Source of the DNA: Pseudorhodobacter sp. MZDSW-24AT
Lineage (GTDB): Bacteria; Pseudomonadota; Alphaproteobacteria; Rhodobacterales; Rhodobacteraceae
DNA length: 64,000 bases
Assembly: GCF_002794355.1 (NCBI RefSeq)
Contig: NZ_PGOI01000003.1
Location: 1 to 64,000 of the forward strand
Direction: 5' to 3'
Below, in pieces: positions 1 through 64,000 of the stretch (position 1 is its first letter; every line of letters begins with the position of its first letter). The translations under genes were made by a program, and so were the position numbers. The notes beneath the pieces are model-generated. The model was not told the DNA's origin. It worked only from the letters and a program-made list of their open reading frames with translations, and made no database searches.

Positions 1-1287
1 CAGCCGGAAGAACAGACAGCCGCGCCCGACGGGGTAAGCGATGCGCAGGAGGGCGGCGCGACGGTGCCTGCGCCTGTGGTGCCCGATCCGGCCGCGCCTG
101 CGCCAGAGCAAAGCCCGGCCTCGTTGCCGCAGGCCCAGGTGGCGGAGGGGGCGTCCGCGCCCGCCGCGCTGCCGCTGCCGCCGCCCAGCGAGGCGCCGGG
201 CGAGGCCTTGGCCTCGGCCGGGCAGGTGCGCCCGCCCATGGCCCCGGCAACCGGCGAGGCGCCGCAAGCGGCGGTGCAACCGACCGCGCCGATGCTTCCC
301 GCAGCCGAGGGCGCGCCAGAGGCGGCAGACTTGCCGCCCGTGCCGCCCCTGCGCCCCGAGGAAGAGGCGCTGTTGCTGCCCTTGCCCGAAGCCGCCGCCG
401 AGCCGCCGGTCGTGGCGGTGCCAGCAGATCCGACGCCCGAACCGGGACCGCAGCCCGCACCGGTGCCAGAGGGTCTGGCGCTTGGGGAAGGGGTCTTGCC
501 CTCGGCGCCACCGCTGAACGCGGAGGCCGAGGGGGTGGTGACGGGGCGGTTGCCGCGCATCGGCGATGCGCCAGTCGGGGCCGAGGCGGAGCCCGTGGGG
601 GCTGATCCGGCGACGCTGCCGCCGCGCGCGCGCTATGCCCGCCCGTTTGACAATCCGGCGCAAAAGCCGCTGTTCGCGATCCTGTTGCAGGACAAGGGGC
701 AAGAGGGCGTGGACCGCGCCGAACTGGCGGCGCTGGCATTGCCGCTGTCGATCGTGATTGATCCTTTGTCAGAGGGGGCGGCGGAGCGTGCGGCGATCTG
801 GCGCGCGGGCGGACAAGAGGTGGTGATGGCGGGCACCGGCATTCCCGAGGGCGCGGGGCCGGGCGATCTGGAGCAAAGCTTTCAGGTGCTGGACAGCCGG
901 TTGCCGGAAGCGGTGGCGGTGATCGACGCGGATGGCACCGCCTTTCAGGCCAACCGGGCGCTTGCGGCACAGGTGGTGCCGATTCTGGCCGAACAAGGGC
1001 GGGGGCTGGTGACGCTGGACCAAGGGCTGAACGCGGCCGATCAGGTGGCGCGGCGCGAAGGTCTGGCAGCGGCGGTGGTGTTTCGCGCGATCGACAGCGA
1101 CGGAGAGGCGAGCCCGGTGGTGCGGCGCTATCTGGACCGCGCGGCCTTTAAGGCGGCGCAGGATGGGCGGGTGATCGTGATTGGCGATCTGCGCCCCGAA
1201 ACCGTAGCGGGCGTGCTGGAATGGGCGGTGGAAGGGCGCGCCTCGACCGTGGCACTGGCACCGCTGACGGCGTTGCTGGAAGAGTGA
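1..1287 (+). CDS. divergent polysaccharide deacetylase family protein (5' end outside window)
   Basis: The reading frame is open from base 1, so the N-terminus lies to the left; 428 residues are visible. The first ~200 are a Pro/Ala/Glu-rich low-complexity linker, the usual periplasmic spacer of this family in Rhodobacteraceae. The last ~210 residues, from about PLFAILLQDKG, match the YibQ-like divergent polysaccharide deacetylase domain: alternating hydrophobic strands (LSIVIDPL, VAVIDADG, GRVIVIGDLRP) and a final strand VALAPL. The family is related to carbohydrate NodB-type deacetylases but its substrate is not established. It is probably anchored or exported by an N-terminal segment that cannot be seen here. 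Recognition of the C-terminal domain is good; the biochemical role is unknown. Confidence 0.8.
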   Translation, partial: QPEEQTAAPDGVSDAQEGGATVPAPVVPDPAAPAPEQSPASLPQAQVAEGASAPAALPLPPPSEAPGEALASAGQVRPPMAPATGEAPQAAVQPTAPMLPAAEGAPEAADLPPVPPLRPEEEALLLPLPEAAAEPPVVAVPADPTPEPGPQPAPVPEGLALGEGVLPSAPPLNAEAEGVVTGRLPRIGDAPVGAEAEPVGADPATLPPRARYARPFDNPAQKPLFAILLQDKGQEGVDRAELAALALPLSIVIDPLSEGAAERAAIWRAGGQEVVMAGTGIPEGAGPGDLEQSFQVLDSRLPEAVAVIDADGTAFQANRALAAQVVPILAEQGRGLVTLDQGLNAADQVARREGLAAAVVFRAIDSDGEASPVVRRYLDRAAFKAAQDGRVIVIGDLRPETVAGVLEWAVEGRASTVALAPLTALLEE

Positions 1288-1294
1288 GGCGGGC

Positions 1295-1720
1295 TCAACC
1301 GGTGGGCTGATCGGGCTGCATCGGGCGCAGGACGCCCAGCACCGCGCGCAGGATCAACAGGACGGCGGCGCCACAGAGCGCGCCGGGCGCAAAGGCCATC
1401 ATCGCGCCGATCACGCCGCCGATGACAAGGCCGGTGGCGGCGGCGGGCAGCCAGCCGAACCAGCCCAGACGGATCAGCAGCGAGACCACGGGCAGGGCAA
1501 GGATCATTCCGGCAAGGCTGAGAAGTGGCGAGAGCATCAGCGCGGTGCTCGCGGCCCAGAGGGTCAGCGCGGCTTCGGACGGCAGGACGCCGTGAAACAG
1601 GCGAAAGAGGCCGAGGCCCAAGAGCCCAAGGGCCGACGGCAAGAGCACCGCCGCAAGGGCCGCCGCGAGCAGATCACGCCAAGGCGTGTGCATCTGCTCG
1701 GGCGAGTGGATCAGCGTCAC
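1295..1720 (-). CDS. small integral membrane protein, unknown function
   Basis: About 141 residues, almost wholly hydrophobic, with roughly four predicted membrane spans (around LLAAALAAVLLPSALGLLG, ALTLWAASTALML, ILALPVVSLLIRL and GLVIGGVIGAMMAF). I recognise no family. The chosen GTG start at 1720 overlaps the tldD stop by four bases (GTGA), a typical coupled arrangement; an ATG at 1693 is the alternative and would shorten the protein by nine residues. It lies downstream of tldD in the same direction and is probably co-transcribed. It ends eight bases from the convergent deacetylase gene. Confidence 0.6.
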   Translation of the reverse strand: MTLIHSPEQMHTPWRDLLAAALAAVLLPSALGLLGLGLFRLFHGVLPSEAALTLWAASTALMLSPLLSLAGMILALPVVSLLIRLGWFGWLPAAATGLVIGGVIGAMMAFAPGALCGAAVLLILRAVLGVLRPMQPDQPTG

Positions 1721-3138
1721 GCGGCGGACCCGCCGACGGTGAGGCCACCGATCAGCAGGCTGGGCTGGCCGACACCGACCGGCACCCATTGCCCGGCCTT
1801 GCCACAATTGCCGATGCCGGGGTCCAGCGCCAGATCATTGCCGATGGCGCGGATGTGTTTGAGCGCGGTGGCACCGTCGCCGATCAGGGTGGCCCCTTTG
1901 ACGGGCGCGCCGATCTTGCCGTTCTGCACGCGATAGGCTTCGGTGCAGGAGAAGACGAATTTGCCATTGGTGATGTCGACCTGACCGCCGCCAAAGCCCA
2001 CGGCGTAGATCCCGTCCTTGAGGCCGGCGAGCAGGGTCACCGGGTCTTCTTGCCCCGCAAGCATATAGGTGTTGGTCATGCGCGGCATCGGGATATGGGC
2101 ATAGCTTTCGCGGCGGCCATTGCCGGTGGGGGCCACGCCCATCAGGCGGGCGTTCTGACGGTCTTGCATGTAGCCCACCAAAATCCCGTCCTCGATCAGC
2201 ACGTTACGGGCGGAAGCTGTGCCTTCGTCATCAATGCTGATGCTGCCGCGCCGATCGGGCAAGGTGCCGTCATCCAGCACGGTGACACCACGCGCGGCGA
2301 TTTGCTGGCCCATCAGACCTGCGAAGGCGGAGGTTTTCTTGCGGTTGAAGTCGCCCTCCAGCCCGTGGCCGATGGCTTCGTGCAAGAGGATGCCGGGCCA
2401 GCCGGGGCCCAGCACCACGTCCATCACGCCTGCGGGGGCAGGCACCGCGTCGAGATTGACCAGTGCGATGCGCAAGGCTTCGCGCACCACGGGCTGCCAA
2501 TGATCGGGTTGCATCAGGCCCTTGAGCCCGAAACGGCCGCCGCCGCCCATTCCGCCTTGCTCGCGCCGCCCGTTCTGTTCGACGATGACCGAGATGTTGA
2601 GCCGGGCCATCGGGCGCAGATCGCGCAGGCGCAGGCCTTCGGGGCGGAGGATTTCCACCTCTTGATAAGAAGCAGAGAGTGTGGCGGAGACTTGGATCAC
2701 GCGCGGGTCGAGCGCGCGGGCGAAGGCATCGATTTCGCGCAAAGTGTCGATCTTGACCGCGAATGTGGCATCGGCCATCGGATCGGCATCGCCATAGAGT
2801 TTGACATTGGTGCCTTGCGGCGGGGCGGCGAAGGTGCCGCCGCCATCGCCAACCGCCAGACGGGCGGTTTCCGAGGCGCGGCGCAGGGCGCTTTCGCTGA
2901 TTTGCGTGGCATGCGCATAGCCTGCGACCTCTCCTTTCACCGCGCGCAGGCCAAAGCCTTCGGAGGCATCATAAGAGGCGGTCTTGATGCGGCCGTCATC
3001 CAGCACGATGGCTTCGGAGCGGCGGCGTTCCAGAAACAGCTCGCCATCCTCGGCGCCGAGGGTGGCGGCGCGCAGGATTTCCAGTGCCGCCGCCTCGTCC
3101 AGATGGGTCTCGAACGGGCGGAAGGGCTGATCTGTCAT
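1717..3138 (-). CDS. tldD: metalloprotease TldD
   Basis: 473 residues, normal length for TldD. The TldD/PmbA (U62) family acts as a TldD-TldE heterodimer that degrades unfolded peptides and matures microcin B17 in E. coli. The metal-binding motif HEAIGH with the downstream GLEGD lies at about residues 253-263, in the place expected for the catalytic zinc ligands of the active subunit TldD; the partner TldE lacks them. The N-terminal part carries the typical RRSEAIVLDDGRI segment. No pmbA/tldE is visible in the window. The ATG at 3138 follows a GGACAGCCCCC stretch and faces coxB divergently across 184 bases. Confidence 0.93.
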   Translation of the reverse strand: MTDQPFRPFETHLDEAAALEILRAATLGAEDGELFLERRRSEAIVLDDGRIKTASYDASEGFGLRAVKGEVAGYAHATQISESALRRASETARLAVGDGGGTFAAPPQGTNVKLYGDADPMADATFAVKIDTLREIDAFARALDPRVIQVSATLSASYQEVEILRPEGLRLRDLRPMARLNISVIVEQNGRREQGGMGGGGRFGLKGLMQPDHWQPVVREALRIALVNLDAVPAPAGVMDVVLGPGWPGILLHEAIGHGLEGDFNRKKTSAFAGLMGQQIAARGVTVLDDGTLPDRRGSISIDDEGTASARNVLIEDGILVGYMQDRQNARLMGVAPTGNGRRESYAHIPMPRMTNTYMLAGQEDPVTLLAGLKDGIYAVGFGGGQVDITNGKFVFSCTEAYRVQNGKIGAPVKGATLIGDGATALKHIRAIGNDLALDPGIGNCGKAGQWVPVGVGQPSLLIGGLTVGGSAA

Positions 3139-3322
3139 GGGGGCTGTCCTTGATCTGTGTCAAATGGCGCTGCTATGTCGCAACGGTTTCTCTTGTGGCA
3201 GACACCCTAATATGGTTTCAAGACAGCCGGAAACAACGGGATTCTGCCGCGTGTCGCACCATGCGCCAAGGGTGGTCTTCTGACAAGCGGCACCCAAGCC
3301 GTAAAGATAACGGGAACAGAAC

Positions 3323-4270
3323 ATGCGTCTTTGGAACCAAATCGGCGGGGTCGCCGCCAGTGTTGCAGGCTTGGTGTCGGGCAGTGCTGCCGTTGCGCAA
3401 GGCCTTGAAATCGTGGGTGTTCCCACGGACCGGGGCACTGGATTTCAGCCAGCGGCCACCGAGCTTGCCCGCGATCTGCAAGGGCTGGACTGGATGATTC
3501 TGGTGATCATCACCGTGATCACCATCTTCGTCACGGGCCTGCTGGTCTGGGTGATCGTGCGCTACAATCAAAAGCGCAACCCCAAGCCTGCGACATTCAC
3601 CCATAACTCGCCGCTGGAAGTGGCGTGGACGGTGGTGCCGATCCTGATCTTGGTGTTCATCGGGGCGTTTTCGCTTCCGGTGCTGTTCAAGCAGCAGGAA
3701 ATTCCTGTGGGCGACATCACCATCAAGGTGACAGGCTACCAGTGGTACTGGGGCTATGAATATGTGGATGACGGCATCAACGAGCCGAACGCCGAAGGCG
3801 CGACCCCGGTGGCCTTTGAAAGCTACATGATCGGTGCTCCGGCCACCGGCGGCGACAACCGCCTGACCCCGGAAGTCAGCGCGCAACTGGCGGCAGCGGG
3901 CTACACCGATCGTGAGTTCCTGCTGGCGACCGACACCGCCGTGGTGGTTCCGGTGGGCAAGACGATCGTGATGCAAGTCACCGCGGCTGACGTGATCCAT
4001 TCCTGGACGATCCCCGCTTTTGGCGTGAAACAGGACGCGGTGCCGGGCCGTCTGGCGCAGCTGTGGTTCAACGCCGAGCGTGAGGGCGTGTATTTCGGCC
4101 AGTGCTCTGAACTGTGCGGCATCGCCCATGCCTATATGCCGATCACCGTGAAAGTGGTGTCGGAAGAGGTCTATGCGCAGTGGCTGGCCGCCGCGCAGGC
4201 CGGTGATGTGGTGCTGTCGGCAGCGGATATCGAGGCCTACTCGAACGTGCAGCTGGCTGCCAACAACTGA
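3323..4270 (+). CDS. coxB: cytochrome c oxidase subunit II (CuA subunit)
   Basis: 315 residues. Subunit II of the aa3-type oxidase takes electrons from cytochrome c through the dinuclear CuA centre in the periplasm. An N-terminal signal sequence ends near AVAQ (residues 23-26), followed by two membrane spans (about 57-80 and 100-121). The CuA ligands are present: H226 in VIHSW, and C261, E263, C265, H269 and M272 in [12 protein letters not shown]. The aromatic electron-entry segment YQWYWGYEY is at about 139-147. First gene of the ctaC-ctaB-orf-ctaG-ctaE set; also called ctaC. Subunit I (coxA/ctaD) is not in the window, as is usual for Rhodobacter and Paracoccus. Confidence 0.97.
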
Positions 4271-4323
4271 TCCCTTTTCGGAAGGGAAGCGATGTGAATG
4301 GCCCCTTTGCCGGGGCCATTTCC
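4271..4323 (+). terminator. two hairpins between coxB and ctaB, possible attenuator
   Basis: Immediately after the coxB stop lies a short hairpin (TCCCTT/AAGGGA, 4271-4287), followed by a perfect 9-bp stem AATGGCCCC/GGGGCCATT (4297-4320) with a six-base loop and a weak TTT tail. The tail is too short for a strong intrinsic terminator, so partial termination or protection of the upstream coxB mRNA is more likely than full separation from ctaB. Confidence 0.5.
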
Positions 4324-4341
4324 CTAAGCCAAGGATAAAGA

Positions 4342-5277
4342 ATGAGCGACGTTCAGGCCTACCCCCAAAGCGGAGAGGCGCAGTTTGGTGACTATGTCGC
4401 GCTGCTGAAACCGCGTGTGATGTCTTTGGTGGTGTTCACCGCTTTGGTGGGGCTGCTGGTGGCGCCTGTGGGCGTGCATCCGGTGGTTGGCTTTGCCGCC
4501 ATCCTGTTCATCGCGCTGGGGGCAGGGGCCTCGGGCGCGCTGAACATGTGGTGGGATGCCGATATCGACGCGGTGATGAACCGCACCAAGAGCCGCCCGG
4601 TGCCCGCAGGCAAGGTGCAATCGGGCGAGGCTCTGGGATTTGGTCTGGCGCTGTCGGGCATCGCAGTTGTGATGCTGGCGCTTTCGGCCAATCTGTTTGC
4701 GGCCGGGCTGTTGGCCTTTACGATCTTTTTCTACGCCGTGGTCTACTCCATGTGGCTGAAGCGCTCGACCCCGCAGAACATCGTGATCGGTGGCGCGGCG
4801 GGGGCTTTCCCGCCGATGATCGGCTGGGCCGTGGCGACGGGCGGGGTGTCGGTGGAATCGGCGCTGATGTTCGGGTTGATCTTCATGTGGACGCCGCCGC
4901 ATTTCTGGGCGCTGGCGCTGTTCATGAAGGAAGATTACCACAAGGCCGGGGTGCCGATGCTGACGGTGACGCATGGCCGCGCCGAAACCCGGCGGCAAAT
5001 CCTGATTTACACGGTGCTGCTGGCGCCGGTGTCGATCTGGGCCGCGCTGACCACGATTGGCGGGCCTTTCACGCTTGCGGTGGCGGTGGTGCTGAACGCG
5101 GTGTTCCTGAAAGGCGCCTATGACATCTGGAAGCGCCCCGAGCCGGTGGCCGAGGCTGACAAATACGCGGTGGAGAAGTCGTTCTTCAAATTCTCGCTGC
5201 TGTATCTGTTCGTGCATTTCGCGGCTTTTCTTGTGGAAGCGCTGCTGAAAGCCTATGGCCTTGGGGGCTGGGCATGA
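4342..5277 (+). CDS. ctaB: protoheme IX farnesyltransferase (heme O synthase)
   Basis: 311 residues, UbiA prenyltransferase superfamily. It attaches a farnesyl chain to heme b to give heme O, the precursor of heme A for the aa3 oxidase. The allylic-diphosphate-binding motif [15 protein letters not shown] is at about residues 68-82 with the Asp triad D72/D74/D76, and a second polar loop lies near [13 protein letters not shown]. Around eight membrane spans are evident. It sits 71 bases after coxB and its stop overlaps the start of the next small gene by four bases (ATGA), so it is translated as part of the oxidase operon. Confidence 0.96.
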
Positions 5278-5474
5278 GCTTTCGCCCCGACCACGAGCTG
5301 CACAAGCGGCGGTTTTCGCGCAACGTGGGCCTTGGTGTCACATTGGTCGCGTTTGTGGCGCTGGTGTTTGCGCTGACCGTGGTGAAGGTGACGCGCGGCG
5401 ACCCGATGCAAGGCTTTGACCATACGGTGCGGCCCGAGATGGCGCCCGCCGCAACAGGGGGGACACAACCATGA
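5274..5474 (+). CDS. small membrane protein of the oxidase operon (CoxF-like)
   Basis: 66 residues with one membrane span (about [17 protein letters not shown], residues 25-41), a basic N-terminus ([11 protein letters not shown]) and a short periplasmic tail. A small single-span ORF between ctaB and ctaG is a regular feature of this operon in Rhodobacterales and is sometimes labelled CoxF. No catalytic residues are visible. Overlaps both neighbours by four bases (ATGA at each end), which implies tight translational coupling. A role in oxidase assembly is inferred from position only. Confidence 0.8.
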
Positions 5475-6040
5475 ACCCAACCTTGAAAACCGCCGCCAAG
5501 CTGGCGGGTGTTGTTGTGACGATGGCGTCGCTGTCTTTCGCGGCGGTGCCGTTTTATGACTGGTTCTGCCGGGTGACCGGCTTTGGCGGAACCACGTCGG
5601 TGGCCGAGGCGGCGCCGGACACGATTCTGGACCAGACCATCCAGATCCGCTTTGACGGATCGACCTCGGGCGGGATGGGCTGGCAGTTCAAGCCGGTGCA
5701 GCGCACGATGACGGTGCGGATCGGAGAAAACGCGCTGGCCTTCTACGAGGCGCACAACCCGACCGACCGCGTGATCGCAGGCACCGCGAGCTATAACGTG
5801 ACGCCGGATGCGGCGGGTGGTTATTTCGCCAAGATCGCCTGCTTCTGCTTTACCGAGCAGGTGTTGCAGCCCGGCGAGACGGTTCAGATGCCGGTGAGCT
5901 TTTTCGTCGATCCCGAGATCGTCAAGGATCGCGAGGGCAAGTTCGTGAAGGAAATCACGCTGTCCTATACGTTTTACGAAACTTCCTTGCCCGAAGAGCA
6001 GGCGGCGCTTGCCGCGCCTGTCACGGGCATTGTAAACTGA
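5471..6040 (+). CDS. ctaG: cytochrome c oxidase assembly protein CtaG/Cox11
   Basis: 189 residues. Cox11-type copper chaperone that delivers copper to the CuB site of subunit I. One N-terminal membrane span (about residues 10-28) is followed by a periplasmic immunoglobulin-like domain. The copper-binding CFCF motif is at residues 124-127 (C124 and C126), and the membrane-proximal [10 protein letters not shown] segment carries a further conserved cysteine, C33. Downstream of ctaB and the 66-residue gene, 25 bases before coxC, all in one operon. Confidence 0.95.
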
Positions 6041-6065
6041 TAAAAAAGAACCGAGGGAACCCACT

Positions 6066-6866
6066 ATGGCCCACGCCAAGAACCACGACTACCACATTCT
6101 GCCGCCGTCGATCTGGCCCTTTCTGGCCGCGCTCACGGCGTTCGTCATGCTTTACGGCGCTGTGCTGTGGATGCATGGGTCCGGTCCTTGGCTGGGGCTG
6201 ATCGGCTTTGTCGGCGTGCTTTATGTCATGTTCGGCTGGTGGGCGGATGTGGTGAAGGAAAGCCAAGTGGGCGACCATACCCCGGTGGTGGTGATCGGCC
6301 TGCGCTATGGCTTTATCATGTTCATCATGTCGGAAGTGATGTTCTTTGCCGCGTGGTTCTGGTCGTTCTTCAAGCATGCCATGTATCCGATGGGGCCGCT
6401 GTCGCCCATCCAGGATGGCCAGTGGCCGCCCGCGGGGATTGAGACCTTCGACCCATGGCACCTGCCGCTGATCAACACGCTGATCCTGCTGTGCTCGGGC
6501 GCGGCGGCGACTTGGGCGCACCATGCCCTCGTGCATGAGAACAACCGCAAGGACCTGAAGAACGGCTTGATTCTGGCGATCGTGCTGGGCGTGTTCTTCA
6601 CCATCCTGCAGGCTTATGAATACAGCCACGCGGCCTTTGGCTTTGCCGGCAACATCTATGGCGCCAACTTCTTCATGGCGACCGGCTTTCACGGCTTCCA
6701 CGTCGTGGTCGGCACCATCTTTCTGCTGGTGTGCTTGATCCGCGCGATGAAGGGGCATTTCACCCAAGAGAAGCACGTGGGCTTTGAAGCGGCGGCTTGG
6801 TACTGGCACTTTGTGGACGTGGTCTGGCTGTTCCTTTTCGCCTCGATCTACGTCTGGGGCCAGTAA
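6066..6866 (+). CDS. coxC: cytochrome c oxidase subunit III
   Basis: 266 residues and seven membrane spans, the normal size for aa3 oxidase subunit III (also ctaE). Recognisable segments are [12 protein letters not shown] at the start, [20 protein letters not shown], and the C-terminal [20 protein letters not shown]. Subunit III stabilises subunit I during turnover and binds lipids in its V-shaped cleft. A ribosome site GAGGGAA lies just before the ATG. Last structural gene of the oxidase cluster before SURF1; an imperfect GC-rich inverted repeat lies just after its stop. Confidence 0.97.
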
Positions 6867-6949
6867 GGCCCACGCGCGCGACGCGCTCTTGACCTTACCA
6901 CGAGGCGCGGGCCAATAGGTCCGCGCTTTGCTTTTGGGAGACGGCTTTG

Positions 6950-7630
6950 ATGACTGGTTCTGTGGCGCGTCGCATGATCCTTCCGCTGGTGTTCGGTCTG
7001 CTGGGCACCGGGGTTCTGGCCGGGCTTGGCCTGTGGCAGTTGGACCGTTTGGCGTGGAAAGAGGCGGCGCTGGCGGATATTTCGGCGCGGATCGTGGCCG
7101 CGCCGGTGGCGCTGCCCGCAGCCCCTGACCCGGAGGCAGACCGTTATTTGCCCGTCAAGGCGACGGGGCGGTTTACCGGAGAGGTGCTGGAGGTTCTGGT
7201 CAGCCGCAAGGAGATTGGCGCCGGGGTGCGGGTGATCGAGGCCTTCGAGACTGAGGGGCGGCGGGTGCTGGTGGACCGCGGCTTTGTCGCCGATGGCGCG
7301 CGGGTTTCGCCCCGCGGGCCGGACGTGCCGGATGTCGAGGGCAACCTGCACTGGCCCGATGAGGTGGACGGCTTCACCCCGCCGCCCGATCCGAAAACCG
7401 GCCTGTGGTTTGCCCGCGACGTGCCTGCGATGGCGGCACAGCTTGCGACGGAGCCGCTGCTGATCGTCGCGCGGGCGCCGACGGCGCCGGGGATCGAGCC
7501 CATGCCTGTTGATACCTCGGGCATTCCAAACAACCATTTGGGCTATGCGGTGCAATGGTTTGGGCTCGCCGCCGTATGGTTGGGGATGACAGCGTATCTT
7601 CTGTGGCGTATCAGGCGCAGAACGGTTTGA
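6950..7630 (+). CDS. SURF1 family oxidase assembly protein
   Basis: 226 residues. SURF1 proteins help insert heme A into subunit I of the aa3 oxidase. The topology is classical: an N-terminal span (about VFGLLGTGVLAGLGLWQL, with the conserved GLWQLDR signature), a large periplasmic domain, and a C-terminal span (LGYAVQWFGLAAVWLG; the NNHLGYAVQWF signature is conserved). The ATG at 6950 has GGGAG nine bases upstream; a TTG one codon earlier is less likely. The position after coxC agrees with the function. Confidence 0.92.
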   Translation: MTGSVARRMILPLVFGLLGTGVLAGLGLWQLDRLAWKEAALADISARIVAAPVALPAAPDPEADRYLPVKATGRFTGEVLEVLVSRKEIGAGVRVIEAFETEGRRVLVDRGFVADGARVSPRGPDVPDVEGNLHWPDEVDGFTPPPDPKTGLWFARDVPAMAAQLATEPLLIVARAPTAPGIEPMPVDTSGIPNNHLGYAVQWFGLAAVWLGMTAYLLWRIRRRTV

Positions 7631-7643
7631 AGGCAAGGTTGCG

Positions 7644-9029
7644 ATGAAATACATATCTACCCGTGGTGCCGCCCCGATCCTGACCTTTGGCGAGGCGATG
7701 ATGACCGGTCTGGCCCGTGACGGCGGGCTGTATGTGCCGGAAAGCATCCCGGTGATGGCGCAGGACGACATCGCCGCCTTGGCGGGGTGCAGCTATGAAG
7801 AGATCGCCTATCGCGTGATGCGGCCTTATCTGGGCGAGACCTTTGGCGATGATGAATTTCGCGGCTTGATCGCGGCGGCCTACAAGCCCTTTGGCCATCT
7901 GGCGCGCGCGCCTTTGGTGCAGATGGGGCCGAACCATTTCCTGCTGGAGTTGTTCCACGGTCCGACGCTGGCGTTCAAGGATTTCGCCATGCAGTTGATC
8001 GGGCAGATGATGCAGGCGGCGCTTGCCAAATCGGGCGAGCGGATCACGATTGTGGGCGCCACCAGCGGCGACACCGGGTCGGCGGCGATGGAGGCCTTCC
8101 GGGGCTTGGCCAATGTGGATCTGTTCATCCTGTATCCGCATGGGCGGGTGTCCGAGGTGCAGCGCCGCCAGATGACGACGCCGTCGGAGGCCAATGTGCA
8201 TGCGCTGGCCATTGATGGTGACTTCGACGATGCGCAGGCGCGCGTGAAGGATATGTTCAACGATTTCGCTTTCCGCGACGGGGTGCGGCTTGCGGGGGTG
8301 AACAGCATCAACTGGGCGCGGGTGCTGGCGCAGGTGGTGTATTATTTCAGCGCGGCCGTGTCCTTGGGCGCGCCGCACCGGGCGGTGAGCTTTACCGTGC
8401 CCACCGGCAATTTCGGCGATATTTTCGCGGGCTATATCGCGCGGGCGATGGGGTTGCCGATCGAAAAGCTGGTGATCGCCACCAACCAGAACGACATTCT
8501 GCACCGCGCCATCACCTCGGGCGACTACCGCACCAACGGGGTGAAGCCGTCGATGTCGCCGTCGATGGACATTCAGGTGTCGTCCAACTTTGAACGCGCG
8601 CTGTTCTTTGCCTATGGCCGCGATGGCCGCGCGGTCGGGCAGTTGATGGATGAGATGAAATCGGGCGGGTTCCACATCAGCCAAGGCGCGCTGGAGGATT
8701 TGCGGGCGACATTCGCCTCGGGGCGCTGCTCGGAAGAGGAAACCACGGCGACGATCAACCGCGAATATGTGCGCACCGGCGAGATATTGTGCCCGCATTC
8801 GGCGGTGGGGGTGAAGGTCGCGAATGACCATCTGGGCGCGACGCCGATGGTGACGCTGGCGACCGCGCATCCGGCGAAGTTCCCCGATGCGGTGCTGGAG
8901 GCCATTGGCCAGCGCCCCGAACTGCCGCCGCGCATGGCCGATCTGTTCGACCGGCGTGAGCGGCTGACCCGCGTGCCCAATGATCTGGGCCGCATCCAAT
9001 CCTTGATCCGCGAAAGGATCGCATCTTGA
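7644..9029 (+). CDS. thrC: threonine synthase
   Basis: 461 residues. Converts O-phosphohomoserine to threonine using PLP. The N-terminal YISTRG segment and the PLP-lysine motif LAFKDFAMQ (K112) are present, with the phosphate-binding ATSGDTGSAA at about 139-148. Length and motifs fit the long, class II threonine synthase of proteobacteria. It starts 13 bases after the SURF1 stop, and its own stop overlaps the TTG start of the M16 peptidase gene, an order common in this family. Confidence 0.96.
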   Translation: MKYISTRGAAPILTFGEAMMTGLARDGGLYVPESIPVMAQDDIAALAGCSYEEIAYRVMRPYLGETFGDDEFRGLIAAAYKPFGHLARAPLVQMGPNHFLLELFHGPTLAFKDFAMQLIGQMMQAALAKSGERITIVGATSGDTGSAAMEAFRGLANVDLFILYPHGRVSEVQRRQMTTPSEANVHALAIDGDFDDAQARVKDMFNDFAFRDGVRLAGVNSINWARVLAQVVYYFSAAVSLGAPHRAVSFTVPTGNFGDIFAGYIARAMGLPIEKLVIATNQNDILHRAITSGDYRTNGVKPSMSPSMDIQVSSNFERALFFAYGRDGRAVGQLMDEMKSGGFHISQGALEDLRATFASGRCSEEETTATINREYVRTGEILCPHSAVGVKVANDHLGATPMVTLATAHPAKFPDAVLEAIGQRPELPPRMADLFDRRERLTRVPNDLGRIQSLIRERIAS

Positions 9030-10285
9030 GCCTGCAAATCTCGACCCTGCCGAATGGTTTGAAGATCGTCACCGAACATATGCCGGGGCTGGAATCCGCT
9101 TCGGTGGGAGTGTGGGTGATGGCAGGGGGGCGGCATGAGCGGCCCGAGCAGAACGGCATCGCGCATTTTCTGGAGCATATGGCGTTCAAGGGGACGGCCA
9201 AGCGCACGTCCTTGCAGATTGCCGAAGAGATCGAGGATGTGGGCGGCTATATCAACGCCTATACGTCCAAGGAAATGACGGCCTATTATGCGCGCTGTCT
9301 GGTGGCGGATGTGCCGCTGGCGTTGGATGTGATTTCCGACATCGTGCTGAACCCGGTGTTCGATCCGAAAGAGATCGAGACCGAGCGGCATGTGATCTTG
9401 CAAGAGATCGGGCAGGCGCTGGACACGCCCGATGACATCATCTTTGACTGGTTGCAGGAGGTGAGCTATCCCGACCAGCCGTTTGGCCGCACCATTCTGG
9501 GGCCGTCCGAACGGGTGAGCAGCTTTACCGCCGAGGATCTGCGCAGCTTTGTTGGCCAGCATTATGCGCCGGATCAGATGATCCTGTCGGCCTCGGGCGG
9601 GGTGGATCATGCGGCGATCGTGGCGCAGGCGCGGGAGATTTTCGGCCACCTGCCCGCGCGCGGGATCAGCGTGGTGGAGCCTGCCGCCTTTATCGGCGGC
9701 GAGCGGCGGGAAGTGAAGAAGCTGGAGCAGGTGCATTTCGCGCTGTCGCTGGAAGCGCCCGGCTATCGCCACCCGGATGTCTATGCGGCGCAGGTTTATG
9801 CGATGACGATGGGCGGGGGCATGTCGTCGCGCTTGTTCCAGAAGATCCGCGAAGAGCGGGGCCTGTGCTATTCGATCTTTGCGCAATCGGGGGCCTATGA
9901 GGACACCGGGTCGATCACGATCTATGCGGGCACCTCGAAGGAAGAGATTGCGGCACTGGCGCAGTTGACCGTGGACGAGATGAAGCGCGCGGCCGAGGAT
10001 ATGACAGAGGCCGAGGTGGCGCGCGCGCGGGCGCAGTTGAAGGCCGGGTTGCTGATGGGGCTGGAAAGCCCGTCGAACCGGGCCGAGCGCAATGCGCGGC
10101 TTTTGGCGGTCTGGGGGCGGGTGCCGAGCCCGGCGGAAGCGGTGGAAAAGATCGATTCCGTGACCATGGCCGATGTGCGGCGCTTTGCCGGTGATCTGGC
10201 GGGGGCCAAGAGCGCGCTGGCGCTGTATGGTCCGGTGGCCAAGGCACCCGGGATCGAGGCCATTCGCAGCCGGCTTGCCGCCTGA
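9026..10285 (+). CDS. M16 family zinc peptidase (processing-peptidase-like)
   Basis: 419 residues. The inverted zinc motif HxxEH is present as HFLEH at about residues 47-51 in IAHFLEHMAFKGT, with the distal Glu in the following helix (ETERHVILQEIGQ). The glycine-rich loop MGGGMSSRLFQKIREERGLCY, typical of the mitochondrial processing peptidase beta type, is in the second half. The TTG start at 9026 overlaps the thrC stop (TTGA) and gives the expected LQISTLPNGLKIVTE beginning; the next in-frame ATG would cut into the domain. Probable role: turnover or processing of small peptides. Confidence 0.92.
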   Translation: MSLQISTLPNGLKIVTEHMPGLESASVGVWVMAGGRHERPEQNGIAHFLEHMAFKGTAKRTSLQIAEEIEDVGGYINAYTSKEMTAYYARCLVADVPLALDVISDIVLNPVFDPKEIETERHVILQEIGQALDTPDDIIFDWLQEVSYPDQPFGRTILGPSERVSSFTAEDLRSFVGQHYAPDQMILSASGGVDHAAIVAQAREIFGHLPARGISVVEPAAFIGGERREVKKLEQVHFALSLEAPGYRHPDVYAAQVYAMTMGGGMSSRLFQKIREERGLCYSIFAQSGAYEDTGSITIYAGTSKEEIAALAQLTVDEMKRAAEDMTEAEVARARAQLKAGLLMGLESPSNRAERNARLLAVWGRVPSPAEAVEKIDSVTMADVRRFAGDLAGAKSALALYGPVAKAPGIEAIRSRLAA

Positions 10286-10869
10286 TGCTGCCTTTCCGCC
10301 GCCGCCCCAAACTGGAGACAGAGCGCATGACGCTGCGCCTTCCGGTGCATGGCGACTGGCGGGCTTGGGCCGAGTTGCGGGAGGCGAGCGCCGGGTTCCT
10401 GACGCCATGGGAGCCGGTGTGGTCGGCGGATCATCTGTCGCGGCGGTCCTTCACCAACCGGGTCTATTGGGCGCAGCGCGCCGAGGCGCAGGGCACGGCG
10501 GTGCCCTTCCTGATGATCCGGCGGCAGGATCAGCAGTTGCTGGGGGCGATCACACTCGACAACATCCGGCGTGGGCCTGCGCAATGCGGCACCATCGGCT
10601 ATTGGGTGGGCGAGACGTTCAGCCGCCGCGGCTATATGCGCGAGGCGATTCAGGCGGTGGTGCATCATGCTTTTGCCGCGCTGGATCTGAGCCGGGTGGA
10701 AGCGGCCTGCCTGCCCGAAAACGTCGCCAGCCGGGGTGTGCTGGAAAAGACCGGCTTCAAGTATGAGGGCGTGGCGCAGAGCTATTTGCAGATCAACGGG
10801 CGGTGGCGCAATCATGTGCTGTATGCCGCTTTGCGCGCCGATCGGCGCGGCCGCACCGATGTGGGCTGA
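10285..10869 (+). CDS. GNAT family N-acetyltransferase (RimJ/RimL-like)
   Basis: 194 residues. The GNAT fold is seen in LETERMTLRLPVHGDW at the N-terminus, the acetyl-CoA segment IGYWVGETFSRRGYMREA and the ending VEAACLPENVASRGVLEKTGF. These are the features of the RimJ subgroup that acetylates protein N-termini such as ribosomal protein S5, but the real substrate cannot be told. The start codon overlaps the stop of the M16 gene (TGATG), so the two are co-translated. Confidence 0.9.
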   Translation: MLPFRRRPKLETERMTLRLPVHGDWRAWAELREASAGFLTPWEPVWSADHLSRRSFTNRVYWAQRAEAQGTAVPFLMIRRQDQQLLGAITLDNIRRGPAQCGTIGYWVGETFSRRGYMREAIQAVVHHAFAALDLSRVEAACLPENVASRGVLEKTGFKYEGVAQSYLQINGRWRNHVLYAALRADRRGRTDVG

Positions 10870-10953
10870 GGCGCTGACGCAAGCGTGATCGCCGGGAGTT
10901 CCTGACGTCGCGGAAAGCTGTGCTAGCTTTCGGGTGCAACCCGGAGGTGTTCG

Positions 10954-11769
10954 ATGCGTCTGACGATCTTGCCTGCTGTGATCTTGGGTCTGTGGGCCGC
11001 GCCGGTGCTGGCGCAAGAGGCGGAGCGGATTCCTTCGCATTGTTTTGCGGTGGCGCAAGGGATTGCGCAGGTGATGCCAGTAAGCTTTGGAACGGATGTG
11101 GCGGCGGATCAGGTGCGCATCCATTTCATCGATCATGCAAGCTTTGCGATTGCCGCAGGCGGCAAGGTGGCGGTGACCGATTTCACCGGTTTCACGGGCC
11201 TGCGCGACTGGGTGCCCGATGTGGTGACGATGAACAACGCGCATTCCACCCATTGGACGCCGAACCCCGACCCGCGCATCCCGCATGTGCTGCCGGGCTG
11301 GGCGACCGAGGCAGGGCCGGCGCAACATGAGCTGGACCTTGGGCCGATGCTGGTGCGCAATGTGCCGACCGATGTGCGTGGGCGCTGGGGGGATGAGCTG
11401 CGCAAGGATGGCAATTCCATCTTCATCTTCGAGGCCGGGGGGCTGTGCATCGGCCATCTGGGGCATTTGCACCACGCGCCGGATGAGGCGCAATACGCCA
11501 GTATCGGGCGGCTGGATGTGGTGATGGTGCCCGTGGACGGGGGCTACACCATGGCGGTGTCGGAGATGACGGAGGTGGTGCGGCGGTTGCGATCCTCGAT
11601 CGTGGTGCCGATGCACTGGTTTTCGGGCGCGTCGCTGCGGGTGTTTCTGGACACGATGCAGGCGGAGTTCGAGGTGGTGGAAACCGGCATGCCGTGGTTG
11701 GACGTTTCCTTGCGCAACCTGCCGGGGCGGCCCACGATCATGGTGCTGACGCCGGAGCGCATCGATTGA
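10954..11769 (+). CDS. exported MBL-fold metallo-hydrolase (UlaG-like)
   Basis: 271 residues. A clear signal peptide (VILGLWAAPVLAQ, cut near residue 21) puts it in the periplasm. The remaining part resembles the beta-lactamase-superfamily subgroup of UlaG-like hydrolases: IHFIDHASFAI, an NNAHSTHW metal-type loop, GLCIGHLGHLHH and VVPMHWF. Histidines and acids at these points could bind metal, but the canonical HxHxDH is altered to AHSTHW, so activity is uncertain. CGGAGG precedes the ATG at 10954. Stand-alone gene; no substrate can be inferred. Confidence 0.78.
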   Translation: MRLTILPAVILGLWAAPVLAQEAERIPSHCFAVAQGIAQVMPVSFGTDVAADQVRIHFIDHASFAIAAGGKVAVTDFTGFTGLRDWVPDVVTMNNAHSTHWTPNPDPRIPHVLPGWATEAGPAQHELDLGPMLVRNVPTDVRGRWGDELRKDGNSIFIFEAGGLCIGHLGHLHHAPDEAQYASIGRLDVVMVPVDGGYTMAVSEMTEVVRRLRSSIVVPMHWFSGASLRVFLDTMQAEFEVVETGMPWLDVSLRNLPGRPTIMVLTPERID

Positions 11770-11909
11770 GGGGGGGGCCGCGTCGGGGCTGACGGGTTGC
11801 CGCGCTTGCGGGGGGACAGGGTCTGCAAGAGTTGACAGGGATCACGCCGGAAGAGCGGTTTTCTTGCGCGCCGCCTTGGCGTAAAGCGGGCGCAAAGAAG
11901 AGGTTCGAC

Positions 11910-13319
11910 ATGCTTTATCCCTGCACCCCCGAATTTCTGAGCGCGCTGGACGCCGCGCATCCCGGCCTGCTGCGGGCGCCCGCCGCGCGCGATCTGGAAG
12001 AGCCGCGCGGGCGCTGGAAGGGGCAGGCGGGCGCGGTGGCCTGTCCGCGCACGACCGCAGAGGTGGCGGCGGTGGTGCGGGCCTGTGGCGCGGCCGGGGT
12101 GGGCCTTGTGCCGATGGGCGGCGGCACCGGGCTGGTGGGCGGGCAGGTGATGCCGCAAGGGCCCGCCCCGCTGATCTTGTCGCTGGAGCGGATGACGGCG
12201 CTGCGCGGCGCCTATCCGCAGGAAAACGTGCTGGTGGTGGAGGCCGGGATGGTGCTGGCCGATGTGCAGGCAGAAGCCGCCAAGCTGGGACGGATCTTTC
12301 CGCTGTCGCTGGCCTCGGAAGGATCGGCCCGGATCGGCGGCAATCTGGCGGCCAATGCGGGCGGGTTGAACGTGCTGCGCTATGGCAATACGCGCGATCT
12401 GTGTCTGGGGCTGGAGGCGGTGTTGCCGGATGGCAGCATTTTCAACGGCTTGAAGCGGTTGCGCAAGGACAACACCGGCTATGACCTGCGGCATCTTCTG
12501 ATCGGGTCCGAGGGCAGCTTGGGCGTGATCACCGCTGCCAGTTTGCGGCTGTTTCCGGACCCTGCCGCCAAGGTGGTGGCTTTGCTCGCGGTGCCGTCGC
12601 CGCAGGCGGCGCTGGAATTGTTGGCGTTGGCCGAGGCAGAGCTGGCCGGGCTGATCTCGGCTTTCGAGCTCATCCACCGGATGGGCTATGATTTTTTGGC
12701 GGAAACCTTGCCGGAGGTGACGGTGCCTTTGTCGCCGCTGCCCGAATGGTCGGTGCTGATCGAGTTGGGCCTGCCGCGCGGGGTGGCGCCGGAGGAGGCG
12801 ATGGCGGCGCTTTATGCGCAGGCGGCCGAGGCGGGATTGGTGCAGGACGGGGTGATTGCCACGTCTGAGGCGCAGGCCGCCGCCTTGTGGCGCATCCGTG
12901 AGAGCATTCCCGAAGGGAACCGCCGCATCGGGTCGGTGTCGAGCCATGACATCAGCCTGCCCTTGTCGGAGATCCCGGGCTTTATTCCCCGGGCAGGCGC
13001 AGCCTTGGCGCGCTTGGGGGACTGGCGGATCAATTGCTTTGGCCATCTGGGCGATGGCAACCTGCATTACAACGTGTTCCCGGTGAAGGGGCGCGCGCGG
13101 CACGACCATGATCACCAGCGCGAGGCCGTGAAGGCCTGTGTGCATGATCTGGTGCATGAGCTGGGCGGGTCGGTGAGCGCCGAGCATGGGATCGGGCGGT
13201 TGAAGGTGGGGGATCTGGAGCGCTATGGCGATCCGGCCAAGCTGGCGGCGATGCGGGCGATCAAGGCGGCGCTAGACCCGCTGGGGATCATGAATCCCGG
13301 GGCTGTCTTGCGCGGCTGA
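11910..13319 (+). CDS. FAD-linked oxidase (D-2-hydroxyacid dehydrogenase type)
   Basis: 469 residues when started at ATG 11910, which has AAGAAGAGG seven bases upstream; the longer frame from 11832 lacks homology-like sequence. An FAD-binding PCMH domain covers the first ~215 residues (VPMGGGTGLVGGQ, then SEGSARIGGNLAANAGG), followed by an FAD-oxidase C-terminal domain with the metal site NCFGHLGDGNLHYNVFP and the closing SAEHGIGRLK. This layout is that of D-2-hydroxyglutarate and D-lactate dehydrogenases (GlcD/D2HGDH group). The exact substrate is not decided by sequence. Confidence 0.88.
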   Translation: MLYPCTPEFLSALDAAHPGLLRAPAARDLEEPRGRWKGQAGAVACPRTTAEVAAVVRACGAAGVGLVPMGGGTGLVGGQVMPQGPAPLILSLERMTALRGAYPQENVLVVEAGMVLADVQAEAAKLGRIFPLSLASEGSARIGGNLAANAGGLNVLRYGNTRDLCLGLEAVLPDGSIFNGLKRLRKDNTGYDLRHLLIGSEGSLGVITAASLRLFPDPAAKVVALLAVPSPQAALELLALAEAELAGLISAFELIHRMGYDFLAETLPEVTVPLSPLPEWSVLIELGLPRGVAPEEAMAALYAQAAEAGLVQDGVIATSEAQAAALWRIRESIPEGNRRIGSVSSHDISLPLSEIPGFIPRAGAALARLGDWRINCFGHLGDGNLHYNVFPVKGRARHDHDHQREAVKACVHDLVHELGGSVSAEHGIGRLKVGDLERYGDPAKLAAMRAIKAALDPLGIMNPGAVLRG

Positions 13320-13387
13320 GGGCGGAGGGGGGCGCTGCCCCCCGCGCGTGCCGCGCCCCCCCGGAGTATTTGGAAAAGGTGCAGAGG
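13320..13387. repeat. dispersed extragenic repeat, copy 1
   Basis: Between two convergent genes lies a C/G-rich hairpin (GGGGGGC/GCCCCCC) followed by the repeat core GGAGTATTTGG-AAAAGGTGCAG at 13363-13384. The core recurs at 52849 and, inverted, at 36471 and 52882. Its placement between convergent genes suits a bidirectional terminator or REP-like role. Confidence 0.7.
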
Positions 13388-14044
13388 CTAGGAGGCGGGC
13401 TTTTCCAACTCGCGCAGGAGTTTGGCGCGGATCGCGGCGGGATAGGCCGCGAGGCCGCGGGAGGTGATGACAAAGCCGCCGCGGGTGATGACCCAGTTCT
13501 GATAAAAGCGGGTGATCGCGGTCGAGGCGCCGAGATCTTCGATGGCGATGGCATTGAGGGTGACGCCGGCGGCTTGCGCCCGGCTGCGGGCGGCGCGGGC
13601 GGTGTTGCCGCTGTTTTCCGGGCCGTCGCCCGAAATGTCGACGATCCGGCGCGCGCAAGGCGGGCTTTGCGCGAATTGGGCGAGGGCGGCGTCGATGGCC
13701 TGACCCACGGCGGTGTCGGAGCCTGCGAAGGCGCGCGGCGCGCTGCGGATCCGATGGGCTGCGCGGGCAACCTCATCTTGGCTGCGCATCTGCGTCCAAG
13801 GCAGGATCACCGCCTGTTGGCCGCTGCCCGACCAGTGCATCACGCTGAGCGCGACCTGCCCTTCGAGCAGGGCCGCCGTCACAGCCGGGTCTTGCAGGGC
13901 ATCGGCGGTGCCGGAGGATTGCAGGCGGTATTCGGCGGCATCGATGGAGCCCGAGACATCGATGGCGAGGAGCAGCGCCACCTCGCAGGCGCGGGCGGAG
14001 GGCGGCAGGGTAAGTAGGACAAGGCAGAGGGCAAGCGCGCGCAT
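13388..14044 (-). CDS. secreted DUF1194 (von Willebrand A-like) protein
   Basis: 218 residues from ATG 14044; a longer frame from 14080 is unlikely because the signal peptide begins at MRALALCLVLLTLPPSARA. The mature part has a VWA-like beginning VALLLAIDVSGSID with the metal-ion-dependent adhesion motif DxSxS, and a second conserved part RRIVDISGDGPENSG. This is the DUF1194 family, common in Rhodobacterales and of unknown function. One or two cysteines remain after cleavage. It lies downstream of ssrA on the same strand, with no other partner. Confidence 0.85.
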   Translation of the reverse strand: MRALALCLVLLTLPPSARACEVALLLAIDVSGSIDAAEYRLQSSGTADALQDPAVTAALLEGQVALSVMHWSGSGQQAVILPWTQMRSQDEVARAAHRIRSAPRAFAGSDTAVGQAIDAALAQFAQSPPCARRIVDISGDGPENSGNTARAARSRAQAAGVTLNAIAIEDLGASTAITRFYQNWVITRGGFVITSRGLAAYPAAIRAKLLRELEKPAS

Positions 14045-14097
14045 GGGCAAAGCGTCGCGCGGTTGCAGGGCGGCAGGCAAGTCACAATGCGGGGAAA

Positions 14098-14415
14098 GGT
14101 GCAGGTTTCTGTTGCCAGGTACCTGCGAACCCCGCCTTACGCGGCTAAGCGCAAGGGCTTAAGTTTCGGTGTTCGAACTGCTTACGCAGCCAGAGCCACC
14201 GGAGCACGGTTGTCGTTTGCAACTGTACATTTGGACCGATTACGGTGGTACCTCACCGAGTGAAAGCTGGCCTCTTTGAACGTTCGTCGATCCTATTTCG
14301 ACCCCGAGCCCCCGAAACGAACGGGTGATTTGGTGGAGTCGCCGGGTACCGCCCCCGGGTCCGAGCCGTCTATTACAGGTGCGTTTATCACCATAGTCCG
14401 GGTTGCCCCGAACAG
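14098..14415 (-). ncRNA. ssrA: transfer-messenger RNA, circularly permuted two-piece form
   Basis: tmRNA rescues stalled ribosomes and tags the peptide for proteolysis. Read on the minus strand, the acceptor piece comes first: a T arm with stem CCGGG/CCCGG and loop GGCGGTA, then CGACTCC-ACCA ending at 14331. A spacer of only about 25 bases (14330-14306) follows, then the coding piece starting GGGGTCGAAATAGGATCGACG at 14305, whose first seven bases pair with CGACTCC. The resume codon GCA is at 14220 and the tag reads ANDNRAPVALAA up to TAA at 14182. A pseudoknot-like GCAGGT...ACCTGC closes near 14100. The outer ends are approximate. The permuted order is characteristic of alphaproteobacteria. 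Confidence 0.95.
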
Positions 14416-14419
14416 GATC

Positions 14420-14448
14420 AATATAGGGGGGGAGCTTTCGCGTCACAA
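14420..14448 (-). promoter_or_regulatory. ssrA promoter
   Basis: On the minus strand a -35 like TTGTGA (14448-14443) and a -10 like TATATT (14425-14420) are 17 bases apart, the ideal sigma-70 spacing. They lie just upstream of the acceptor piece, so transcription would begin near 14413. Confidence 0.7.
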
Positions 14449-14550
14449 GCCCGTTTCGACAGATCTTGCGTCGGGCGCGGGGGGCGCAACACATGAAACG
14501 CCCGGCCGGGGGGACCGGCCGGACGCAGGGGGACGAAATCGCTTGCGGGA

Positions 14551-15603
14551 TCAGAAGCCCGATTTGATCAATTCGAATTCGTTGATCATCTTTTCACGGA
14601 ACTCGGCCGAGATCGGCGTTTGCGCCAGAAGCGTGGTGGTGACCGGGTCGACGAAGGCGGCCTTCAGCGCCTCTTCCGAAATGGTCTTCATCGCTTCGGT
14701 GTTGGAATGCGCATAGCCCAGTTCATCGAGCAGCGGCTGGGCCGAGGTGTGGGCCAGAAGCGAGTTGATGAAATCATAGGCCTTGTCTTCCGAACCGGGC
14801 TGGTTCTTCAGGTTCACATAACCGCAGAACCAGGTGGCGGCACCCTCGGCGGGGCTGCGTTCAAACCCGATGGGGAAGCCTTCGGCGGCAAGGAGCGCCA
14901 CGCCATCGTTCCACGACCAGGACACCAGCACCTCGCCCGTGGCCATCAGCTGCGACATCTCGGACGGGTCGGACCAATAGGCGCGGACGTTCTTATGCGC
15001 CTCGCGCAGCCAGTTGGCGGCGGCGCTGAACTGTTCGTCGGTGACATTGTCCCAATCGGAAACGCCGGTGGCAAGCAGCGCCAGTGACCAGACATCATCC
15101 GAACTGTCGGGCAGCGAGGTGCGGCCGGCATATTTCGGATCGGTGAAGACGTTCAGCGTTGCCACATCTTCGGCGGGGACTTCTTCGGTGTTGTAGGCCG
15201 TTGCGGTATAGGCGTAGTCGGAGGGAATGAACCAGACGCCTTGCTCATCCTGAATCAACTCGGAATCCAGCAGCTGCGGCGCGATATTGGCGAATTCGGG
15301 AATCTTCGACACATCCCAAGGCTCGATCAGATCGGCCTCGCGGTAGCGCGGCAGCGAGGCGACGCACGGATGCGCCACATCGGCGCGGAAGCCGGAGGAG
15401 ACTTTCTGGAAGGCTTCGTCATCATCGCCAAAGAAACTGTAGGTGGGCTTGGCGCCGTGCTTGGCCACGTAATCGGTAAGCACGCCATCGATTTCCCAGC
15501 CCGCCCAATCGAACACCAGAAGTTCAGGGTCGGCGGCGCGGGCGGCGGAAGACAAGGCAATCGCAGAAGCGGCACAGGCCAGGAAAAGTTTGGTTCGGGT
15601 CAT
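14551..15603 (-). CDS. orphan extracellular binding protein, PotD/PotF type
   Basis: 350 residues from ATG 15603 (AAGGA nine bases upstream); the upstream extension to 15687 is not needed. A signal peptide (LFLACAASAIALSSAARA) is followed by the polyamine-type binding fold: LLVFDWAGWEIDGVL, YSFFGDDDEAFQKV, an ADVAHPC hinge region and LVSWSWNDGVALLAAEGFPI. Relatives bind spermidine, putrescine or similar cations for an ABC importer. No permease or ATPase gene is next to it, so the partner must be elsewhere or the protein acts alone. It lies upstream of ssrA on the same strand and diverges from acuI. The ligand is not predictable. Confidence 0.85.
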   Translation of the reverse strand: MTRTKLFLACAASAIALSSAARAADPELLVFDWAGWEIDGVLTDYVAKHGAKPTYSFFGDDDEAFQKVSSGFRADVAHPCVASLPRYREADLIEPWDVSKIPEFANIAPQLLDSELIQDEQGVWFIPSDYAYTATAYNTEEVPAEDVATLNVFTDPKYAGRTSLPDSSDDVWSLALLATGVSDWDNVTDEQFSAAANWLREAHKNVRAYWSDPSEMSQLMATGEVLVSWSWNDGVALLAAEGFPIGFERSPAEGAATWFCGYVNLKNQPGSEDKAYDFINSLLAHTSAQPLLDELGYAHSNTEAMKTISEEALKAAFVDPVTTTLLAQTPISAEFREKMINEFELIKSGF

Positions 15604-15861
15604 TGTGGTTCCTTCTGTTGGACGGCGACCGGGGCTTCTGGCGCCGCGGCTCTGGGGAAAGGTAGTAAAGGATATCTGTGGCCACAAGCGCGGAACGCGG
15701 GTTCACCGGAAAGTGGGTGCGATCTTCGCGCCGACAAGGGTGTTAAAGCGGGGTTGACCTGGCTCGGCGGCTGTTGCCTTCTTTGGGGCAGGGAAAAAGC
15801 TGATGTGGCGCAGCTTTGGGCAAAGGGCAGAGCCCGGACCGGGCCAGCGGAGGAGGGGCGG

Positions 15862-16860
15862 ATGTTTCGCGCGATCTTGATGGAAAAGGGCGAAGACGGT
15901 CAGGCGCAGGCGCGGGTGGCGGACCTGCCCGACAGCGCCTTGCCAGAGGGCGAGGTGACGGTTCGGGTGGAGTTTTCAACCCTGAACTACAAGGACGGGC
16001 TGTGCCTGTCGCCCAGCGGGGGCGGGCTGGTGCGCAACTATCCGCATGTGCCGGGGATTGATTTCGCGGGCGTGGTCGAGGTGTCGGAGGATGCGCGCTA
16101 TGCGCCGGGCGACCGGGTGGTGCTGACCGGCTGGCGTGTGGGCGAGGCACATTGGGGCGGCTTTGCCACGCGGGCGCGGGTGAAGGCGGATTGGCTGGTG
16201 CCCTTGCCCGAAGGGTTGGGCGCGCGGCAGGCGATGGCGGTGGGCACGGCGGGTTTCAGCGCGATGCTGGCGGTGATGGCGCTGGAAGACCATGGGCTCA
16301 CCCCGGAGGCGGGGGAGGTGCTGGTGACCGGGGCCGCGGGAGGCGTGGGGTCGGTTGCGGTGGCGGTGCTGGCGCGGCTTGGCTATCGCGTGGCGGCGGT
16401 GACCGGGCGGCCCGAGACAGAGGCGTATTTGCGCGATCTGGGCGCCGGACGGCTGATTGCGCGCGCCGATCTGGCCGAGGCCATCAAGCGGCCGATGGAA
16501 TCCGAGGTCTGGGCGGGGTGCGTGGATGCGGTCGGCGGGCAGATGCTGGCGCGTGTGCTGGGGCAGATGAAGGCCGGGGCTTCGGTCGCGGCGGTGGGCA
16601 ATGCCGGAGGACTTGCGGTTCCGGCCAATATCATTCCCTTTCTGTTGCGCGGGATCAATCTTCTGGGGATCAACTCGGTGACAGTGCCCTATGCGCGGCG
16701 GGTGGCCGCTTGGGACCGGATCACCACCGATCTGCCGATGGACAAGCTGGAGGCGATGATCCGGCCTGCCACGCTTGAGGAGGTGCCGGATTTGGGGGCC
16801 GCGATCTTGCGCGGCGGAGTGCAGGGGCGCGTGGTGGTGGACATGAAGGCTGGTGCCTGA
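15862..16860 (+). CDS. acuI: acrylyl-CoA reductase AcuI (MDR family)
   Basis: 332 residues from ATG 15862, which has a perfect AGGAGG six bases upstream. Zinc-independent medium-chain dehydrogenase; the family reduces acrylyl-CoA to propionyl-CoA with NADPH and detoxifies acrylate from DMSP or 3-hydroxypropionate. The sequence matches the YhdH/AcuI group: STLNYKDGLCLS, HVPGIDFAGVVE, the NADPH motif VTGAAGGVGSVAVAVLARLGY and a GINSVTVPYARR segment near the end. In several relatives acuI neighbours DMSP genes; here none are adjacent, so a general acrylyl-CoA role is more likely. Confidence 0.9.
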   Translation: MFRAILMEKGEDGQAQARVADLPDSALPEGEVTVRVEFSTLNYKDGLCLSPSGGGLVRNYPHVPGIDFAGVVEVSEDARYAPGDRVVLTGWRVGEAHWGGFATRARVKADWLVPLPEGLGARQAMAVGTAGFSAMLAVMALEDHGLTPEAGEVLVTGAAGGVGSVAVAVLARLGYRVAAVTGRPETEAYLRDLGAGRLIARADLAEAIKRPMESEVWAGCVDAVGGQMLARVLGQMKAGASVAAVGNAGGLAVPANIIPFLLRGINLLGINSVTVPYARRVAAWDRITTDLPMDKLEAMIRPATLEEVPDLGAAILRGGVQGRVVVDMKAGA

Positions 16861-17009
16861 TGTTTCGCGGTGCGGTGGCCTTGGTCAAACATTCCTTCAT
16901 CTCTTGCGGCGAGGCTGACGCCATGCTCGCCAGGCGGGGCGTGGCATGATAGGGCAGCACCGGCCCCGCTGCCGCACCGTGACGTGACTGACAAGAAAGA
17001 CCGCGCCTG

Positions 17010-18689
17010 ATGTTCCGAATTGCTTCTGTTGCCCGTTTTGGCTTTTTCGCGCTTGCCGTCCTTGGCACGCTTGTGTTCGCAGGGCTCGCGGCTGTCGTTT
17101 CGATCTGGATGCTGGTCCCGGCACTGGTCTTGGCGGGGCTGAGCCTTGTAGGCTTGCGCGATGTGACGCAGACACAGCACGCGGTGCTGCGCAATTATCC
17201 GATCGTCGGGCATCTGCGCTATATGCTGGAAAGCATCCGCCCCGAAATCCGACAATATCTGCTGGAAGGCACCCATGACGAAGAGCCTTTCAGCCGCGAG
17301 GCGCGCAGTCTGGTATATCAGCGCGCGAAGGGGGTGGAAGACAAACGGCCCTTTGGCACCACGCAGAAAGTCTATGAAGCTGGCTATGCTTGGATCACCC
17401 ATTCGGTGGTGCCGCGCCAGATCAGCAACACCGATTTCCGCGTGCGCATCGGCAATGCCAGTTGCAAGCAGCCGTATGAGGCGTCGCTTTACAACATTTC
17501 GGCCATGAGCTTTGGCTCGCTGTCGGGCAATGCGATCTCGGCCTTAAACCGGGGGGCAAAACTGGGCGGCTTTGCGCATGACACAGGCGAAGGCGGGATC
17601 AGCAAATATCACCGCGAAGGCGGCGGTGATCTGGTTTATCAGGTGGCCTCGGGCTATTTCGGCTGCCGCACGCCGGAGGGCCGCTTTGACCCCAAGGCCT
17701 TTGCGGCGCAGGCGGCGGACCCTCAGGTCAAGATGATCGAGATCAAGCTGAGCCAAGGGGCGAAGCCGGGGCATGGCGGGATGTTGCCTGCCGCCAAGAT
17801 CACGCCCGAGATTGCGCAGGCGCGGGGGATTCCGATGGGGCAGGATTGCCTGTCCCCTGCCGCGCACAGCGAGTTTTCCACGCCACTGGAACTGGTGCAG
17901 ATGATCGCGCGGTTGCGCGACCTGTCGGGCGGCAAACCCGTGGGCTTTAAGCTGTGCATCGGGCACCGCCGGGAATTCATGTGTATCGTCAAGGCGATGC
18001 TGGAGACGGGCATCGTGCCTGATTTCATCGTGGTGGATGGCAAGGAAGGCGGGACCGGCTCGGCCCCGCTGGAATTTGCCAACCGGGTGGGGATGCCGAT
18101 GCGCGAGGGGCTGCATTTCGTGCACAACACCCTGCGCGGGGCGGGGTTGCGCGATCAGGTGAAGATCGGGGCGGCAGGCAAAATTGTCAGCGCCTTTGAC
18201 ATCGCCCGCGTGCTGGCACTGGGGGCGGATTTCTGCAACTCGGCACGCGGCTTCATGTTCGCGATTGGCTGCATTCAGGCGCAATCGTGCCATACCAACA
18301 AATGCCCGGTGGGCATCGCCACGCAGGACAAGCTGCGTCAGCGCGCGCTGGACCCGGCCGACAAGAGCCAGCGGGTGGCGCGGTTCCACCGCAACACCCT
18401 GCACGCCTTGGGCGAGTTGGCCAGTGCGGCCGGGCTGGACAATCCGATCGATTTTCTGCCCTACCACCTCATGTTCCGCCAAGAGGCCAGCACCTTCATG
18501 GACGGGAATGAGGTGTTTGCCTATGTTCCCGAAGGCTTCCTGCTTGCCGCAGACCGGCACCCGGATCTGGCCGAATGGCATGACCGTTGGGACCGCGCGA
18601 CGGCGCAAACCTTTGCTCCGCCCATGATTCCCTATGGCCCTTTCACCCGAAACACTCCGGCCTCCTCTGCCGTGCAAGGCCGCGCCTGA
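17010..18689 (+). CDS. membrane-anchored FMN-binding glutamate synthase family protein
   Basis: 559 residues. Two adjacent N-terminal spans (about residues 8-50) precede a large domain equal to the FMN and iron-sulfur region of glutamate synthase GltB: a GEGGISKYHREGGGD loop, GAKPGHGGMLPA, FIVVDGKEGGTGSAP, and the [3Fe-4S] cysteines in C-x5-C-x4-C (CIQAQSCHTNKC). The glutaminase and ammonia-channel parts of true GltB are absent, so it is not a complete glutamate synthase. Members of this COG0069 group have no settled reaction. It follows acuI by 150 bases. Confidence 0.88.
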   Translation: MFRIASVARFGFFALAVLGTLVFAGLAAVVSIWMLVPALVLAGLSLVGLRDVTQTQHAVLRNYPIVGHLRYMLESIRPEIRQYLLEGTHDEEPFSREARSLVYQRAKGVEDKRPFGTTQKVYEAGYAWITHSVVPRQISNTDFRVRIGNASCKQPYEASLYNISAMSFGSLSGNAISALNRGAKLGGFAHDTGEGGISKYHREGGGDLVYQVASGYFGCRTPEGRFDPKAFAAQAADPQVKMIEIKLSQGAKPGHGGMLPAAKITPEIAQARGIPMGQDCLSPAAHSEFSTPLELVQMIARLRDLSGGKPVGFKLCIGHRREFMCIVKAMLETGIVPDFIVVDGKEGGTGSAPLEFANRVGMPMREGLHFVHNTLRGAGLRDQVKIGAAGKIVSAFDIARVLALGADFCNSARGFMFAIGCIQAQSCHTNKCPVGIATQDKLRQRALDPADKSQRVARFHRNTLHALGELASAAGLDNPIDFLPYHLMFRQEASTFMDGNEVFAYVPEGFLLAADRHPDLAEWHDRWDRATAQTFAPPMIPYGPFTRNTPASSAVQGRA

Positions 18690-18826
18690 GCCTTTGTTCC
18701 GCCGGATGCAGGCCCCGATGACGCTTGCGCTGTGGACAATCGCGAAAGCGGCGACTGCGCGCGCGGGGGCAACGAAGTCGGCCATCCACTCCCAAGAACC
18801 GCAACGGGCCTGCCGCGCGGGGGGGG

Positions 18827-19696
18827 CTAGCGCTTTGGCTCGGCCGGGCGGGCGGCGTGCACGATCCGCAGCGCAAGGATGATGATCGCGATTCCCGCGA
18901 AGGTGGCCAGCGTGGGCGTGTCGCCAAAAACCAGCCACCCTGCCGCGGTGGCCAGCACGAGCGCGCCATAGGACAAGGGTGCGAGCACCGAGGCGGGGCT
19001 GTCGCGATAGGCGCGCAGGAAAAAGAACTGCCCCAGCTGCGCCAGCAATCCGATGGCAAACAAGGCGGGCAGGTCACCGGTTTGAACCGGCGTCCAGAAC
19101 GCCCATGCCGGGCCTGCGGTGAGCAGCAAAAGTCCGACCACGTAGAACAGCATCATCACCACCGCATTCTCGCCCCGCAAGGCGCGGGTCTGGATGGTGG
19201 CGAGTGAGCCAAAGAGCACCGAGCCAAACGCGGCCAAAAGGCCAAGTCCCGGCAACAGCGCGACCGGACCGATCATTACCAACACCCCGCAGAAGGCGAG
19301 GCCCGTGCCAAGCCAAGCCAGCGGGCGCACTTTTTCTTTCAGGAACGTCACCGCAAGCAGCATGGTCACCGGCTGTCGGGTGAAGGAAATCGCCGTCACC
19401 AGCGCCAAGGGCAGATTGGCCAGCGCCACGAAGTTGCAGGTGAGCGCCACGGCATTGCAGGCCACGCGTGCGGCATTGCGCCATGGGCGCTGCATGTCGC
19501 GCACCGCCTGACGCTCGCGCCAGACCAGCGGCGCGATCAGCACCGCACCGATGAGCGCGCGCAGAAACACCAGTTGCGCCGCCGGATAATGCGCGCCCTG
19601 CAGCTTGACGATCACCGTCATGACGGTGATCAGCACCATATCGGCCACGAGCCAAGGCGCACCGGCGTAATCCGTGCTGCGGGAGGAGGCGGCCAT
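18827..19696 (-). CDS. DMT superfamily transporter (EamA type)
   Basis: 289 residues with about ten membrane spans and two EamA repeats (first near VADMVLITVMTVIVKLQG, second near LLPGLGLLAAFGSVLFGSLATIQ). Such proteins export amino acids or small metabolites. The typical GAVLIAPLVW and EKVRPLAWLGTGLAFCGV segments occur at the ends of repeat 1 and the start of repeat 2. Its start is five bases after the stop of the PIG-L gene on the same strand, so it may belong to the end of the ROK-regulated operon and export a product or intermediate; this is an inference from spacing. Confidence 0.88.
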   Translation of the reverse strand: MAASSRSTDYAGAPWLVADMVLITVMTVIVKLQGAHYPAAQLVFLRALIGAVLIAPLVWRERQAVRDMQRPWRNAARVACNAVALTCNFVALANLPLALVTAISFTRQPVTMLLAVTFLKEKVRPLAWLGTGLAFCGVLVMIGPVALLPGLGLLAAFGSVLFGSLATIQTRALRGENAVVMMLFYVVGLLLLTAGPAWAFWTPVQTGDLPALFAIGLLAQLGQFFFLRAYRDSPASVLAPLSYGALVLATAAGWLVFGDTPTLATFAGIAIIILALRIVHAARPAEPKR

Positions 19697-19701
19697 CGGG
19701 A

Positions 19702-22038
19702 TCAGCCCGCGGGCTGCACCAGATTGGCCAGCAGACGAAATGCACCCGGCACCAGATGATCAAGTTGATGGTGCAAGACTAGCGCGCAATGCGTGTGTCG
19801 CCCCCGACCGATCTGGCCTGAGACGAGGGCGCCCAGAAGCGGGGCTTCACCCGCGTCGTGCAACGAGAGCAGGGGCGTGTAGCTGGCGTCCCAGTCGCTT
19901 GCGAAATAGATGCCGCGCTCTTTGTTCCATCCGTCCCAATCGGCTGCGGTGATCCGGTTTGGACCGGAGAGCAGCGGGTGATCGGGGGCCAGCATCGTGA
20001 CGGGCGCTGTGGCATCGGTCACCCGCCAGCGCAGCGACGGGGTGCCAACGACAAGGCGGCGCGGCGGGATCTTATCCGGCGCCCAGCCTTGATCGGGGCG
20101 TTGGTAGAGGGTGACGAGATGACCGCCGCCTTCGACAAAGCGGTGGAGTGCTGGCGTGGCGGCGATCAGATCAGCCCGACTGCCATAGGCGACGATGCCC
20201 ACCATCACGGTGGTGAAGCGGCGGAAATCTTCGGCCGGGTCAAGCTTTGCCAGCACGGTGACATCGGCGCCCATGCGCTGCAGCCAAAGCCCCACACTGT
20301 CGCCCCCGCCACCGATATAGGCGATGCGCGCCGCGGGCAGCGCCAGATCGAGCGCCAGAAGCTGCAAGCTTTGTGGCGTGAGGTGGCTGATCAGCCCCGT
20401 ATGGGCAAACTGCGCCTGATGCCTGCGCATGGCAGGACGCCCCGCGACCATCGGGGTCAATTCATGCAGGCCTGCCGCAAGAGTGGCGGGCAGGGTCAGC
20501 GTCTCGCCCTCGATGGCGAAGCCGGTGGGAAGCTGCCAGTCGGCCCCTTCGGCACCCCGCAACGTCAGCGTGGCTGGAATGGCGGTCAGCGGCAGGATCG
20601 CGGCGGCGGGATCGAGCGTCAGCGTCCGTTCGGGGCCAATCTCCAACGGCGCCTCCAGATCTTGCCGCGCGGTCAATGGGCGCCCGTTGATCGTGGCGCT
20701 GATCTGGAGCCAAGCAGGCCCATTGCCGCCCATGGCAGACCAGCCCGGATGGAATTGCGGCGTGAAGGGGGCATCGGCGGCGACGGTCAGGGTGCAGCCC
20801 GTGGCGGTGATGTCAGAAGGGGTGACTCCGGCAGGGAGAATCGGCGTGACGGTCACCTCATGTTGGGGGGGCAGCGCCCATTGCCAGGCGAGGGTCGCGG
20901 TCGCGCCCGGGAAAAGCCGGGTTGGTGTGGCATAAGCAAGGGTGGGCATCACGCGGGCGGCCATGAGGCAAGCGGCCTGCACCTCGGCCCGTTTGCGGCG
21001 GATGCGGTGACCATGGGCCTGTGTAAAGGCAGCCTCTGCGCGCTCGGCCTGCTCTAGGGCCGCATCGGCGCGCAGAAGGGCTGCGACAACGGCATCGGCA
21101 TCGGGAAAGGCGGCCATGGCTTCGGCGATGGCTTTTGCGGCGGGGTGCAGGGCGGCGGGGGCACCGGGATAAGAGGCCAGCGCGGCGAGGCTGGCGGGCA
21201 GGCCATCGGTGATCTGCGCTTCTGGCGCGCCGTGTTTAAGGTGCAGCGGCCAAGTGTCTTGGGGCTGCGCGCGCCAATGGCCCATGCCCTGCGAGGCGTG
21301 GTAAAAGCGGGACTGCTCTCCGATATGGTCCCAAGCTGCCCCCGTGGCCGGATCGGCGCCCGGCGCATGCAGGGTGAGCGTGGCGGGGGGAGGGGGAACC
21401 TCGTCATCATAGGTGCCGCCCGCCCCCGACCAAGCGGGCAGATAGTATTTCGCGACCGTCCATGGCAGCAGGCCTTCGGCGGCATGTTCCGGGTGCGCCG
21501 CCGGATCGGCCGCGAGGCGCAGGGCCGTTTCCGCCGCGCGGGTCATGGCGCGGTGATGGCCATGCTGGCCCGGCACGTCGAGGAAGGTGGGGATCACCAC
21601 ATCGGGACGCTCGGTCCGATAGGCGCGGACCAGACGTTCCACGATGCGCGCTTCGCCCCAGCGGGCAAAGGTGGCGTCGCCGTCCTTGGAAAAGCCGAAA
21701 TCATGCACGGGATCATCAGGGCCGTGTCCCAGCCAGTGAACATCGGCATCCAACGCGCGGGCGGCCTCTTCCATTTCGCGCGTGCGCAAAATGCCAAGCG
21801 CGCCGCGCCGTTCGGGGCCCAGCGTGTTCTGCCCGCCTTCTCCGCGCGTGGAGCAGGCGACCACGACCCGCATGCCCAGCCCGAGCCGCAGCCACGCCAG
21901 CATCCCGCTTTGTTCGTCATCCGGATGTGCGCCGGTGTTCATCACCGTTACCACCGAGGTCAGCCGGGACAGGGCGCGGTGCAGGCGCACAAGCGAAGGT
22001 TCCGCCATTTGGCGGGCGATGCGGTCACGGTCAGTCAT
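19702..22038 (-). CDS. large PIG-L family deacetylase with C-terminal extension
   Basis: 778 residues from ATG 22038 (AAGGAG upstream). The first ~240 residues form a PIG-L (LmbE) zinc deacetylase: the metal motif AHPDDE at 37-42 and a distal histidine region GQHGHHRAM. Known PIG-L enzymes remove acetyl groups from N-acetylglucosaminyl compounds such as GlcNAc-PI, mycothiol or bacillithiol precursors. Next come beta-rich segments (about 370-560) and a C-terminal alpha/beta domain (from ARIAYIGGGGDSVGLWL) resembling glutamine-amidotransferase/ThuA-like folds. The start overlaps the ROK regulator stop by eight bases (ATGACTGA), so both are translated from one mRNA. Substrate unknown. Confidence 0.87.
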   Translation of the reverse strand: MTDRDRIARQMAEPSLVRLHRALSRLTSVVTVMNTGAHPDDEQSGMLAWLRLGLGMRVVVACSTRGEGGQNTLGPERRGALGILRTREMEEAARALDADVHWLGHGPDDPVHDFGFSKDGDATFARWGEARIVERLVRAYRTERPDVVIPTFLDVPGQHGHHRAMTRAAETALRLAADPAAHPEHAAEGLLPWTVAKYYLPAWSGAGGTYDDEVPPPPATLTLHAPGADPATGAAWDHIGEQSRFYHASQGMGHWRAQPQDTWPLHLKHGAPEAQITDGLPASLAALASYPGAPAALHPAAKAIAEAMAAFPDADAVVAALLRADAALEQAERAEAAFTQAHGHRIRRKRAEVQAACLMAARVMPTLAYATPTRLFPGATATLAWQWALPPQHEVTVTPILPAGVTPSDITATGCTLTVAADAPFTPQFHPGWSAMGGNGPAWLQISATINGRPLTARQDLEAPLEIGPERTLTLDPAAAILPLTAIPATLTLRGAEGADWQLPTGFAIEGETLTLPATLAAGLHELTPMVAGRPAMRRHQAQFAHTGLISHLTPQSLQLLALDLALPAARIAYIGGGGDSVGLWLQRMGADVTVLAKLDPAEDFRRFTTVMVGIVAYGSRADLIAATPALHRFVEGGGHLVTLYQRPDQGWAPDKIPPRRLVVGTPSLRWRVTDATAPVTMLAPDHPLLSGPNRITAADWDGWNKERGIYFASDWDASYTPLLSLHDAGEAPLLGALVSGQIGRGRHTHCALVLHHQLDHLVPGAFRLLANLVQPAG

Positions 22039-23248
22039 GGGCGGCACTCCTTTGCGGGGCGGACAGGCCAACCCCTGTGTCCAGCTTGGGCACGATGGTG
22101 TCAAAAAACGGCAGGGCGGCAGCGCCCAAAGCGGCGATGCGGTGGCCGGTGCGGGCGCGGATCACCCGTGGCAGCGGTCGGTTGCGGCGGTTGGCGACCG
22201 AGGTGCCCAGTGTGAGCCGGGCAATCAGCGCATCGATCAGCGCATCGGGAAGCTCGCCCCCGAGGATGACCGTTTCGGGGTCGAGGATGTTTTCCAGCAT
22301 GGTCACCACCGGTGCCAGATGTGCGGAAGCCTCCGCCAGCCATTCAAGCATGGCGGGGTGCTCTTGGGCCAAAAGCACAGGCAGATCGCCGGTGGCGGCG
22401 GGGCCGAGACGTTCGCGCAGGGCATCCAGCGAGGCATAGCGTTCGAGACAGCCAGACTGCCCGCATGCACAAGGCCGCCCGCCCGGAGCGCTGACGATGT
22501 GGCCGATTTCGCCGGCGTTGCCGAAGGCGCCACGGATGGGTTGCGAGTCGTGGATCATGCCAAGGCCGATGCCGCCGCCGAAGTAGATCATGCAGAAATC
22601 CGAAAGGCCTTGTCCTGCGCCGAACAGCGATTCTCCCACGGCGGCGGCGTTGGCGTCATTTTCGATCACCACAGGCACGCCAATCTGGGCCGCCAATTGG
22701 GCGGTGGCGTCGATGCCAGCCCAGCCGGGCAGGGTGGTGGGGCCCACGCCCGACAAGCCTTCGATCTCGAAAGGGCCGGGCATCACCACGCCGACGCCGA
22801 GAAGGGCTGCGGGAAAGCGCAGGCGGATCGCCGCGACTTCGGCGACGATTCGCGGGATCAGCGCGGCGGGGCCGGTGTCGGTCAGTGCGACCGAGGCCTG
22901 TTCGCGGATCTGGCCATGCAGATCAAGCACCGTGGTGACCAGATGGCTGACCGAAATTTCAAAGCCGATGGTGATGGCGCCATCGGGGTTGATGGCGAAT
23001 TGCACGGGCGGCTGGCCCCGGCCCGAGCGCAGGCGGCCCATGTCGACAAGCAGATTTTCGGCCAGAAGCTCGTCGATGATGTTGGCAACGGCTTGGGTGG
23101 TCAGTCGGGTCATGTCGGCGATCTGCTTGCGCCCCAACTGCCCGTGACTGCGCAAAAGATCGAGCACGACCCGTCGGTTGTGCGCCCGGCTCCGCCCCGG
23201 ATTCTTGCCGATGGTGAACTTCTGACGCTCGGGGGCTTCGGTGCTCAT
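22031..23248 (-). CDS. ROK family transcriptional regulator (NagC/XylR type)
   Basis: 405 residues from ATG 23248, with AAAGGT upstream. A winged helix-turn-helix at about residues 25-85 (RRVVLDLLRSHGQLGRKQIADMT) is followed by the ROK sugar-binding fold with VIENDANAAAVGE and the zinc motif GNAGEIGH plus CACGQSGCLE. This pattern is that of sugar-responsive ROK repressors. It is divergent from the ABC operon and followed, with overlap, by the PIG-L gene; the natural target is the inverted repeat at 23302-23325 between the two arms. Confidence 0.9.
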   Translation of the reverse strand: MSTEAPERQKFTIGKNPGRSRAHNRRVVLDLLRSHGQLGRKQIADMTRLTTQAVANIIDELLAENLLVDMGRLRSGRGQPPVQFAINPDGAITIGFEISVSHLVTTVLDLHGQIREQASVALTDTGPAALIPRIVAEVAAIRLRFPAALLGVGVVMPGPFEIEGLSGVGPTTLPGWAGIDATAQLAAQIGVPVVIENDANAAAVGESLFGAGQGLSDFCMIYFGGGIGLGMIHDSQPIRGAFGNAGEIGHIVSAPGGRPCACGQSGCLERYASLDALRERLGPAATGDLPVLLAQEHPAMLEWLAEASAHLAPVVTMLENILDPETVILGGELPDALIDALIARLTLGTSVANRRNRPLPRVIRARTGHRIAALGAAALPFFDTIVPKLDTGVGLSAPQRSAAHD

Positions 23249-23301
23249 GGGGATTGACCTTTTGTCTTGGGAGAAAGACTGCACAGCTGAATAGATTAAA
23301 A

Positions 23302-23325
23302 CAAGTAAATTATTTTATTGACTTG
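23302..23325. promoter_or_regulatory. candidate ROK operator, AT-rich inverted repeat
   Basis: Arms CAAGTAAAT and ATTGACTTG (8 of 9 bases inverted-complementary) around the six-base spacer TATTTT. The surrounding 40 bases are strikingly AT-rich for this genome. It lies 54 bases before the regulator start and 101 bases before the binding-protein start, a good place to control both directions. ROK repressors of the NagC class bind AT-rich inverted repeats of this kind; binding here is inferred. Confidence 0.6.
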
Positions 23326-23425
23326 AAACAGATTCGTGACGACGCTGAGGCCACGGACGGGTGCCTGTCGCATCCGCTGGAGGAAAAACGCCGGCCGCTT
23401 TGGCCAGGCCAACGGAGGTTCTGAC

Positions 23426-24679
23426 ATGCACAAAGGTATCCTGCTCGCTGGCCTGATGGCCGGTATCAGTCCGTTCACCGTGACGGCGGCGCAAGCCGTT
23501 GAAATCGAATACTGGCAATATGTTTTTGAAACCCGCGTCAACGCGATGGACCAGCTGATCGAGGCGTTTGAGGCCGCGAATCCGGGCATTACCGTCAAGC
23601 ATGTCACCTTCCCCTATGCCGACTATCAGACTCGTGTGGTGGCGGCGAACATGGCGCGGCAGGGGCCGGATGTGCTGCAGCTGTTTTATGGCTGGGCTGA
23701 TCAGTTCATTGGCGGCCGGGTGATTCAGCCGCTGTCGCCGGAGGCTTTCCCGCATGCGCAGATCGAAGAGGAATTCTTTCCGATCGTCAGCGCGATGAAG
23801 CGGGGCGATGATTACTATGGCCTGCCCACTGCGGTGCGGTCCTTGGCCTTGTTCTACAACAAGAACCTGATGACAGCGGCCGGGCTGGACCCGAACACCC
23901 CGCCCACCACGCTGGAAGAGCTGGTGACGCAGGCCAAGGCGATGGCCGAGGTGGATGGCGCCGGAAACATGGTGACCGCCGGCATGACGCTGGACATGGG
24001 CGGGCAGGACCATCAGTGGTGGCGCGAGGTTCTGGTGCGCCAGTTCGGCGGCGCGCCATATAGCGAGGATGGTGCCACCGTCACCTATAATGACGAAGCC
24101 GGGGCGGCGGCGCTGAAGTTCTTCACCGATCTGCAACTGGTGGAAAAGATCGGCCAGCGTGGCTTTATGGATGAAGGCCAAGCCGCGTTCCGTGCGGGCA
24201 AGGCCGGGTTCACGGTCGACGGCACCTTCCGTCTGGGGTCCTTCCGCACCATCGAAGATTTCGAATGGGGCGTGACCGAGCTTCCCGCCAATGCCGAGGG
24301 ACTGCGCTCGAACTACGCGAGCTATTTCGCCAATGCCATCGGTGCCAGCGCGGAAGGCGAAGAGCTGGAAGCCGCCGAGAAGTTTTTGGCCTTCATCAGC
24401 TCGGAAGAGGCGATGAAGATTTGGCTGGATGTCGTGGGGGAACTGCCAGCGCGCCGTTCTGCGGCCTTGACCGAGGAGAACCTTGCCAATCCGGTCTATG
24501 CGCCTTTCCTGAAGGGTCTGGAATATGCCCGCACCACGCTGTTTGTCGATGAGGCGGCGCAGCGCCAAAACACCATCGACATGGCAAACCGGGTGTTGAT
24601 CGAGGGGCAATCGGTGGAGGACTCGCTGGCTGCCGCCGCCGCCGCCGAGCAAGCCATCATCGACCGCGCCAAGAAGTGA
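23426..24679 (+). CDS. ABC transporter sugar-type substrate-binding protein
   Basis: 417 residues from ATG 23426 with GGAGG eight bases upstream. Signal peptide MHKGILLAGLMAGISPFTVTA, cut near AAQA. The mature part is a family 1 extracellular solute-binding protein (MalE/UgpB type): VEIEYWQYVFE, EAFEAANPGITVKHVTFPYADY, LFYNKNLMTAAGLDP and a C-terminal FLAFISSEEAMKIWLD. Such proteins bind oligosaccharides, sugar conjugates or glycerol-phosphate esters. First gene of the import operon; the specificity cannot be read from sequence. Confidence 0.92.
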   Translation: MHKGILLAGLMAGISPFTVTAAQAVEIEYWQYVFETRVNAMDQLIEAFEAANPGITVKHVTFPYADYQTRVVAANMARQGPDVLQLFYGWADQFIGGRVIQPLSPEAFPHAQIEEEFFPIVSAMKRGDDYYGLPTAVRSLALFYNKNLMTAAGLDPNTPPTTLEELVTQAKAMAEVDGAGNMVTAGMTLDMGGQDHQWWREVLVRQFGGAPYSEDGATVTYNDEAGAAALKFFTDLQLVEKIGQRGFMDEGQAAFRAGKAGFTVDGTFRLGSFRTIEDFEWGVTELPANAEGLRSNYASYFANAIGASAEGEELEAAEKFLAFISSEEAMKIWLDVVGELPARRSAALTEENLANPVYAPFLKGLEYARTTLFVDEAAQRQNTIDMANRVLIEGQSVEDSLAAAAAAEQAIIDRAKK

Positions 24680-24692
24680 CGGGTAGACGGGC

Positions 24693-25628
24693 ATGGCAAT
24701 GACAGAGCAGGGGGCGCCCACGGGGCGCCCCAACCGGCCGCGCGTCTTCTGGACCATGCGGCGCAGACAATTGTTGTGGGTCTGGGGCTTTCTGGCCGTG
24801 CCCGTGCTGTTCTACGGTGTGATCCGCTTCTATCCCACGGGTCATGCCTTCTGGCTCTCGCTGACGGACTGGGACTTGATGTCCGAGCCGTCTTTCATCG
24901 GGCTGGACAATTACACGCGGCTGTTTGCCGACCCGCAGTTCGGCCGCGTGTTCCGGAATACCTTTGCCTATCTGATCATGGGCACGCCCATCAGTCTGGT
25001 CCTGTCCTTTATCATCGCCTATGCGCTGGACCGGGTGCGCTTTGGCCACACGTTCCTGCGCGCGCTGTATTTCTTGCCGTTCATCACCACGGCCTCGGCG
25101 ATGGCTTGGGTCTGGCGCTGGTTCTACCAGCCTGCACCGATCGGGGTGATCAATGATTTCCTTTCAGGCTTCGGCATTCCGCAGCTGGCCTTTCTGAACT
25201 CGACCACTTGGGCCTTGCCGTCGATCATGGTGACGGCGATCTGGGCGGGGCTTGGGTTTCAGATCATCATCTTCATGGCGGGGCTGCGCGCCATTCCCAA
25301 CACCTATTACGAGGCCGCGCGGATCGATGGCTTGGGCGAATGGGCGATTCTGCGGCGCATCACGCTGCCGCTGCTGAAGCCCACCACGGTGTTTCTGGTG
25401 GTGTTTTCCTCCATCGGCTTCCTGCGGATCTTCGATCAGGTCTACAATATGACCACGAATGACCCCGGTGGTCCGTTGGGATCGACCAAACCCTTGGTTC
25501 TGATGATCTATCAGACCGCGTTTTCTTCCTATGAGATGGGCTATGCCGCAGCGCAGACGGTGGTGTTGTTCACCATTCTGCTGGTGGTGTCGCTGTTGCA
25601 ACTCTGGATCTTGCGAGAGCGGACATGA
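24693..25628 (+). CDS. ABC sugar transporter permease 1 (MalF type)
   Basis: 311 residues, six membrane spans. The N-terminal cytoplasmic part is basic (RPNRPRVFWTMRRRQ), and the ABC permease EAA loop is at YYEAARIDGLGEWAILRRITLPLLKP, the contact site for the ATPase. MalF/UgpA group. Its last codons overlap the start of the second permease (ATGA). Confidence 0.93.
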   Translation: MAMTEQGAPTGRPNRPRVFWTMRRRQLLWVWGFLAVPVLFYGVIRFYPTGHAFWLSLTDWDLMSEPSFIGLDNYTRLFADPQFGRVFRNTFAYLIMGTPISLVLSFIIAYALDRVRFGHTFLRALYFLPFITTASAMAWVWRWFYQPAPIGVINDFLSGFGIPQLAFLNSTTWALPSIMVTAIWAGLGFQIIIFMAGLRAIPNTYYEAARIDGLGEWAILRRITLPLLKPTTVFLVVFSSIGFLRIFDQVYNMTTNDPGGPLGSTKPLVLMIYQTAFSSYEMGYAAAQTVVLFTILLVVSLLQLWILRERT

Positions 25629-26479
25629 CCTCAGCCCCGGCCCCCACCCCCACCCTTGCGATGCCGCGCATCCATCCGGGACGCATCCTGATCTGGACCG
25701 TGCTGTTCATCGGCGGGGTCATCATGGTGACCCCCCTGATCTTCATGTTTTCCACCTCGTTGAAGACGGCGGGGCAGGTCTATGATCTGCGGATGATCCC
25801 GGCAGCGCCGACGCTGGACAATTACATCAAGGTGTTGTCGGACGGTCGCTTTCTGCGCTGGTTCTTCAACTCCACCTTCATTGCGGTGGCTGTCACGCTG
25901 TCGAACGTGTTTTTCGACAGTTTGGTGGGCTATACGCTGGCCAAGTTCCGCTTTCGCGGGCGTTACTTCGTGTTTCTTGCCATCCTGTCGACTTTGATGA
26001 TCCCGACCGAGATGCTGGTGATCCCGTGGTATCTGATGTCGGCCGAGTTTGGTTGGCTGAACAGCTATTGGGGCATCATGTTTCCGGGCATGATGACGGC
26101 CTTCGGGACCTTCCTGATGAAGCAGTTCTTCGAAACGGTGCCCGATGATTTCATCGAGGCCGCGCGGATCGACGGGCTGAACGAATTCACCATCTGGTGG
26201 CGCATCGCGATGCCTTTGGTGACGCCGGCGCTGTCCGCCTTGGCCATCTTTACCTTCCTTGGCAACTGGACCGCGTTTTTCTGGCCGCTGATCGTGACCA
26301 CGAGCCAAGAACTTTACACCCTTCCCATCGGGCTTTCGAGCTTTGCCGTCGAGCAGGCCATCCAATGGGAAATGATCATGACCGGCGCCTCGCTGGCCAC
26401 GCTGCCCACCCTCTTGGTGTTCCTGCTGCTGCAACGCTACATCGTGCGCGGGGTCATGCTGGCGGGTCTGAAAGGATGA
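25625..26479 (+). CDS. ABC sugar transporter permease 2 (MalG type)
   Basis: 284 residues, six membrane spans; MalG/UgpE group. The EAA loop FIEAARIDGLNEFTIWWRIAMPLVTPAL is near residue 180, and the usual ending IVRGVMLAGLKG is present. Starts inside the stop of permease 1 and ends two bases before the start of the lyase-like gene, so all are co-translated. Confidence 0.93.
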   Translation: MTSAPAPTPTLAMPRIHPGRILIWTVLFIGGVIMVTPLIFMFSTSLKTAGQVYDLRMIPAAPTLDNYIKVLSDGRFLRWFFNSTFIAVAVTLSNVFFDSLVGYTLAKFRFRGRYFVFLAILSTLMIPTEMLVIPWYLMSAEFGWLNSYWGIMFPGMMTAFGTFLMKQFFETVPDDFIEAARIDGLNEFTIWWRIAMPLVTPALSALAIFTFLGNWTAFFWPLIVTTSQELYTLPIGLSSFAVEQAIQWEMIMTGASLATLPTLLVFLLLQRYIVRGVMLAGLKG

Positions 26480-26481
26480 CG

Positions 26482-27990
26482 ATGACCGACCCGAGACATG
26501 CCGACACCTCGCGCTTTCCCGATCCGGTGTATAAGGACACGGTGCTGCGCCCGCTGTTTGATGGCGCCAAAACCCACCATGTGGATGGCTTTCGGCGGAT
26601 TGACCGCGCGCATCTGGTGATGCTGGCCGAAACCGGCATCCTGCCCCGCGCTGTTGCGGGGCGGATTGCCCGGGCGCTGGTGGCGATTGATGCGGAAGTG
26701 GACCCGGCGGCGTTGACCTATACCGGAGAGGTGGAGGATTTCTTCTTCCTGATCGAGCGCGAGCTGAAAGCGCGGCTTGCGCCCGAGGATGCGGGGCGAC
26801 TGCACACCGCGCGGTCGCGCAATGACATTGACCATACGCTGTTCAAACTTTCGCTGAAGACGCGGCTGGATGGCGCGCTGGAACAGGCGCGCGCCTTGCT
26901 GGCGGCACTGATCGGCACGGCAGAGCGCGAGAGGGCCACGCTGATCGTTGCCTATACCCATGGCCAGCCGGCGCAGCCCACCACGCTTGGCCACTACCTT
27001 GCCGCCGTGATCGAGGTTCTGATCCGCGACATCGAACGGCTGGAGGCAGCGCGCGGCGTGGTGGACCTGTCTTCGATGGGGGCGGCGGCGATCACCACCT
27101 CGGGCTTTCCGGTGGATCGGGCGCGAGTGGCAGAGCTTTTGGGGTTCGCAGCGCCGCAGCGCAATTCCTACAGCTGCATCGCGGCGGTGGATTACATCAC
27201 GGCAAGCTATGGCGCGCTTGAACTGACCTTTTTGCACCTCGGGCGCTTCATTCAGGATCTGCAATTCTGGACGGCGTTCGAGGTGGGGCAGATTTACGTG
27301 CCCAATGCCTTGGTGCAGATTTCCTCGATCATGCCGCAAAAGCGCAATCCGGTGCCGATCGAGCATATGCGCCATCTGTCGAGCCAGACGGTCGGCCGGG
27401 CGCGGGTGATGCTTGAGATCGTTCACAACACGCCTTTCACCGACATGAACGACAGCGAAGGCGAAAGCCAAGAGGCCGGGTATCAGGCCTTTGAGAGCGG
27501 GGCGCGGGTGCTGCGCCTGCTGGCGGCCTTTGTTGCGCAGATGCAGGTGGATGGCGCACGCGTGGCGCAGAACATCCGCCGTTCCTGCATCACGATCACC
27601 GAGCTTGCCGATACGCTGGTCCGGCGGGAGGGGCTGTCATTCCGCGCCGCGCATGAGATTGCCGCCCATGTGGCCCGCGCGGTGGTGGCCGAGGGCAGCG
27701 ATCTGCCTTCGGGGGGATATGCCCCGTTCCGCGCGGCGTTCAAAACGGCAACCGGGCAGGACAGCGGGTTGAGCGAGGCCGAGTTTCAGCACATCGTTTC
27801 ACCCGAATATTTTGTGTCGGTCCGTGACCGCTTTGGAGGCCCGGCCCCGGCACCGCTGGGCGAAGCCCTTGGGCATTACCGTGCGCGTCTGGACGCCTTC
27901 ACTGCCACCGCGGCCGCGCATGCGCAGGCCGAAGCGGCAGCGGCGGACATGCTCGCCCAATCCTTTCAATCTTTGGTGGAGGCTGCCTGA
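26482..27990 (+). CDS. argininosuccinate-lyase-family enzyme of the ABC operon
   Basis: 502 residues when started at ATG 26482 (AAAGGA upstream; 26476 is also possible). It belongs to the fumarase/aspartase superfamily: HTARSRNDID at about 112-121, AYTHGQPAQPTTLGHYL, SFIMPQKRNP-type loop written SSIMPQKRNPVPIEH and the final SPEYFVSVRD. Family members eliminate fumarate from a C-N or similar bond; besides ArgH the family includes ethylenediaminedisuccinate lyase. The position between sugar permeases and their ATPase is odd for a true ArgH, so a catabolic lyase acting on the imported compound is more likely. It differs from ArgH in HTAR instead of HTGR. Confidence 0.85.
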   Translation: MTDPRHADTSRFPDPVYKDTVLRPLFDGAKTHHVDGFRRIDRAHLVMLAETGILPRAVAGRIARALVAIDAEVDPAALTYTGEVEDFFFLIERELKARLAPEDAGRLHTARSRNDIDHTLFKLSLKTRLDGALEQARALLAALIGTAERERATLIVAYTHGQPAQPTTLGHYLAAVIEVLIRDIERLEAARGVVDLSSMGAAAITTSGFPVDRARVAELLGFAAPQRNSYSCIAAVDYITASYGALELTFLHLGRFIQDLQFWTAFEVGQIYVPNALVQISSIMPQKRNPVPIEHMRHLSSQTVGRARVMLEIVHNTPFTDMNDSEGESQEAGYQAFESGARVLRLLAAFVAQMQVDGARVAQNIRRSCITITELADTLVRREGLSFRAAHEIAAHVARAVVAEGSDLPSGGYAPFRAAFKTATGQDSGLSEAEFQHIVSPEYFVSVRDRFGGPAPAPLGEALGHYRARLDAFTATAAAHAQAEAAAADMLAQSFQSLVEAA

Positions 27991-29021
27991 TGGCAACCAT
28001 TGCGCTGCGCAACCTCGTGAAATCCTACGGCAAGACCGATGTGATCCACGGCATCAACCTTGATATTGCAGATGGCGAATTCGTCGTTTTCGTCGGCCCT
28101 TCGGGATGCGGCAAGTCCACCACGTTGCGCATGATCGCGGGACTGGAGGAAATCTCGGGCGGCGAGATCCTGATCGGCAATGAGGTGGTGAACGAGTTGG
28201 ACCCCAAGCGGCGCAACATCGCCATGGTGTTCCAGAATTATGCGATCTATCCGCATATGACGGTGCGGCAGAACATCGCCTTTGGGCTCTACACCTCGCC
28301 TCTCTCGCGCGAGGAGAAAGACGCGCGGGTGACCGAGGCGGCGACCATGCTTGGGCTGACGGCGCTGCTGGATCGGCGGCCCGCCGCGCTTTCGGGCGGG
28401 CAGCGGCAGCGGGTGGCCATCGGCCGTGCCATGGTGCGTGACCCGGCGGCCTTTTTGTTCGATGAACCACTGTCGAACCTCGATGCCCAGCTCCGCGCAC
28501 AGATGCGAATAGAAATCAAGCGCTTGCACCAAAGGCTTGGCACCACCATCGTCTATGTGACCCATGATCAGGTGGAAGCGATGACGATGGCAGACCGGAT
28601 CGTGGTGATGCGCGACGGTCATATCCTGCAATCGGGCACGCCAACCGAGATTTATGAGGCACCCGTCAACGTGTTCACCGCGCAGTTCATCGGCAGCCCG
28701 TCAATGAATCTGCTGCCGGCGGCCGAGGTCGGGGGGCGGATCGTTGCGCAAAGCGGCGGGCCGCTGCTGGTGGGGCTGCGGCCGCATGATCTGGTGGCGG
28801 GCGAAGGGGAGGGCGCGTTCAGCATCTCGGGCGAGGTGACGGCGGTGGAACCTTTGGGCCCCGAGACGCTGGTGCATTTCCAGACCGAGGGGCGCACCGT
28901 GATTGCGACGGCTCCGGCGCGGATGGTTCCGGCGATTGGCAGCACGATCCAAGCCTCTGCCGCTGCGGGCGCGCTGTATTTGTTCGATGCGAAAACTGAA
29001 CAGGCCATGGGGCGGCGGTGA
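27990..29021 (+). CDS. ABC transporter ATP-binding protein (UgpC/MalK type)
   Basis: 343 residues. The ATPase domain has Walker A GPSGCGKST (about 37-45), the signature LSGGQRQRVAIGRAMVRDP (about 133-151), Walker B AFLFDEP and the switch histidine in YVTHDQ. The C-terminal TOBE-type regulatory part (from about residue 235) has GLRPHDL. The start overlaps the lyase stop (TGATG), and the stop overlaps the next gene (GTGA). Confidence 0.94.
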   Translation: MATIALRNLVKSYGKTDVIHGINLDIADGEFVVFVGPSGCGKSTTLRMIAGLEEISGGEILIGNEVVNELDPKRRNIAMVFQNYAIYPHMTVRQNIAFGLYTSPLSREEKDARVTEAATMLGLTALLDRRPAALSGGQRQRVAIGRAMVRDPAAFLFDEPLSNLDAQLRAQMRIEIKRLHQRLGTTIVYVTHDQVEAMTMADRIVVMRDGHILQSGTPTEIYEAPVNVFTAQFIGSPSMNLLPAAEVGGRIVAQSGGPLLVGLRPHDLVAGEGEGAFSISGEVTAVEPLGPETLVHFQTEGRTVIATAPARMVPAIGSTIQASAAAGALYLFDAKTEQAMGRR

Positions 29022-30079
29022 CAACCAGCGATATTCTGAGCGCTGCGGTGCCGCTTTCGGTGGCGGCGCGCGGCCTGTTGGCCGATCTTCTGACCGATCC
29101 GACGGCGGCTTGCGCCGGGGCCGGGGCGACTGAGCTTGACCAAGGCGGCTGGATCGCCTCGGGCCGCTTGCGCGCGGAGGCCGCGCTGCTTCTGGGCTGC
29201 GATGTCGGCGGCACAAAAGTGCATTCGGTGCTGTGCGATCTGGACGGGCGCTGTCTGGCCGAGCGGATCGAGCCCACGGCCCCGGCAGGGGGTGCGGCGC
29301 TCGTGGCGCAGATGAGGCAGCACCGCGATCAGCTGATGGCAGAGGGCGGTGGCGCCCCCTTGGTGGCCGCAGGCATTGGCATTCCGGGGGCAGTGCATCC
29401 GACCACGGGGCATGTGAGCCGGATGCCAAACATCGCGGGCCTGCGCCAGACGGATCTGGCGGCGCATCTGACCACGGCGCTGGGGTTGCCTTGTGCGGTG
29501 GAAAATGACGTGAACCTTGCGGCCTTGGGTGAATACTGGCTGGGCCACCGGGCGGAGTCGATGGCCTTTGTGGCGCTTGGCACCGGAATCGGGCTGGGGC
29601 AGTTGGTGAATGGCCAAATCCTGCGCGGCGCGAGCGGGGCGGCGGGCGAGGTGGCGGTGCTGCCGATTGGCGCCGATCCTTTCGCGCCCGAGAGCTTTGA
29701 GACCGGGGCGCTTGAAAGCACCATCGGTGCGGCGCCTTTGGTTGCGGCCTATGTGGCGAAGGGGGGCAAGCCCGGCCTAAGCTTGCGCGAGCTCTTCAAC
29801 GCGGAAGATCCGCATTTTGCGCCGGTCTTGGCGGCATTGGTGGAGCGGCTCGCCCTTACCGTGTTGTCCGTGGCGGCCATCACCGATCCGCAGCTTGTGG
29901 TCTTTGGTGGCAGCGTCGGGCGCCGCCCCGATCTGGTGGCGCGGGTGGTGGCGCGGCTTGCGCAGCAACCGTTCGCGATGCCGGAGTGCCGGGTCAGTCG
30001 TCTGGGCAACCGGGCAGGTGTCATGGGCGCCGTTTGGCTGGGCAGGCAGAAACTTGCCGCCGATCTGCGCCGCCGCTGA
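29018..30079 (+). CDS. ROK family protein, probable sugar kinase lacking the zinc site
   Basis: 353 residues with a GTG start overlapping the ATPase gene. The ROK kinase core begins near residue 58: LLGCDVGGTKVHSVLCD (ATP loop), then the catalytic Asp in CAVENDVNLAALGE and GTGIGLGQLVNG. An N-terminal extension of ~55 residues has no recognised domain. The GxxGH histidine is replaced (GAAGEVAVLP) and the CxCGxxGC cysteines are missing, so the structural zinc of most ROK proteins is absent. As the last gene of the operon it probably phosphorylates the sugar released by the other enzymes. Confidence 0.82.
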   Translation: MTTSDILSAAVPLSVAARGLLADLLTDPTAACAGAGATELDQGGWIASGRLRAEAALLLGCDVGGTKVHSVLCDLDGRCLAERIEPTAPAGGAALVAQMRQHRDQLMAEGGGAPLVAAGIGIPGAVHPTTGHVSRMPNIAGLRQTDLAAHLTTALGLPCAVENDVNLAALGEYWLGHRAESMAFVALGTGIGLGQLVNGQILRGASGAAGEVAVLPIGADPFAPESFETGALESTIGAAPLVAAYVAKGGKPGLSLRELFNAEDPHFAPVLAALVERLALTVLSVAAITDPQLVVFGGSVGRRPDLVARVVARLAQQPFAMPECRVSRLGNRAGVMGAVWLGRQKLAADLRRR

Positions 30080-30201
30080 GCGGGTTTTGTCCCGGCGCGC
30101 GGGCCGTTGAAAAAAACTCTGCAACCGGGGAAGGGCTTGTGCGTTGTGAGGTGAAACGCGCAGGCCTGCGGGCCGCGCGATCCTTTGGAAGGAACTGGAC
30201 G

Positions 30202-30990
30202 ATGCAGAAGTTTGTGACCTCATTGGTGTTCGCAACAAGCCTTGCAGTGGCCATGCCGGCCACCGCGCAGACGGATTTTGGGGACATTGTGTCTGGCGTG
30301 GCGAAATCGCTCTTGGCGCAAGAAATGGATCAGGCCGCGTTCCGTGAGGCGCAGCAAGCCAATACGGCCAGCGCTTATCGGAATTATCTGACACGATTCC
30401 CCAATGGCAGCCAGCGCGCGGCGGCAGAGCGCGCCTTGGCGCGGCTTGGTGCGTCGGTGCCGGGCAACCCGCCCGTGCCGGTTGTGACACCTCCGGCGCC
30501 GAATGCGAGCGCGGCATCGGTGGAAGCTTCTTTGGGGCTTACCCGGACGCAGCGCACCACGCTTCAGCGTCAACTCTCGGCACTGGGCTATTCGGTGGGC
30601 GTGGCGGATGGGCTGTGGGGCACCAACACCCGCGCGGCGATCCGCCAGTGGCAAAGCGCAAACAAGGTGGCGGCCACGGGATATGTGACGGCATCGCAGG
30701 TGCGGCTCATCCAGCAGCAAGCGGGCACGCCGACCACCCCTGCGCCTTCAACGCCGGGCGCGAGCGAAGACCCGGTGGAGGAAAGCCTGCTTGCCCTGAC
30801 GGCGGCCGAACGGCGTGAAGTGCAACGCATGCTCACGCGGCTTGGTTACAACACGGGTGGGGTCGACGGGGCTTTCGGCCGCAACACGCGCGCCGCCTTG
30901 GCGGCATGGCAGCGGGATGAGGGCGCGCGGGCCAGCGGTTATCTGACGGCCGATCAATTGCGCGAGCTGCGGCGCCAGACCGGGGCCTGA
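30202..30990 (+). CDS. exported protein with two peptidoglycan-binding domains
   Basis: 262 residues from ATG 30202 (GGAAGGAA upstream); the frame opens further upstream but the signal peptide starts at MQKFVTSLVFATSLAVA. After cleavage at ATAQ there is a helical region (LLAQEMDQAAFREA...YRNYLTRFPNG), then two PG_binding_1 repeats, about residues 110-170 (LQRQLSALGYSVGVADGLWGTNTRAAIRQWQ) and 205-258 (VQRMLTRLGYNTGGVDGAFGRNTRAALAAWQ), joined by a Pro/Thr linker. It likely binds cell-wall peptidoglycan in the periplasm. No catalytic domain is present. Confidence 0.87.
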   Translation: MQKFVTSLVFATSLAVAMPATAQTDFGDIVSGVAKSLLAQEMDQAAFREAQQANTASAYRNYLTRFPNGSQRAAAERALARLGASVPGNPPVPVVTPPAPNASAASVEASLGLTRTQRTTLQRQLSALGYSVGVADGLWGTNTRAAIRQWQSANKVAATGYVTASQVRLIQQQAGTPTTPAPSTPGASEDPVEESLLALTAAERREVQRMLTRLGYNTGGVDGAFGRNTRAALAAWQRDEGARASGYLTADQLRELRRQTGA

Positions 30991-31010
30991 CCGTTCTTGT
31001 CTTCGCACGA

Positions 31011-31044
31011 ACAAAGGGGCAGGCCATTGGCGCTGCCCCTTTGT
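31011..31044. terminator. bidirectional terminator between convergent genes
   Basis: A perfect 12-bp stem, ACAAAGGGGCAG / CTGCCCCTTTGT, with a ten-base loop, placed between the convergent peptidoglycan-binding and LysM genes. A/T-rich ends on both sides allow termination in either direction. Confidence 0.8.
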
Positions 31045-31067
31045 CATGTTGTCTTGGCTCTTGGGGA

Positions 31068-32282
31068 CTATTGCAGGAAGGGCACCGGATCGGTGCTGTC
31101 GGCGCCGCGCCGCACCTCGAAATGCAAGAACGATGGCGTGCCCGCGCGCACGGTGGCGATGGTCTGTCCCCGCGTGATGCGATCCCCCTTTTTCACGCTG
31201 ATACCGTCAACGCCGGCATAGACGGTCAACAGATTGTCGGCGTGGCGCACCACGATGATTGGGGTTTGCGCCGTGTCGGTGGTGATCGCGGCCACGGTGC
31301 CATCGGCCGCGGCCCGCACCGGCGTGCCCGCCGAGGCCGAGATGTCGATGCCATCGTTGCGGCCCTTGGCATAGGGCCGGATGATCGAACCCTGCACCGG
31401 CATCAGCATCTTGGAAGAAGTGGTGCGCTGTGCCCCCAGATCGGGCGAGGCCGGTGTTTCGCGCGGGGCGGTGGCGGCGGGTGTCGTGCGCTCGGCAGGC
31501 AATGGTTTGGCCGCCGACGGGGGCGTCGGCGTGGCAGAGCCTGCGCCGGGCGGGCTGACGGGTGCAGGCGCCGCTGCCGCCGTGGGAGGCGGGGCGGATG
31601 AGGCAACCGGAATGATCAGATACTGGCCTTCGCGCACATCCAGATTGGGGCCGAGCCCGTTCCATTCGCCCAAGGCCTTGGCCGAGATGTTGTAGCTGCG
31701 GGCAATCGAGAAGGCGGTTTCGCCGCGCCGCACCTGATGGCGCACCGGCTCGCCGCCGGTGCTGGGGCGGGTTGTGGCGGGTGGTGTCGGTGTGCCCACA
31801 CGGTCCAGCGCGGTGGTGGCGATGGCAGAGACATCCACCGGGGCAGGGGCCGCGCCGGTGGTTGGAAAAATGCCGCCACCTTGCACGGGACCGGTGTCGG
31901 CGATGCGGCGCGGCAAGGCCAGCACCTCGCCTTCGCGCAGCGGGTCGGTCGGGATGATCGCGTTGTAGCGCGCCAGTTCTTCCGGTGCGATGCCAACGCG
32001 CATGGCCACCGAGGCCGCCGTGTCACCACGCCGCGCCACCGCGACCTGATACCCGGGATAAGAAATCACGCCGCGCGCATCCGGTGCGGGCCGACGCTCT
32101 GTTGCGTTCAACGCGGCATCGGACGTGTCAAGCACGCCCGGGCCATTTCGCAGATCCCAGTCGAGCCCATCGAAGGGGCTGCCGCCGCCACTCGGCATAC
32201 AGGCCGAAAGCGTGACAAACGCGCTTCCCAGCCAGAAAAGTCGCAGACGGGGGGCCATCGGGGACGGGAGGGTGCGGGTCAT
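31068..32282 (-). CDS. LysM/M23 lipoprotein, NlpD-like amidase activator
   Basis: 404 residues. Lipoprotein signal with lipobox LSAC at about residues 25-28. Two LysM domains (about 72-118 with YQVAVARRGDTAASVA, and 178-222 with HQVRRGETAFSIA), a Pro/Ala linker, and a C-terminal M23 peptidase fold (about 295-404). In the M23 domain the first zinc histidine is missing (KGRNDGIDI) and only one histidine of the HxH pair remains (FLHFEVR). A non-catalytic domain of this kind is typical of NlpD/EnvC, which activate cell-separation amidases. The position upstream of pcm and surE on the strand is the classic surE-pcm-nlpD order. Confidence 0.88.
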   Translation of the reverse strand: MTRTLPSPMAPRLRLFWLGSAFVTLSACMPSGGGSPFDGLDWDLRNGPGVLDTSDAALNATERRPAPDARGVISYPGYQVAVARRGDTAASVAMRVGIAPEELARYNAIIPTDPLREGEVLALPRRIADTGPVQGGGIFPTTGAAPAPVDVSAIATTALDRVGTPTPPATTRPSTGGEPVRHQVRRGETAFSIARSYNISAKALGEWNGLGPNLDVREGQYLIIPVASSAPPPTAAAAPAPVSPPGAGSATPTPPSAAKPLPAERTTPAATAPRETPASPDLGAQRTTSSKMLMPVQGSIIRPYAKGRNDGIDISASAGTPVRAAADGTVAAITTDTAQTPIIVVRHADNLLTVYAGVDGISVKKGDRITRGQTIATVRAGTPSFLHFEVRRGADSTDPVPFLQ

Positions 32283-32381
32283 GCTCTGCCTCTTTTGCTT
32301 GACGGACGGTGTGTCCCGCCCTTTGTTACACCACTTGCTCAGCCTTCGGCTGTGTCACTCGTTCTGCGCGTCCCGCGAGGA

Positions 32382-33044
32382 TTACTCTGCCCCCAGCCCT
32401 TCGACCAGCGGCACAAAACGCACGGGGCGCAATTCTTCGTAATTATACCCGCTGCTGCCACGGGTGACCTTGATCAGACTTTGCACTGCGTCGGACTGGC
32501 CGACGGGCAGCACCATAATACCCCCAACCTTGAGCTGCGCCAAGAGGGGGCCGGGCGGGTCCTCGGCGGCTGCGGTCACGATGATGCGGTCGAACGGGGC
32601 CTGATCCGGCAAGCCATGGCTGCCATCGGCGGTAAAGGCGGTGATGTTCACCAGCCCCAATGCCTGAAAAACGCCCTGTGCCTCGCGCACCAGCCGCCGG
32701 TGCCGGTCCACCGTATAGATGCGGCGCCCGAGCTGCGCCAAGATGGCGGCCTGATAGCCCGAGCCTGTGCCGATCTCCAGAACCGTGTCGCGCGGTTGAA
32801 CGTTCAGTGCTTGGGTCATCAAACCCACCACCGAAGGCTGGCTGATGGTCTGACCGCAGGCAATCGGCAGCGGCATGTCGTCATAGGCGCGGTCCGCGAA
32901 ATGACCGCGCACGAACAGGCCACGGTCCACCCGTTCCATCGCGGTCAGCACGCGGGCGTCGGTGACGCCTCTTGATCGCAATCCAAACAAATAGCGCATC
33001 TTGCGTTCGGCGTCCGAGTCTTCCGGGCCGCCGGGTCCCATCAT
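32382..33044 (-). CDS. pcm: protein-L-isoaspartate O-methyltransferase
   Basis: 220 residues. Repairs isoaspartyl residues in aged proteins using SAM. Motif [19 protein letters not shown] lies at about 87-104, preceded by the PIMT signature [19 protein letters not shown], with [13 protein letters not shown] as the post-motif. The start overlaps the surE stop by four bases (ATGA). Encoded in the conserved surE-pcm-nlpD arrangement. Confidence 0.95.
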
Positions 33045-33826
33045 GCCAATTGCGCCGCCAGCGGCGCCAGAAGATCATGCGCCGTCAGATCGGCGCGCAT
33101 CGGAGTGACTGAGATCCAGCCTTCGAGGTTGACCGCAGCATCCGTGCCCGGTTCGGTGGGCGTGTGCTGCGGCCCGCCCTTGATCCAGAGATAGCGCCGC
33201 CCCGTCGGCGAAATCTGCGGCTCGCAAGAGAAAGACGTGTCGCGGCGAAAGCCGATGGCGGCCACCTTGGTGCCCAGCACTTTGTCGGCGGCGAGGGGCG
33301 GGAAGTTCACGTTGTAGAAGACCCGGAAATCATCCTGCGTCCAGATTCCCTTGTCCAACAGCTGCCGCACCACGCCCGCGCCATGCACCACCGCCGCCTG
33401 AAACGGCGTGTCCAGCCCTTCGGTTCCGCGCCCCATGTATTGCGACAGCGCGATCGCCGGGATGCCTTGCAATGCGGCCTCCATCGCGCCGCCGATGGTG
33501 CCGGAATAAAGCGTGTTTTCCGCCGCGTTGTTGCCCCGGTTGACGCCCGACAGCACCAGATCGGGCTTTGCGCCGTCCAGCACGTCATAAATCGCGGCCA
33601 AGACGCAATCGGCCGGGCTGCCTTCGGCGGCAAAGCGGCGTTCGGCGAGCTGGGCAATCATCATCGGGTGCGAATAGCTGATGCAATGGCCCACGCCCGA
33701 TTGCTCAAAAGCGGGGGCCACCGTCCAGACCTCGCCCTCCGGTCCCGCAATCTCTTGGGCAATGGCGGTCAGAACCTCCAGCCCCGGAGCGTTGATGCCG
33801 TCGTCGTTGGTGATCAGAATACGCAT
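33041..33826 (-). CDS. surE: 5'/3'-nucleotidase SurE
   Basis: 261 residues from ATG 33826, with GGACAG upstream; the upstream extension in frame to 34651 is antisense to the M20 gene and rejected. Metal-dependent nucleoside monophosphate phosphatase. The motif [15 protein letters not shown] at the N-terminus and [25 protein letters not shown] carry the metal and phosphate ligands (D8, D9, S, N). Translationally coupled to pcm. Confidence 0.96.
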
Positions 33827-33946
33827 GAAAACTGTCCTTTGCTTCTGCTTAGACGACACCTGCACAGGCGGCAAGCCTAAGCCGAGGCATGGCTTGACAC
33901 GCGACCGCCCGCGCTGTCCGGTGTTGCAAAAAGAAAGGCCTTTGCC

Positions 33947-35098
33947 ATGGACCTGACACCAGACGTCCTGACTGCGCTTGTCGACCTGCGCCATGATCTG
34001 CACCGCCACCCCGAGGTGTCGGGGGCCGAGGCTGAGACGGCACGGCGCGTGCGGAGAGCGCTTGCCGCGCTCGCGCCCGATCAGATCGTCACCGGCTTGG
34101 GTGGCCATGGTTTGGCGGCTGTCTTCAACGGAGCGGCTTCGGGTCCAACCGTCATGCTCCGCGCCGAGCTCGACGCCTTGCCGATTCCCGAGGCGCCCGG
34201 CCCTGCGCATGTCTCGCAGGTGCCGGGGGTGGCGCATCTGTGTGGTCATGATGGCCATGCGGTCATATTGATCGGGGTGGCACATCTGCTCTCGCAGCGC
34301 AGGCCAGCCAAGGGGCGCGCGGTGCTGATGTTTCAGCCTGCCGAGGAAGACGGGTCCGGAGCGGCCGCCGTTCTGGCCGACCCGGCCTTTGCCGCCTTGC
34401 GTCCCGATTGGGCCTTTGCCCTGCACAATATGCCGGGCCTTCCCTTGGGGCAGGCGCGGGTGTCGGCGGGGCCTGCGAATTGCGCCTCGGTTGGCTTGCG
34501 GCTGCAACTCCAAGGGCGCACCGCCCATGCCGCCACGCCCGACACCGGCCTTTCGCCACAAGCCGCGCTGTTTGCCCTGATCCCCGCGCTGAGTGCCCTC
34601 GGGCCCGGTGGTGCGCTTGGCCCGGATTTCCGTTTGGTCACCGTGACCCATGCGCGTTTGGGCACACCCACCTTTGGCATCGCCCCCGGCGAGGCCGAGC
34701 TTTGGGTGACCTTGCGCAGTTTGGGAGATGCCCCGATGCGTGAGCTCAAGGCCCGCGCTTGCGCTTTGTCAGAGGAGATGGCCCTTCGCCACGGTCTGAG
34801 CCTGCGTCTCAGCTGGCATGACGATTTCGCGGCCTGTCACAACGACCCGCAGGCGGTCACGCAGATCGAGGCCGCGCTCGCGCAGGCCGGGGTGCCTTAT
34901 ACGCCGGCAGAGGGGCCGATGCGGGCCTCCGAAGATTTCGGCCGCTTTGCCCAGACCGGAGCGCGGTCGGCGATGTTTCTGCTGGGAGCCGGAGAAGAGA
35001 GCCCGGCTTTGCATGATCCGGCCTATGATTTTCCCGAGGCGCTGATCGCCCCCGGCGTGTCGGTTTTTGCGGCGCTTTTGCAAAAGCTGCTTGGCTGA
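33947..35098 (+). CDS. M20 family amidohydrolase/peptidase
   Basis: 383 residues. Amidohydrolase of the IAA-amino acid hydrolase/hippurate hydrolase type: the first zinc segment [12 protein letters not shown] (about 100-111), [10 protein letters not shown] (Glu pair, about 130-139), a middle dimerisation domain and the final [16 protein letters not shown]. Normal length. Divergent from surE across 120 bases; 87 bases before pirin. It might deacylate N-acyl amino acids; the real substrate is not evident. Confidence 0.9.
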
Positions 35099-35185
35099 TG
35101 CGTGCTATGGCGCACAGAGTCCGCGCGGGGATCGGCAAAGACACATCGGTCCTTTGACCCTAAGTTCAGGGCAAAGGAGAATGCC

Positions 35186-36124
35186 ATGAGCTGGAACCCT
35201 GTGCTTGACCCCTCCATCCCCATCGGTGACGCGGTGGATGCGATTGAAACCGTCATTGTGCCGCGCGCCCGGGATCTGGGCGGCTTCGAGGTGCGCCGCG
35301 CGCTGCCTTCGGCGCAGCGGCAGATGGTGGGCCCCTTCATCTTCTTCGATCAGATGGGTCCGGCCGAGTTCCTGACGGGCAAGGGCATTGATGTGCGTCC
35401 GCACCCGCATATCGGGCTGGGCACCGTCACCTATCTGATGAAAGGCCGCATTCATCACCGCGACAGTCTGGGCACCAATTCCTGGATCGAGCCGGGGGCG
35501 GTGAACTGGATGCTGGCGGGGCAGGGGATCACCCATTCCGAACGGCAGGACGGCGCCATCCGCGACCAGCCGCATGATCTGTTCGGCCTGCAAACTTGGC
35601 TCGCCTTGCCGCGCGCGATGGAGGATGACCCGGCGGCCTTTGTCCATGCCCCCAAGTCCGCCCTGCCGGAGCTGAAGGGAGAGGGAAAGCATCTGCGGCT
35701 GATTCTGGGCTCGGCCTATGGAGAGACCGCGCCGGTGCCGACCGGGATCGAGGTTTTCTACGCCGACGCCACCCTCAAAGCCGGTGCCGCGCTGCCGCTG
35801 CCCGACGACCACGAGGATCGCGGGGTGTATATTCTGTCCGGCGCGGTGACGGTGGGCGGGCAAGAGTTTGAGGCCGGCCGCATGCTGGTGTTCCGGCCCG
35901 GCGACCGGGTGTCGGTGCGGGCGGGGGATCAGGGCGCGCGGATCATGCTCTTGGGCGGGGCCACGATGGACGGGCCGCGCCACATTTGGTGGAACTTCGT
36001 CGCCTCCTCGCGCGAGCGGATCGATGCCGCGCGTGAGGCTTGGCGGGCGGGGGATTGGATGCACGGGCGCTTCCGGCTGCCTCCCGATGATGACAGCGAA
36101 TTCATCCCGGCACCCGACCGCTGA
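35186..36124 (+). CDS. pirin family protein
   Basis: 312 residues from ATG 35186 (AAAGGAG seven bases upstream). Bicupin protein; N-terminal pirin domain with metal-binding HPHIGLGTVTYLMKGRIHHRDS and GITHSE (about 70-125), then a pirin C-terminal domain with LPLPDDHEDRGVYILSGAV. Pirins may act as quercetin dioxygenases or redox regulators; the function here is unknown. Followed by a hairpin and tRNA-Asp. Confidence 0.92.
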   Translation: MSWNPVLDPSIPIGDAVDAIETVIVPRARDLGGFEVRRALPSAQRQMVGPFIFFDQMGPAEFLTGKGIDVRPHPHIGLGTVTYLMKGRIHHRDSLGTNSWIEPGAVNWMLAGQGITHSERQDGAIRDQPHDLFGLQTWLALPRAMEDDPAAFVHAPKSALPELKGEGKHLRLILGSAYGETAPVPTGIEVFYADATLKAGAALPLPDDHEDRGVYILSGAVTVGGQEFEAGRMLVFRPGDRVSVRAGDQGARIMLLGGATMDGPRHIWWNFVASSRERIDAAREAWRAGDWMHGRFRLPPDDDSEFIPAPDR

Positions 36125-36131
36125 GGGCTTT

Positions 36132-36152
36132 GGAAAATTCCTGCGATTTTCC
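36132..36152. terminator. hairpin after the pirin gene
   Basis: 7-bp arms GGAAAAT / ATTTTCC with loop TCCTGCG, eight bases after the stop. The sequence resembles the palindromes at 57654-57718. There is no T tract, so it may be an extragenic palindrome rather than a strong terminator. Confidence 0.45.
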
Positions 36153-36235
36153 GCGCGGGCCCGCTTGACGGCCCCCGCGCATGCCCCTAAAAGCCCCCCT
36201 ACGGCGCCGGGGAAACCAGGGGCCGGACGGAATGT

Positions 36236-36312
36236 GCGGTTGTAGCTCAGTTGGTTAGAGTACCGGCCTGTCACGCCGGGGGTCGCGGGTTCGAGCCCCG
36301 TCAACCGCGCCA
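36236..36312 (+). tRNA. tRNA-Asp (GTC)
   Basis: 77 bases forming a full cloverleaf: acceptor GCGGTTG/CAACCGC, D arm GCTC/GAGT, anticodon stem CCGGC/GCCGG with loop CTGTCAC (anticodon GTC), T arm GCGGG/CCCGT with loop TTCGAGC, discriminator G and encoded CCA. Confidence 0.98.
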
Positions 36313-36322
36313 TTCCTGCCTC

Positions 36323-36351
36323 AAAGGCCCCTGCGAAAGCGGGGGCTTTTT
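36323..36351 (+). terminator. intrinsic terminator after tRNA-Asp
   Basis: 8-bp stem GCCCCTGC/GCGGGGGC with a GAAA tetraloop (36327-36346), followed by TTTTT and preceded by AAA. A strong rho-independent terminator about ten bases after the tRNA 3' end. Confidence 0.88.
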
Positions 36352-36378
36352 GGTTTTGGCGCGGCCGTGTCTCCCTGT

Positions 36379-36420
36379 GTGACACAAGAGGCATCTCAAT
36401 GAAATCAATGGCCTGCACTT
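36379..36420. repeat. TGTGACACA-type motif, copy near tRNA-Asp
   Basis: TGTGACACAAG followed by an AT-rich AATCAATGGCCTG segment. A similar order (TGTGTCACAAG, then ATTTCAACGGCTTG) occurs at 39651-39695 and a short TGTGACACAGG at 39873. Function unknown. Confidence 0.4.
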
Positions 36421-36470
36421 TCATCTTCAGAGACTCTTAACCTTTGCCCACAGGCGGCGCTGCCTTGGCA

Positions 36471-36492
36471 TTGCACCTTTCTGAAATACTCC
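36471..36492 (-). repeat. dispersed extragenic repeat, copy 4 (inverted)
   Basis: Reading on the minus strand: GGAGTATTTC-AGAAAGGTGCAA, the same core as at 13363 and 52849, followed on the plus strand by a GC-rich hairpin (GGGGGC / GCCCCC). It is 100 bases upstream of glnE. Confidence 0.65.
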
Positions 36493-36590
36493 GGGGGGCC
36501 GCAGGCGGGGGCGGAGCCCCCTCGACGCCGGTCGCTTGGAGCAACGGATCAGGAATTGACGCCGCGCCGCGCCTTGGCCAAAGCTGGCGC

Positions 36591-39392
36591 ATGATGACCG
36601 ATTTCGCACGCCGCCTCACCCGTTCGCCGCATCCCTTCGATCCTGCCCCGGCCGCCGAGGTGCGGGCGGCCTTTGCCGATCTGGGGCCAGAGGTCGCCAC
36701 GCTTTTGGCCGGGGCGGCGGGGTGCAGCCCTTATTTGCGCGGCTTGATGACGCGGGAGTCGCTCTGGCTGCGCGCCGCATTGGCCCAAGGGCCGGAGGCG
36801 GCGCTGGAGGAGGCCTTCGCCCATATCGCGGCGCTGGACTTGGCCGCGCTTGGGCCGGGCCTGCGTCTGGCCAAGCGGCGGGTGGCGCTGCTGACGGCGC
36901 TGTGTGATCTGGGCGGCGTCTGGCCGCTTGAAACGGTCACCGGTGCCTTGACCGATCTGGCCGATCGTGCGGTGCATCTGTCGATGGTGCGGCTGGTTGG
37001 CGATGAGATCCGGCGCGGCAAGATCCCGGGCGCCACCGCCGAAGATGCCGAGACGGCGGCGGGCATGGTCAGCCTTGCCATGGGCAAGATGGGCGCGCAT
37101 GAGCTGAACTATTCCTCCGACATCGATCTCATCTGCCTTTTCGATGAGACCCGCTATCCCGGGGCCGAACAAGAGGCGCGGGCGGCGTTCATCCGCGTCA
37201 CCCGCAAGATGACGGCGCTTTTGTCGGATCTGACGGGCGATGGCTATGTGTTCCGCACCGATCTGCGCCTGCGCCCCGATGCCAGCGTCACCCCGGTGTG
37301 CCTGTCGATGGCGGCGGCGGAAAGCTATTACGAAAGCGTCGGCCGCACATGGGAGCGCGCGGCCTATATCAAGGCGCGGCCCTGTGGCGGCGACCTCGCG
37401 GCGGGGGCGCGGTTTCTGAAAACACTTACGCCTTTCGTCTGGCGCAAGCATCTGGATTTTGCCGCGATTCAGGACGCGCATGACATGCGGTTGCGCATCC
37501 GCGAGCATCGCGGGCTGAATGGCCGGGTGGTGGTCGAAGGCCACAATCTGAAGCTGGGCCAAGGCGGCATCCGTGAGATCGAGTTTTTCACCCAGACCCG
37601 ACAACTGATCGCGGGCGGGCGTGACCCGGATCTGCGCGACCGCACCACCGTGGGGGGCCTTCAGGTGCTGGCGGCCAAGGGCTGGGTGCCTGCGGATGTG
37701 GCCGAAGAGTTGATCACGCTTTACCGCGCGCACCGCGAGGTGGAGCATCGGCTGCAAATGGTGGGCGATGCCCAGACCCATGATCTGCCTGTCACCGCCG
37801 AAGGGGTGGCGCGAATCGCGGCCTTATGTGGCGAGGAAGAGGCGGCCTTTCGTGCCGGGCTTCTGGACCGCATTGCCTGCGTCGATCGGCTGACCGACAG
37901 TTTCTTTGCCCCGAACGAGGCCGAGGCCGGGCCGGAGCTTTCCGAGGCCGCGGCCGCGATCGTTTCGGCTTGGGTGCAGTATCCCGCGCTGCGGTCAGAG
38001 CGGGCGCAAGGCATTTTCCGGCGCTTGCGGCCGCAGCTTTTGAAGCAATTGCACCGTGCCGCCAATCCGGATGAGGCGTTGCGGGCGCTGGATGGTTTTC
38101 TGGCGGGATTGCCCGCCGGGGTGCAGATCTTCTCGCTGTTCGAAGCCAATCCCACGCTGATCGAGCTGATCATCGACATTGCGGGCACCTCGCCTTCGCT
38201 CGCGCGGCATCTGTCGCGCAACGCGGGCGTGCTGGATGCGGTGATCGGCGGCAGTTTCTGGACGGCGTGGCCGGGGGCACAGGCCTTGCGGGCAGAGCTT
38301 GCGCAGGTGCTGGCGGCGGTGCCGGATTATGAAAAGAAGCTGGATTCGGCGCGGCGCTGGATGAAGGAGTGGCACTTCCGGGTGGGGGTGCATCACTTGC
38401 GCGGGCTGACCGATGCCTTTGAGGCTGGGAAAAGCTATGCCGATCTGGCCGATGCCGTGGTGGGCGCGCTGTGGCCGGTGGTCACGGAGGAGTTTGCCCG
38501 CAAGCATGGGCCGATGCCGGGGCGGGGCGCGGTGCTGATCGGCATGGGGTCGATGGGGGCGCAGCGGTTGAATGCGGGGTCGGATCTGGACCTGATCATG
38601 ATCTATGACGCGGCCGGGGTGGAGCAGTCCGACGGGCCGAAGCCGCTGGCGGCGCGGCCCTATTATGCGCGGCTGACCCAAGCCATGGTGACGGCGCTGA
38701 CCGCGCAGATGCCCGAGGGGCGGCTTTATGAGGTGGACATGCGGCTGCGGCCTTCGGGGCGGCAGGGTCCGGTGGCGACGGCGTGGCAGAGTTTCACCAG
38801 CTATCAGGAGGATGAGGCCTGGACTTGGGAACATCTGGCGCTGACGCGGGCGCGGGTGCTGGCGGGGGAGGCGGGGCTTGTGGGCGAGGTGGAGGCATTC
38901 CGGCGCGATCTGCTGGCGCGCAAGGGGCAGGGCGCGGGCGTGCGCGCCGATGTGGCGGCCATGCGGGCGCGCTTGCAGGCGGCCAAGCCGGCCAAGGGCA
39001 GTTGGGAGGCCAAGAACGGGCCGGGGCGCTTGATGGATGTGGAGCTTTGCGCGCAGATGATTGCTCTGCTTGCGGGGAGTGCGGCGCGCGGGGTGGAGCG
39101 GCAGGTGGCGGCGGGAATGGCGGCGGGGGTGTCGGTGGCGGAGCAGACGGCGCTGCTGGACGCCTACAGGGTGCTGTGGCGGCTGCAATGTGGCACCCGG
39201 CTGCTGACGGAAGGCGCGCTGAATATGGCCGAGCTGGGGATCGGCGGTCGGGCCTTCTTGCTGCGTGAGACGGGCGAGGCCAGCGCCGAGGGTTTGACCG
39301 CGCGGCTGGAGGCGGTGACGGCGCGGGCCGAGCAGGTGATTGCCGGGCTCATGGGAGGCACGGATGGGGAGGCGGATGATGCGGCTGAGTGA
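36591..39392 (+). CDS. glnE: bifunctional glutamine synthetase adenylyltransferase/adenylyl-removing enzyme
   Basis: 933 residues from ATG 36591 (a second ATG follows directly; the upstream frame to 36444 reads through the repeat and is rejected). GlnE adenylylates and deadenylylates glutamine synthetase in response to PII and glutamine. Two nucleotidyltransferase domains are seen: the N-terminal one with GKMGAHELNYSSDIDLICLF (about 166-185) and the C-terminal one with GSMGAQRLNAGSDLDLIMIYD (about 652-672), both holding the DxD pair. Regulatory helical regions follow each. The length fits alphaproteobacterial GlnE. Confidence 0.96.
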   Translation: MMTDFARRLTRSPHPFDPAPAAEVRAAFADLGPEVATLLAGAAGCSPYLRGLMTRESLWLRAALAQGPEAALEEAFAHIAALDLAALGPGLRLAKRRVALLTALCDLGGVWPLETVTGALTDLADRAVHLSMVRLVGDEIRRGKIPGATAEDAETAAGMVSLAMGKMGAHELNYSSDIDLICLFDETRYPGAEQEARAAFIRVTRKMTALLSDLTGDGYVFRTDLRLRPDASVTPVCLSMAAAESYYESVGRTWERAAYIKARPCGGDLAAGARFLKTLTPFVWRKHLDFAAIQDAHDMRLRIREHRGLNGRVVVEGHNLKLGQGGIREIEFFTQTRQLIAGGRDPDLRDRTTVGGLQVLAAKGWVPADVAEELITLYRAHREVEHRLQMVGDAQTHDLPVTAEGVARIAALCGEEEAAFRAGLLDRIACVDRLTDSFFAPNEAEAGPELSEAAAAIVSAWVQYPALRSERAQGIFRRLRPQLLKQLHRAANPDEALRALDGFLAGLPAGVQIFSLFEANPTLIELIIDIAGTSPSLARHLSRNAGVLDAVIGGSFWTAWPGAQALRAELAQVLAAVPDYEKKLDSARRWMKEWHFRVGVHHLRGLTDAFEAGKSYADLADAVVGALWPVVTEEFARKHGPMPGRGAVLIGMGSMGAQRLNAGSDLDLIMIYDAAGVEQSDGPKPLAARPYYARLTQAMVTALTAQMPEGRLYEVDMRLRPSGRQGPVATAWQSFTSYQEDEAWTWEHLALTRARVLAGEAGLVGEVEAFRRDLLARKGQGAGVRADVAAMRARLQAAKPAKGSWEAKNGPGRLMDVELCAQMIALLAGSAARGVERQVAAGMAAGVSVAEQTALLDAYRVLWRLQCGTRLLTEGALNMAELGIGGRAFLLRETGEASAEGLTARLEAVTARAEQVIAGLMGGTDGEADDAAE

Positions 39393-39648
39393 GGCAGACC
39401 CCAAGGGGTTGGTGCGCGAGAGCTTTCGGATCGAGGGGATCTCGGACGGGGAGTGCCGGTCGATCTTCATTGACTGGGCGCTGAGCCTTGGCCGCGGGGT
39501 GGAGAGTGCCGAGGCCTTGCGGGTGGTGCTGGCGGAATATGGGATGGGGGCGCCGGAGCACCCGATGACCCGGGTTCTGACCGAGGCGCTGACCGCGCCC
39601 GAGCCACCGCGGCGGCGGGGCGGGCGCGCGGCGCGGCTGGGGGTGTGA
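39376..39648 (+). CDS. small conserved-looking protein overlapping glnE
   Basis: 90 residues from ATG 39376, inside the last codons of glnE in another frame (17-base overlap), with GGGGAGG five bases upstream. The sequence is RESFRIEGISDGECRSIFIDWALSLG, then EALRVVLAEYGMGAPEHPMTRVLTEAL; it is soluble and mostly helical. I do not recognise a family. The strong ribosome site and low bias against coding support a real gene coupled to glnE; function unknown. Confidence 0.72.
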   Translation: MMRLSEADPKGLVRESFRIEGISDGECRSIFIDWALSLGRGVESAEALRVVLAEYGMGAPEHPMTRVLTEALTAPEPPRRRGGRAARLGV

Positions 39649-39981
39649 GACACTGTGTCACAAGGTTCAAAACCGTTTGATTTCAACGGCTTGACCTTGC
39701 AACTTTAAGCTTTTGTTAAGCTTTGCCCTTCGCGCAGCTGGGGGGCATGGGTCCTCATCCGGCCCGCGGTCGACCAGAGTGCGCGCGGGAGAGGGGCCGA
39801 CCCTTTTGCCCCTTCGGTCGCCCCCGATCGGGAGGACGGGGCGCAGCGCATGGCGCGGCGGGACGGGTGCTGATGTGACACAGGTTTGACAGGGCGCGCG
39901 GCGCTGGGCGGGAGAGGCGCTGTGGGCCGGAACTGCCTGCCCCCGGCGGCGTTGATCTGCACCCTTAGGAGTGTTCCCGAA
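39649..39981. other. 333-bp gap upstream of the SLC13 transporter
   Basis: No gene seen. It begins with the perfect 11-base palindrome GACACTGTGTC (39650-39660), then a copy of the TGTG-CACA motif, then two TTAAGCTTT direct repeats 11 bases apart (39705-39724), i.e. on one face of the helix. The rest is GC-rich with imperfect inverted repeats (CGACC/GGTCG around 39790-39815). A promoter and operator for the transporter gene probably lie here. Confidence 0.5.
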
Positions 39982-41760
39982 TTGACCCAAGATCAGGCCC
40001 TGCTGTTTGCCTTGTTTGCCGTTATTATCGTCTTGATGATCTGGGGGAAAATCCGACACGACATTGTGGCCTTTGGCGGGGCCATCGCGGCCACCTTGTT
40101 GGGCGTGGTGCCCGCAGAAGAGACCTTTGCAGGCTTTGCGCATCCGGCGGTGATCACGGTGGCCTTGGTGCTTGTGGTGTCGGCGGGGCTGATCCGCACC
40201 GGGGCGATCAATGCGCTGGCGCGGGTGTTGTCGAACCCGAATTTGCCGGTGTCCTTGCATGTGCTGCGCTTGGGTGCGGTGGGGGCGTTGCTGTCGGCGG
40301 TGATGAACAATGTCACCGCGCTTGCGCTGCTGATGCCGGTGGATGTGGCGACCGCGCGCAAGGCGGGGCGGGCGGCGGGGCTGACGCTGATGGCGCTGGC
40401 CTTTGCCACCATTCTGGGCGGGATGCTGACGCTGATTGGCACGCCGCCGAACCTGATCGTCTCGACCTTTCGCCGCGACGCCATGGGCGAGGGTTTTGGC
40501 TTTTTCGATTTCGCCTATGTGGGCGGAATCGTCGCGGTGGCGGGGCTTTTGTTCGTGGCGCTGATGGGCTGGCGGTTCGTGCCGCAGCGGCAGGCGGCGG
40601 TGGGTGCGGGCGATGCCGAAGCGCGGATGCGCGATTATGTGGCCGAGCTGGTGGTGCCCGATGAATCGAAAACCATTGGCCAGACCAAGGCCGAGCTGCT
40701 GGCCGCCTGTGAAGGGTTGGGGGCCAGCCTGATTGCCGTCAAGCGGCGCGGGCGGCGCGTCTATGGCGCACCGGGCGGCATTGTGCTGGAGGTCGGGGAT
40801 ATTCTGCTGATCGAGGCCACGCCGACGCTGTTGGAAGAGGCGCGGCTGGAGTTGCAGCTGGCCTATCCGGACGGTCTGGCGGCGGATGCACCGCGCATCT
40901 CGCTTGCCGGTGAGGTGATGGCGGAATTCGTGGTGACGGATGCCTCGCGCATCGTGGGGCGCACGGCGCGGCAGGCGCGGCTGGCGGTGGATCATGACTC
41001 GGTGCTGCTGGGCATTTTGCGGCGCGACCGCACGCTGCATGACAACCTGCGCGACACCAAGATTCTGGCGGGCGATATTCTTTTGGTGCTGATCCCCGAG
41101 ACACAGGCCGAGAGCATCGCGGATGCGCTGCGCCTGTTGCCGCTGAGCCGCCGCGAGACGGTGACGATGGAAAAGCGCGCGGTGGGGGCGGTGGTGCTGT
41201 TCGCGCTGGCCATCGCGGCGGTGAGCCTTGGGCTGGCCACGATGCCGGTGGCGCTGGGCGCGGTGGTGGTGGCCTATGTGCTGCTGCGCATTCTGGGGGT
41301 GGAAGACCTGTATGAGCATATCGACTGGCCGGTGATCGTGCTTTTGGCCTCGCTCATCCCGTTGGGGACGGCGATGGACAGCACCGGCGCCTCGGGTCTG
41401 GTGGCAGAGCTGTTGGCGAATGCCACGGCGGGCTTGCCCGCTTGGGTGGGGCTGACGCTGCTGATGGTGGCGACCATGTTCATCTCGGATGTGCTGAACA
41501 ACAATGCCACTGCCATTCTGGCCGCGCCGGTGGGCATCCGGCTGGCCGAGGCGACGGGGACGAACCCGGACAGCTATTTGATGGCGGTGGCGATTGCGGC
41601 GTCTTGCGCCTTTCTGACGCCGATCGGGCATCAGAACAACACCATCGTCATGGGCCCGGGGGGCTATCGGTTTTCCGATTACTGGCGGATGGGCCTGCCC
41701 TTGGAGGTGATCGTGACGGCAGTGGGGGTGCCGGCCATTCTGTTGTTCTGGCCGCTGTAA
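39982..41760 (+). CDS. SLC13-family transporter with TrkA-C domains
   Basis: 592 residues with a probable TTG start at 39982, since AGGAG lies ten bases upstream and the first span begins at once (LTQDQALLFALFAVIIVL). N-terminal half: about five spans with NNVTALALLMPVDVA and IGTPPNLIVSTF; middle: two RCK_C/TrkA-C regulatory domains (about 205-290 and 300-380); C-terminal half: spans with SDVLNNNATAILAAPVGI and FLTPIGHQNNTIVMGPGGYRFSDYWRMGLPLE. This layout is that of the SLC13/DASS-like permeases with cytosolic TrkA-C domains, which move anions such as sulfate. Substrate not decided. Confidence 0.87.
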   Translation: MTQDQALLFALFAVIIVLMIWGKIRHDIVAFGGAIAATLLGVVPAEETFAGFAHPAVITVALVLVVSAGLIRTGAINALARVLSNPNLPVSLHVLRLGAVGALLSAVMNNVTALALLMPVDVATARKAGRAAGLTLMALAFATILGGMLTLIGTPPNLIVSTFRRDAMGEGFGFFDFAYVGGIVAVAGLLFVALMGWRFVPQRQAAVGAGDAEARMRDYVAELVVPDESKTIGQTKAELLAACEGLGASLIAVKRRGRRVYGAPGGIVLEVGDILLIEATPTLLEEARLELQLAYPDGLAADAPRISLAGEVMAEFVVTDASRIVGRTARQARLAVDHDSVLLGILRRDRTLHDNLRDTKILAGDILLVLIPETQAESIADALRLLPLSRRETVTMEKRAVGAVVLFALAIAAVSLGLATMPVALGAVVVAYVLLRILGVEDLYEHIDWPVIVLLASLIPLGTAMDSTGASGLVAELLANATAGLPAWVGLTLLMVATMFISDVLNNNATAILAAPVGIRLAEATGTNPDSYLMAVAIAASCAFLTPIGHQNNTIVMGPGGYRFSDYWRMGLPLEVIVTAVGVPAILLFWPL

Positions 41761-41909
41761 CGGGGATCGGCGAAAATCTGTTGAGTCAGAAAGATTTGCT
41801 GAAAACGTGATGCAACCTATCGGCGGGTCGCGGGTTGAAGCTGCATGAGTTTCCCCTTTGGAATGATGCGCGCGGATGCGCCGTTCCCCGAGAGCCGGAG
41901 TGTCGCAAG

Positions 41910-43154
41910 ATGGCAGATGTTGTTTCTGACGTGATGGATGAGGATGCAGGACCGGCGCCGGTCGCGGTCTTGCTGGCGGGCGGGCGCGGGTCGCGTTTGT
42001 ATGAATTGACCGACAGGGCCTGCAAACCTGCGCTGCCGTTCCTGCGGCGGCGGCGGATCGTGGATTTCACGATGCAGAACATCGTGGACTCGGGCTTGAG
42101 CAAGGTGATCGTGGCCAGCCAATACCGGCCCGAGACGCTGGAGATGCATCTGGAAGCTGCATGGGGCGACCGGCTGGGCGACGGGGGGCTGGTGGTGCGG
42201 CGCGGCAGCGAAGAGGCGGCGGCGGCGCTGAGCTATGGCGGCACGGCGGATGCGGTGTGGAAGAACGCCGAGCAGATCGACGCCTTGGGCGCGCGGGAGG
42301 TGCTGATCCTGTCGGCGGACCATGTGTATCAGATGGATTACCGCCCGCTGATCGCGGCGCATCGCGCCAGCGGCGCGCAGGTGACGCTGGCGGCCAAGGT
42401 GGTGGGCCGCAACGAGGCGCGCGGCTTTGGGGTGATCACCGCGGATGCGACCGGGCGGATCGTGGACTTCGTGGAAAAGCCCGACATTCCGCCGACCTTG
42501 CCCAATGATCCAGAGCGGTCTTTGGCGAGCATGGGAATTTATGTCTGCGACTGGGCATGGCTGCGGGCGCGGCTGGCGGAAGACGCGGTGATGCCGAAAA
42601 GCACGCATGATTTTGGCCATGACATCCTGCCGCGCGCGGTGCGCGCTGGAGAGGCTTTTGCGTGGAACTGGGAAGCGGCGGTGGGGCATCCGGTGTTCTG
42701 GCGCGACGTGGGCACGCTGGATGCCTTGCGCGAGACGTGGTTGCAGTTCGAGACGGAAACGCCTTGTGCGCTGCCCGCGCCCGCCTTGCGCGACATGGCA
42801 CCCGCGCTGACGCGGTTTGGCATGTCGACCACGGTGGGGGGCCTGCGGTTGTTTGCGCCGCTGCGCAGCCGCAGCGGGCAATCGGCTTGGGGCATGATGG
42901 AGCAATCGGTGCTGATGGATGGCGCGCGGCTGTCGCCCGGCTGCCGTCTGACGCGGGTGATCGTGGGGCCGGGGGTGACCTTGCCCGAAGGATTGGTGAT
43001 CGGGGAAGACCCGGTGGAAGATGCGCGCTGGTTCCGGGTGACTCCGGGCGGCACCACTTTGGTGACGACGCAGATGCTTTCGCGACGGGCGGCACGCATG
43101 CCGCGGCGTGACCGGGGCCTTGGCCGGTTGCTTTTTCCACAGGCGGTGGTGTGA
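41910..43154 (+). CDS. glgC: glucose-1-phosphate adenylyltransferase
   Basis: 414 residues from ATG 41910 (GGAG nine bases upstream). Makes ADP-glucose for glycogen synthesis. The nucleotide loop LLAGGRGSRLYELTDRACKPALPF (about 20-43), the sugar-phosphate region FVEKP and HDFGHDILP, and a C-terminal left-handed beta-helix are all present. Followed directly by glgX (TGATG overlap). No glgA, glgB or glgP is in the window, so the rest of the glycogen set must be elsewhere. Confidence 0.95.
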   Translation: MADVVSDVMDEDAGPAPVAVLLAGGRGSRLYELTDRACKPALPFLRRRRIVDFTMQNIVDSGLSKVIVASQYRPETLEMHLEAAWGDRLGDGGLVVRRGSEEAAAALSYGGTADAVWKNAEQIDALGAREVLILSADHVYQMDYRPLIAAHRASGAQVTLAAKVVGRNEARGFGVITADATGRIVDFVEKPDIPPTLPNDPERSLASMGIYVCDWAWLRARLAEDAVMPKSTHDFGHDILPRAVRAGEAFAWNWEAAVGHPVFWRDVGTLDALRETWLQFETETPCALPAPALRDMAPALTRFGMSTTVGGLRLFAPLRSRSGQSAWGMMEQSVLMDGARLSPGCRLTRVIVGPGVTLPEGLVIGEDPVEDARWFRVTPGGTTLVTTQMLSRRAARMPRRDRGLGRLLFPQAVV

Positions 43155-45208
43155 TGTTGAAAGTGTCCCCAAAGGGATTGGTGTTTGATGCGGGCTCGGC
43201 GCGGCCAGCGGTGCTGGGCGCGGAATATGACGGGGAGGGCGTGAATTTCGCGCTGTTTTCCGAGCATGCCGAGCGGGTGGAGCTGTGCCTGTTCGACGAG
43301 GATGGCGCGACGGAGACGGCGCGGCTGGATCTGCCCGAGATGGAAGGCGGGATCTGGTATGGCTATCTGCCGGGGCTGGCCCCGGGGCAGGCCTATGGCT
43401 ACCGGGTGCACGGGGCCTATGCGCCGGAAGAAGGCCATCGGTTCAACCCCAACAAGCTGCTCTTGGACCCCTATGCGCGGCAGCTGACCGGCGAGATCGA
43501 CTGGGATGACAGCCTGTTTGGCTATGAGATCGGGCAGGGGGATCTGAGTTTCGACACCCGCGATTCCGCCGCCTTCATGCCGAAAGCGCGGGTGGTGGAC
43601 CCGAATTACGACTGGTCGGCGGACCGGGCGATCTTGCGCCCATGGGAAGAGACGGTGATCTATGAGGCGCATGTCAAAGGTTTGACGATGCGCCATGACG
43701 GGGTGGTGCAGGCCGACCGTGGCACCTTTGCGGGGCTGGCCTCGGAGCCGGTGATCCAGCACCTGAAGGCGCTGGGGGTGACGGCGATCGAGTTGCTGCC
43801 GGTGCACGGCTTTGTGCAGGACCGGCATCTGCTGGAGAAGGGCTTGCGCAACTATTGGGGCTATAACACCCTGTCGTTCTTCGCGCCGAACGCGCCCTAT
43901 CTGAAAACCGGGCAGCTTTCGGAGATCAAGGATGCGATCCGCCGGTTCCACGAGGCGGGGATCGAGGTGCTGCTGGATGTGGTGTATAACCACACGGCGG
44001 AAGGCAATGAGATGGGGCCGACGCTGTCGTTCCGGGGGATCGACAATGCGTCGTATTACCTGCTGTCGCCTGACAACGCGCGCCACAGCTTTGACACCAC
44101 CGGTTGCGGCAATACGCTGAACGTGGCGCATCCGATGGTGTTGCGCATGGTTCTCGATTCCTTGCGCTATTGGGTGCAGGTGATGCATGTGGACGGGTTC
44201 CGCTTTGACCTTGCCTCGACCCTTGGGCGCGAAAGCGCAGGGTTCGAGCGGGAAAGCGCGTTTTTCAACGCGGTCCGGCAGGACCCGGTCTTGAGCCATG
44301 TGAAGCTGATCGCCGAGCCTTGGGACATTGGCGAGGGGGGCTATCAGGTGGGCGGATTTCCGTGGCCGTTCCGCGAGTGGAATGACAAGGCACGCGACGA
44401 TCTGCGCGGCTATTGGCGGCGCGATGGCGGGTTGCGGGGGCGGGTGTCGCAGCGCTTGCTGGGATCGCCCACGCAGTTTCACCACTCCAAGCGGCCCGCG
44501 ACCACATCGGTCAACTTTCTGGCGGCGCATGACGGCTTTACGCTGTGGGACTGCGTTTCCTATGACAACAAGCACAATGAGGCCAATGGCGAGGACAGCG
44601 CCGATGGCCATGACAACAATCTCTCGCACAATATGGGGGCCGAAGGGCCGACCGATGACCCGGGCATCCTGCACGGGCGCGAGCGGCGGGTGCGGGCGAT
44701 GCTGGCATCCTTGCTGATGTCGCAAGGCGTGCCGATGATCCTGGCGGGCGACGAGATGGGCCACAGCCAGAACGGCAACAACAACGCCTATTGTCAGGAC
44801 AATGAACTGGCATGGATCGGCTGGCCGGGGCGGCCAGAGTTGATCAAGGCGACCGCGGCGATGATCGCGCTGCGCCAAGAGCTGGGGCTGGCCAGCCGCC
44901 GCTTTGCGGTGGGGGCCGGCCATGGCGATGGTGTGGCCGATGAGGCGCATTGGCTGCACGCCGAGGGGCGCGAGATGGGCGAAGAGGACTGGGGGCAGGA
45001 CGGCCCGCTGGGCCTGCTGTTGCGGCGGCCCGCGCGCGCCGATGTGCTGATCATCCTGAACGCGGGCGATGACTGTGCCTTTGCCTTGCCCGAAGGCGAT
45101 TGGGTGCTGCGGCTGTGCAGTGCGGGCGATGAGGTCACAAAGGATGAGCGGGTGGAGGGTGAGTTCACCGCCCCCGGTCAGGCGGTGCGGGTCTTGGTCG
45201 AGGCCTGA
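43154..45208 (+). CDS. glgX: glycogen debranching enzyme GlgX
   Basis: 684 residues. Isoamylase-type enzyme that removes short branches from phosphorylase-trimmed glycogen. An N-terminal CBM48 domain (VLGAEYDGEGVNFALFSEHAERVELCLFD) precedes a GH13 barrel with the four family motifs: DVVYNH, GFRFDLAST (nucleophile Asp), AEPWDIG (acid Glu) and AAHDGFTLWD. ATG 43154 overlaps the glgC stop. The length is typical of the alphaproteobacterial form. Confidence 0.95.
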   Translation: MLKVSPKGLVFDAGSARPAVLGAEYDGEGVNFALFSEHAERVELCLFDEDGATETARLDLPEMEGGIWYGYLPGLAPGQAYGYRVHGAYAPEEGHRFNPNKLLLDPYARQLTGEIDWDDSLFGYEIGQGDLSFDTRDSAAFMPKARVVDPNYDWSADRAILRPWEETVIYEAHVKGLTMRHDGVVQADRGTFAGLASEPVIQHLKALGVTAIELLPVHGFVQDRHLLEKGLRNYWGYNTLSFFAPNAPYLKTGQLSEIKDAIRRFHEAGIEVLLDVVYNHTAEGNEMGPTLSFRGIDNASYYLLSPDNARHSFDTTGCGNTLNVAHPMVLRMVLDSLRYWVQVMHVDGFRFDLASTLGRESAGFERESAFFNAVRQDPVLSHVKLIAEPWDIGEGGYQVGGFPWPFREWNDKARDDLRGYWRRDGGLRGRVSQRLLGSPTQFHHSKRPATTSVNFLAAHDGFTLWDCVSYDNKHNEANGEDSADGHDNNLSHNMGAEGPTDDPGILHGRERRVRAMLASLLMSQGVPMILAGDEMGHSQNGNNNAYCQDNELAWIGWPGRPELIKATAAMIALRQELGLASRRFAVGAGHGDGVADEAHWLHAEGREMGEEDWGQDGPLGLLLRRPARADVLIILNAGDDCAFALPEGDWVLRLCSAGDEVTKDERVEGEFTAPGQAVRVLVEA

Positions 45209-45247
45209 GCCGGACGAAAAAACTTCACAGCTTTTGACGCGCGGCGC

Positions 45248-45272
45248 GGAACCGATGTCCCCGCCGCGCGTT
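45248..45272 (+). promoter_or_regulatory. EcfG-like stress promoter upstream of the DUF2383 gene
   Basis: GGAAC (45248-45252) and CGTT (45269-45272) are separated by 16 bases, matching the published GGAAC-N16/17-CGTT consensus of the alphaproteobacterial general stress sigma factor EcfG. It lies 94 bases before the ATG. Whether this lineage has EcfG is not known from the window. Confidence 0.55.
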
Positions 45273-45366
45273 GATGATCCAGAAGGCACTGAGGTGCCAC
45301 GGAATAGACACTCAACCCCACGGACAGCCCGACCGAAACCGGCTTTGCCGCGTGAAAGGAGTTCCC

Positions 45367-45852
45367 ATGCTGACGCCCACGACAGCCTCGATGATGCTGA
45401 CCACGCCCGAAGGCGATGCGCCGATGGCGGCCCCGGATGCGGCGGATGCGCTGCTGGCCTTGCAGCGCCGCACGGTGGATGCGCTGACGGGCTATGTGAA
45501 GATGGTGGAAAAGGCCGAGCCGGAGTTCCGCCCGGTCGCCGAGCGCTTTCGCGCGCTGCATGACCGCCACAATGCGGCGCTGACCGCCATGCTGATCCGC
45601 CATGGCGTGGAGCCGGATGCGGATGGCACCTTCATGGGCACGGTGAACAAGGCGGTAGTGTCGCTGCGCGCGCTGTTCGACGAGATCGACGAGGATGTGA
45701 TGGACAGCATCCGCGATGGCGAGAACCACGTGCTGGAAGCGTTCGACGAGGCGATTGGCGCCTCGGGCATGCCGCCCGCCGATGTGACCGAGCTGCGCGA
45801 CATGCGGGACGAATTGACGGTTCTGCTGCAGGACACGCGGCATCTGGACTGA
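45367..45852 (+). CDS. DUF2383 (ferritin-like) domain protein
   Basis: 161 residues from ATG 45367 with AAAGGAG six bases upstream. All-helical, DUF2383-type four-helix bundle: ALLALQRRTVDALTGYVKMVEKAEPEF, RALHDRHNAALTAML, DEIDEDVMDSIRDGENHVLEAFDEAI and DMRDELTVLLQD. The Asp/Glu/His-rich helices resemble ferritin-like proteins, but no metal site can be assigned. Members are often stress-induced; the EcfG-like promoter fits. Function otherwise unknown. Confidence 0.82.
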   Translation: MLTPTTASMMLTTPEGDAPMAAPDAADALLALQRRTVDALTGYVKMVEKAEPEFRPVAERFRALHDRHNAALTAMLIRHGVEPDADGTFMGTVNKAVVSLRALFDEIDEDVMDSIRDGENHVLEAFDEAIGASGMPPADVTELRDMRDELTVLLQDTRHLD

Positions 45853-45937
45853 GAGCGTTTTGGTTTGGAGTAAAAGGTTTTTTAGCGTTTGTTCTCTGCG
45901 TAATCAGTGTTTTGCGTTGGTATTTGCAAGTAAGTGG

Positions 45938-45965
45938 CGCCAGAGGGAAACCTCTGGCGTTTTTT
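45938..45965 (+). terminator. intrinsic terminator after the DUF2383 gene
   Basis: Perfect 9-bp stem CGCCAGAGG/CCTCTGGCG with a GAAA loop, followed by six T. The 85 bases between the stop codon and this hairpin (45853-45937) are unusually AT-rich for this genome and carry no ORF. Confidence 0.9.
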
Positions 45966-46050
45966 CAGTTCACAGCACCGGGGAACCTGCGGACCTGCAG
46001 CACGTTGAGAGAGTGCCCCCTGTGAGGGCGCAAGCGAGGAGCTTTCCCCC

Positions 46051-47652
46051 ATGCTGTCCATTGCCCTGATCGGCACCGGTCCCACCGGACTTTACACCTT
46101 TGCCGCGCTGAGCGGGCAAGCGGCGCGCTATCGCATCACCTTGTATGAAAAAGGCGATACGATCGGCGTGGGCACGCCCTATTCGGAAGAGACGGCGACC
46201 AAGGCGATGCTGGCCAATATCGCCAGTATCGAGATCCCGCCGTTGCAGGGCACCTATTTGGAGTGGCTGGAGGCGCAACCGGCGGCCTTTCTGCATCGGT
46301 TCGGGCTGCGCCATGACGATCTGAACGCGCGGCTCTTTACGCCAAGGTTGATGCTGGGCGCGTGGTTTCACGCGCAGTTCGAGGCGTTGATCGTGGCGGC
46401 GGAAGCCGCAGGGCATGAGGTGGTGGTGCATACCGGGGTGGAAGTCACCGATCTGCGCCTGAGCGACGGCGGGGTGATGGTGGAGGCCGGGGCGGCAGGC
46501 GCGGTGTTTGACCGGGTGGTTCTGGCCTCGGGGCACAGTTTTGCCGAGGATGCGCAGACGGCGCGCTATTTCCCGAATCCGTGGTCGGGGTTGATCCAGA
46601 CCGATGTGCCTGCGGCGCGGGTGGGGGTGCTGGGCACCTCGCTGAGCGCGATCGATGCGGCCATGGCGGTCGCGACACAGCACGGGCGCTTTGTGCGCGA
46701 CGGCGAGGCGCTGGTTTATGAGCGGCGGGAAGACGGGTTGCAGATCACGCTGATGTCGCGCAGCGGGGTGTTGCCCGAGGCGGATTTCTATTGCCCGATC
46801 CCCTATGCTCCGTTGGAGGTGATGACAGAGGCGGCTTTGACCGAGGCGCTGGCGGCTGAGGCGCCGCTGGATGCGGTGTTCGATCTGTTCCGGGCCGAGA
46901 TCACGGCGGCGGACCCAGGTTATGCCGCGCATGTGGGCTTGCCGGAGTTGACCGCCGACAGCTTTGCGGCGGCCTATTTCGCCGACCGTTTGGCGCGCGA
47001 TCCTTTTGGCTGGGCGCGGGAGAATTTGGCCGAGGTGGAGCGCGACCGCGCCGCGCGGCGCACGGTGGGCTGGCGCTATGCGATTTTGCGGATGCATGAA
47101 ACGGTGGAGGCGGTGCTGGCGCAACTGCCCGAGGATGACCGCGCCCGCTTTGACGCAGGCCTGAAGCGGGTGTTCATCGACAATTACGCCGCCGTGCCGC
47201 CGGAATCGATCCGCCGTCTGCTTGCGCTGCGCGATGCGGGGGCGTTGCAGGTGGCGGCCTTGGGCGAGGATTATGATCTGGAGATCGGTGAGACGGGCAC
47301 GGTGATCCGCGCCAAAGGGCGGGAATTGGCGTTCGACGTGTTCATCGACGCGCGCGGCCAGCGGCCGATGCAGGCGCAAGATCTGCCCTTTGCCGCGTTG
47401 CGGGCGGCGCTGGAGGCGGCGGAGCAAGAGGTGCCGGAGGTGGATGAAGGCTATGTGCTGCGCGGGGTCGCGGGCTATGGCGGCCGGGTGGTGCTGGCGG
47501 CGCTGCCCTATCTGATGCATGACCGGCCCTTTGTGCAGGGCATCACCGCCTCGGCCGAGATTGGTGCCGCCGTGGCGGCGGGGCTGGAGCGGGAGGAGGC
47601 CGCGCCCAGACGCCGGTGGCGCTGGGCGCAGATGCTGGATTGGGCGGCGTGA
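46051..47652 (+). CDS. FAD/NAD(P)-binding protein (pfam13454 type)
   Basis: 533 residues. The FAD-binding Rossmann motif IALIGTGPTGLYTFAAL is at the very N-terminus (the GxGxxG, GTGPTG), followed by LYEKGDTIGVGTPYS and a second dinucleotide part VGVLGTSLSAIDAAMAVA at about 190-207. This is the FAD-NAD(P)-binding family related to HI0933/YdhS, whose members are putative flavin monooxygenases. No partner gene is nearby. Substrate unknown. Confidence 0.85.
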   Translation: MLSIALIGTGPTGLYTFAALSGQAARYRITLYEKGDTIGVGTPYSEETATKAMLANIASIEIPPLQGTYLEWLEAQPAAFLHRFGLRHDDLNARLFTPRLMLGAWFHAQFEALIVAAEAAGHEVVVHTGVEVTDLRLSDGGVMVEAGAAGAVFDRVVLASGHSFAEDAQTARYFPNPWSGLIQTDVPAARVGVLGTSLSAIDAAMAVATQHGRFVRDGEALVYERREDGLQITLMSRSGVLPEADFYCPIPYAPLEVMTEAALTEALAAEAPLDAVFDLFRAEITAADPGYAAHVGLPELTADSFAAAYFADRLARDPFGWARENLAEVERDRAARRTVGWRYAILRMHETVEAVLAQLPEDDRARFDAGLKRVFIDNYAAVPPESIRRLLALRDAGALQVAALGEDYDLEIGETGTVIRAKGRELAFDVFIDARGQRPMQAQDLPFAALRAALEAAEQEVPEVDEGYVLRGVAGYGGRVVLAALPYLMHDRPFVQGITASAEIGAAVAAGLEREEAAPRRRWRWAQMLDWAA

Positions 47653-47664
47653 CGCGCCTGAGCC

Positions 47665-48306
47665 TTAGCCGCGCAGGGCGCGGGCTTCGGCGGCGAGCGT
47701 GGTGATGGCGTCCCAGTTGCCAGCGGCCATCGCCTCTTTGGGGGCCACCCAGGAGCCGCCGACGCAGAGGATGTTTTTCAGCGCGAGGTAATCGGGCGCG
47801 TTCTTCAGGCTGATGCCCCCGGTGGGGCAGAAGCGCACCTGCGGGATCGGCGAGCCGATGGATTTGAGGAACGCGGCGCCGCCCGATTGCTCGGCCGGGA
47901 AGAATTTCTGCACCGTGTAGCCTTTTTCCAGAAGCCGCATCACTTCGGAAGCGGTGACGGCGCCGGGGAGAAGCGGGAGTTCGAATTCGGCGCAGGCGTC
48001 AAGGAGCGCGTCGGTGGAGCCCGGCGAGACGCCGAAGGTGGCGCCGGCCTCTTTGGCGGCTTTCACATCGGCGCGGGTCAGGAGCGTGCCTGCCCCCACC
48101 ACACCGCCCGGCACCTCGGCCATGGCGCGGATCGCATCGAGCGCGCAAGGGGTGCGCAAGGTGACTTCGAGCGCGGGCAGGCCCCCCTTGACCAGCGCCT
48201 CGGCCAAAGGCTTTGCATGGGCCAGATCGTCGATCACCAGAACGGGGACGACGGGGGCAAGCTGGCACACGGCAAGCGCGCGGGCGGATTGTTCGGTGGG
48301 GGTCAT
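47665..48306 (-). CDS. eda: KDPG aldolase (2-keto-3-deoxy-6-phosphogluconate aldolase)
   Basis: 213 residues from ATG 48306 (AAAGGACC upstream). Second Entner-Doudoroff enzyme; cleaves KDPG to pyruvate and glyceraldehyde-3-phosphate. Motifs: LPALEVTLRTPCALDAI with the catalytic Glu, GAGTLLTRAD, and the Schiff-base lysine region VQKFFPAEQSGG. A phosphate loop CPTGGISLKNAPDYL is also present. 91 bases after edd, on the same strand. Confidence 0.95.
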   Translation of the reverse strand: MTPTEQSARALAVCQLAPVVPVLVIDDLAHAKPLAEALVKGGLPALEVTLRTPCALDAIRAMAEVPGGVVGAGTLLTRADVKAAKEAGATFGVSPGSTDALLDACAEFELPLLPGAVTASEVMRLLEKGYTVQKFFPAEQSGGAAFLKSIGSPIPQVRFCPTGGISLKNAPDYLALKNILCVGGSWVAPKEAMAAGNWDAITTLAAEARALRG

Positions 48307-48347
48307 GGGCGTGGTCCTTTGACGGCGGGGAGACGGAAGCGGCGGGA

Positions 48348-48380
48348 GCCTCCGGCGGGGATATTTAAGAACAGATGAAC
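48348..48380. repeat. degenerate extragenic repeat between eda and edd
   Basis: Contains AGCCTCCGGCGGGG followed by ATATTTAAGAACAGATGAA, a diverged form of the GCCTCCGGCGGGG-GAGTATTT-GATGCA element seen at 52840-52870. Confidence 0.5.
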
Positions 48381-48397
48381 GGGCAAGGGGGGCGGGG

Positions 48398-50203
48398 TCA
48401 GACGACCACGCCCGCCCCGGTGTCGGCGGTGCCGACGGTCTGGCGGAAGACGTTGAAGAGTTCGCGCCCGATGCCGTGGCTGTTGGCTGAGAGATCGGCG
48501 GTGACGGGGGCGCGGCTGTCGAAATCCGGCGCCAGCACGGTGAGGGTGCCTGCGACCGCATCGAGCCGCAGGAGATCGCCATCGCGCAGGCGGGCGAGGG
48601 GGCCGCCGAGTGCTGCCTCGGGCGAGACATGGATGGCGGCGGGGACCTTGCCAGAGGCGCCCGACATGCGGCCATCGGTGACCAGCGCCACCTTGAGGCC
48701 GCGGTCTTGCAGCACCATCAGCGTTGGCGTGAGCGAGTGCAGTTCCGGCATCCCGTTGGCGCTGGGGCCTTGGAAGCGGACGACGACGATGGTGTCGGAG
48801 GTGAACTCGCCTGCCTTGAAGGCGGCCTTCACGGCCTCTTGCGTGTGGAAGATGCGCACTGGAGCCTCGACGATATGGCGTTCGGGGGCCACGGCGGAGA
48901 CCTTGATGACACCGCGTCCGAGATTGCCGGTGAGTTGCTTGAGCCCGCCGGTGGCGGCGAAAGGATCGGCGGCGGGGCGCAGGATCTTGTCATTGAGCGT
49001 GGCGCGCGGGCCATCCTGCCAGCCGAGGCGGCCGTCTTTCAGCGTGGGTTCCTGACGATAGGCCTCGAGCCCGTCGCCTGCGACGGTTTTGGCATCGGGG
49101 TGCAGGAGGCCTGCGTCAAGGAGCTGGTTGATGAGGAATTGCAGGCCGCCGGCGGCGTGGAAATGGTTCACATCCGCCAGACCATTGGGATAGACCTTGG
49201 CCATCAGCGGCACGATGTCCGACAGATCGGCGAAATCCTGCAAGTCAAGGATGACGCCCGAGGCGCGCGCCATGGCGGGCAGGTGCAGCACGAGATTGGT
49301 GGAGCCGCCCGTGGCCATCAGGCCGACAAGGCCGTTCACATAGGCGCGTTCATCGAGGATTTCGCCGGCAGGGCGGAAGTCATTGCCAAGGGCAGTAATT
49401 TCGGCCGCGCGCTGCACGGCGGCGGTGGTGAGCGCGTCGCGCAGCGGCGTGCCGGGATTGATGAAGCTGGCGCCCGGCAGGTGCAGGCCCATGAATTCCA
49501 TCAGCATCTGGTTGGTGTTGGCGGTGCCGTAGAAGGTGCAGGTGCCCGCGCCGTGATAGCTGGCCATTTCCGCCGCCATCAGCTCTTCGCGCGTGGCCTT
49601 GCCTTCGGCATAGGCGTTGCGCACGGCGGATTTCTGATCATTCGGGATGCCGGATGTCATCGGGCCTGCGGGCACGAAGACCGCCGGGATATGGCCGAAG
49701 GTGGCGGCGGCGATGATGAGGCCGGGCACGATCTTGTCGCAGACGCCGAGGTAGAGGGCGGAGTCAAAGCAGTTGTGCGACAGTGCCACCCCTGCGGCCA
49801 GCGCGATGACATCGCGCGAGAAGAGCGACAGTTCCATCCCCGGCTGGCCTTGGGTCACGCCATCGCACATGGCGGGCACGCCGCCCGCCACCTGCGCGGT
49901 GGCCCCGGCGGCGCGGGCGGCGGCGCGGATCAGATCGGGGTAACGCTCGAACGGCTGATGGGCCGAGAGCATGTCATTATAGGCGGTGACCACACCGATA
50001 TTGGGCGCGCGGCTGGTGGCGAGGGTGGTCTTGTCCGCCTCCATCGCGGCATAGGCATGGGCCTGATTGCCGCAGGTGAGGTGGCTTCGCGCCGGGCCAT
50101 TGGCCACGGCGGCGGCCATGCGCGAGAGGTATTCGGCGCGCGGGGCATGGCTGCGTTCGCGGATGCGGTCGGTGACGCGGGCGAGGGCGGGGTGCAGGGT
50201 CAT
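48398..50203 (-). CDS. edd: phosphogluconate dehydratase
   Basis: 601 residues from ATG 50203. First Entner-Doudoroff enzyme; dehydrates 6-phosphogluconate to KDPG. IlvD/Edd family with the [4Fe-4S] cysteine motifs [20 protein letters not shown] and [16 protein letters not shown], plus [19 protein letters not shown] at the end. Length matches E. coli Edd. The upstream promoter region carries the palindrome at 50257-50270. zwf and pgl are not in the window. Confidence 0.96.
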
Positions 50204-50256
50204 GGCGGGCCTTTGTGCGGTTGGCGGGCTGGGCGTGGGGGCAGTGTAGCAGATGC

Positions 50257-50270
50257 TGTTAGCGCTAACA
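50257..50270. promoter_or_regulatory. LacI-type operator upstream of edd
   Basis: The perfect palindrome TGTTAGCGCTAACA with a central CG pair lies 54 bases before the edd start. This is the form bound by LacI/GalR-family repressors. No LacI-type gene is in the window, so the repressor is elsewhere. Confidence 0.7.
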
Positions 50271-50392
50271 ACCCTTTGCGGCATGTTCGGGGGGAAGTGT
50301 GCCCGGCTTTGGCGGCAGGCGCCAGTCTGCGGTGGGGGGGCGCATGCGAGAGGGGCATTCCAGCGGCGGCGCGAATGCGCTATGGCGGAGGG

Positions 50393-51655
50393 ATGATGAC
50401 CTTTCCCGATGCGCCTCGTGCCCCCGAATCCGATCTTGACCCTGCTGCTGTGGGCGGCGCTGCGGCGCGTGGCCTGCCGGTGGTGCGGCTGAAACCCAAG
50501 GCCGAGGCGCGGGCGATCCGCCATGGCTTTCCTTGGGTCTATGCCGATGAGCTGGTGACGGACCGGCGCACGCAAGGGCTGACACCCGGGGCGCTGGCGG
50601 TGCTGGAGGATGGCGAGCGGCGGCCCTTGGGGCTGGTGACGGTGAACCCGAAGTCGAAGATCATCTGCCGGATGCTGGACCGCGATCCGGCGGCGGTGAT
50701 CGATGAGGCGTGGTTCGCAGGCCGGCTCGCGCGGGCGCAGGACATGCGGGCGCGGCTGTTCGACGCGCCGTTCTACCGGTTGGTGCATGCCGAGGCGGAT
50801 GGGCTGCCCGGTGTGGTGATCGATCGATTCGGCGATGTGGCGGTGGTGCAGCCCAATGCGGCTTGGGCCGAGGCGCATCTGGAGGCGCTGGTGGCGGCGC
50901 TGATCGCGGTCACGGGCGTTGCGGCGGTGGTCAAGAATGGCTCGGGCCGGTCGCGCGGGCTGGAAGGGCTGGCCGAAGAGGTGGCGGTGGTCGCGGGCGC
51001 GGTGACGGGGCCGGTGACGGTGCCGATGAATGGCGCGCTTTACCGGGCCGATCTTCTGGGCGGGCAAAAGACGGGGCTCTTTTATGACCAGCGGCCGAAC
51101 CACGCCTTTGCGGCGCGGCTGGCGCAGGGGGCCCGGGTGCTGGATGTGTTCTCGCATGTGGGCGGGTTCGGGCTGGCCTGTCTGGCGGGCGGGGCCGAAA
51201 GCGCCTTGGCCGTGGATGGCTCGGCGGCGGCTTTGGCGTTGGCGGGCGAGGGCGCGGCGGCGATGGGGGTAGAAGCGCGCTTTGCCACGCGGCAAGGCGA
51301 TGCCTTTGCAGTGCTGGAAGCGCTGGGCAGCGAAGGCGCGCGGTTTGAGGTGGTGATCTGCGATCCCCCCGCCTTTGCGCCCGCGAAACCGGCGCTGGAG
51401 GCGGGGTTGCGCGCTTATGAGCGGGTGGCACGGCTGGCGGCGCCCTTGGTGGCGCCGGGCGGTTATCTGGTGCTGTGTTCCTGCTCGCATGCGGCAGATC
51501 TGGCGGCGTTCCGCAATGCGAGCGCGCGCGGCATCGGGCGCGGCGGGCGGCGGGGCCAGTTGATTCACACCGGATTTGCCGGGCCGGATCACCCGATGCT
51601 GCCGCAACTGGCGGAATCGGGCTATCTGAAGGCCTTGACCTTCCGGCTGGACTGA
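50393..51655 (+). CDS. SAM-dependent RNA methyltransferase (RlmI-like)
   Basis: 420 residues from ATG 50393; ATG 50375 and 50396 are alternatives. An N-terminal PUA-like part ([25 protein letters not shown]) precedes a class I methyltransferase: [20 protein letters not shown] (SAM site, about 245-264), the catalytic-type segment [13 protein letters not shown] and [13 protein letters not shown] with a cysteine pair. The layout equals the RlmI/RlmK family that makes m5C in 23S rRNA. It corresponds, as I recall, to the RSP_2647 family. The target base is not known. The long upstream frame is antisense to edd and rejected. Confidence 0.9.
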
Positions 51656-51700
51656 GGCGGTGGGCGCGTCGCATTGGTGCAGGCGCGCGGAGGGCTTGCG

Positions 51701-52252
51701 ATGAGGCTGGTGCTGGACGCTTGCGTGCTTTACCCCACGGTGCTGCGCGAGATCCTGATGGGCTGCGCGGCGGCGGGGCTTTACACGCCTGTGGTGTCGG
51801 AGCGGATCTTACGGGAATGGGTGCGGGCGACGGCCAAGCTGGGGCCGGTTCAGCAGGCGTTGGCGGAAGGCGAGGCCGCGCAGCTGCGCGCGCAGTTTCC
51901 GCAGGCGATGGTGCGCGAACAGCCGGGGATCGAGGCACGGCTTTTGCTTCCCGACCCGAATGACGTGCATGTGCTGGCGGTGGCCATTGGCGGCCATGCC
52001 GATGGCATCGTCACCTTCAACGCTGCCGATTTTCCGCGCCATGTGCTGGCCGAAGAGGGGATCGTGCGGCGGGACCCGGACGGCTTCCTCTGGGAGCTGT
52101 GGTCTGCGGAGCCGGAGGCGGTGGCCGGGGTGATTGCAAGGGTGCAGGCAAAGGCGTCACAGCTGGCCGGGCAGAGCTTCACCCGCAAGGGGCTGTTGAA
52201 ACGGGTCCGGCTGAACCGGCTAGCGCGGGCGATGGAGGCCAGCGCCGGATAA
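51701..52252 (+). CDS. PIN-domain protein
   Basis: 183 residues from ATG 51701, with GGAGGG nearby. The PIN nuclease fold is evident: [19 protein letters not shown] (first Asp), [23 protein letters not shown] (Asp/Asn metal site) and a C-terminal helical tail. No antitoxin gene is next to it, and it follows the RNA methyltransferase by 45 bases, a pairing I recall as RSP_2647/RSP_2648 in Rhodobacter. It is therefore more likely an RNA-processing nuclease than a toxin; this is an inference. Confidence 0.85.
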
Positions 52253-52348
52253 GGGGCGCAGGAGCACGGGGCGCGGGCCAGAAAAAGGGCCGGGTGCCCA
52301 TGGCCCCGGCCCGTCTTCAGAAAATCACGTGTCAGAAAATCGCGCCGC

Positions 52349-52732
52349 TCAATTGGTCGGGTTGGCCGGGACGACGGGCGATTCCGGCGGCAGCGGGTCG
52401 ACGGCAGGCACGTCAGCCGGGGTGAGCGGGTCCACCGTCTGGTTCGGCACACCGGGGGTGGGTTGCGTGCTTTGCTGGACGGGGGGCGTGGTGTCTGGCG
52501 CCGGGGCGGCGGGGGCGGTGCCTGCGGTGCCCTCGGACGATTCAGGGACGGTTTCGCCCGTGCGGCCATCGATCTGCCCAGCCGCGCTGGACGGCGGATC
52601 ACTCTCGGCGGCCTCATACCCCAGCCACCAGACAAACCCGATACCGACCGCGATCACCACCGCGATCATGCCGACAAGCGGTCCCCGGTGGCGGCGTTGC
52701 TGCTTTTCGATATTGGTCTGGGGGGCGGACAT
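52349..52732 (-). CDS. single-span membrane protein with Pro-rich periplasmic tail
   Basis: 127 residues from ATG 52732 with AGGAGG six bases upstream. A short basic cytoplasmic part (EKQQRRHRG), one span (MIAVVIAVGIGFVWWLGY, about 23-40) and a Pro/Thr/Ala-rich periplasmic tail (PTPGVPNQTVDPLTPADVP) of low complexity. No recognised domain. Conserved position next to the PIN gene is likely but not shown here. Confidence 0.75.
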   Translation of the reverse strand: MSAPQTNIEKQQRRHRGPLVGMIAVVIAVGIGFVWWLGYEAAESDPPSSAAGQIDGRTGETVPESSEGTAGTAPAAPAPDTTPPVQQSTQPTPGVPNQTVDPLTPADVPAVDPLPPESPVVPANPTN

Positions 52733-52832
52733 GAAGCCTCCTGCATGCTGTTGACTGTGGTTCACAGGGCTAACGCATGAGGTGCGGAGCGGTTCCCACA
52801 CAGCGCCAAGCGATGCGCCGGGGGAAGAGGGC

Positions 52833-52918
52833 GGACGCCTCCGGCGGGGGAGTATTTGGAAAAGATGCAAGTCCACAGGTCTTTGCACCTTTCTGAAATA
52901 CTCCCGCCGGAGGCGTCC
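52833..52918. repeat. 86-bp inverted repeat made of two copies of the GGAGTATTT element
   Basis: The outer arms GGACGCCTCCGGCGGG and CCCGCCGGAGGCGTCC are perfect inverse complements. Inside them lie the copies GGAGTATTTGG-AAAAGATGCAA (52849-52870) and, inverted, TTGCACCTTTC-TGAAATACTCC (52883-52904), around a short loop. A stem of about 38 bp with few mismatches would form in RNA or DNA. It lies after the M48 gene and before the membrane protein gene. Confidence 0.85.
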
Positions 52919-52950
52919 TGCGGGCGCGGCCGGGTGCTGCGGCGCAGGAC

Positions 52951-53637
52951 CTAGCGCGGTTGCCAACGCAGTTCGGCGGCCTCGATCGCCTTGATCCGCT
53001 CTTCGGTGCGGGGGTGGCTGAGGAGCCAGGCGGGCACGCCGCTGCCTGCGTTGTTGGTGAGCGTTTGCAGCTTGCGGAACAGGGATTTCTGCGGGCCGGT
53101 GCCAATGCCGGATTTGACGAGCAAGGCCGAAGCATAGGCATCGGCCTCGAATTCGTCGCGGCGCGAGAGACGGGCCATCAGGGCGGTGGAGATCAGGTTG
53201 GCGATCCAGACGCCCAGAAACGGAATGAAGCGGTTGAGCAAGGCCGAGAGCATGATGAAGACCGCATTCTGCCCGGTGAAATCGATCATCCGGCGGCGGG
53301 TGTGGCCCAAGGCGACATGGCCCAGTTCATGCGCGATCACCGAGGCCAGTTCCTCGGCGCTGACCTCACCCCGGGCCTTGCGGTTCAGGAAGCCGCGGGT
53401 GAGGAAGATGCGGCCATCCGGGGCGGCGAGGCCGTTGACCGCGTCGATTTCATAGACATTGACCTTGATGGTGGGAATGTCGAGCGCTGCGGCCATCCGG
53501 TCGGCCAGCCGGGTGATCGCCGGATCGGTCAGCGGCTGCGACTGCTGATCCAGCATCTTGGCGGTGCGCCAGACGGAAAAGCGCCACATCAAGAGCGCAT
53601 AGCAAATGGCCAGAAGGATGGGCAGGAATTTGATCAT
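52951..53637 (-). CDS. M48 family zinc metalloprotease (HtpX/Ste24-like)
   Basis: 228 residues from ATG 53637. An N-terminal span (MIKFLPILLAICYALLMW) precedes the M48 peptidase core with the zinc motif HELGH (in ASVIAHELGHVALGHTRRR, about 110-128), and a third zinc ligand Glu in RRDEFEADAYASALLVKSG. Short for the family, lacking the second pair of spans of HtpX. Probable role in membrane or periplasmic protein quality control. DedA lies 71 bases upstream on the same strand. Confidence 0.9.
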   Translation of the reverse strand: MIKFLPILLAICYALLMWRFSVWRTAKMLDQQSQPLTDPAITRLADRMAAALDIPTIKVNVYEIDAVNGLAAPDGRIFLTRGFLNRKARGEVSAEELASVIAHELGHVALGHTRRRMIDFTGQNAVFIMLSALLNRFIPFLGVWIANLISTALMARLSRRDEFEADAYASALLVKSGIGTGPQKSLFRKLQTLTNNAGSGVPAWLLSHPRTEERIKAIEAAELRWQPR

Positions 53638-53708
53638 GGGTCGGAATATGGGGCGGCGGCGCGCGAAGGGAAAGGGCTGACGCAAGAAAGCGGCCGCGCG
53701 GCAAAGCG

Positions 53709-54299
53709 TCACTCGGCGCGTTTCGACAGGTGCCAGAGCCACCAGCCAAGGCCCCCCGCAATGGCGCCTGCGGCGAGGAAGCCCAGAATGGAGCCTGCGA
53801 ATTCGGTGGCGGCTTCGAGATTGTCGCCGAAAGTATAGCCTGCGCCGACGTAAAGGCTGACCCAGACCAGTTCTCCGGCAGCGGCGGCGAGGCTGAAGGG
53901 GAGCCAGCCCATGCGGCTGGCCCCGGCGATCAGGTTGGCATAGGGCGCGAGCGGGCTGACGAGCCAGCGGGTGAGGAAGACCGCCCCGGTGCCGCGCCGG
54001 GCCACCTGCGCGCGGGCACGGGCCAGAAGCGGCGCGCGCGCCCCCGTTGCGATGCGGTCGACCAAAGGCGCGCCGCCTTTGCGCGCGGCCCAATAGGCGG
54101 TCTGGTCGCCCAAGGCTGCGCCGGTGAGGGCGGCCAGCGCCACCTGCCAGACCTCAAGATCGTCCGAGGCCGCGAAACCGCCGGCGGCCAGCATCAGCAT
54201 GGAGGCAGGCACCGGCACCCCGATGCAGGACAGGAAGGTGACCAGCGCCACCAAGAGCGGCCCATAGGTGGGCACGGCAGAGAGCAGCCAGTCGGTCAC
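53709..54299 (-). CDS. DedA family membrane protein
   Basis: 196 residues with a GTG start at 54299 that overlaps the preceding stop (GTGA). DedA/SNARE-associated family: CIGVPVPASMLMLAAGGFAA, GDQTAYWAARKGG, and FLTRWLVSPLAPYANLIAGASRMGWLPF are the conserved parts. About five spans. Members take part in lipid flipping and membrane homeostasis. Likely co-transcribed with the gene upstream and the CoxE-type gene. Confidence 0.88.
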   Translation of the reverse strand: MTDWLLSAVPTYGPLLVALVTFLSCIGVPVPASMLMLAAGGFAASDDLEVWQVALAALTGAALGDQTAYWAARKGGAPLVDRIATGARAPLLARARAQVARRGTGAVFLTRWLVSPLAPYANLIAGASRMGWLPFSLAAAAGELVWVSLYVGAGYTFGDNLEAATEFAGSILGFLAAGAIAGGLGWWLWHLSKRAE

Positions 54300-54655
54300 G
54301 GGGCAGGCGTCCCCTCGGGCTGCGGCGCGGCGCGCAGGCGCGCGATGCTGGCCTCGATTTCTGCAATCAGCGCGGGCAGCGGGATGCCCCGGTCTTCGGC
54401 CAGCTGTTCCAGTGTCATCGGGCGGCCACGCACCGGGGCGGGCAGGCCTGCGGCGGCATAAAGATCGCGCGGCGCGATCTGCCAGCTGCGGGCGACATAG
54501 CGCAGGGTCATCCAGCCTTCGACATCCTGTTCCTGCCGCGCCGGATCGGACCAGTAGATCACCTGTGCGGTGAAGCGCCCGGCGAAGAACAGGGTGAGCA
54601 GGAGCGCCAGCGCAAAGAGGCTGGCCAGCAAGGGATGGCGGCGCCACAGGGTCAT
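54296..54655 (-). CDS. small membrane-anchored protein of the CoxE/DedA cluster
   Basis: 119 residues from ATG 54655, overlapping the CoxE stop (ATGA) and the DedA start (GTGA). One span near the N-terminus (LLASLFALALLLTLFFAGRF), then a soluble part with WMTLRYVARSWQIAPRDLYAAAGLP and PMTLEQLAEDRGIPLPALIAEIEASI, which reads like a degenerate DNA-binding-like or all-helical fold. I do not recognise a family. Confidence 0.75.
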   Translation of the reverse strand: MTLWRRHPLLASLFALALLLTLFFAGRFTAQVIYWSDPARQEQDVEGWMTLRYVARSWQIAPRDLYAAAGLPAPVRGRPMTLEQLAEDRGIPLPALIAEIEASIARLRAAPQPEGTPAP

Positions 54656-55833
54656 CTGAGGCCCCGCAGCCCGCGGGAGAGGCCTTCGAGGGTCATCGGC
54701 ACCATCCGGTTCTGGAAGATTTCGGCGATCAGGCGGGTGGAGTGGGTGGCGCGCCAGTGCTCTTCCGGCACCGGGTTGATCCAGAGATGATGCGGCCACT
54801 GCGCACAAGCGCGTTCGAGCCAGAGCTGCCCGGGTTCGGGGTTCCAATGTTCATTGGCGCCGCCGGGGTGGAGGATTTCGTAAGGGGACATGGCGGCGTC
54901 GCCCACGAAGATACAGCGATAGTCGGGGCCGTAGCGGCGCAGCACCTCCCATGTCGGGGTTTGCTGATCCCAGCGGCGGGCATTGTCGCGCCAGACGCCT
55001 TCGTAGAGGCAGTTGTGGAAGTAGAAGGGCACGAGGTGGCGGAATTCGGACCGCGCGGCGGAGAAGAGATCTTCCATCACCCGGATATAGGGGTCCATGC
55101 TGCCGCCGATGTCAAAGAAGATCAGCACTTTCACGGCGTTGCGCCGTTCGGGCCGGGTTTGCACGTCGAGAAAGCCGCTGCGCGCGGTGGCCGCAATGGT
55201 GCCGCCAAGATCGAATTCCTGCGCGGCGCCGTCGCGCGCCCAGCGGCGCAAGGCGCGCAAGGCGATCTTGAGCGTGCGGGTGCCAAGCGCGCGCTGATCG
55301 TCGAGGTTGCGGAACATGCGCTTGTCCCAGACCTTGACCGCGCGCTGATGGCGGGACTGGTCTTGTCCGATGCGGATGCCTTCGGGGTTGTAGCCATAAG
55401 CGCCAAAGGGCGAGGTGCCCGCGGTGCCGATCCATTTGCTGCCGCCTTGGTGGCGGGCTTTTTGTTCGGCAAGGCGTTGCCGGAGCGTCTGAATCAATGC
55501 ATCAAAGCCGCCAAGCGCCTGAATCTCGGCGCGTTCTTCCGGTGTCAGGTGCTTTTCGGCCAGCTTTTGCAGCCAGTCGGCGGGCAGGTCGATGGCGTCG
55601 AGCACGGCTTCGGGCGGGATCTCGTCCAGCCCTTTGAAGGCTTCGGCGAAGGCGCGGTCGAACCGGTCGATGTGACGCTCGTCCTTTACCAGCACGCTGC
55701 GGGCGAGGTAGTAGAAGCCTTCGGCATCATAGGTCACAAGACCGGCGGCCATGGCTTCGAGAAACGCCAGAAACTCGCGCAGGGAGACGGGCACGCCGGT
55801 TTTCCGAAGGGTTTCGAAGAACGGCAGGAACAT
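54652..55833 (-). CDS. CoxE-type VWA domain protein
   Basis: 393 residues. Family of COG3552/CoxE-like proteins that work with MoxR ATPases in cofactor or complex maturation. N-terminal helical part with FLPFFETLRKTGVPVSLREFLAFLEAM, then a VWA domain where LIFFDIGGSMDPYIRVMEDLF carries an altered MIDAS motif (DxGxS instead of DxSxS), and SAARSEFRHLVPFYFHNCLYEGVW. The final segment TRLIAEIFQNRMVPMTLEGLSRGL closes the domain. The matching MoxR gene is at 57753-58592, separated by two genes on the same strand. Confidence 0.88.
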   Translation of the reverse strand: MFLPFFETLRKTGVPVSLREFLAFLEAMAAGLVTYDAEGFYYLARSVLVKDERHIDRFDRAFAEAFKGLDEIPPEAVLDAIDLPADWLQKLAEKHLTPEERAEIQALGGFDALIQTLRQRLAEQKARHQGGSKWIGTAGTSPFGAYGYNPEGIRIGQDQSRHQRAVKVWDKRMFRNLDDQRALGTRTLKIALRALRRWARDGAAQEFDLGGTIAATARSGFLDVQTRPERRNAVKVLIFFDIGGSMDPYIRVMEDLFSAARSEFRHLVPFYFHNCLYEGVWRDNARRWDQQTPTWEVLRRYGPDYRCIFVGDAAMSPYEILHPGGANEHWNPEPGQLWLERACAQWPHHLWINPVPEEHWRATHSTRLIAEIFQNRMVPMTLEGLSRGLRGLR

Positions 55834-55865
55834 GGGTCAGACCCGCAGAGGCGGCACGGCACCCA

Positions 55866-56033
55866 TCAGGCGAGGGTGCGTTCGAGGAAGATGGTGACAA
55901 ACAGGCCCAAGAGCATGAAGGCGATGGCATAGCCTGCCGCATATTGCGCCATGTCGAGCCGGTTGCCGCCGCGTTTTCGGGCGGTCATCGCTCCGATGGC
56001 GATGCCCAGAACCAAACCTGCCAGAACGATCAT
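55866..56033 (-). CDS. 55-residue membrane protein
   Basis: ATG 56033 has AAGGGGAAG just upstream. The protein begins MIVLAGLVLGIAIGAM, continues with the basic loop TARKRGGNRLDMAQ and a second span YAIAFMLLGLFVTIFLERTLA. Two spans joined by a charged loop, and good codon-position GC, make a real small gene likely. It sits between the CoxE-type gene (33 bases) and the DUF2927 gene (39 bases). Function unknown; no named family. Confidence 0.7.
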   Translation of the reverse strand: MIVLAGLVLGIAIGAMTARKRGGNRLDMAQYAAGYAIAFMLLGLFVTIFLERTLA

Positions 56034-56072
56034 CCGCTTCCCCTTGCCGTTGTGCGCCGGGGCGCTGCGAGC

Positions 56073-57443
56073 CTAGTCCCGACCAGCACGCCGGGCCAGT
56101 GTCGCGATCTCTGACAGCCGGGCCTGCACCTGCGCCTCCGAACCGAAGGCATAACGCGCCAGCGCCAGACTGTCGAGACGCAGCGGGCGCGCCTCGGTGA
56201 CGCGGCCTTCGGCTTCGAGCGCTTCGGCCCGCAGGGTAAGGAGCGTGGCGAGCAAAGAGGCGTTCTGGTGGCGGCGGGCGACGGGGATGGCGGCGGCAGT
56301 GAGGGCGAGCACCTGATCGCGCTGGCCGGAGGCGAGCGCGAGCCCGGCCAGATGCATCTGCGCATGGGCGGCGTGGATCTGGGCGCCGGGGATGGTCTGC
56401 CAGATGCGGATGGCTTGGGTATAGGCGGCGATGGCGGCGGGGGCGTTGTGGCCTGCCTGCGCCCGGCCCCGGGCGAAGAGGCTGAAGGCCATGCGGGTGT
56501 CGGTCCAGCCTTGGGCGCTGGCCAAGGCGACCATGCGCTCGGCCGCGTCGGCGCGGGCGCTGTTGCGGCGGCCAAAGGCGGTTTCGGTGGCGGTGATCCA
56601 TGGCCGGGGGCTGAGCGCCTTGGGCGCGTCGCCATGGCCTTGGCCCCCGGGGTTGAGCCGGGCCAGCACGGCGGGGAGGCGGGCGGCGACCTCGGCCTCG
56701 GTCAGGCCCGAGCGCAGTTCGGGCGCGTAGTGCACGCGCAGCATCAGCATGTCAAAGCCGGTGAGCACGGAATGAAAATTGTCATCGTTGAAGACGGAAT
56801 CGGGCAGGCGGAACAGATCGTTCAAAGGGCCGAGGGCTTGGGCGAGTTCTTCGTGCAGGCAATCGCGCACTTCCTGTGGGCTGGCATCGGAAGGGGCCAT
56901 GATGGCCACCTGCGCGCGCCGGGGAAGCCGGGCCCAATCGACGGCCGTTGTGTTGCGCTTGCGGGCGTAATCGGCAAGGCCGCTGACATTCGGCACCACG
57001 AAACAGGCGGCAGAGGGCACCACGCGGCGCAGCGCGGCGGTGGGCTGGAAATCGATGGTGATGGCGGCGGGGCCTTGGGTTTGGGAAATGTCGATCCCGG
57101 CCTCCGCCCGCAGGCGGGCGAGGAGGCGCGGCAGTTCATGAGCCGCAACCGGGGGGACCTGACCGACCAGCGCCACGGTGATCGGCCCTTCGAAGCGGGT
57201 GAGCGCGGGAAGACTGCGGCCGCTTTCCATGCGGAAGGTGAGATCGAGGAAATCGGCGGCCATCTCGACATTGCCGCGCAGGGCGGGGATCGGCGGGCCG
57301 GAGGGCAGGACGGGCAGCGCGGCGGGCACGGCAAGGCGGGCGGGGTTGTCAAGACGGGCCATGCCGACATCGGCCTTGGGCGCGGCGTCGCAGGCGGTGA
57401 GCGCGAGGAGGAGGGGGAACAGCAGACGTAAGGGCGGGGACAT
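56073..57443 (-). CDS. DUF2927 lipoprotein
   Basis: 456 residues from ATG 57443. Lipoprotein signal LRLLFPLLLALTAC with lipobox LTAC. The N-terminal half matches DUF2927 (VEMAADFLDLTFRMESGRSLPALTRFEGPI, CFVVPNVSGLADYARKR, CLHEELAQALGPLNDLFRLPDSVFNDDNFHSVLT), which looks like a degenerate metallopeptidase fold with an HEELAQ helix. The C-terminal ~180 residues are TPR-like helices (AERMVALASAQGWTDTRMAFSLFARGRA). Found between MoxR and the CoxE-type gene. Function unknown. Confidence 0.82.
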   Translation of the reverse strand: MSPPLRLLFPLLLALTACDAAPKADVGMARLDNPARLAVPAALPVLPSGPPIPALRGNVEMAADFLDLTFRMESGRSLPALTRFEGPITVALVGQVPPVAAHELPRLLARLRAEAGIDISQTQGPAAITIDFQPTAALRRVVPSAACFVVPNVSGLADYARKRNTTAVDWARLPRRAQVAIMAPSDASPQEVRDCLHEELAQALGPLNDLFRLPDSVFNDDNFHSVLTGFDMLMLRVHYAPELRSGLTEAEVAARLPAVLARLNPGGQGHGDAPKALSPRPWITATETAFGRRNSARADAAERMVALASAQGWTDTRMAFSLFARGRAQAGHNAPAAIAAYTQAIRIWQTIPGAQIHAAHAQMHLAGLALASGQRDQVLALTAAAIPVARRHQNASLLATLLTLRAEALEAEGRVTEARPLRLDSLALARYAFGSEAQVQARLSEIATLARRAGRD

Positions 57444-57752
57444 CGGGCAATCGGCTTTGCGGCAAGAGGCGGCGCGGCACTGGCCCCCGGTTTCAGGCAA
57501 GCGGCGGCCCGCAGGCCGCCCGTCGACAGACAGCGGCCCGAAAGCCGCCGGGCCATCTTGGCGCGGATTGGCCGGAGGTTGGATCACGATTTTGTGAGCG
57601 GGTCTTGGCGTGGCGGCGCAGAGCCGCAGATTGGCGGTTCTTCTGGGGGAAGACGAATTTTCTGCGAAAATTCGGCGCGGGCGCGGCGCCGGGGCGTCGA
57701 ATGTTCGCAGAACATTCGTGCTGGCTGGCAGGGTGTGGTGCGCGCGCGGCCG
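57444..57752. other. 309-bp gap with two 21-bp palindromes
   Basis: No gene seen. Two perfect palindromes with 9-bp arms and three-base spacers: CGAATTTTC/GAAAATTCG around TGC (57654-57674) and CGAATGTTC/GAACATTCG around GCA (57698-57718), 23 bases apart and separated by a GC-rich stretch. The rest is GC-rich without strong signal. Confidence 0.7.
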
Positions 57753-58592
57753 TCAGCGGTTGCCGCGGGCCATGAAGGCCAGACGTTCGAAAAGCTGCAC
57801 ATCCTGTTCGGTCTTGAGCAGCGCGCCATGCAGCCGGGGCAAGGCGGATTTCGCATCGCGGCGCAGATCTTCAGGTGCCAGATCCTCGGCCAAGATCAGC
57901 TTGAGCCAATCCAGCACCTCGGAGGTCGACGGTTTTTTCTTCAGCCCCGGCGTTTCGCGGATTTCATAGAACTGGGTCAGCGCGGTGGTCAGCAGCGACT
58001 CCTTGAGCCCGGGGAAGTGCAAGGCCACGATGGCGCGCAGCGTTTCGGGATCGGGGAATCGGATGTAGTGGAAAAAGCAGCGCCGCAAAAAGGCGTCGGG
58101 CAGCTCTTTTTCATTGTTCGAGGTGATGATCACCACGGGGCGGTGCTTGGCCCGCACCGTCTCGCCCGTCTCGTAAACGTGAAACTCCATCCGGTCGAGT
58201 TCTTGCAACAGATCGTTCGGAAATTCGAGATCGGCCTTGTCCACCTCATCGATCAGGAGGACCACGCGTTCGGGCGCGGTGAAGGCCTGCCAGAGCTTGC
58301 CGCGCCGGATGTAATTCGCCACGTCATGCACCCGCGCCTCGCCCAGCTGGCTGTCGCGCAGGCGGCTGACCGCATCGTATTCGTACAGGCCCTGCTGTGC
58401 CTTGGTTGTGGATTTCACATGCCACTCAATGAGTTCCATCCCCAAAGCGGCCGCCACCTGCCGGGCAAGCTCGGTCTTGCCGGTGCCGGGTTCGCCTTTC
58501 ACCAAGAGCGGGCGTTGCAAGGTGACGGCGGCATTGACGGCGATGGTGAGGTCTTTGGTGGCCACATAGCTTTGGGTGGATTGAAAGGTCAT
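57753..58592 (-). CDS. MoxR family AAA+ ATPase
   Basis: 279 residues from ATG 58592; the longer frame from 59507 is antisense to dksA and rejected. Walker A VKGEPGTGKTELARQ (about 32-46), Walker B VVLLIDEVDKAD, sensor 1 IITSNNEKELPDAFLRRCF (with the arginine finger). The order and length equal the CoxD/MoxR group, which with a CoxE-type VWA protein acts as a chaperone for metal-enzyme maturation. First gene of the minus-strand series; dksA diverges from it. Confidence 0.93.
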   Translation of the reverse strand: MTFQSTQSYVATKDLTIAVNAAVTLQRPLLVKGEPGTGKTELARQVAAALGMELIEWHVKSTTKAQQGLYEYDAVSRLRDSQLGEARVHDVANYIRRGKLWQAFTAPERVVLLIDEVDKADLEFPNDLLQELDRMEFHVYETGETVRAKHRPVVIITSNNEKELPDAFLRRCFFHYIRFPDPETLRAIVALHFPGLKESLLTTALTQFYEIRETPGLKKKPSTSEVLDWLKLILAEDLAPEDLRRDAKSALPRLHGALLKTEQDVQLFERLAFMARGNR

Positions 58593-58775
58593 CGTGCGGG
58601 TGGCCCTTATGGAACGCGGGGGTGAACGGTGTGGGACGTAGGCTATCGGCGACCACAAAATGTCGCAACAGCTAGTGACAATCGCTGCGAAAAGGTCTAG
58701 GTGCTGCGCCAACAGGAGCGCGCCATGACAGAAGCCCACCTGTCGGTGCGATCCGACACATTGGAGAGTGCTGAG

Positions 58776-59198
58776 ATGAAGCCAGAAGCCTTCCTCCCGG
58801 ATGATTATCGTCCTGCCGAGAGTGAGCCTTTCATGAATGACCGGCAGCTGGAGTATTTCCGCCGCAAGCTGGTGAACTGGAAGCATGAGCTGATGGATCA
58901 GAGCGCGGAAACCTTGGGCAACCTGACCGAAAGCGGCCGCAATGTGCCGGATCTGGCGGACCGGGCCTCGGAAGAAACCGATCGCGCGCTGGAGCTGCGC
59001 ACGCGGGACCGTCAGCGCAAGCTGATTTCCAAGATCGATGCTGCGCTGCGCCGCATCGACAATGGCGAGTTCGGTTATTGCGAGATGACAGGCGAGCCGA
59101 TCAGCCTCAAGCGGCTGGATGCGCGCCCGATTGCGACGATGACGCTGGAAGCGCAGGAAAAGCATGAGCGCCGCGAGAAAGTGCACCGCGACGAATAG
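58776..59198 (+). CDS. dksA: RNA polymerase-binding protein DksA
   Basis: 140 residues from ATG 58776 (GGAGAG seven bases upstream; the usual alphaproteobacterial start MKPEAFLPDDYRPAE). An upstream ATG at 58725 would add 17 unconserved residues. DksA binds the secondary channel of RNA polymerase and works with ppGpp. The coiled-coil region (YFRRKLVNWKHELMDQSAETLG...VPDLADRASEETDRALELR) has the acidic tip DRASEE. The zinc finger is degenerate: only one cysteine (GYCEMTGEPI), the others being Thr/Ala-type replacements, as known for Rhodobacter sphaeroides RSP2654. Confidence 0.95.
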   Translation: MKPEAFLPDDYRPAESEPFMNDRQLEYFRRKLVNWKHELMDQSAETLGNLTESGRNVPDLADRASEETDRALELRTRDRQRKLISKIDAALRRIDNGEFGYCEMTGEPISLKRLDARPIATMTLEAQEKHERREKVHRDE

Positions 59199-59295
59199 CG
59201 ATGGGCGCGGGGGTTTGCCCGGTCCATGCCTTCTGTGACAGACTGACGCCGGGCCGATGGGTCCGGCGTTTTGCATGTGGGGAAAGGCGGGGCAG

Positions 59296-60468
59296 ATGAG
59301 CCTGATCGGGCAGAGTGTCACGGTGCTGGGCGCGGGTGTGGCGGGGCTGGCGGTGGCGCGCGCGCTGGCGATGCGCGGGGCGCAGGTCACCGTGCTGGAG
59401 CAGGCCGATGCGGTGCGCGAGGTGGGGGCGGGCTTGCAGATCAGCCCCAATGGCGCGGCCGTGCTGCGCGCGCTGGGCCTTGGGGCGGCGCTGGAGGCGG
59501 TGTCCACCCGGGCAACGGCGGTGGAATTGCGCGACGGGCTGTCGGGCGAGGTGGTGACGCGGCTGGATGTGGCGGGCGCGGGCTATCATTTCGCGCATCG
59601 GGCCGATCTGATTGCACTGCTGTTGGAAGGCGCGCGCGCGGCGGGGGTGGAGCTGCGGTTGTTGCACAAGGTCGAGACGGTGGATCTGTCGGGCGCGCGC
59701 CCTTCGTGGCGGCTGGCACAGGGCGAGACGGGCACCAGCGGCTTGCTGATCGGGGCGGATGGGCTGCATTCGCCGCTGCGCCGCGCGCTGACGGGCAAGG
59801 TGGCGCCCTTCTTCACGCATCAGGTGGCGTGGCGCGCGCTGATTCCCGAAACGGCGGGTGCGCCACAGGTGGCCGAGGTGCATATGGCGCCGGGGCGGCA
59901 TCTGGTGAGCTATCCGCTGCGCGGCGGACGGCTGCGCAACCTTGTCGCGGTGGAAGAGCGGCGGGCTTGGGTGGAGGAAGGCTGGTCCTTGCGCGATGAC
60001 AGCATGGAGATGCAGCTGGCGTTTCAGGACTTTTCGCCGCGGGTGCGGGGCTGGCTGGAGCAGGTGGAGGATGTCTGGCTGTGGGGCCTGTTCCGGCATC
60101 CGGTGGCCGAGCAGTGGTACCGGGTGATGCCCGAAGGGGCGGCGGTGATTCTGGGCGATGCGGCGCATCCGACGCTGCCCTTTCTGGCGCAGGGGGCCTG
60201 CATGGCGCTGGAGGATGCCTGGGTGCTGGCGGCGGCACTGGCCGGGCATGACCGGGTGGCCGCGGGACTGGCGGCCTATCAGGCAGCGCGCTGGGGGCGC
60301 TGCAGCCGGATCGTGGCGGCCGCCAACACCAATGCGCGGCTGTATCACCTGTCAGGCGTGGCGCGCCGCGTGGCGCATCTGGGCCTGCGGCTGGGATCGG
60401 TGGTGGCACCGCAAGCGGCGCTGCGCCGCTTTGACTGGCTGTATCGCCATGACGTGACCAGACCCTGA
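59296..60468 (+). CDS. FAD-dependent monooxygenase (salicylate hydroxylase-like)
   Basis: 390 residues from ATG 59296. Group A flavoprotein monooxygenase: the FAD loop VTVLGAGVAGLAVARALAMRG (about 6-26), ISPNGAAVLRALGLG, the DG motif GLLIGADGLHSPLR (about 150-163) and the GD motif VILGDAAHPTLPFLAQGACMALEDA (about 284-308). This is the NahG/UbiH-like class that hydroxylates aromatic substrates with NAD(P)H. No catabolic neighbours; substrate open. Confidence 0.9.
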   Translation: MSLIGQSVTVLGAGVAGLAVARALAMRGAQVTVLEQADAVREVGAGLQISPNGAAVLRALGLGAALEAVSTRATAVELRDGLSGEVVTRLDVAGAGYHFAHRADLIALLLEGARAAGVELRLLHKVETVDLSGARPSWRLAQGETGTSGLLIGADGLHSPLRRALTGKVAPFFTHQVAWRALIPETAGAPQVAEVHMAPGRHLVSYPLRGGRLRNLVAVEERRAWVEEGWSLRDDSMEMQLAFQDFSPRVRGWLEQVEDVWLWGLFRHPVAEQWYRVMPEGAAVILGDAAHPTLPFLAQGACMALEDAWVLAAALAGHDRVAAGLAAYQAARWGRCSRIVAAANTNARLYHLSGVARRVAHLGLRLGSVVAPQAALRRFDWLYRHDVTRP

Positions 60469-60504
60469 CGATCCGGCCCACAGGGCGCGGCGCGGACAGG
60501 TGGA

Positions 60505-60690
60505 GGGCAGGCGGGTGCGGGGCTGGCGGGCACGGGGAGCGCTGGCGGGCCCTTGGCTGGCAGGCGCAGGGCTGGCGGGCGCGGGGCAGGAAGATGGAGT
60601 GCAGGCGGGCGCTTGGCTGGGTGGCGCGGCGCTGGGGGGTGGAGCGCAAGCGGGCGCGGGACTCGCGGGCCCAGGGCGGGCGGGCGTCCA
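60505..60690. repeat. degenerate GC-rich tandem-like repeat tract
   Basis: About 185 bases of imperfect repeats built on GCTGGCGGGCGCGGG-like units (CTGGCGGGC at several places, GGCGGGCGC, GGCTGG). Frames on both strands give repetitive Ala/Gly or Pro/Ala peptides with no start signal. No coding function is supported. The gap 60469-60775 has nothing else except a diverged AAAGATATTT/CATCTTTAAAC pair (60716-60768) near the tRNA. Confidence 0.6.
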
Positions 60691-60775
60691 GACCAGCGCC
60701 CGATCTTTGGCCGCGCAAAGATATTTCCTCTCAAGCCCCTTGCCCCCGCCCGCAGGCATCTTTAAACGGGTTAGC

Positions 60776-60863
60776 GGAGTGGTGGCCGAGTGGTCGAAGG
60801 CACACCCCTGCTAAGGGTGCAGACGGCAACGTCTCGAGGGTTCGAATCCCTTCCACTCCGCCA
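60776..60863 (+). tRNA. tRNA-Ser (GCT)
   Basis: 88 bases, class II tRNA: acceptor GGAGTGG/CCACTCC, anticodon stem CACCC/GGGTG with loop CTGCTAA (anticodon GCT), a long variable arm (AGACGGCAACGTCT), T arm AGGG/CCCT with loop TTCGAAT, discriminator G and encoded CCA. Confidence 0.98.
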
Positions 60864-61345
60864 GACCCCTGATGATGCGTGTTTGATGTGAAGCCGACGG
60901 TCTGTCGGTTTTGACCGAATGACGGTGGGCTGCGTCTGGGCTTTTGGTCTGGCGGGCTTGGGCATTTGGGGGGCTTGCGGCGTCTTGCGGGGGGATGCGT
61001 CAGTTCTGCTTTATCCGCAGCGATAGCCCTGTCGACGTGTTCCAGCGGGCGGGGGTGTGGGGCTTTAGCACCGCGTTCGGGCCTTGGGTTCCGGGCGGGT
61101 CACGGGTTGCCGTTGCGGGCGTTTGGAGTGCTGAATTCCAAGGCATGGCGCCGGCTGTCGACGCCCCAGTGTAACGCTGAGATACAGTCAATCTACTGGA
61201 AGTTGATCCTTATGCAACGCTTGCAGCTTGTTCGTTAACTTCTTCACGGTGTCGCGTTGACAGTGCGCGGTTTCCTGCCGTTACGTCAGCGGCATTTCGC
61301 CTGCGTTGCGCAGGTGTGCCGGGGATTGGTTAAGGGAATTGAAGA
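60864..61345. other. 482-bp gap between tRNA-Ser and the autotransporter gene
   Basis: No supported gene. ORFs at 60944-61238 lack ribosome sites and are rich in unusual residues. Its last ~170 bases (from about 61170) are markedly less GC-rich (AACGCTGAGATACAGTCAATC, then TTGATCCTTATGCAAC and CTTGTTCGTTAACTTC) and probably hold the autotransporter promoter and regulatory sites. No consensus promoter can be assigned with confidence. Confidence 0.5.
60891..60912 (+). terminator. weak hairpin after tRNA-Ser
   Basis: Stem CCGAC/GTCGG with a five-base loop, followed by TTTT, 28 bases after the tRNA. The short stem makes it a moderate terminator at best. Confidence 0.55.
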
Positions 61346-64000
61346 ATGAGCGTTAAGAAAGTTTCGTCGCAGGCCATGCTGCGTGCGGTCCCACGAGAGC
61401 GCTCGGCCTGTGTTGCGGTTTTGCTGGGAACGACCATGCTGGTCTCTGGCCCCGCTTTCGCCCAGTCGAGCTGTGTGGCGGAGGGAAGCTTTCAAAGTTG
61501 CAGCGGCGACCAGAGCGGGGGCATCAGCGCCACCTCGCCGGTGGAGGCCTTGCAGGTTGGCGATCTGAGCGCGGACATCGCGCCTGCCACCGGCACGGTT
61601 GGCATCTTGTATGAAACCGACACTGCAGCAACGCTTTTGAGTGACACCGGCGGTTTTGGCATCATCACCGACGGCGCAGATGGCATCCGCGTCGGCACGA
61701 CCGGGGGGGATGTGTACATTCGCCAGACGGGCGATGTGACCGCGACGGGCGGGCGTGGCATTTTTGCCTTTTCTGACAATGGCGGCGCCGTGATCGAGGG
61801 CGCGGGCGCGGTAAGCGCGGAGGGGGATGCGATTTCGGCCAGTCCGAAGGCGGGGCCTGTGGCGCTGAAATGGTCGGGGGCGATCACCTCGAGCGCAGGG
61901 CTGGGCATCGCGCTGCGGGCCGACAATGGCGCGGCCTCGGCAGAGGGCACGGGCAACATCAGCGGTGCACTGGGCGCGGTCCGCCTGTCTTCTGCCGGAA
62001 GCGGTGGAAATACCTCGTTGAAATGGAGCGGCGACATCTCGGCTGCCGCTGGCGCTGCGGTGAGCCTTGATGCCACCGACGGCGGCGCTTCGGTCGAAGG
62101 GGAAGGGACCGTCGCTTCGGGCGGCAGCGGATTTACGGTGGATGCGCGCGGTCCGGGCGGCAATGCCAGCCTGCGCTGGGACGGCGCGATCACGGCGGAT
62201 GGCGGGCATGGAGTCTTGGTTTATTCCGCGAATGGCGGCGCGGATGCCAGAGGCAGCGGCGACATCGCGGCGCTGGGCTTTGGCATCGCGGTCGAGACGG
62301 ACAGCACGGCGCAGGGTGCCTCGGTCAACTGGGAGGGGGCGATTTCTTCGCAAGAGGCCAGCGGCATTGTGGTCTCTGCCGCTTCGGGCGGAGCCAGCGT
62401 CTCGGGCGGCGGAACGGTCGCGGCGGCTTTCAACGGGATCTCGGTGTCGAGCACCGGCAATGCCTCGGCTGTGGTGTCGTGGGACGGCGATGTGACCGGG
62501 CGCAGCAGGGAAGGGATTCTGGCGTATTCGGCAGGCGGGGCGGCCTCGGTCACGGGCAGTGGCACCGTTGCCGGCAACACCGATGCCATCCACATCGAGA
62601 CGGATGGTGCGGCGACCGCTTCGCTGGACTGGGTGGGCGACATCCGCTCGGGCGGGGCCAATGGCGTGCACATCACCTCGGCCCTTGGGGCGGTGTCGTC
62701 CAACACGCAAGGCTTGCTTGAGTCGCAAGGGGGCGGGGTCTACGCGCGCAGCGGATCCAACAATACCGCACACAGCGTGACGGTTTCGCATCAGGGCAAT
62801 CTGACGGCGGAGGGTGTGGGTGTGGAGGCGCGCAGCCCCGTGGCGGCGGTTGCGGTGAAGGTCGAAGGCGATATGCAGACCGGGTCCAACGCGATCTATG
62901 CAGAAAGCCGCGGCGCGGCCACGGTTTCGGTCGAGCAGACCGGCAGCCTGACCGCAGGCAACACGGGCATCTATGCTTATAGCTCGAACGGCGCGGTGAG
63001 CGTGAAGCAGTCTGGGGCGCTGTCTGCTTATGGCACCGGGATCGCGGCGGTGAACGAAGGGCCGGGCACGGTGTTTGTGGGCAAGACCGGCAGCATCGCC
63101 GCCGTGACGCATGGCATCTCGGCCCAGTCGGCGACGGGTGATGTTGCGGTGCGGATGACCGATGGCACGATCACCGCTGCCGGGGGCAGCGGCATCCTTG
63201 CCGCCAACGCGGGCGCAGGCACGGTAACGGTGGAAATGACCGGCGCGGTGACGGCAGCGCAGGACGGGGTGAAGGCCAGCTCTGCGAATGGTCAGGTTTT
63301 CGTCAACGTCATCGGCGCGGTGGAGGCCGCAGGCGATGGGGTGACGGCGCTGAACATCGGCAGCGGCGAGGTGGGCGTCACCCAGACGGGCGACGTGACA
63401 GCGGGCGGAGACGGGCTGGTTGCGGCTTCGGCCACCGGCAATGCGACGGTGACGGTCGCCTCTGGCACGATCCGCGCCGCCGCAAACGGCATCCGCCTCA
63501 CCGGATTTGGCAACCTGTCGGCCAATATCGCCGAGGGTGTCACGGTGACGGGCGGCGCCGCAGGGGTGTTGCTGGATGGCGGGTTGAGCAACACGATCAC
63601 CAACTTTGGCACCATCGCCCATTCCAGCGGGCTGAACCATTACGCGATTCTTTCGGAAAAGAGTGACACTCTGGTTCAGAACCATGGCACGGTCAGCGGC
63701 AATGTGCGGCTTGGCCCATGGTCGAATGCGTTCAACAACCTTCAGGGCGCGCGGCTGGACAGCGGAACGGTGCTGGATGTGGGCGCCGGCAACACCGTGA
63801 CCAACGCGGGCATCTTGTCGCCCGGCGGCGATGGCGTCGTGGGGCTGACCCAGTTGACCGGCAATCTGGTGACGACCGAGACCAGCCGGCTTGCCTTTGA
63901 CATCGACATGGCAGGCGATGGCGGCGACAAGATCGCGGTCAGCGGCACGGCAGCGCTGGCGGGGGATCTGGTGTTGTCCTTCACCTCGGTCAGTGCGGTG
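61346..64000 (+). CDS. large repetitive autotransporter/adhesin-like outer membrane protein (3' end outside window)
   Basis: 885 codons open to the window edge; start ATG 61346 with AAGGGAA eight bases upstream. A long signal peptide (basic MSVKKVSSQAMLRAVPRER, then VAVLLGTTMLVSGPAFA) precedes an early cysteine pair region (SSCVAEGSFQSCSGD). The passenger (about residues 70-780) is built of repeated beta-strand modules, first about 50 residues each with a W-x-G signature (KWSGAI, KWSGDI, RWDGAI, NWEGAI, SWDGDV, DWVGDI), then about 24-residue units with V-x-x-TG-x-VTA. Near the edge, ILSPGGDGV and DKIAVSGTAALAGDL match the pertactin-like end of autotransporter passengers, so a beta-barrel domain probably lies beyond. 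Confidence 0.85.
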   Translation, partial: MSVKKVSSQAMLRAVPRERSACVAVLLGTTMLVSGPAFAQSSCVAEGSFQSCSGDQSGGISATSPVEALQVGDLSADIAPATGTVGILYETDTAATLLSDTGGFGIITDGADGIRVGTTGGDVYIRQTGDVTATGGRGIFAFSDNGGAVIEGAGAVSAEGDAISASPKAGPVALKWSGAITSSAGLGIALRADNGAASAEGTGNISGALGAVRLSSAGSGGNTSLKWSGDISAAAGAAVSLDATDGGASVEGEGTVASGGSGFTVDARGPGGNASLRWDGAITADGGHGVLVYSANGGADARGSGDIAALGFGIAVETDSTAQGASVNWEGAISSQEASGIVVSAASGGASVSGGGTVAAAFNGISVSSTGNASAVVSWDGDVTGRSREGILAYSAGGAASVTGSGTVAGNTDAIHIETDGAATASLDWVGDIRSGGANGVHITSALGAVSSNTQGLLESQGGGVYARSGSNNTAHSVTVSHQGNLTAEGVGVEARSPVAAVAVKVEGDMQTGSNAIYAESRGAATVSVEQTGSLTAGNTGIYAYSSNGAVSVKQSGALSAYGTGIAAVNEGPGTVFVGKTGSIAAVTHGISAQSATGDVAVRMTDGTITAAGGSGILAANAGAGTVTVEMTGAVTAAQDGVKASSANGQVFVNVIGAVEAAGDGVTALNIGSGEVGVTQTGDVTAGGDGLVAASATGNATVTVASGTIRAAANGIRLTGFGNLSANIAEGVTVTGGAAGVLLDGGLSNTITNFGTIAHSSGLNHYAILSEKSDTLVQNHGTVSGNVRLGPWSNAFNNLQGARLDSGTVLDVGAGNTVTNAGILSPGGDGVVGLTQLTGNLVTTETSRLAFDIDMAGDGGDKIAVSGTAALAGDLVLSFTSVSAV

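Follow-up and report, generated by a model that had tools for sequence, protein, structure and literature searches.

Bacterial transcripts end, in the textbook account, at a hairpin followed by a U tract or through the action of Rho, and neither mechanism needs a sequence-specific reader of a tail. Roadblock terminators of the TTF-I or Reb1 type, in which a DNA-binding factor reads a box, are eukaryotic. DNA uptake sequences (DUS) of the Neisseriaceae come, according to PMC3630211, in species dialects and as inverted pairs at transcriptional terminators. Known REP elements have a GTAG/CGTC tag, as described in PMC3733652, that is conserved and unpaired at one end, and PMC8632094 reports other Rhodobacterales motifs, HRC-8-4 and uORFC-8-2. 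The element reported below was not described in the titles and abstracts found by a literature search whose coverage stopped short of older and subscription papers.

Within the window, the whole 64-kb stretch of DNA that was analysed, a large hairpin occupies positions 52833 to 52918 (Table 1). The sequence-only reading had described two copies of GGAGTATTT in opposite orientation enclosed by perfect 16-base arms, and both features were borne out: the copies are convergent, and complementarity between the outer arms (52833-52848 and 52903-52918) is 100% over 16 nt. Its estimate of a stem near 38 bp was about right, with 36 pairs predicted for 52833-52918, interrupted by internal mismatches and by a bulge of 2 nt. 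Inner arms of 23 nt (52848-52870 and 52883-52905) are 83% complementary. Folding of 52810-52940 gave −73.7 kcal/mol compared to a shuffled mean of −54.15 (z of −5.27), and 0 of 200 shuffles were as stable. An Rfam search of 52000-54000 (E values up to 1) returned two matches, both below the gathering score and neither at the element.

Table 1. Coordinates of the paired element, its neighbors, single elements in the window, and examples of a second repeated hairpin
Feature	Position	Strand	Remarks
GC-rich head of + copy, GGACGCCTCCGGCGGG	52833..52848	+	Outer hairpin arm
GGAGTATTT box, + copy	52849..52857	+	
Spacer GGA and tail AAAGATGCAA, + copy	52858..52870	+	
12-nt spacer (loop)	52871..52882	.	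Separates the two tails
Spacer CAG and tail AAAGGTGCAA, − copy	52883..52895	−	
GGAGTATTT box, − copy	52896..52904	−	47-55 nt beyond M48 stop codon
GC-rich head of − copy, GGACGCCTCCGGCG	52905..52918	−	
M48-family peptidase gene	52951..53637	−	Pfam PF01435, E 4.8e-25; start uncertain; 3' end towards pair
Small predicted protein MSAPQTN...	52349..52732	−	Next same-strand gene; without Pfam match
Single element: box, GGA, tail AAAGGTGCAG	13363..13384	+	C-rich head just upstream; between convergent genes
Single element: box, CAG, tail AAAGGTGCAA	36471..36492	−	C-rich head; between two + strand genes
Second hairpin (examples, among others)	L052:1530-1658	−	
Second hairpin	L077:1480-1612	−	
Second hairpin	L078:1536-1666	−	
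Second hairpin	L048:1401-1532	+	

The window holds five matches to GGAGTATTT, compared to 0.03 expected. Besides the two in the hairpin, the matches at 13363 (+) and 36484 (−) each belong to a genuine single element, and a fifth at 58850 was rejected as a chance match because it lacks a tail and lies inside a predicted gene. Examination of 102 GGAGTATTT contexts, some duplicates and chance matches included, resolved the repeat unit into a GC-rich head that runs up to the box, GGAGTATTT itself, a short stretch of free bases (three in these contexts, 2 to 4 in the general form), and a tail about 10 bases long. The main tail in this genome is AAAGGTGCAA, and AAAGCTGCAA and AAAGATGCAA occur less often. 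The box is by no means unique to the window, since the 3.86-Mb genome contains 108 copies of GGAGTATTT compared to 10 of the reversed pattern, and single copies and inverted pairs are both present. The tail-bearing core TATTTNNNAAAGNTGCA had 119 exact matches (reversed control, 0) and 122 when up to one mismatch was allowed (control, 1). Among 103 tail-bearing copies, heads were of the type CCTCCGG in 41, GCTCCGCGC in 23, C-rich in 23, GCTCCGCGG in 6, and none of these in 10. In 290 kb of sequence from this genome, the tail AAAGGTGCAA occurred 84 times within elements and twice outside them (0.6 expected), and AAAGNTGCAA occurred 6 times outside elements (1.8 expected); tails are thus rarely free of the box and belong largely to it. 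The same 290 kb contained 11 copies of GGAGTATTT outside recognized elements, compared to 0.07 expected, showing that degenerate or tail-less copies exist, and these were left out of the counts.

Placement relative to genes was assessed with gene calls from a simple codon-usage caller built for this analysis, not a standard annotation. By these calls, none of the 103 copies in the window's genome lies inside a predicted gene, and only 2 of 251 do so over four genomes. Of the 103, 56 form 28 convergent pairs, 4 form two divergent pairs, and 43 are single, although one copy scored as single (L003) belongs by eye to a third divergent pair. The figure of 28 pairs applies at a gap of up to 110, and 26 remain at a gap of up to 45. 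Nineteen of the 28 convergent pairs lie between convergent genes and nine, including the pair at 52833-52918, between codirectional genes, with none between divergent genes. Counted as units (single copies or pairs) and summed over four genomes, the numbers between convergent, codirectional, and divergent genes were 95, 79, and 12, compared to 16, 99, and 50 for element-free intergenic regions (chi-square P value of 3e-18); the 12 units between divergent genes are single copies. Single copies in the sense orientation place TATTT at a median of 48 to 49 nt beyond the stop codon, and antisense singles between codirectional genes are also near a stop codon, at a median of 38 nt. Sense orientation predominated weakly among codirectional singles, with 13 sense versus 9 antisense in the window's genome (P = 0.52) and 39 versus 19 in a pool of four related, and so not independent, genomes (P = 0.012).

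On an annotated Salipiger plasmid, an element match of 86.5% identity starts 50 nt beyond the purU stop codon, and a second annotated plasmid match has no listed upstream gene within 1.5 kb in a gene table that is incomplete. One default-dialect element matched four plasmid records, three of which list no feature at the matched position, and the fourth is unannotated. The same type of query, one default-dialect element, matched none of the phage records searched, and a phage origin was rejected on this basis. Two explanations for copies that are not downstream of a sense gene were likewise set aside: an Rfam RNA, with no over-threshold match in 16 loci, and a tRNA, with none in 24 loci.

To compare the same sites between genomes, element loci of relatives were aligned to element loci of the window's genome (G000). 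Loci from G000, G006, and G003 were fetched via GGAGTATTT or GGGAGTATTT and are therefore unselected by tail. For G006, 32 of 40 loci could be matched to an element locus of G000, and in all 32 an element was aligned. Of 44 orthologous elements, 41 carried a CAGCAA (AAAGCAGCAA-type) tail where G000 has NTGCAA, while three kept NTGCAA; a further row (L346, scored as "other"), in which both genomes lack a tail, is not counted among the 44. In G003, where 32 loci were used out of 63 matches and 19 of them could be matched, all 23 orthologous elements differed from the G000 tail and were AAAGCAGCAA type. Smaller samples also differed, with 2 of 2 elements in G015 (2 of 6 loci matched) and 3 of 3 in G001 (one CAGCAA and two GATGAA; 3 of 5 loci matched), and in G008 the one matched locus of three yielded no aligned element. 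Head type was kept in 42 of 44 comparisons with G006 (14.4 for shuffled pairings) and in 15 of 23 with G003 (8.4 for shuffled pairings). At orthologous sites, heads and positions stay and tails differ, and this extends to single copies (for example, L050/L334 and L009/L325). The tails of G004 agreed with G000 in 38 of 39 distinct orthologous elements, but the G004 loci (50 used out of 80 matches, with some rows repeated through overlapping loci) were fetched by the G000-dialect tail, so that this agreement reflects shared positions and not dialect purity.

A tree of one locus, M48, joins G000 and G006 as sisters (100/100) and places G003 and G015 at a distance, so the CAGCAA tail that G006 shares with G003 runs counter to the M48 tree. 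Split counts over five loci, which are noisy, were 692 for G000 with G006, 405 for G000 with G003, and 196 for G000 with G004; the last, the dialect grouping, is the least supported. When one stop codon was compared over 16 genomes of the genus (190 nt each), an NTGCAA-type pair was present in G000, G012, and G004, a CAGCAA pair was present in G001, G002, G003, and G015, and eight genomes had no element. At the same stop codon, a decayed pair in G006 retains GGTGCA and reads as a fossil of an earlier dialect. The minor tail AAAGCTGCAA, one change from either dialect, is a plausible step between them.

Tail variation continues beyond this comparison. The G003 genome has 89 GGAGTATTT boxes and 0 cores of the G000 dialect, and some other GGAGTATTT-rich genomes of the genus are alike. 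The tail AAAGCAGCAA is used by G003, G006, G015, and part of G001, and CCAAGATGAAG is used by G008 and part of G001. In two genomes from other genera, 25 of 28 tails contain AAGAGAT (G020) and 18 of 28 contain GAAGAAG (G025), and each motif was confined to its own set among the eight compared. A scan with GCCTCCGGCGGGAGTATTT found at least 118 stretches; the 80 listed were from Rhodobacterales or unplaced Alphaproteobacteria, except for one short Sphingomonadales MAG contig, judging by record titles. As far as these matches reach, head and box are common across the Rhodobacterales and the tails vary. Four members of the genus (G005, G007, G013, and G014) have 2 to 9 copies of GGAGTATTT, below the reversed control, compared to about 100 in several relatives, and lack the element at the stop codon compared over the 16 genomes; G007 and G013 are 82 to 87% complete. 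The box system seems to have been lost or changed in these four.

Our tentative reading, with a probability of roughly 0.45, is that the element is a Rhodobacterales 3'-end box for ending or insulating transcription, whose tail co-evolves with a putative trans-acting factor. It starts from the unit structure, the copy number, the location at 3' ends, the shared orthologous positions, and the difference in tails with heads kept. A role in termination is suggested by position, by pairing between convergent genes, by the layout of head plus TATTT, and by a second hairpin described below; the tail could be read by the factor either as DNA or as RNA. In such a mechanism, the box would mostly sit just beyond stop codons as one copy or as two convergent copies, each facing one direction of transcription. 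RNA polymerase would halt after crossing first the GC-rich head and then TATTT, and the DNA or RNA of the tail just beyond the stop point would be read by the factor. Drift in the specificity of the factor would be followed by nearly all sites of a genome, giving rise to dialects. The hairpin at 52833-52918 would represent two such units in a face-to-face arrangement, separated by a 12-nt loop and located downstream of the M48 peptidase gene.

The more specific proposal, which we hold with somewhat greater reserve, is that Rhodobacterales have a trans-acting factor, so far undescribed, for termination or insulation at 3' ends. Such a factor would read the tail that lies just after GGAGTATTT at about 100 gene ends in each genome, its specificity would switch between close species, and the boxes would then be rewritten in place, so that decayed boxes would preserve the old dialect as fossils. 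The concerted change is hard to explain by gene conversion, because like tails adjoin unlike heads, and by separate drift, because nearly all compared sites changed alike; a trans-acting reader would be the best fit. A factor of this kind would recall TTF-I and Reb1 roadblocks, in which a sequence-specific box also lies just beyond a T-rich stop region, although those terminators are eukaryotic and have a known factor, while the Rhodobacterales reader is putative. If the tail is read in trans, the ends of bacterial transcripts would be recognized by a reader that is sequence specific and evolves fast, and rewriting in place together with a decayed old-dialect site would be a natural record of a regulator and its genome-wide sites changing together. 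The box also offers a practical way to mark where genes end in Rhodobacterales.

Several features speak against termination. The T stretch is short (TATTT), a terminator scan made no call at the site, and the tail is located past the point at which polymerase is expected to stop, where an ordinary intrinsic terminator has no need of it. Heads of single copies are weak, as the 40 nt before boxes were little more stable than shuffles (median z of −0.36; n = 103), the strand bias is weak, and 12 units lie between divergent genes. Of the roles that the sequence-only reading had named, stopping transcription is the best supported.

The competing explanations each account for part of these data. Ordinary intrinsic terminators, in which box and tail are cis constraints on RNA polymerase (a pause, or downstream DNA) and tails drift without any factor, would share with the element a position beyond stop codons, a GC-rich head followed by a T-rich stretch, and pairing between convergent genes. 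The element departs from them in the weak stems of its single heads, its short T stretch, its strict GGAGTATTT, and a conserved, lineage-specific tail beyond. Constraints imposed in cis by a conserved polymerase could hardly be expected to rewrite 41 of 44 tails alike in a sister species, and tails without a box are rare, making this account unlikely. A 3' hairpin formed by the pair that stabilizes mRNA is quite unlikely, even though all 26 close pairs folded better than shuffles (z below −2 in 26 of 26; mean, −6.8), a stability that arises because two like boxes face each other. Within close pairs, the two heads were alike in 7 of 26 (5.6 expected) and the spacer triplets in 1 of 26 (4.7 expected), and no excess pairing was detected inside the loop in four sets of 23, 11, 13, and 7 pairs, which are small numbers. 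With heads, spacer triplets, and loops unmatched in the pairs, the long hairpin is probably a by-product of pairing and not the selected feature; moreover, 43 of 103 copies are single, yet singles also differ in dialect. A rule that paired copies differ at the third spacer base (22 of 26; P = 0.0008) held less well in a second genome (9 of 14) and is not claimed.

Mobile or uptake-related repeats fit less well. The resemblance to REP/BIME elements proposed from the sequence held for the high extragenic copy number, the single and inverted paired units, and the placement near gene ends, and failed for the Y1 transposase and the conserved tag. Palindromic repeats made by a transposase could explain over 100 extragenic copies, their inverted pairs, and the absence of the M48 pair from all six same-genus genomes that share the M48-MSAPQTN gene order (G001, G002, G006, G009, G011, and G013), from which it follows that the pair was gained in the window's lineage or lost in the others. 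However, the search for a RAYT gene found no Y1 transposase (Pfam PF01797) in the window's genome or in 19 of 20 genomes, including the element-rich G001, G002, and G020. The exception, G004, had two Y1 matches and is rated 8% contaminated, and the search detected the family in Escherichia coli and four other positive controls. By eye, the outer end of the head varies (GGAC, GGAT, GGAG, and others), CGTC is not conserved, and GTAG was not seen. Orthologous positions are shared and the tail alone differs in place, again unlike REP/BIME elements with a RAYT. The REP/BIME reading is thus already largely refuted, and we regard it as highly improbable. The chance that the element is an uptake sequence is slimmer still: species dialects and inverted pairs linked to terminators are DUS traits according to PMC3630211, but DUS number in the thousands and are often intragenic, whereas the box has about 120 copies, avoids predicted genes, and is tied to its head and GGAGTATTT. 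Copy number, gene avoidance, and the scarcity of free tails led us to reject uptake sequences.

A second repeated structure accompanies the 3'-end box. It is a hairpin with a GGGGC[AT]TC[GT]AG-CCCC core and a varying outer stem, often followed by GTTGCCACGG. Of 22 copies in the fetched loci, 19 have a GAGTATTT box 82 to 105 nt further on, on the same strand; as loci were chosen for a box, its presence is not independent, while strand and distance are. Two-sided changes affect 5 of 14 predicted pairs, with a small covariation term of −1.02 kcal/mol, and an Rfam search of this hairpin gave no match over threshold. It is perhaps an undescribed 3'-untranslated-region element or small RNA.

Some further arrangements of the box were also observed. 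Head-less partners in pairs (L033, L060, L077, L010, and L008) often read AAGATGAGTATTT; seen from the partner, ATCTT then comes after a hairpin, which is closer to the classical layout of a terminator. On the 740-kb contig C24, positions 368887 to 670172, about 300 kb, are without GGAGTATTT, compared to a genome average of one per 36 kb; this stretch may be an acquired region or a domain effect. At L062:1490-1754 (C25:198489-198753), three copies of the element run in the same direction at a 122-base spacing, as if a segment containing the element had been repeated in tandem.
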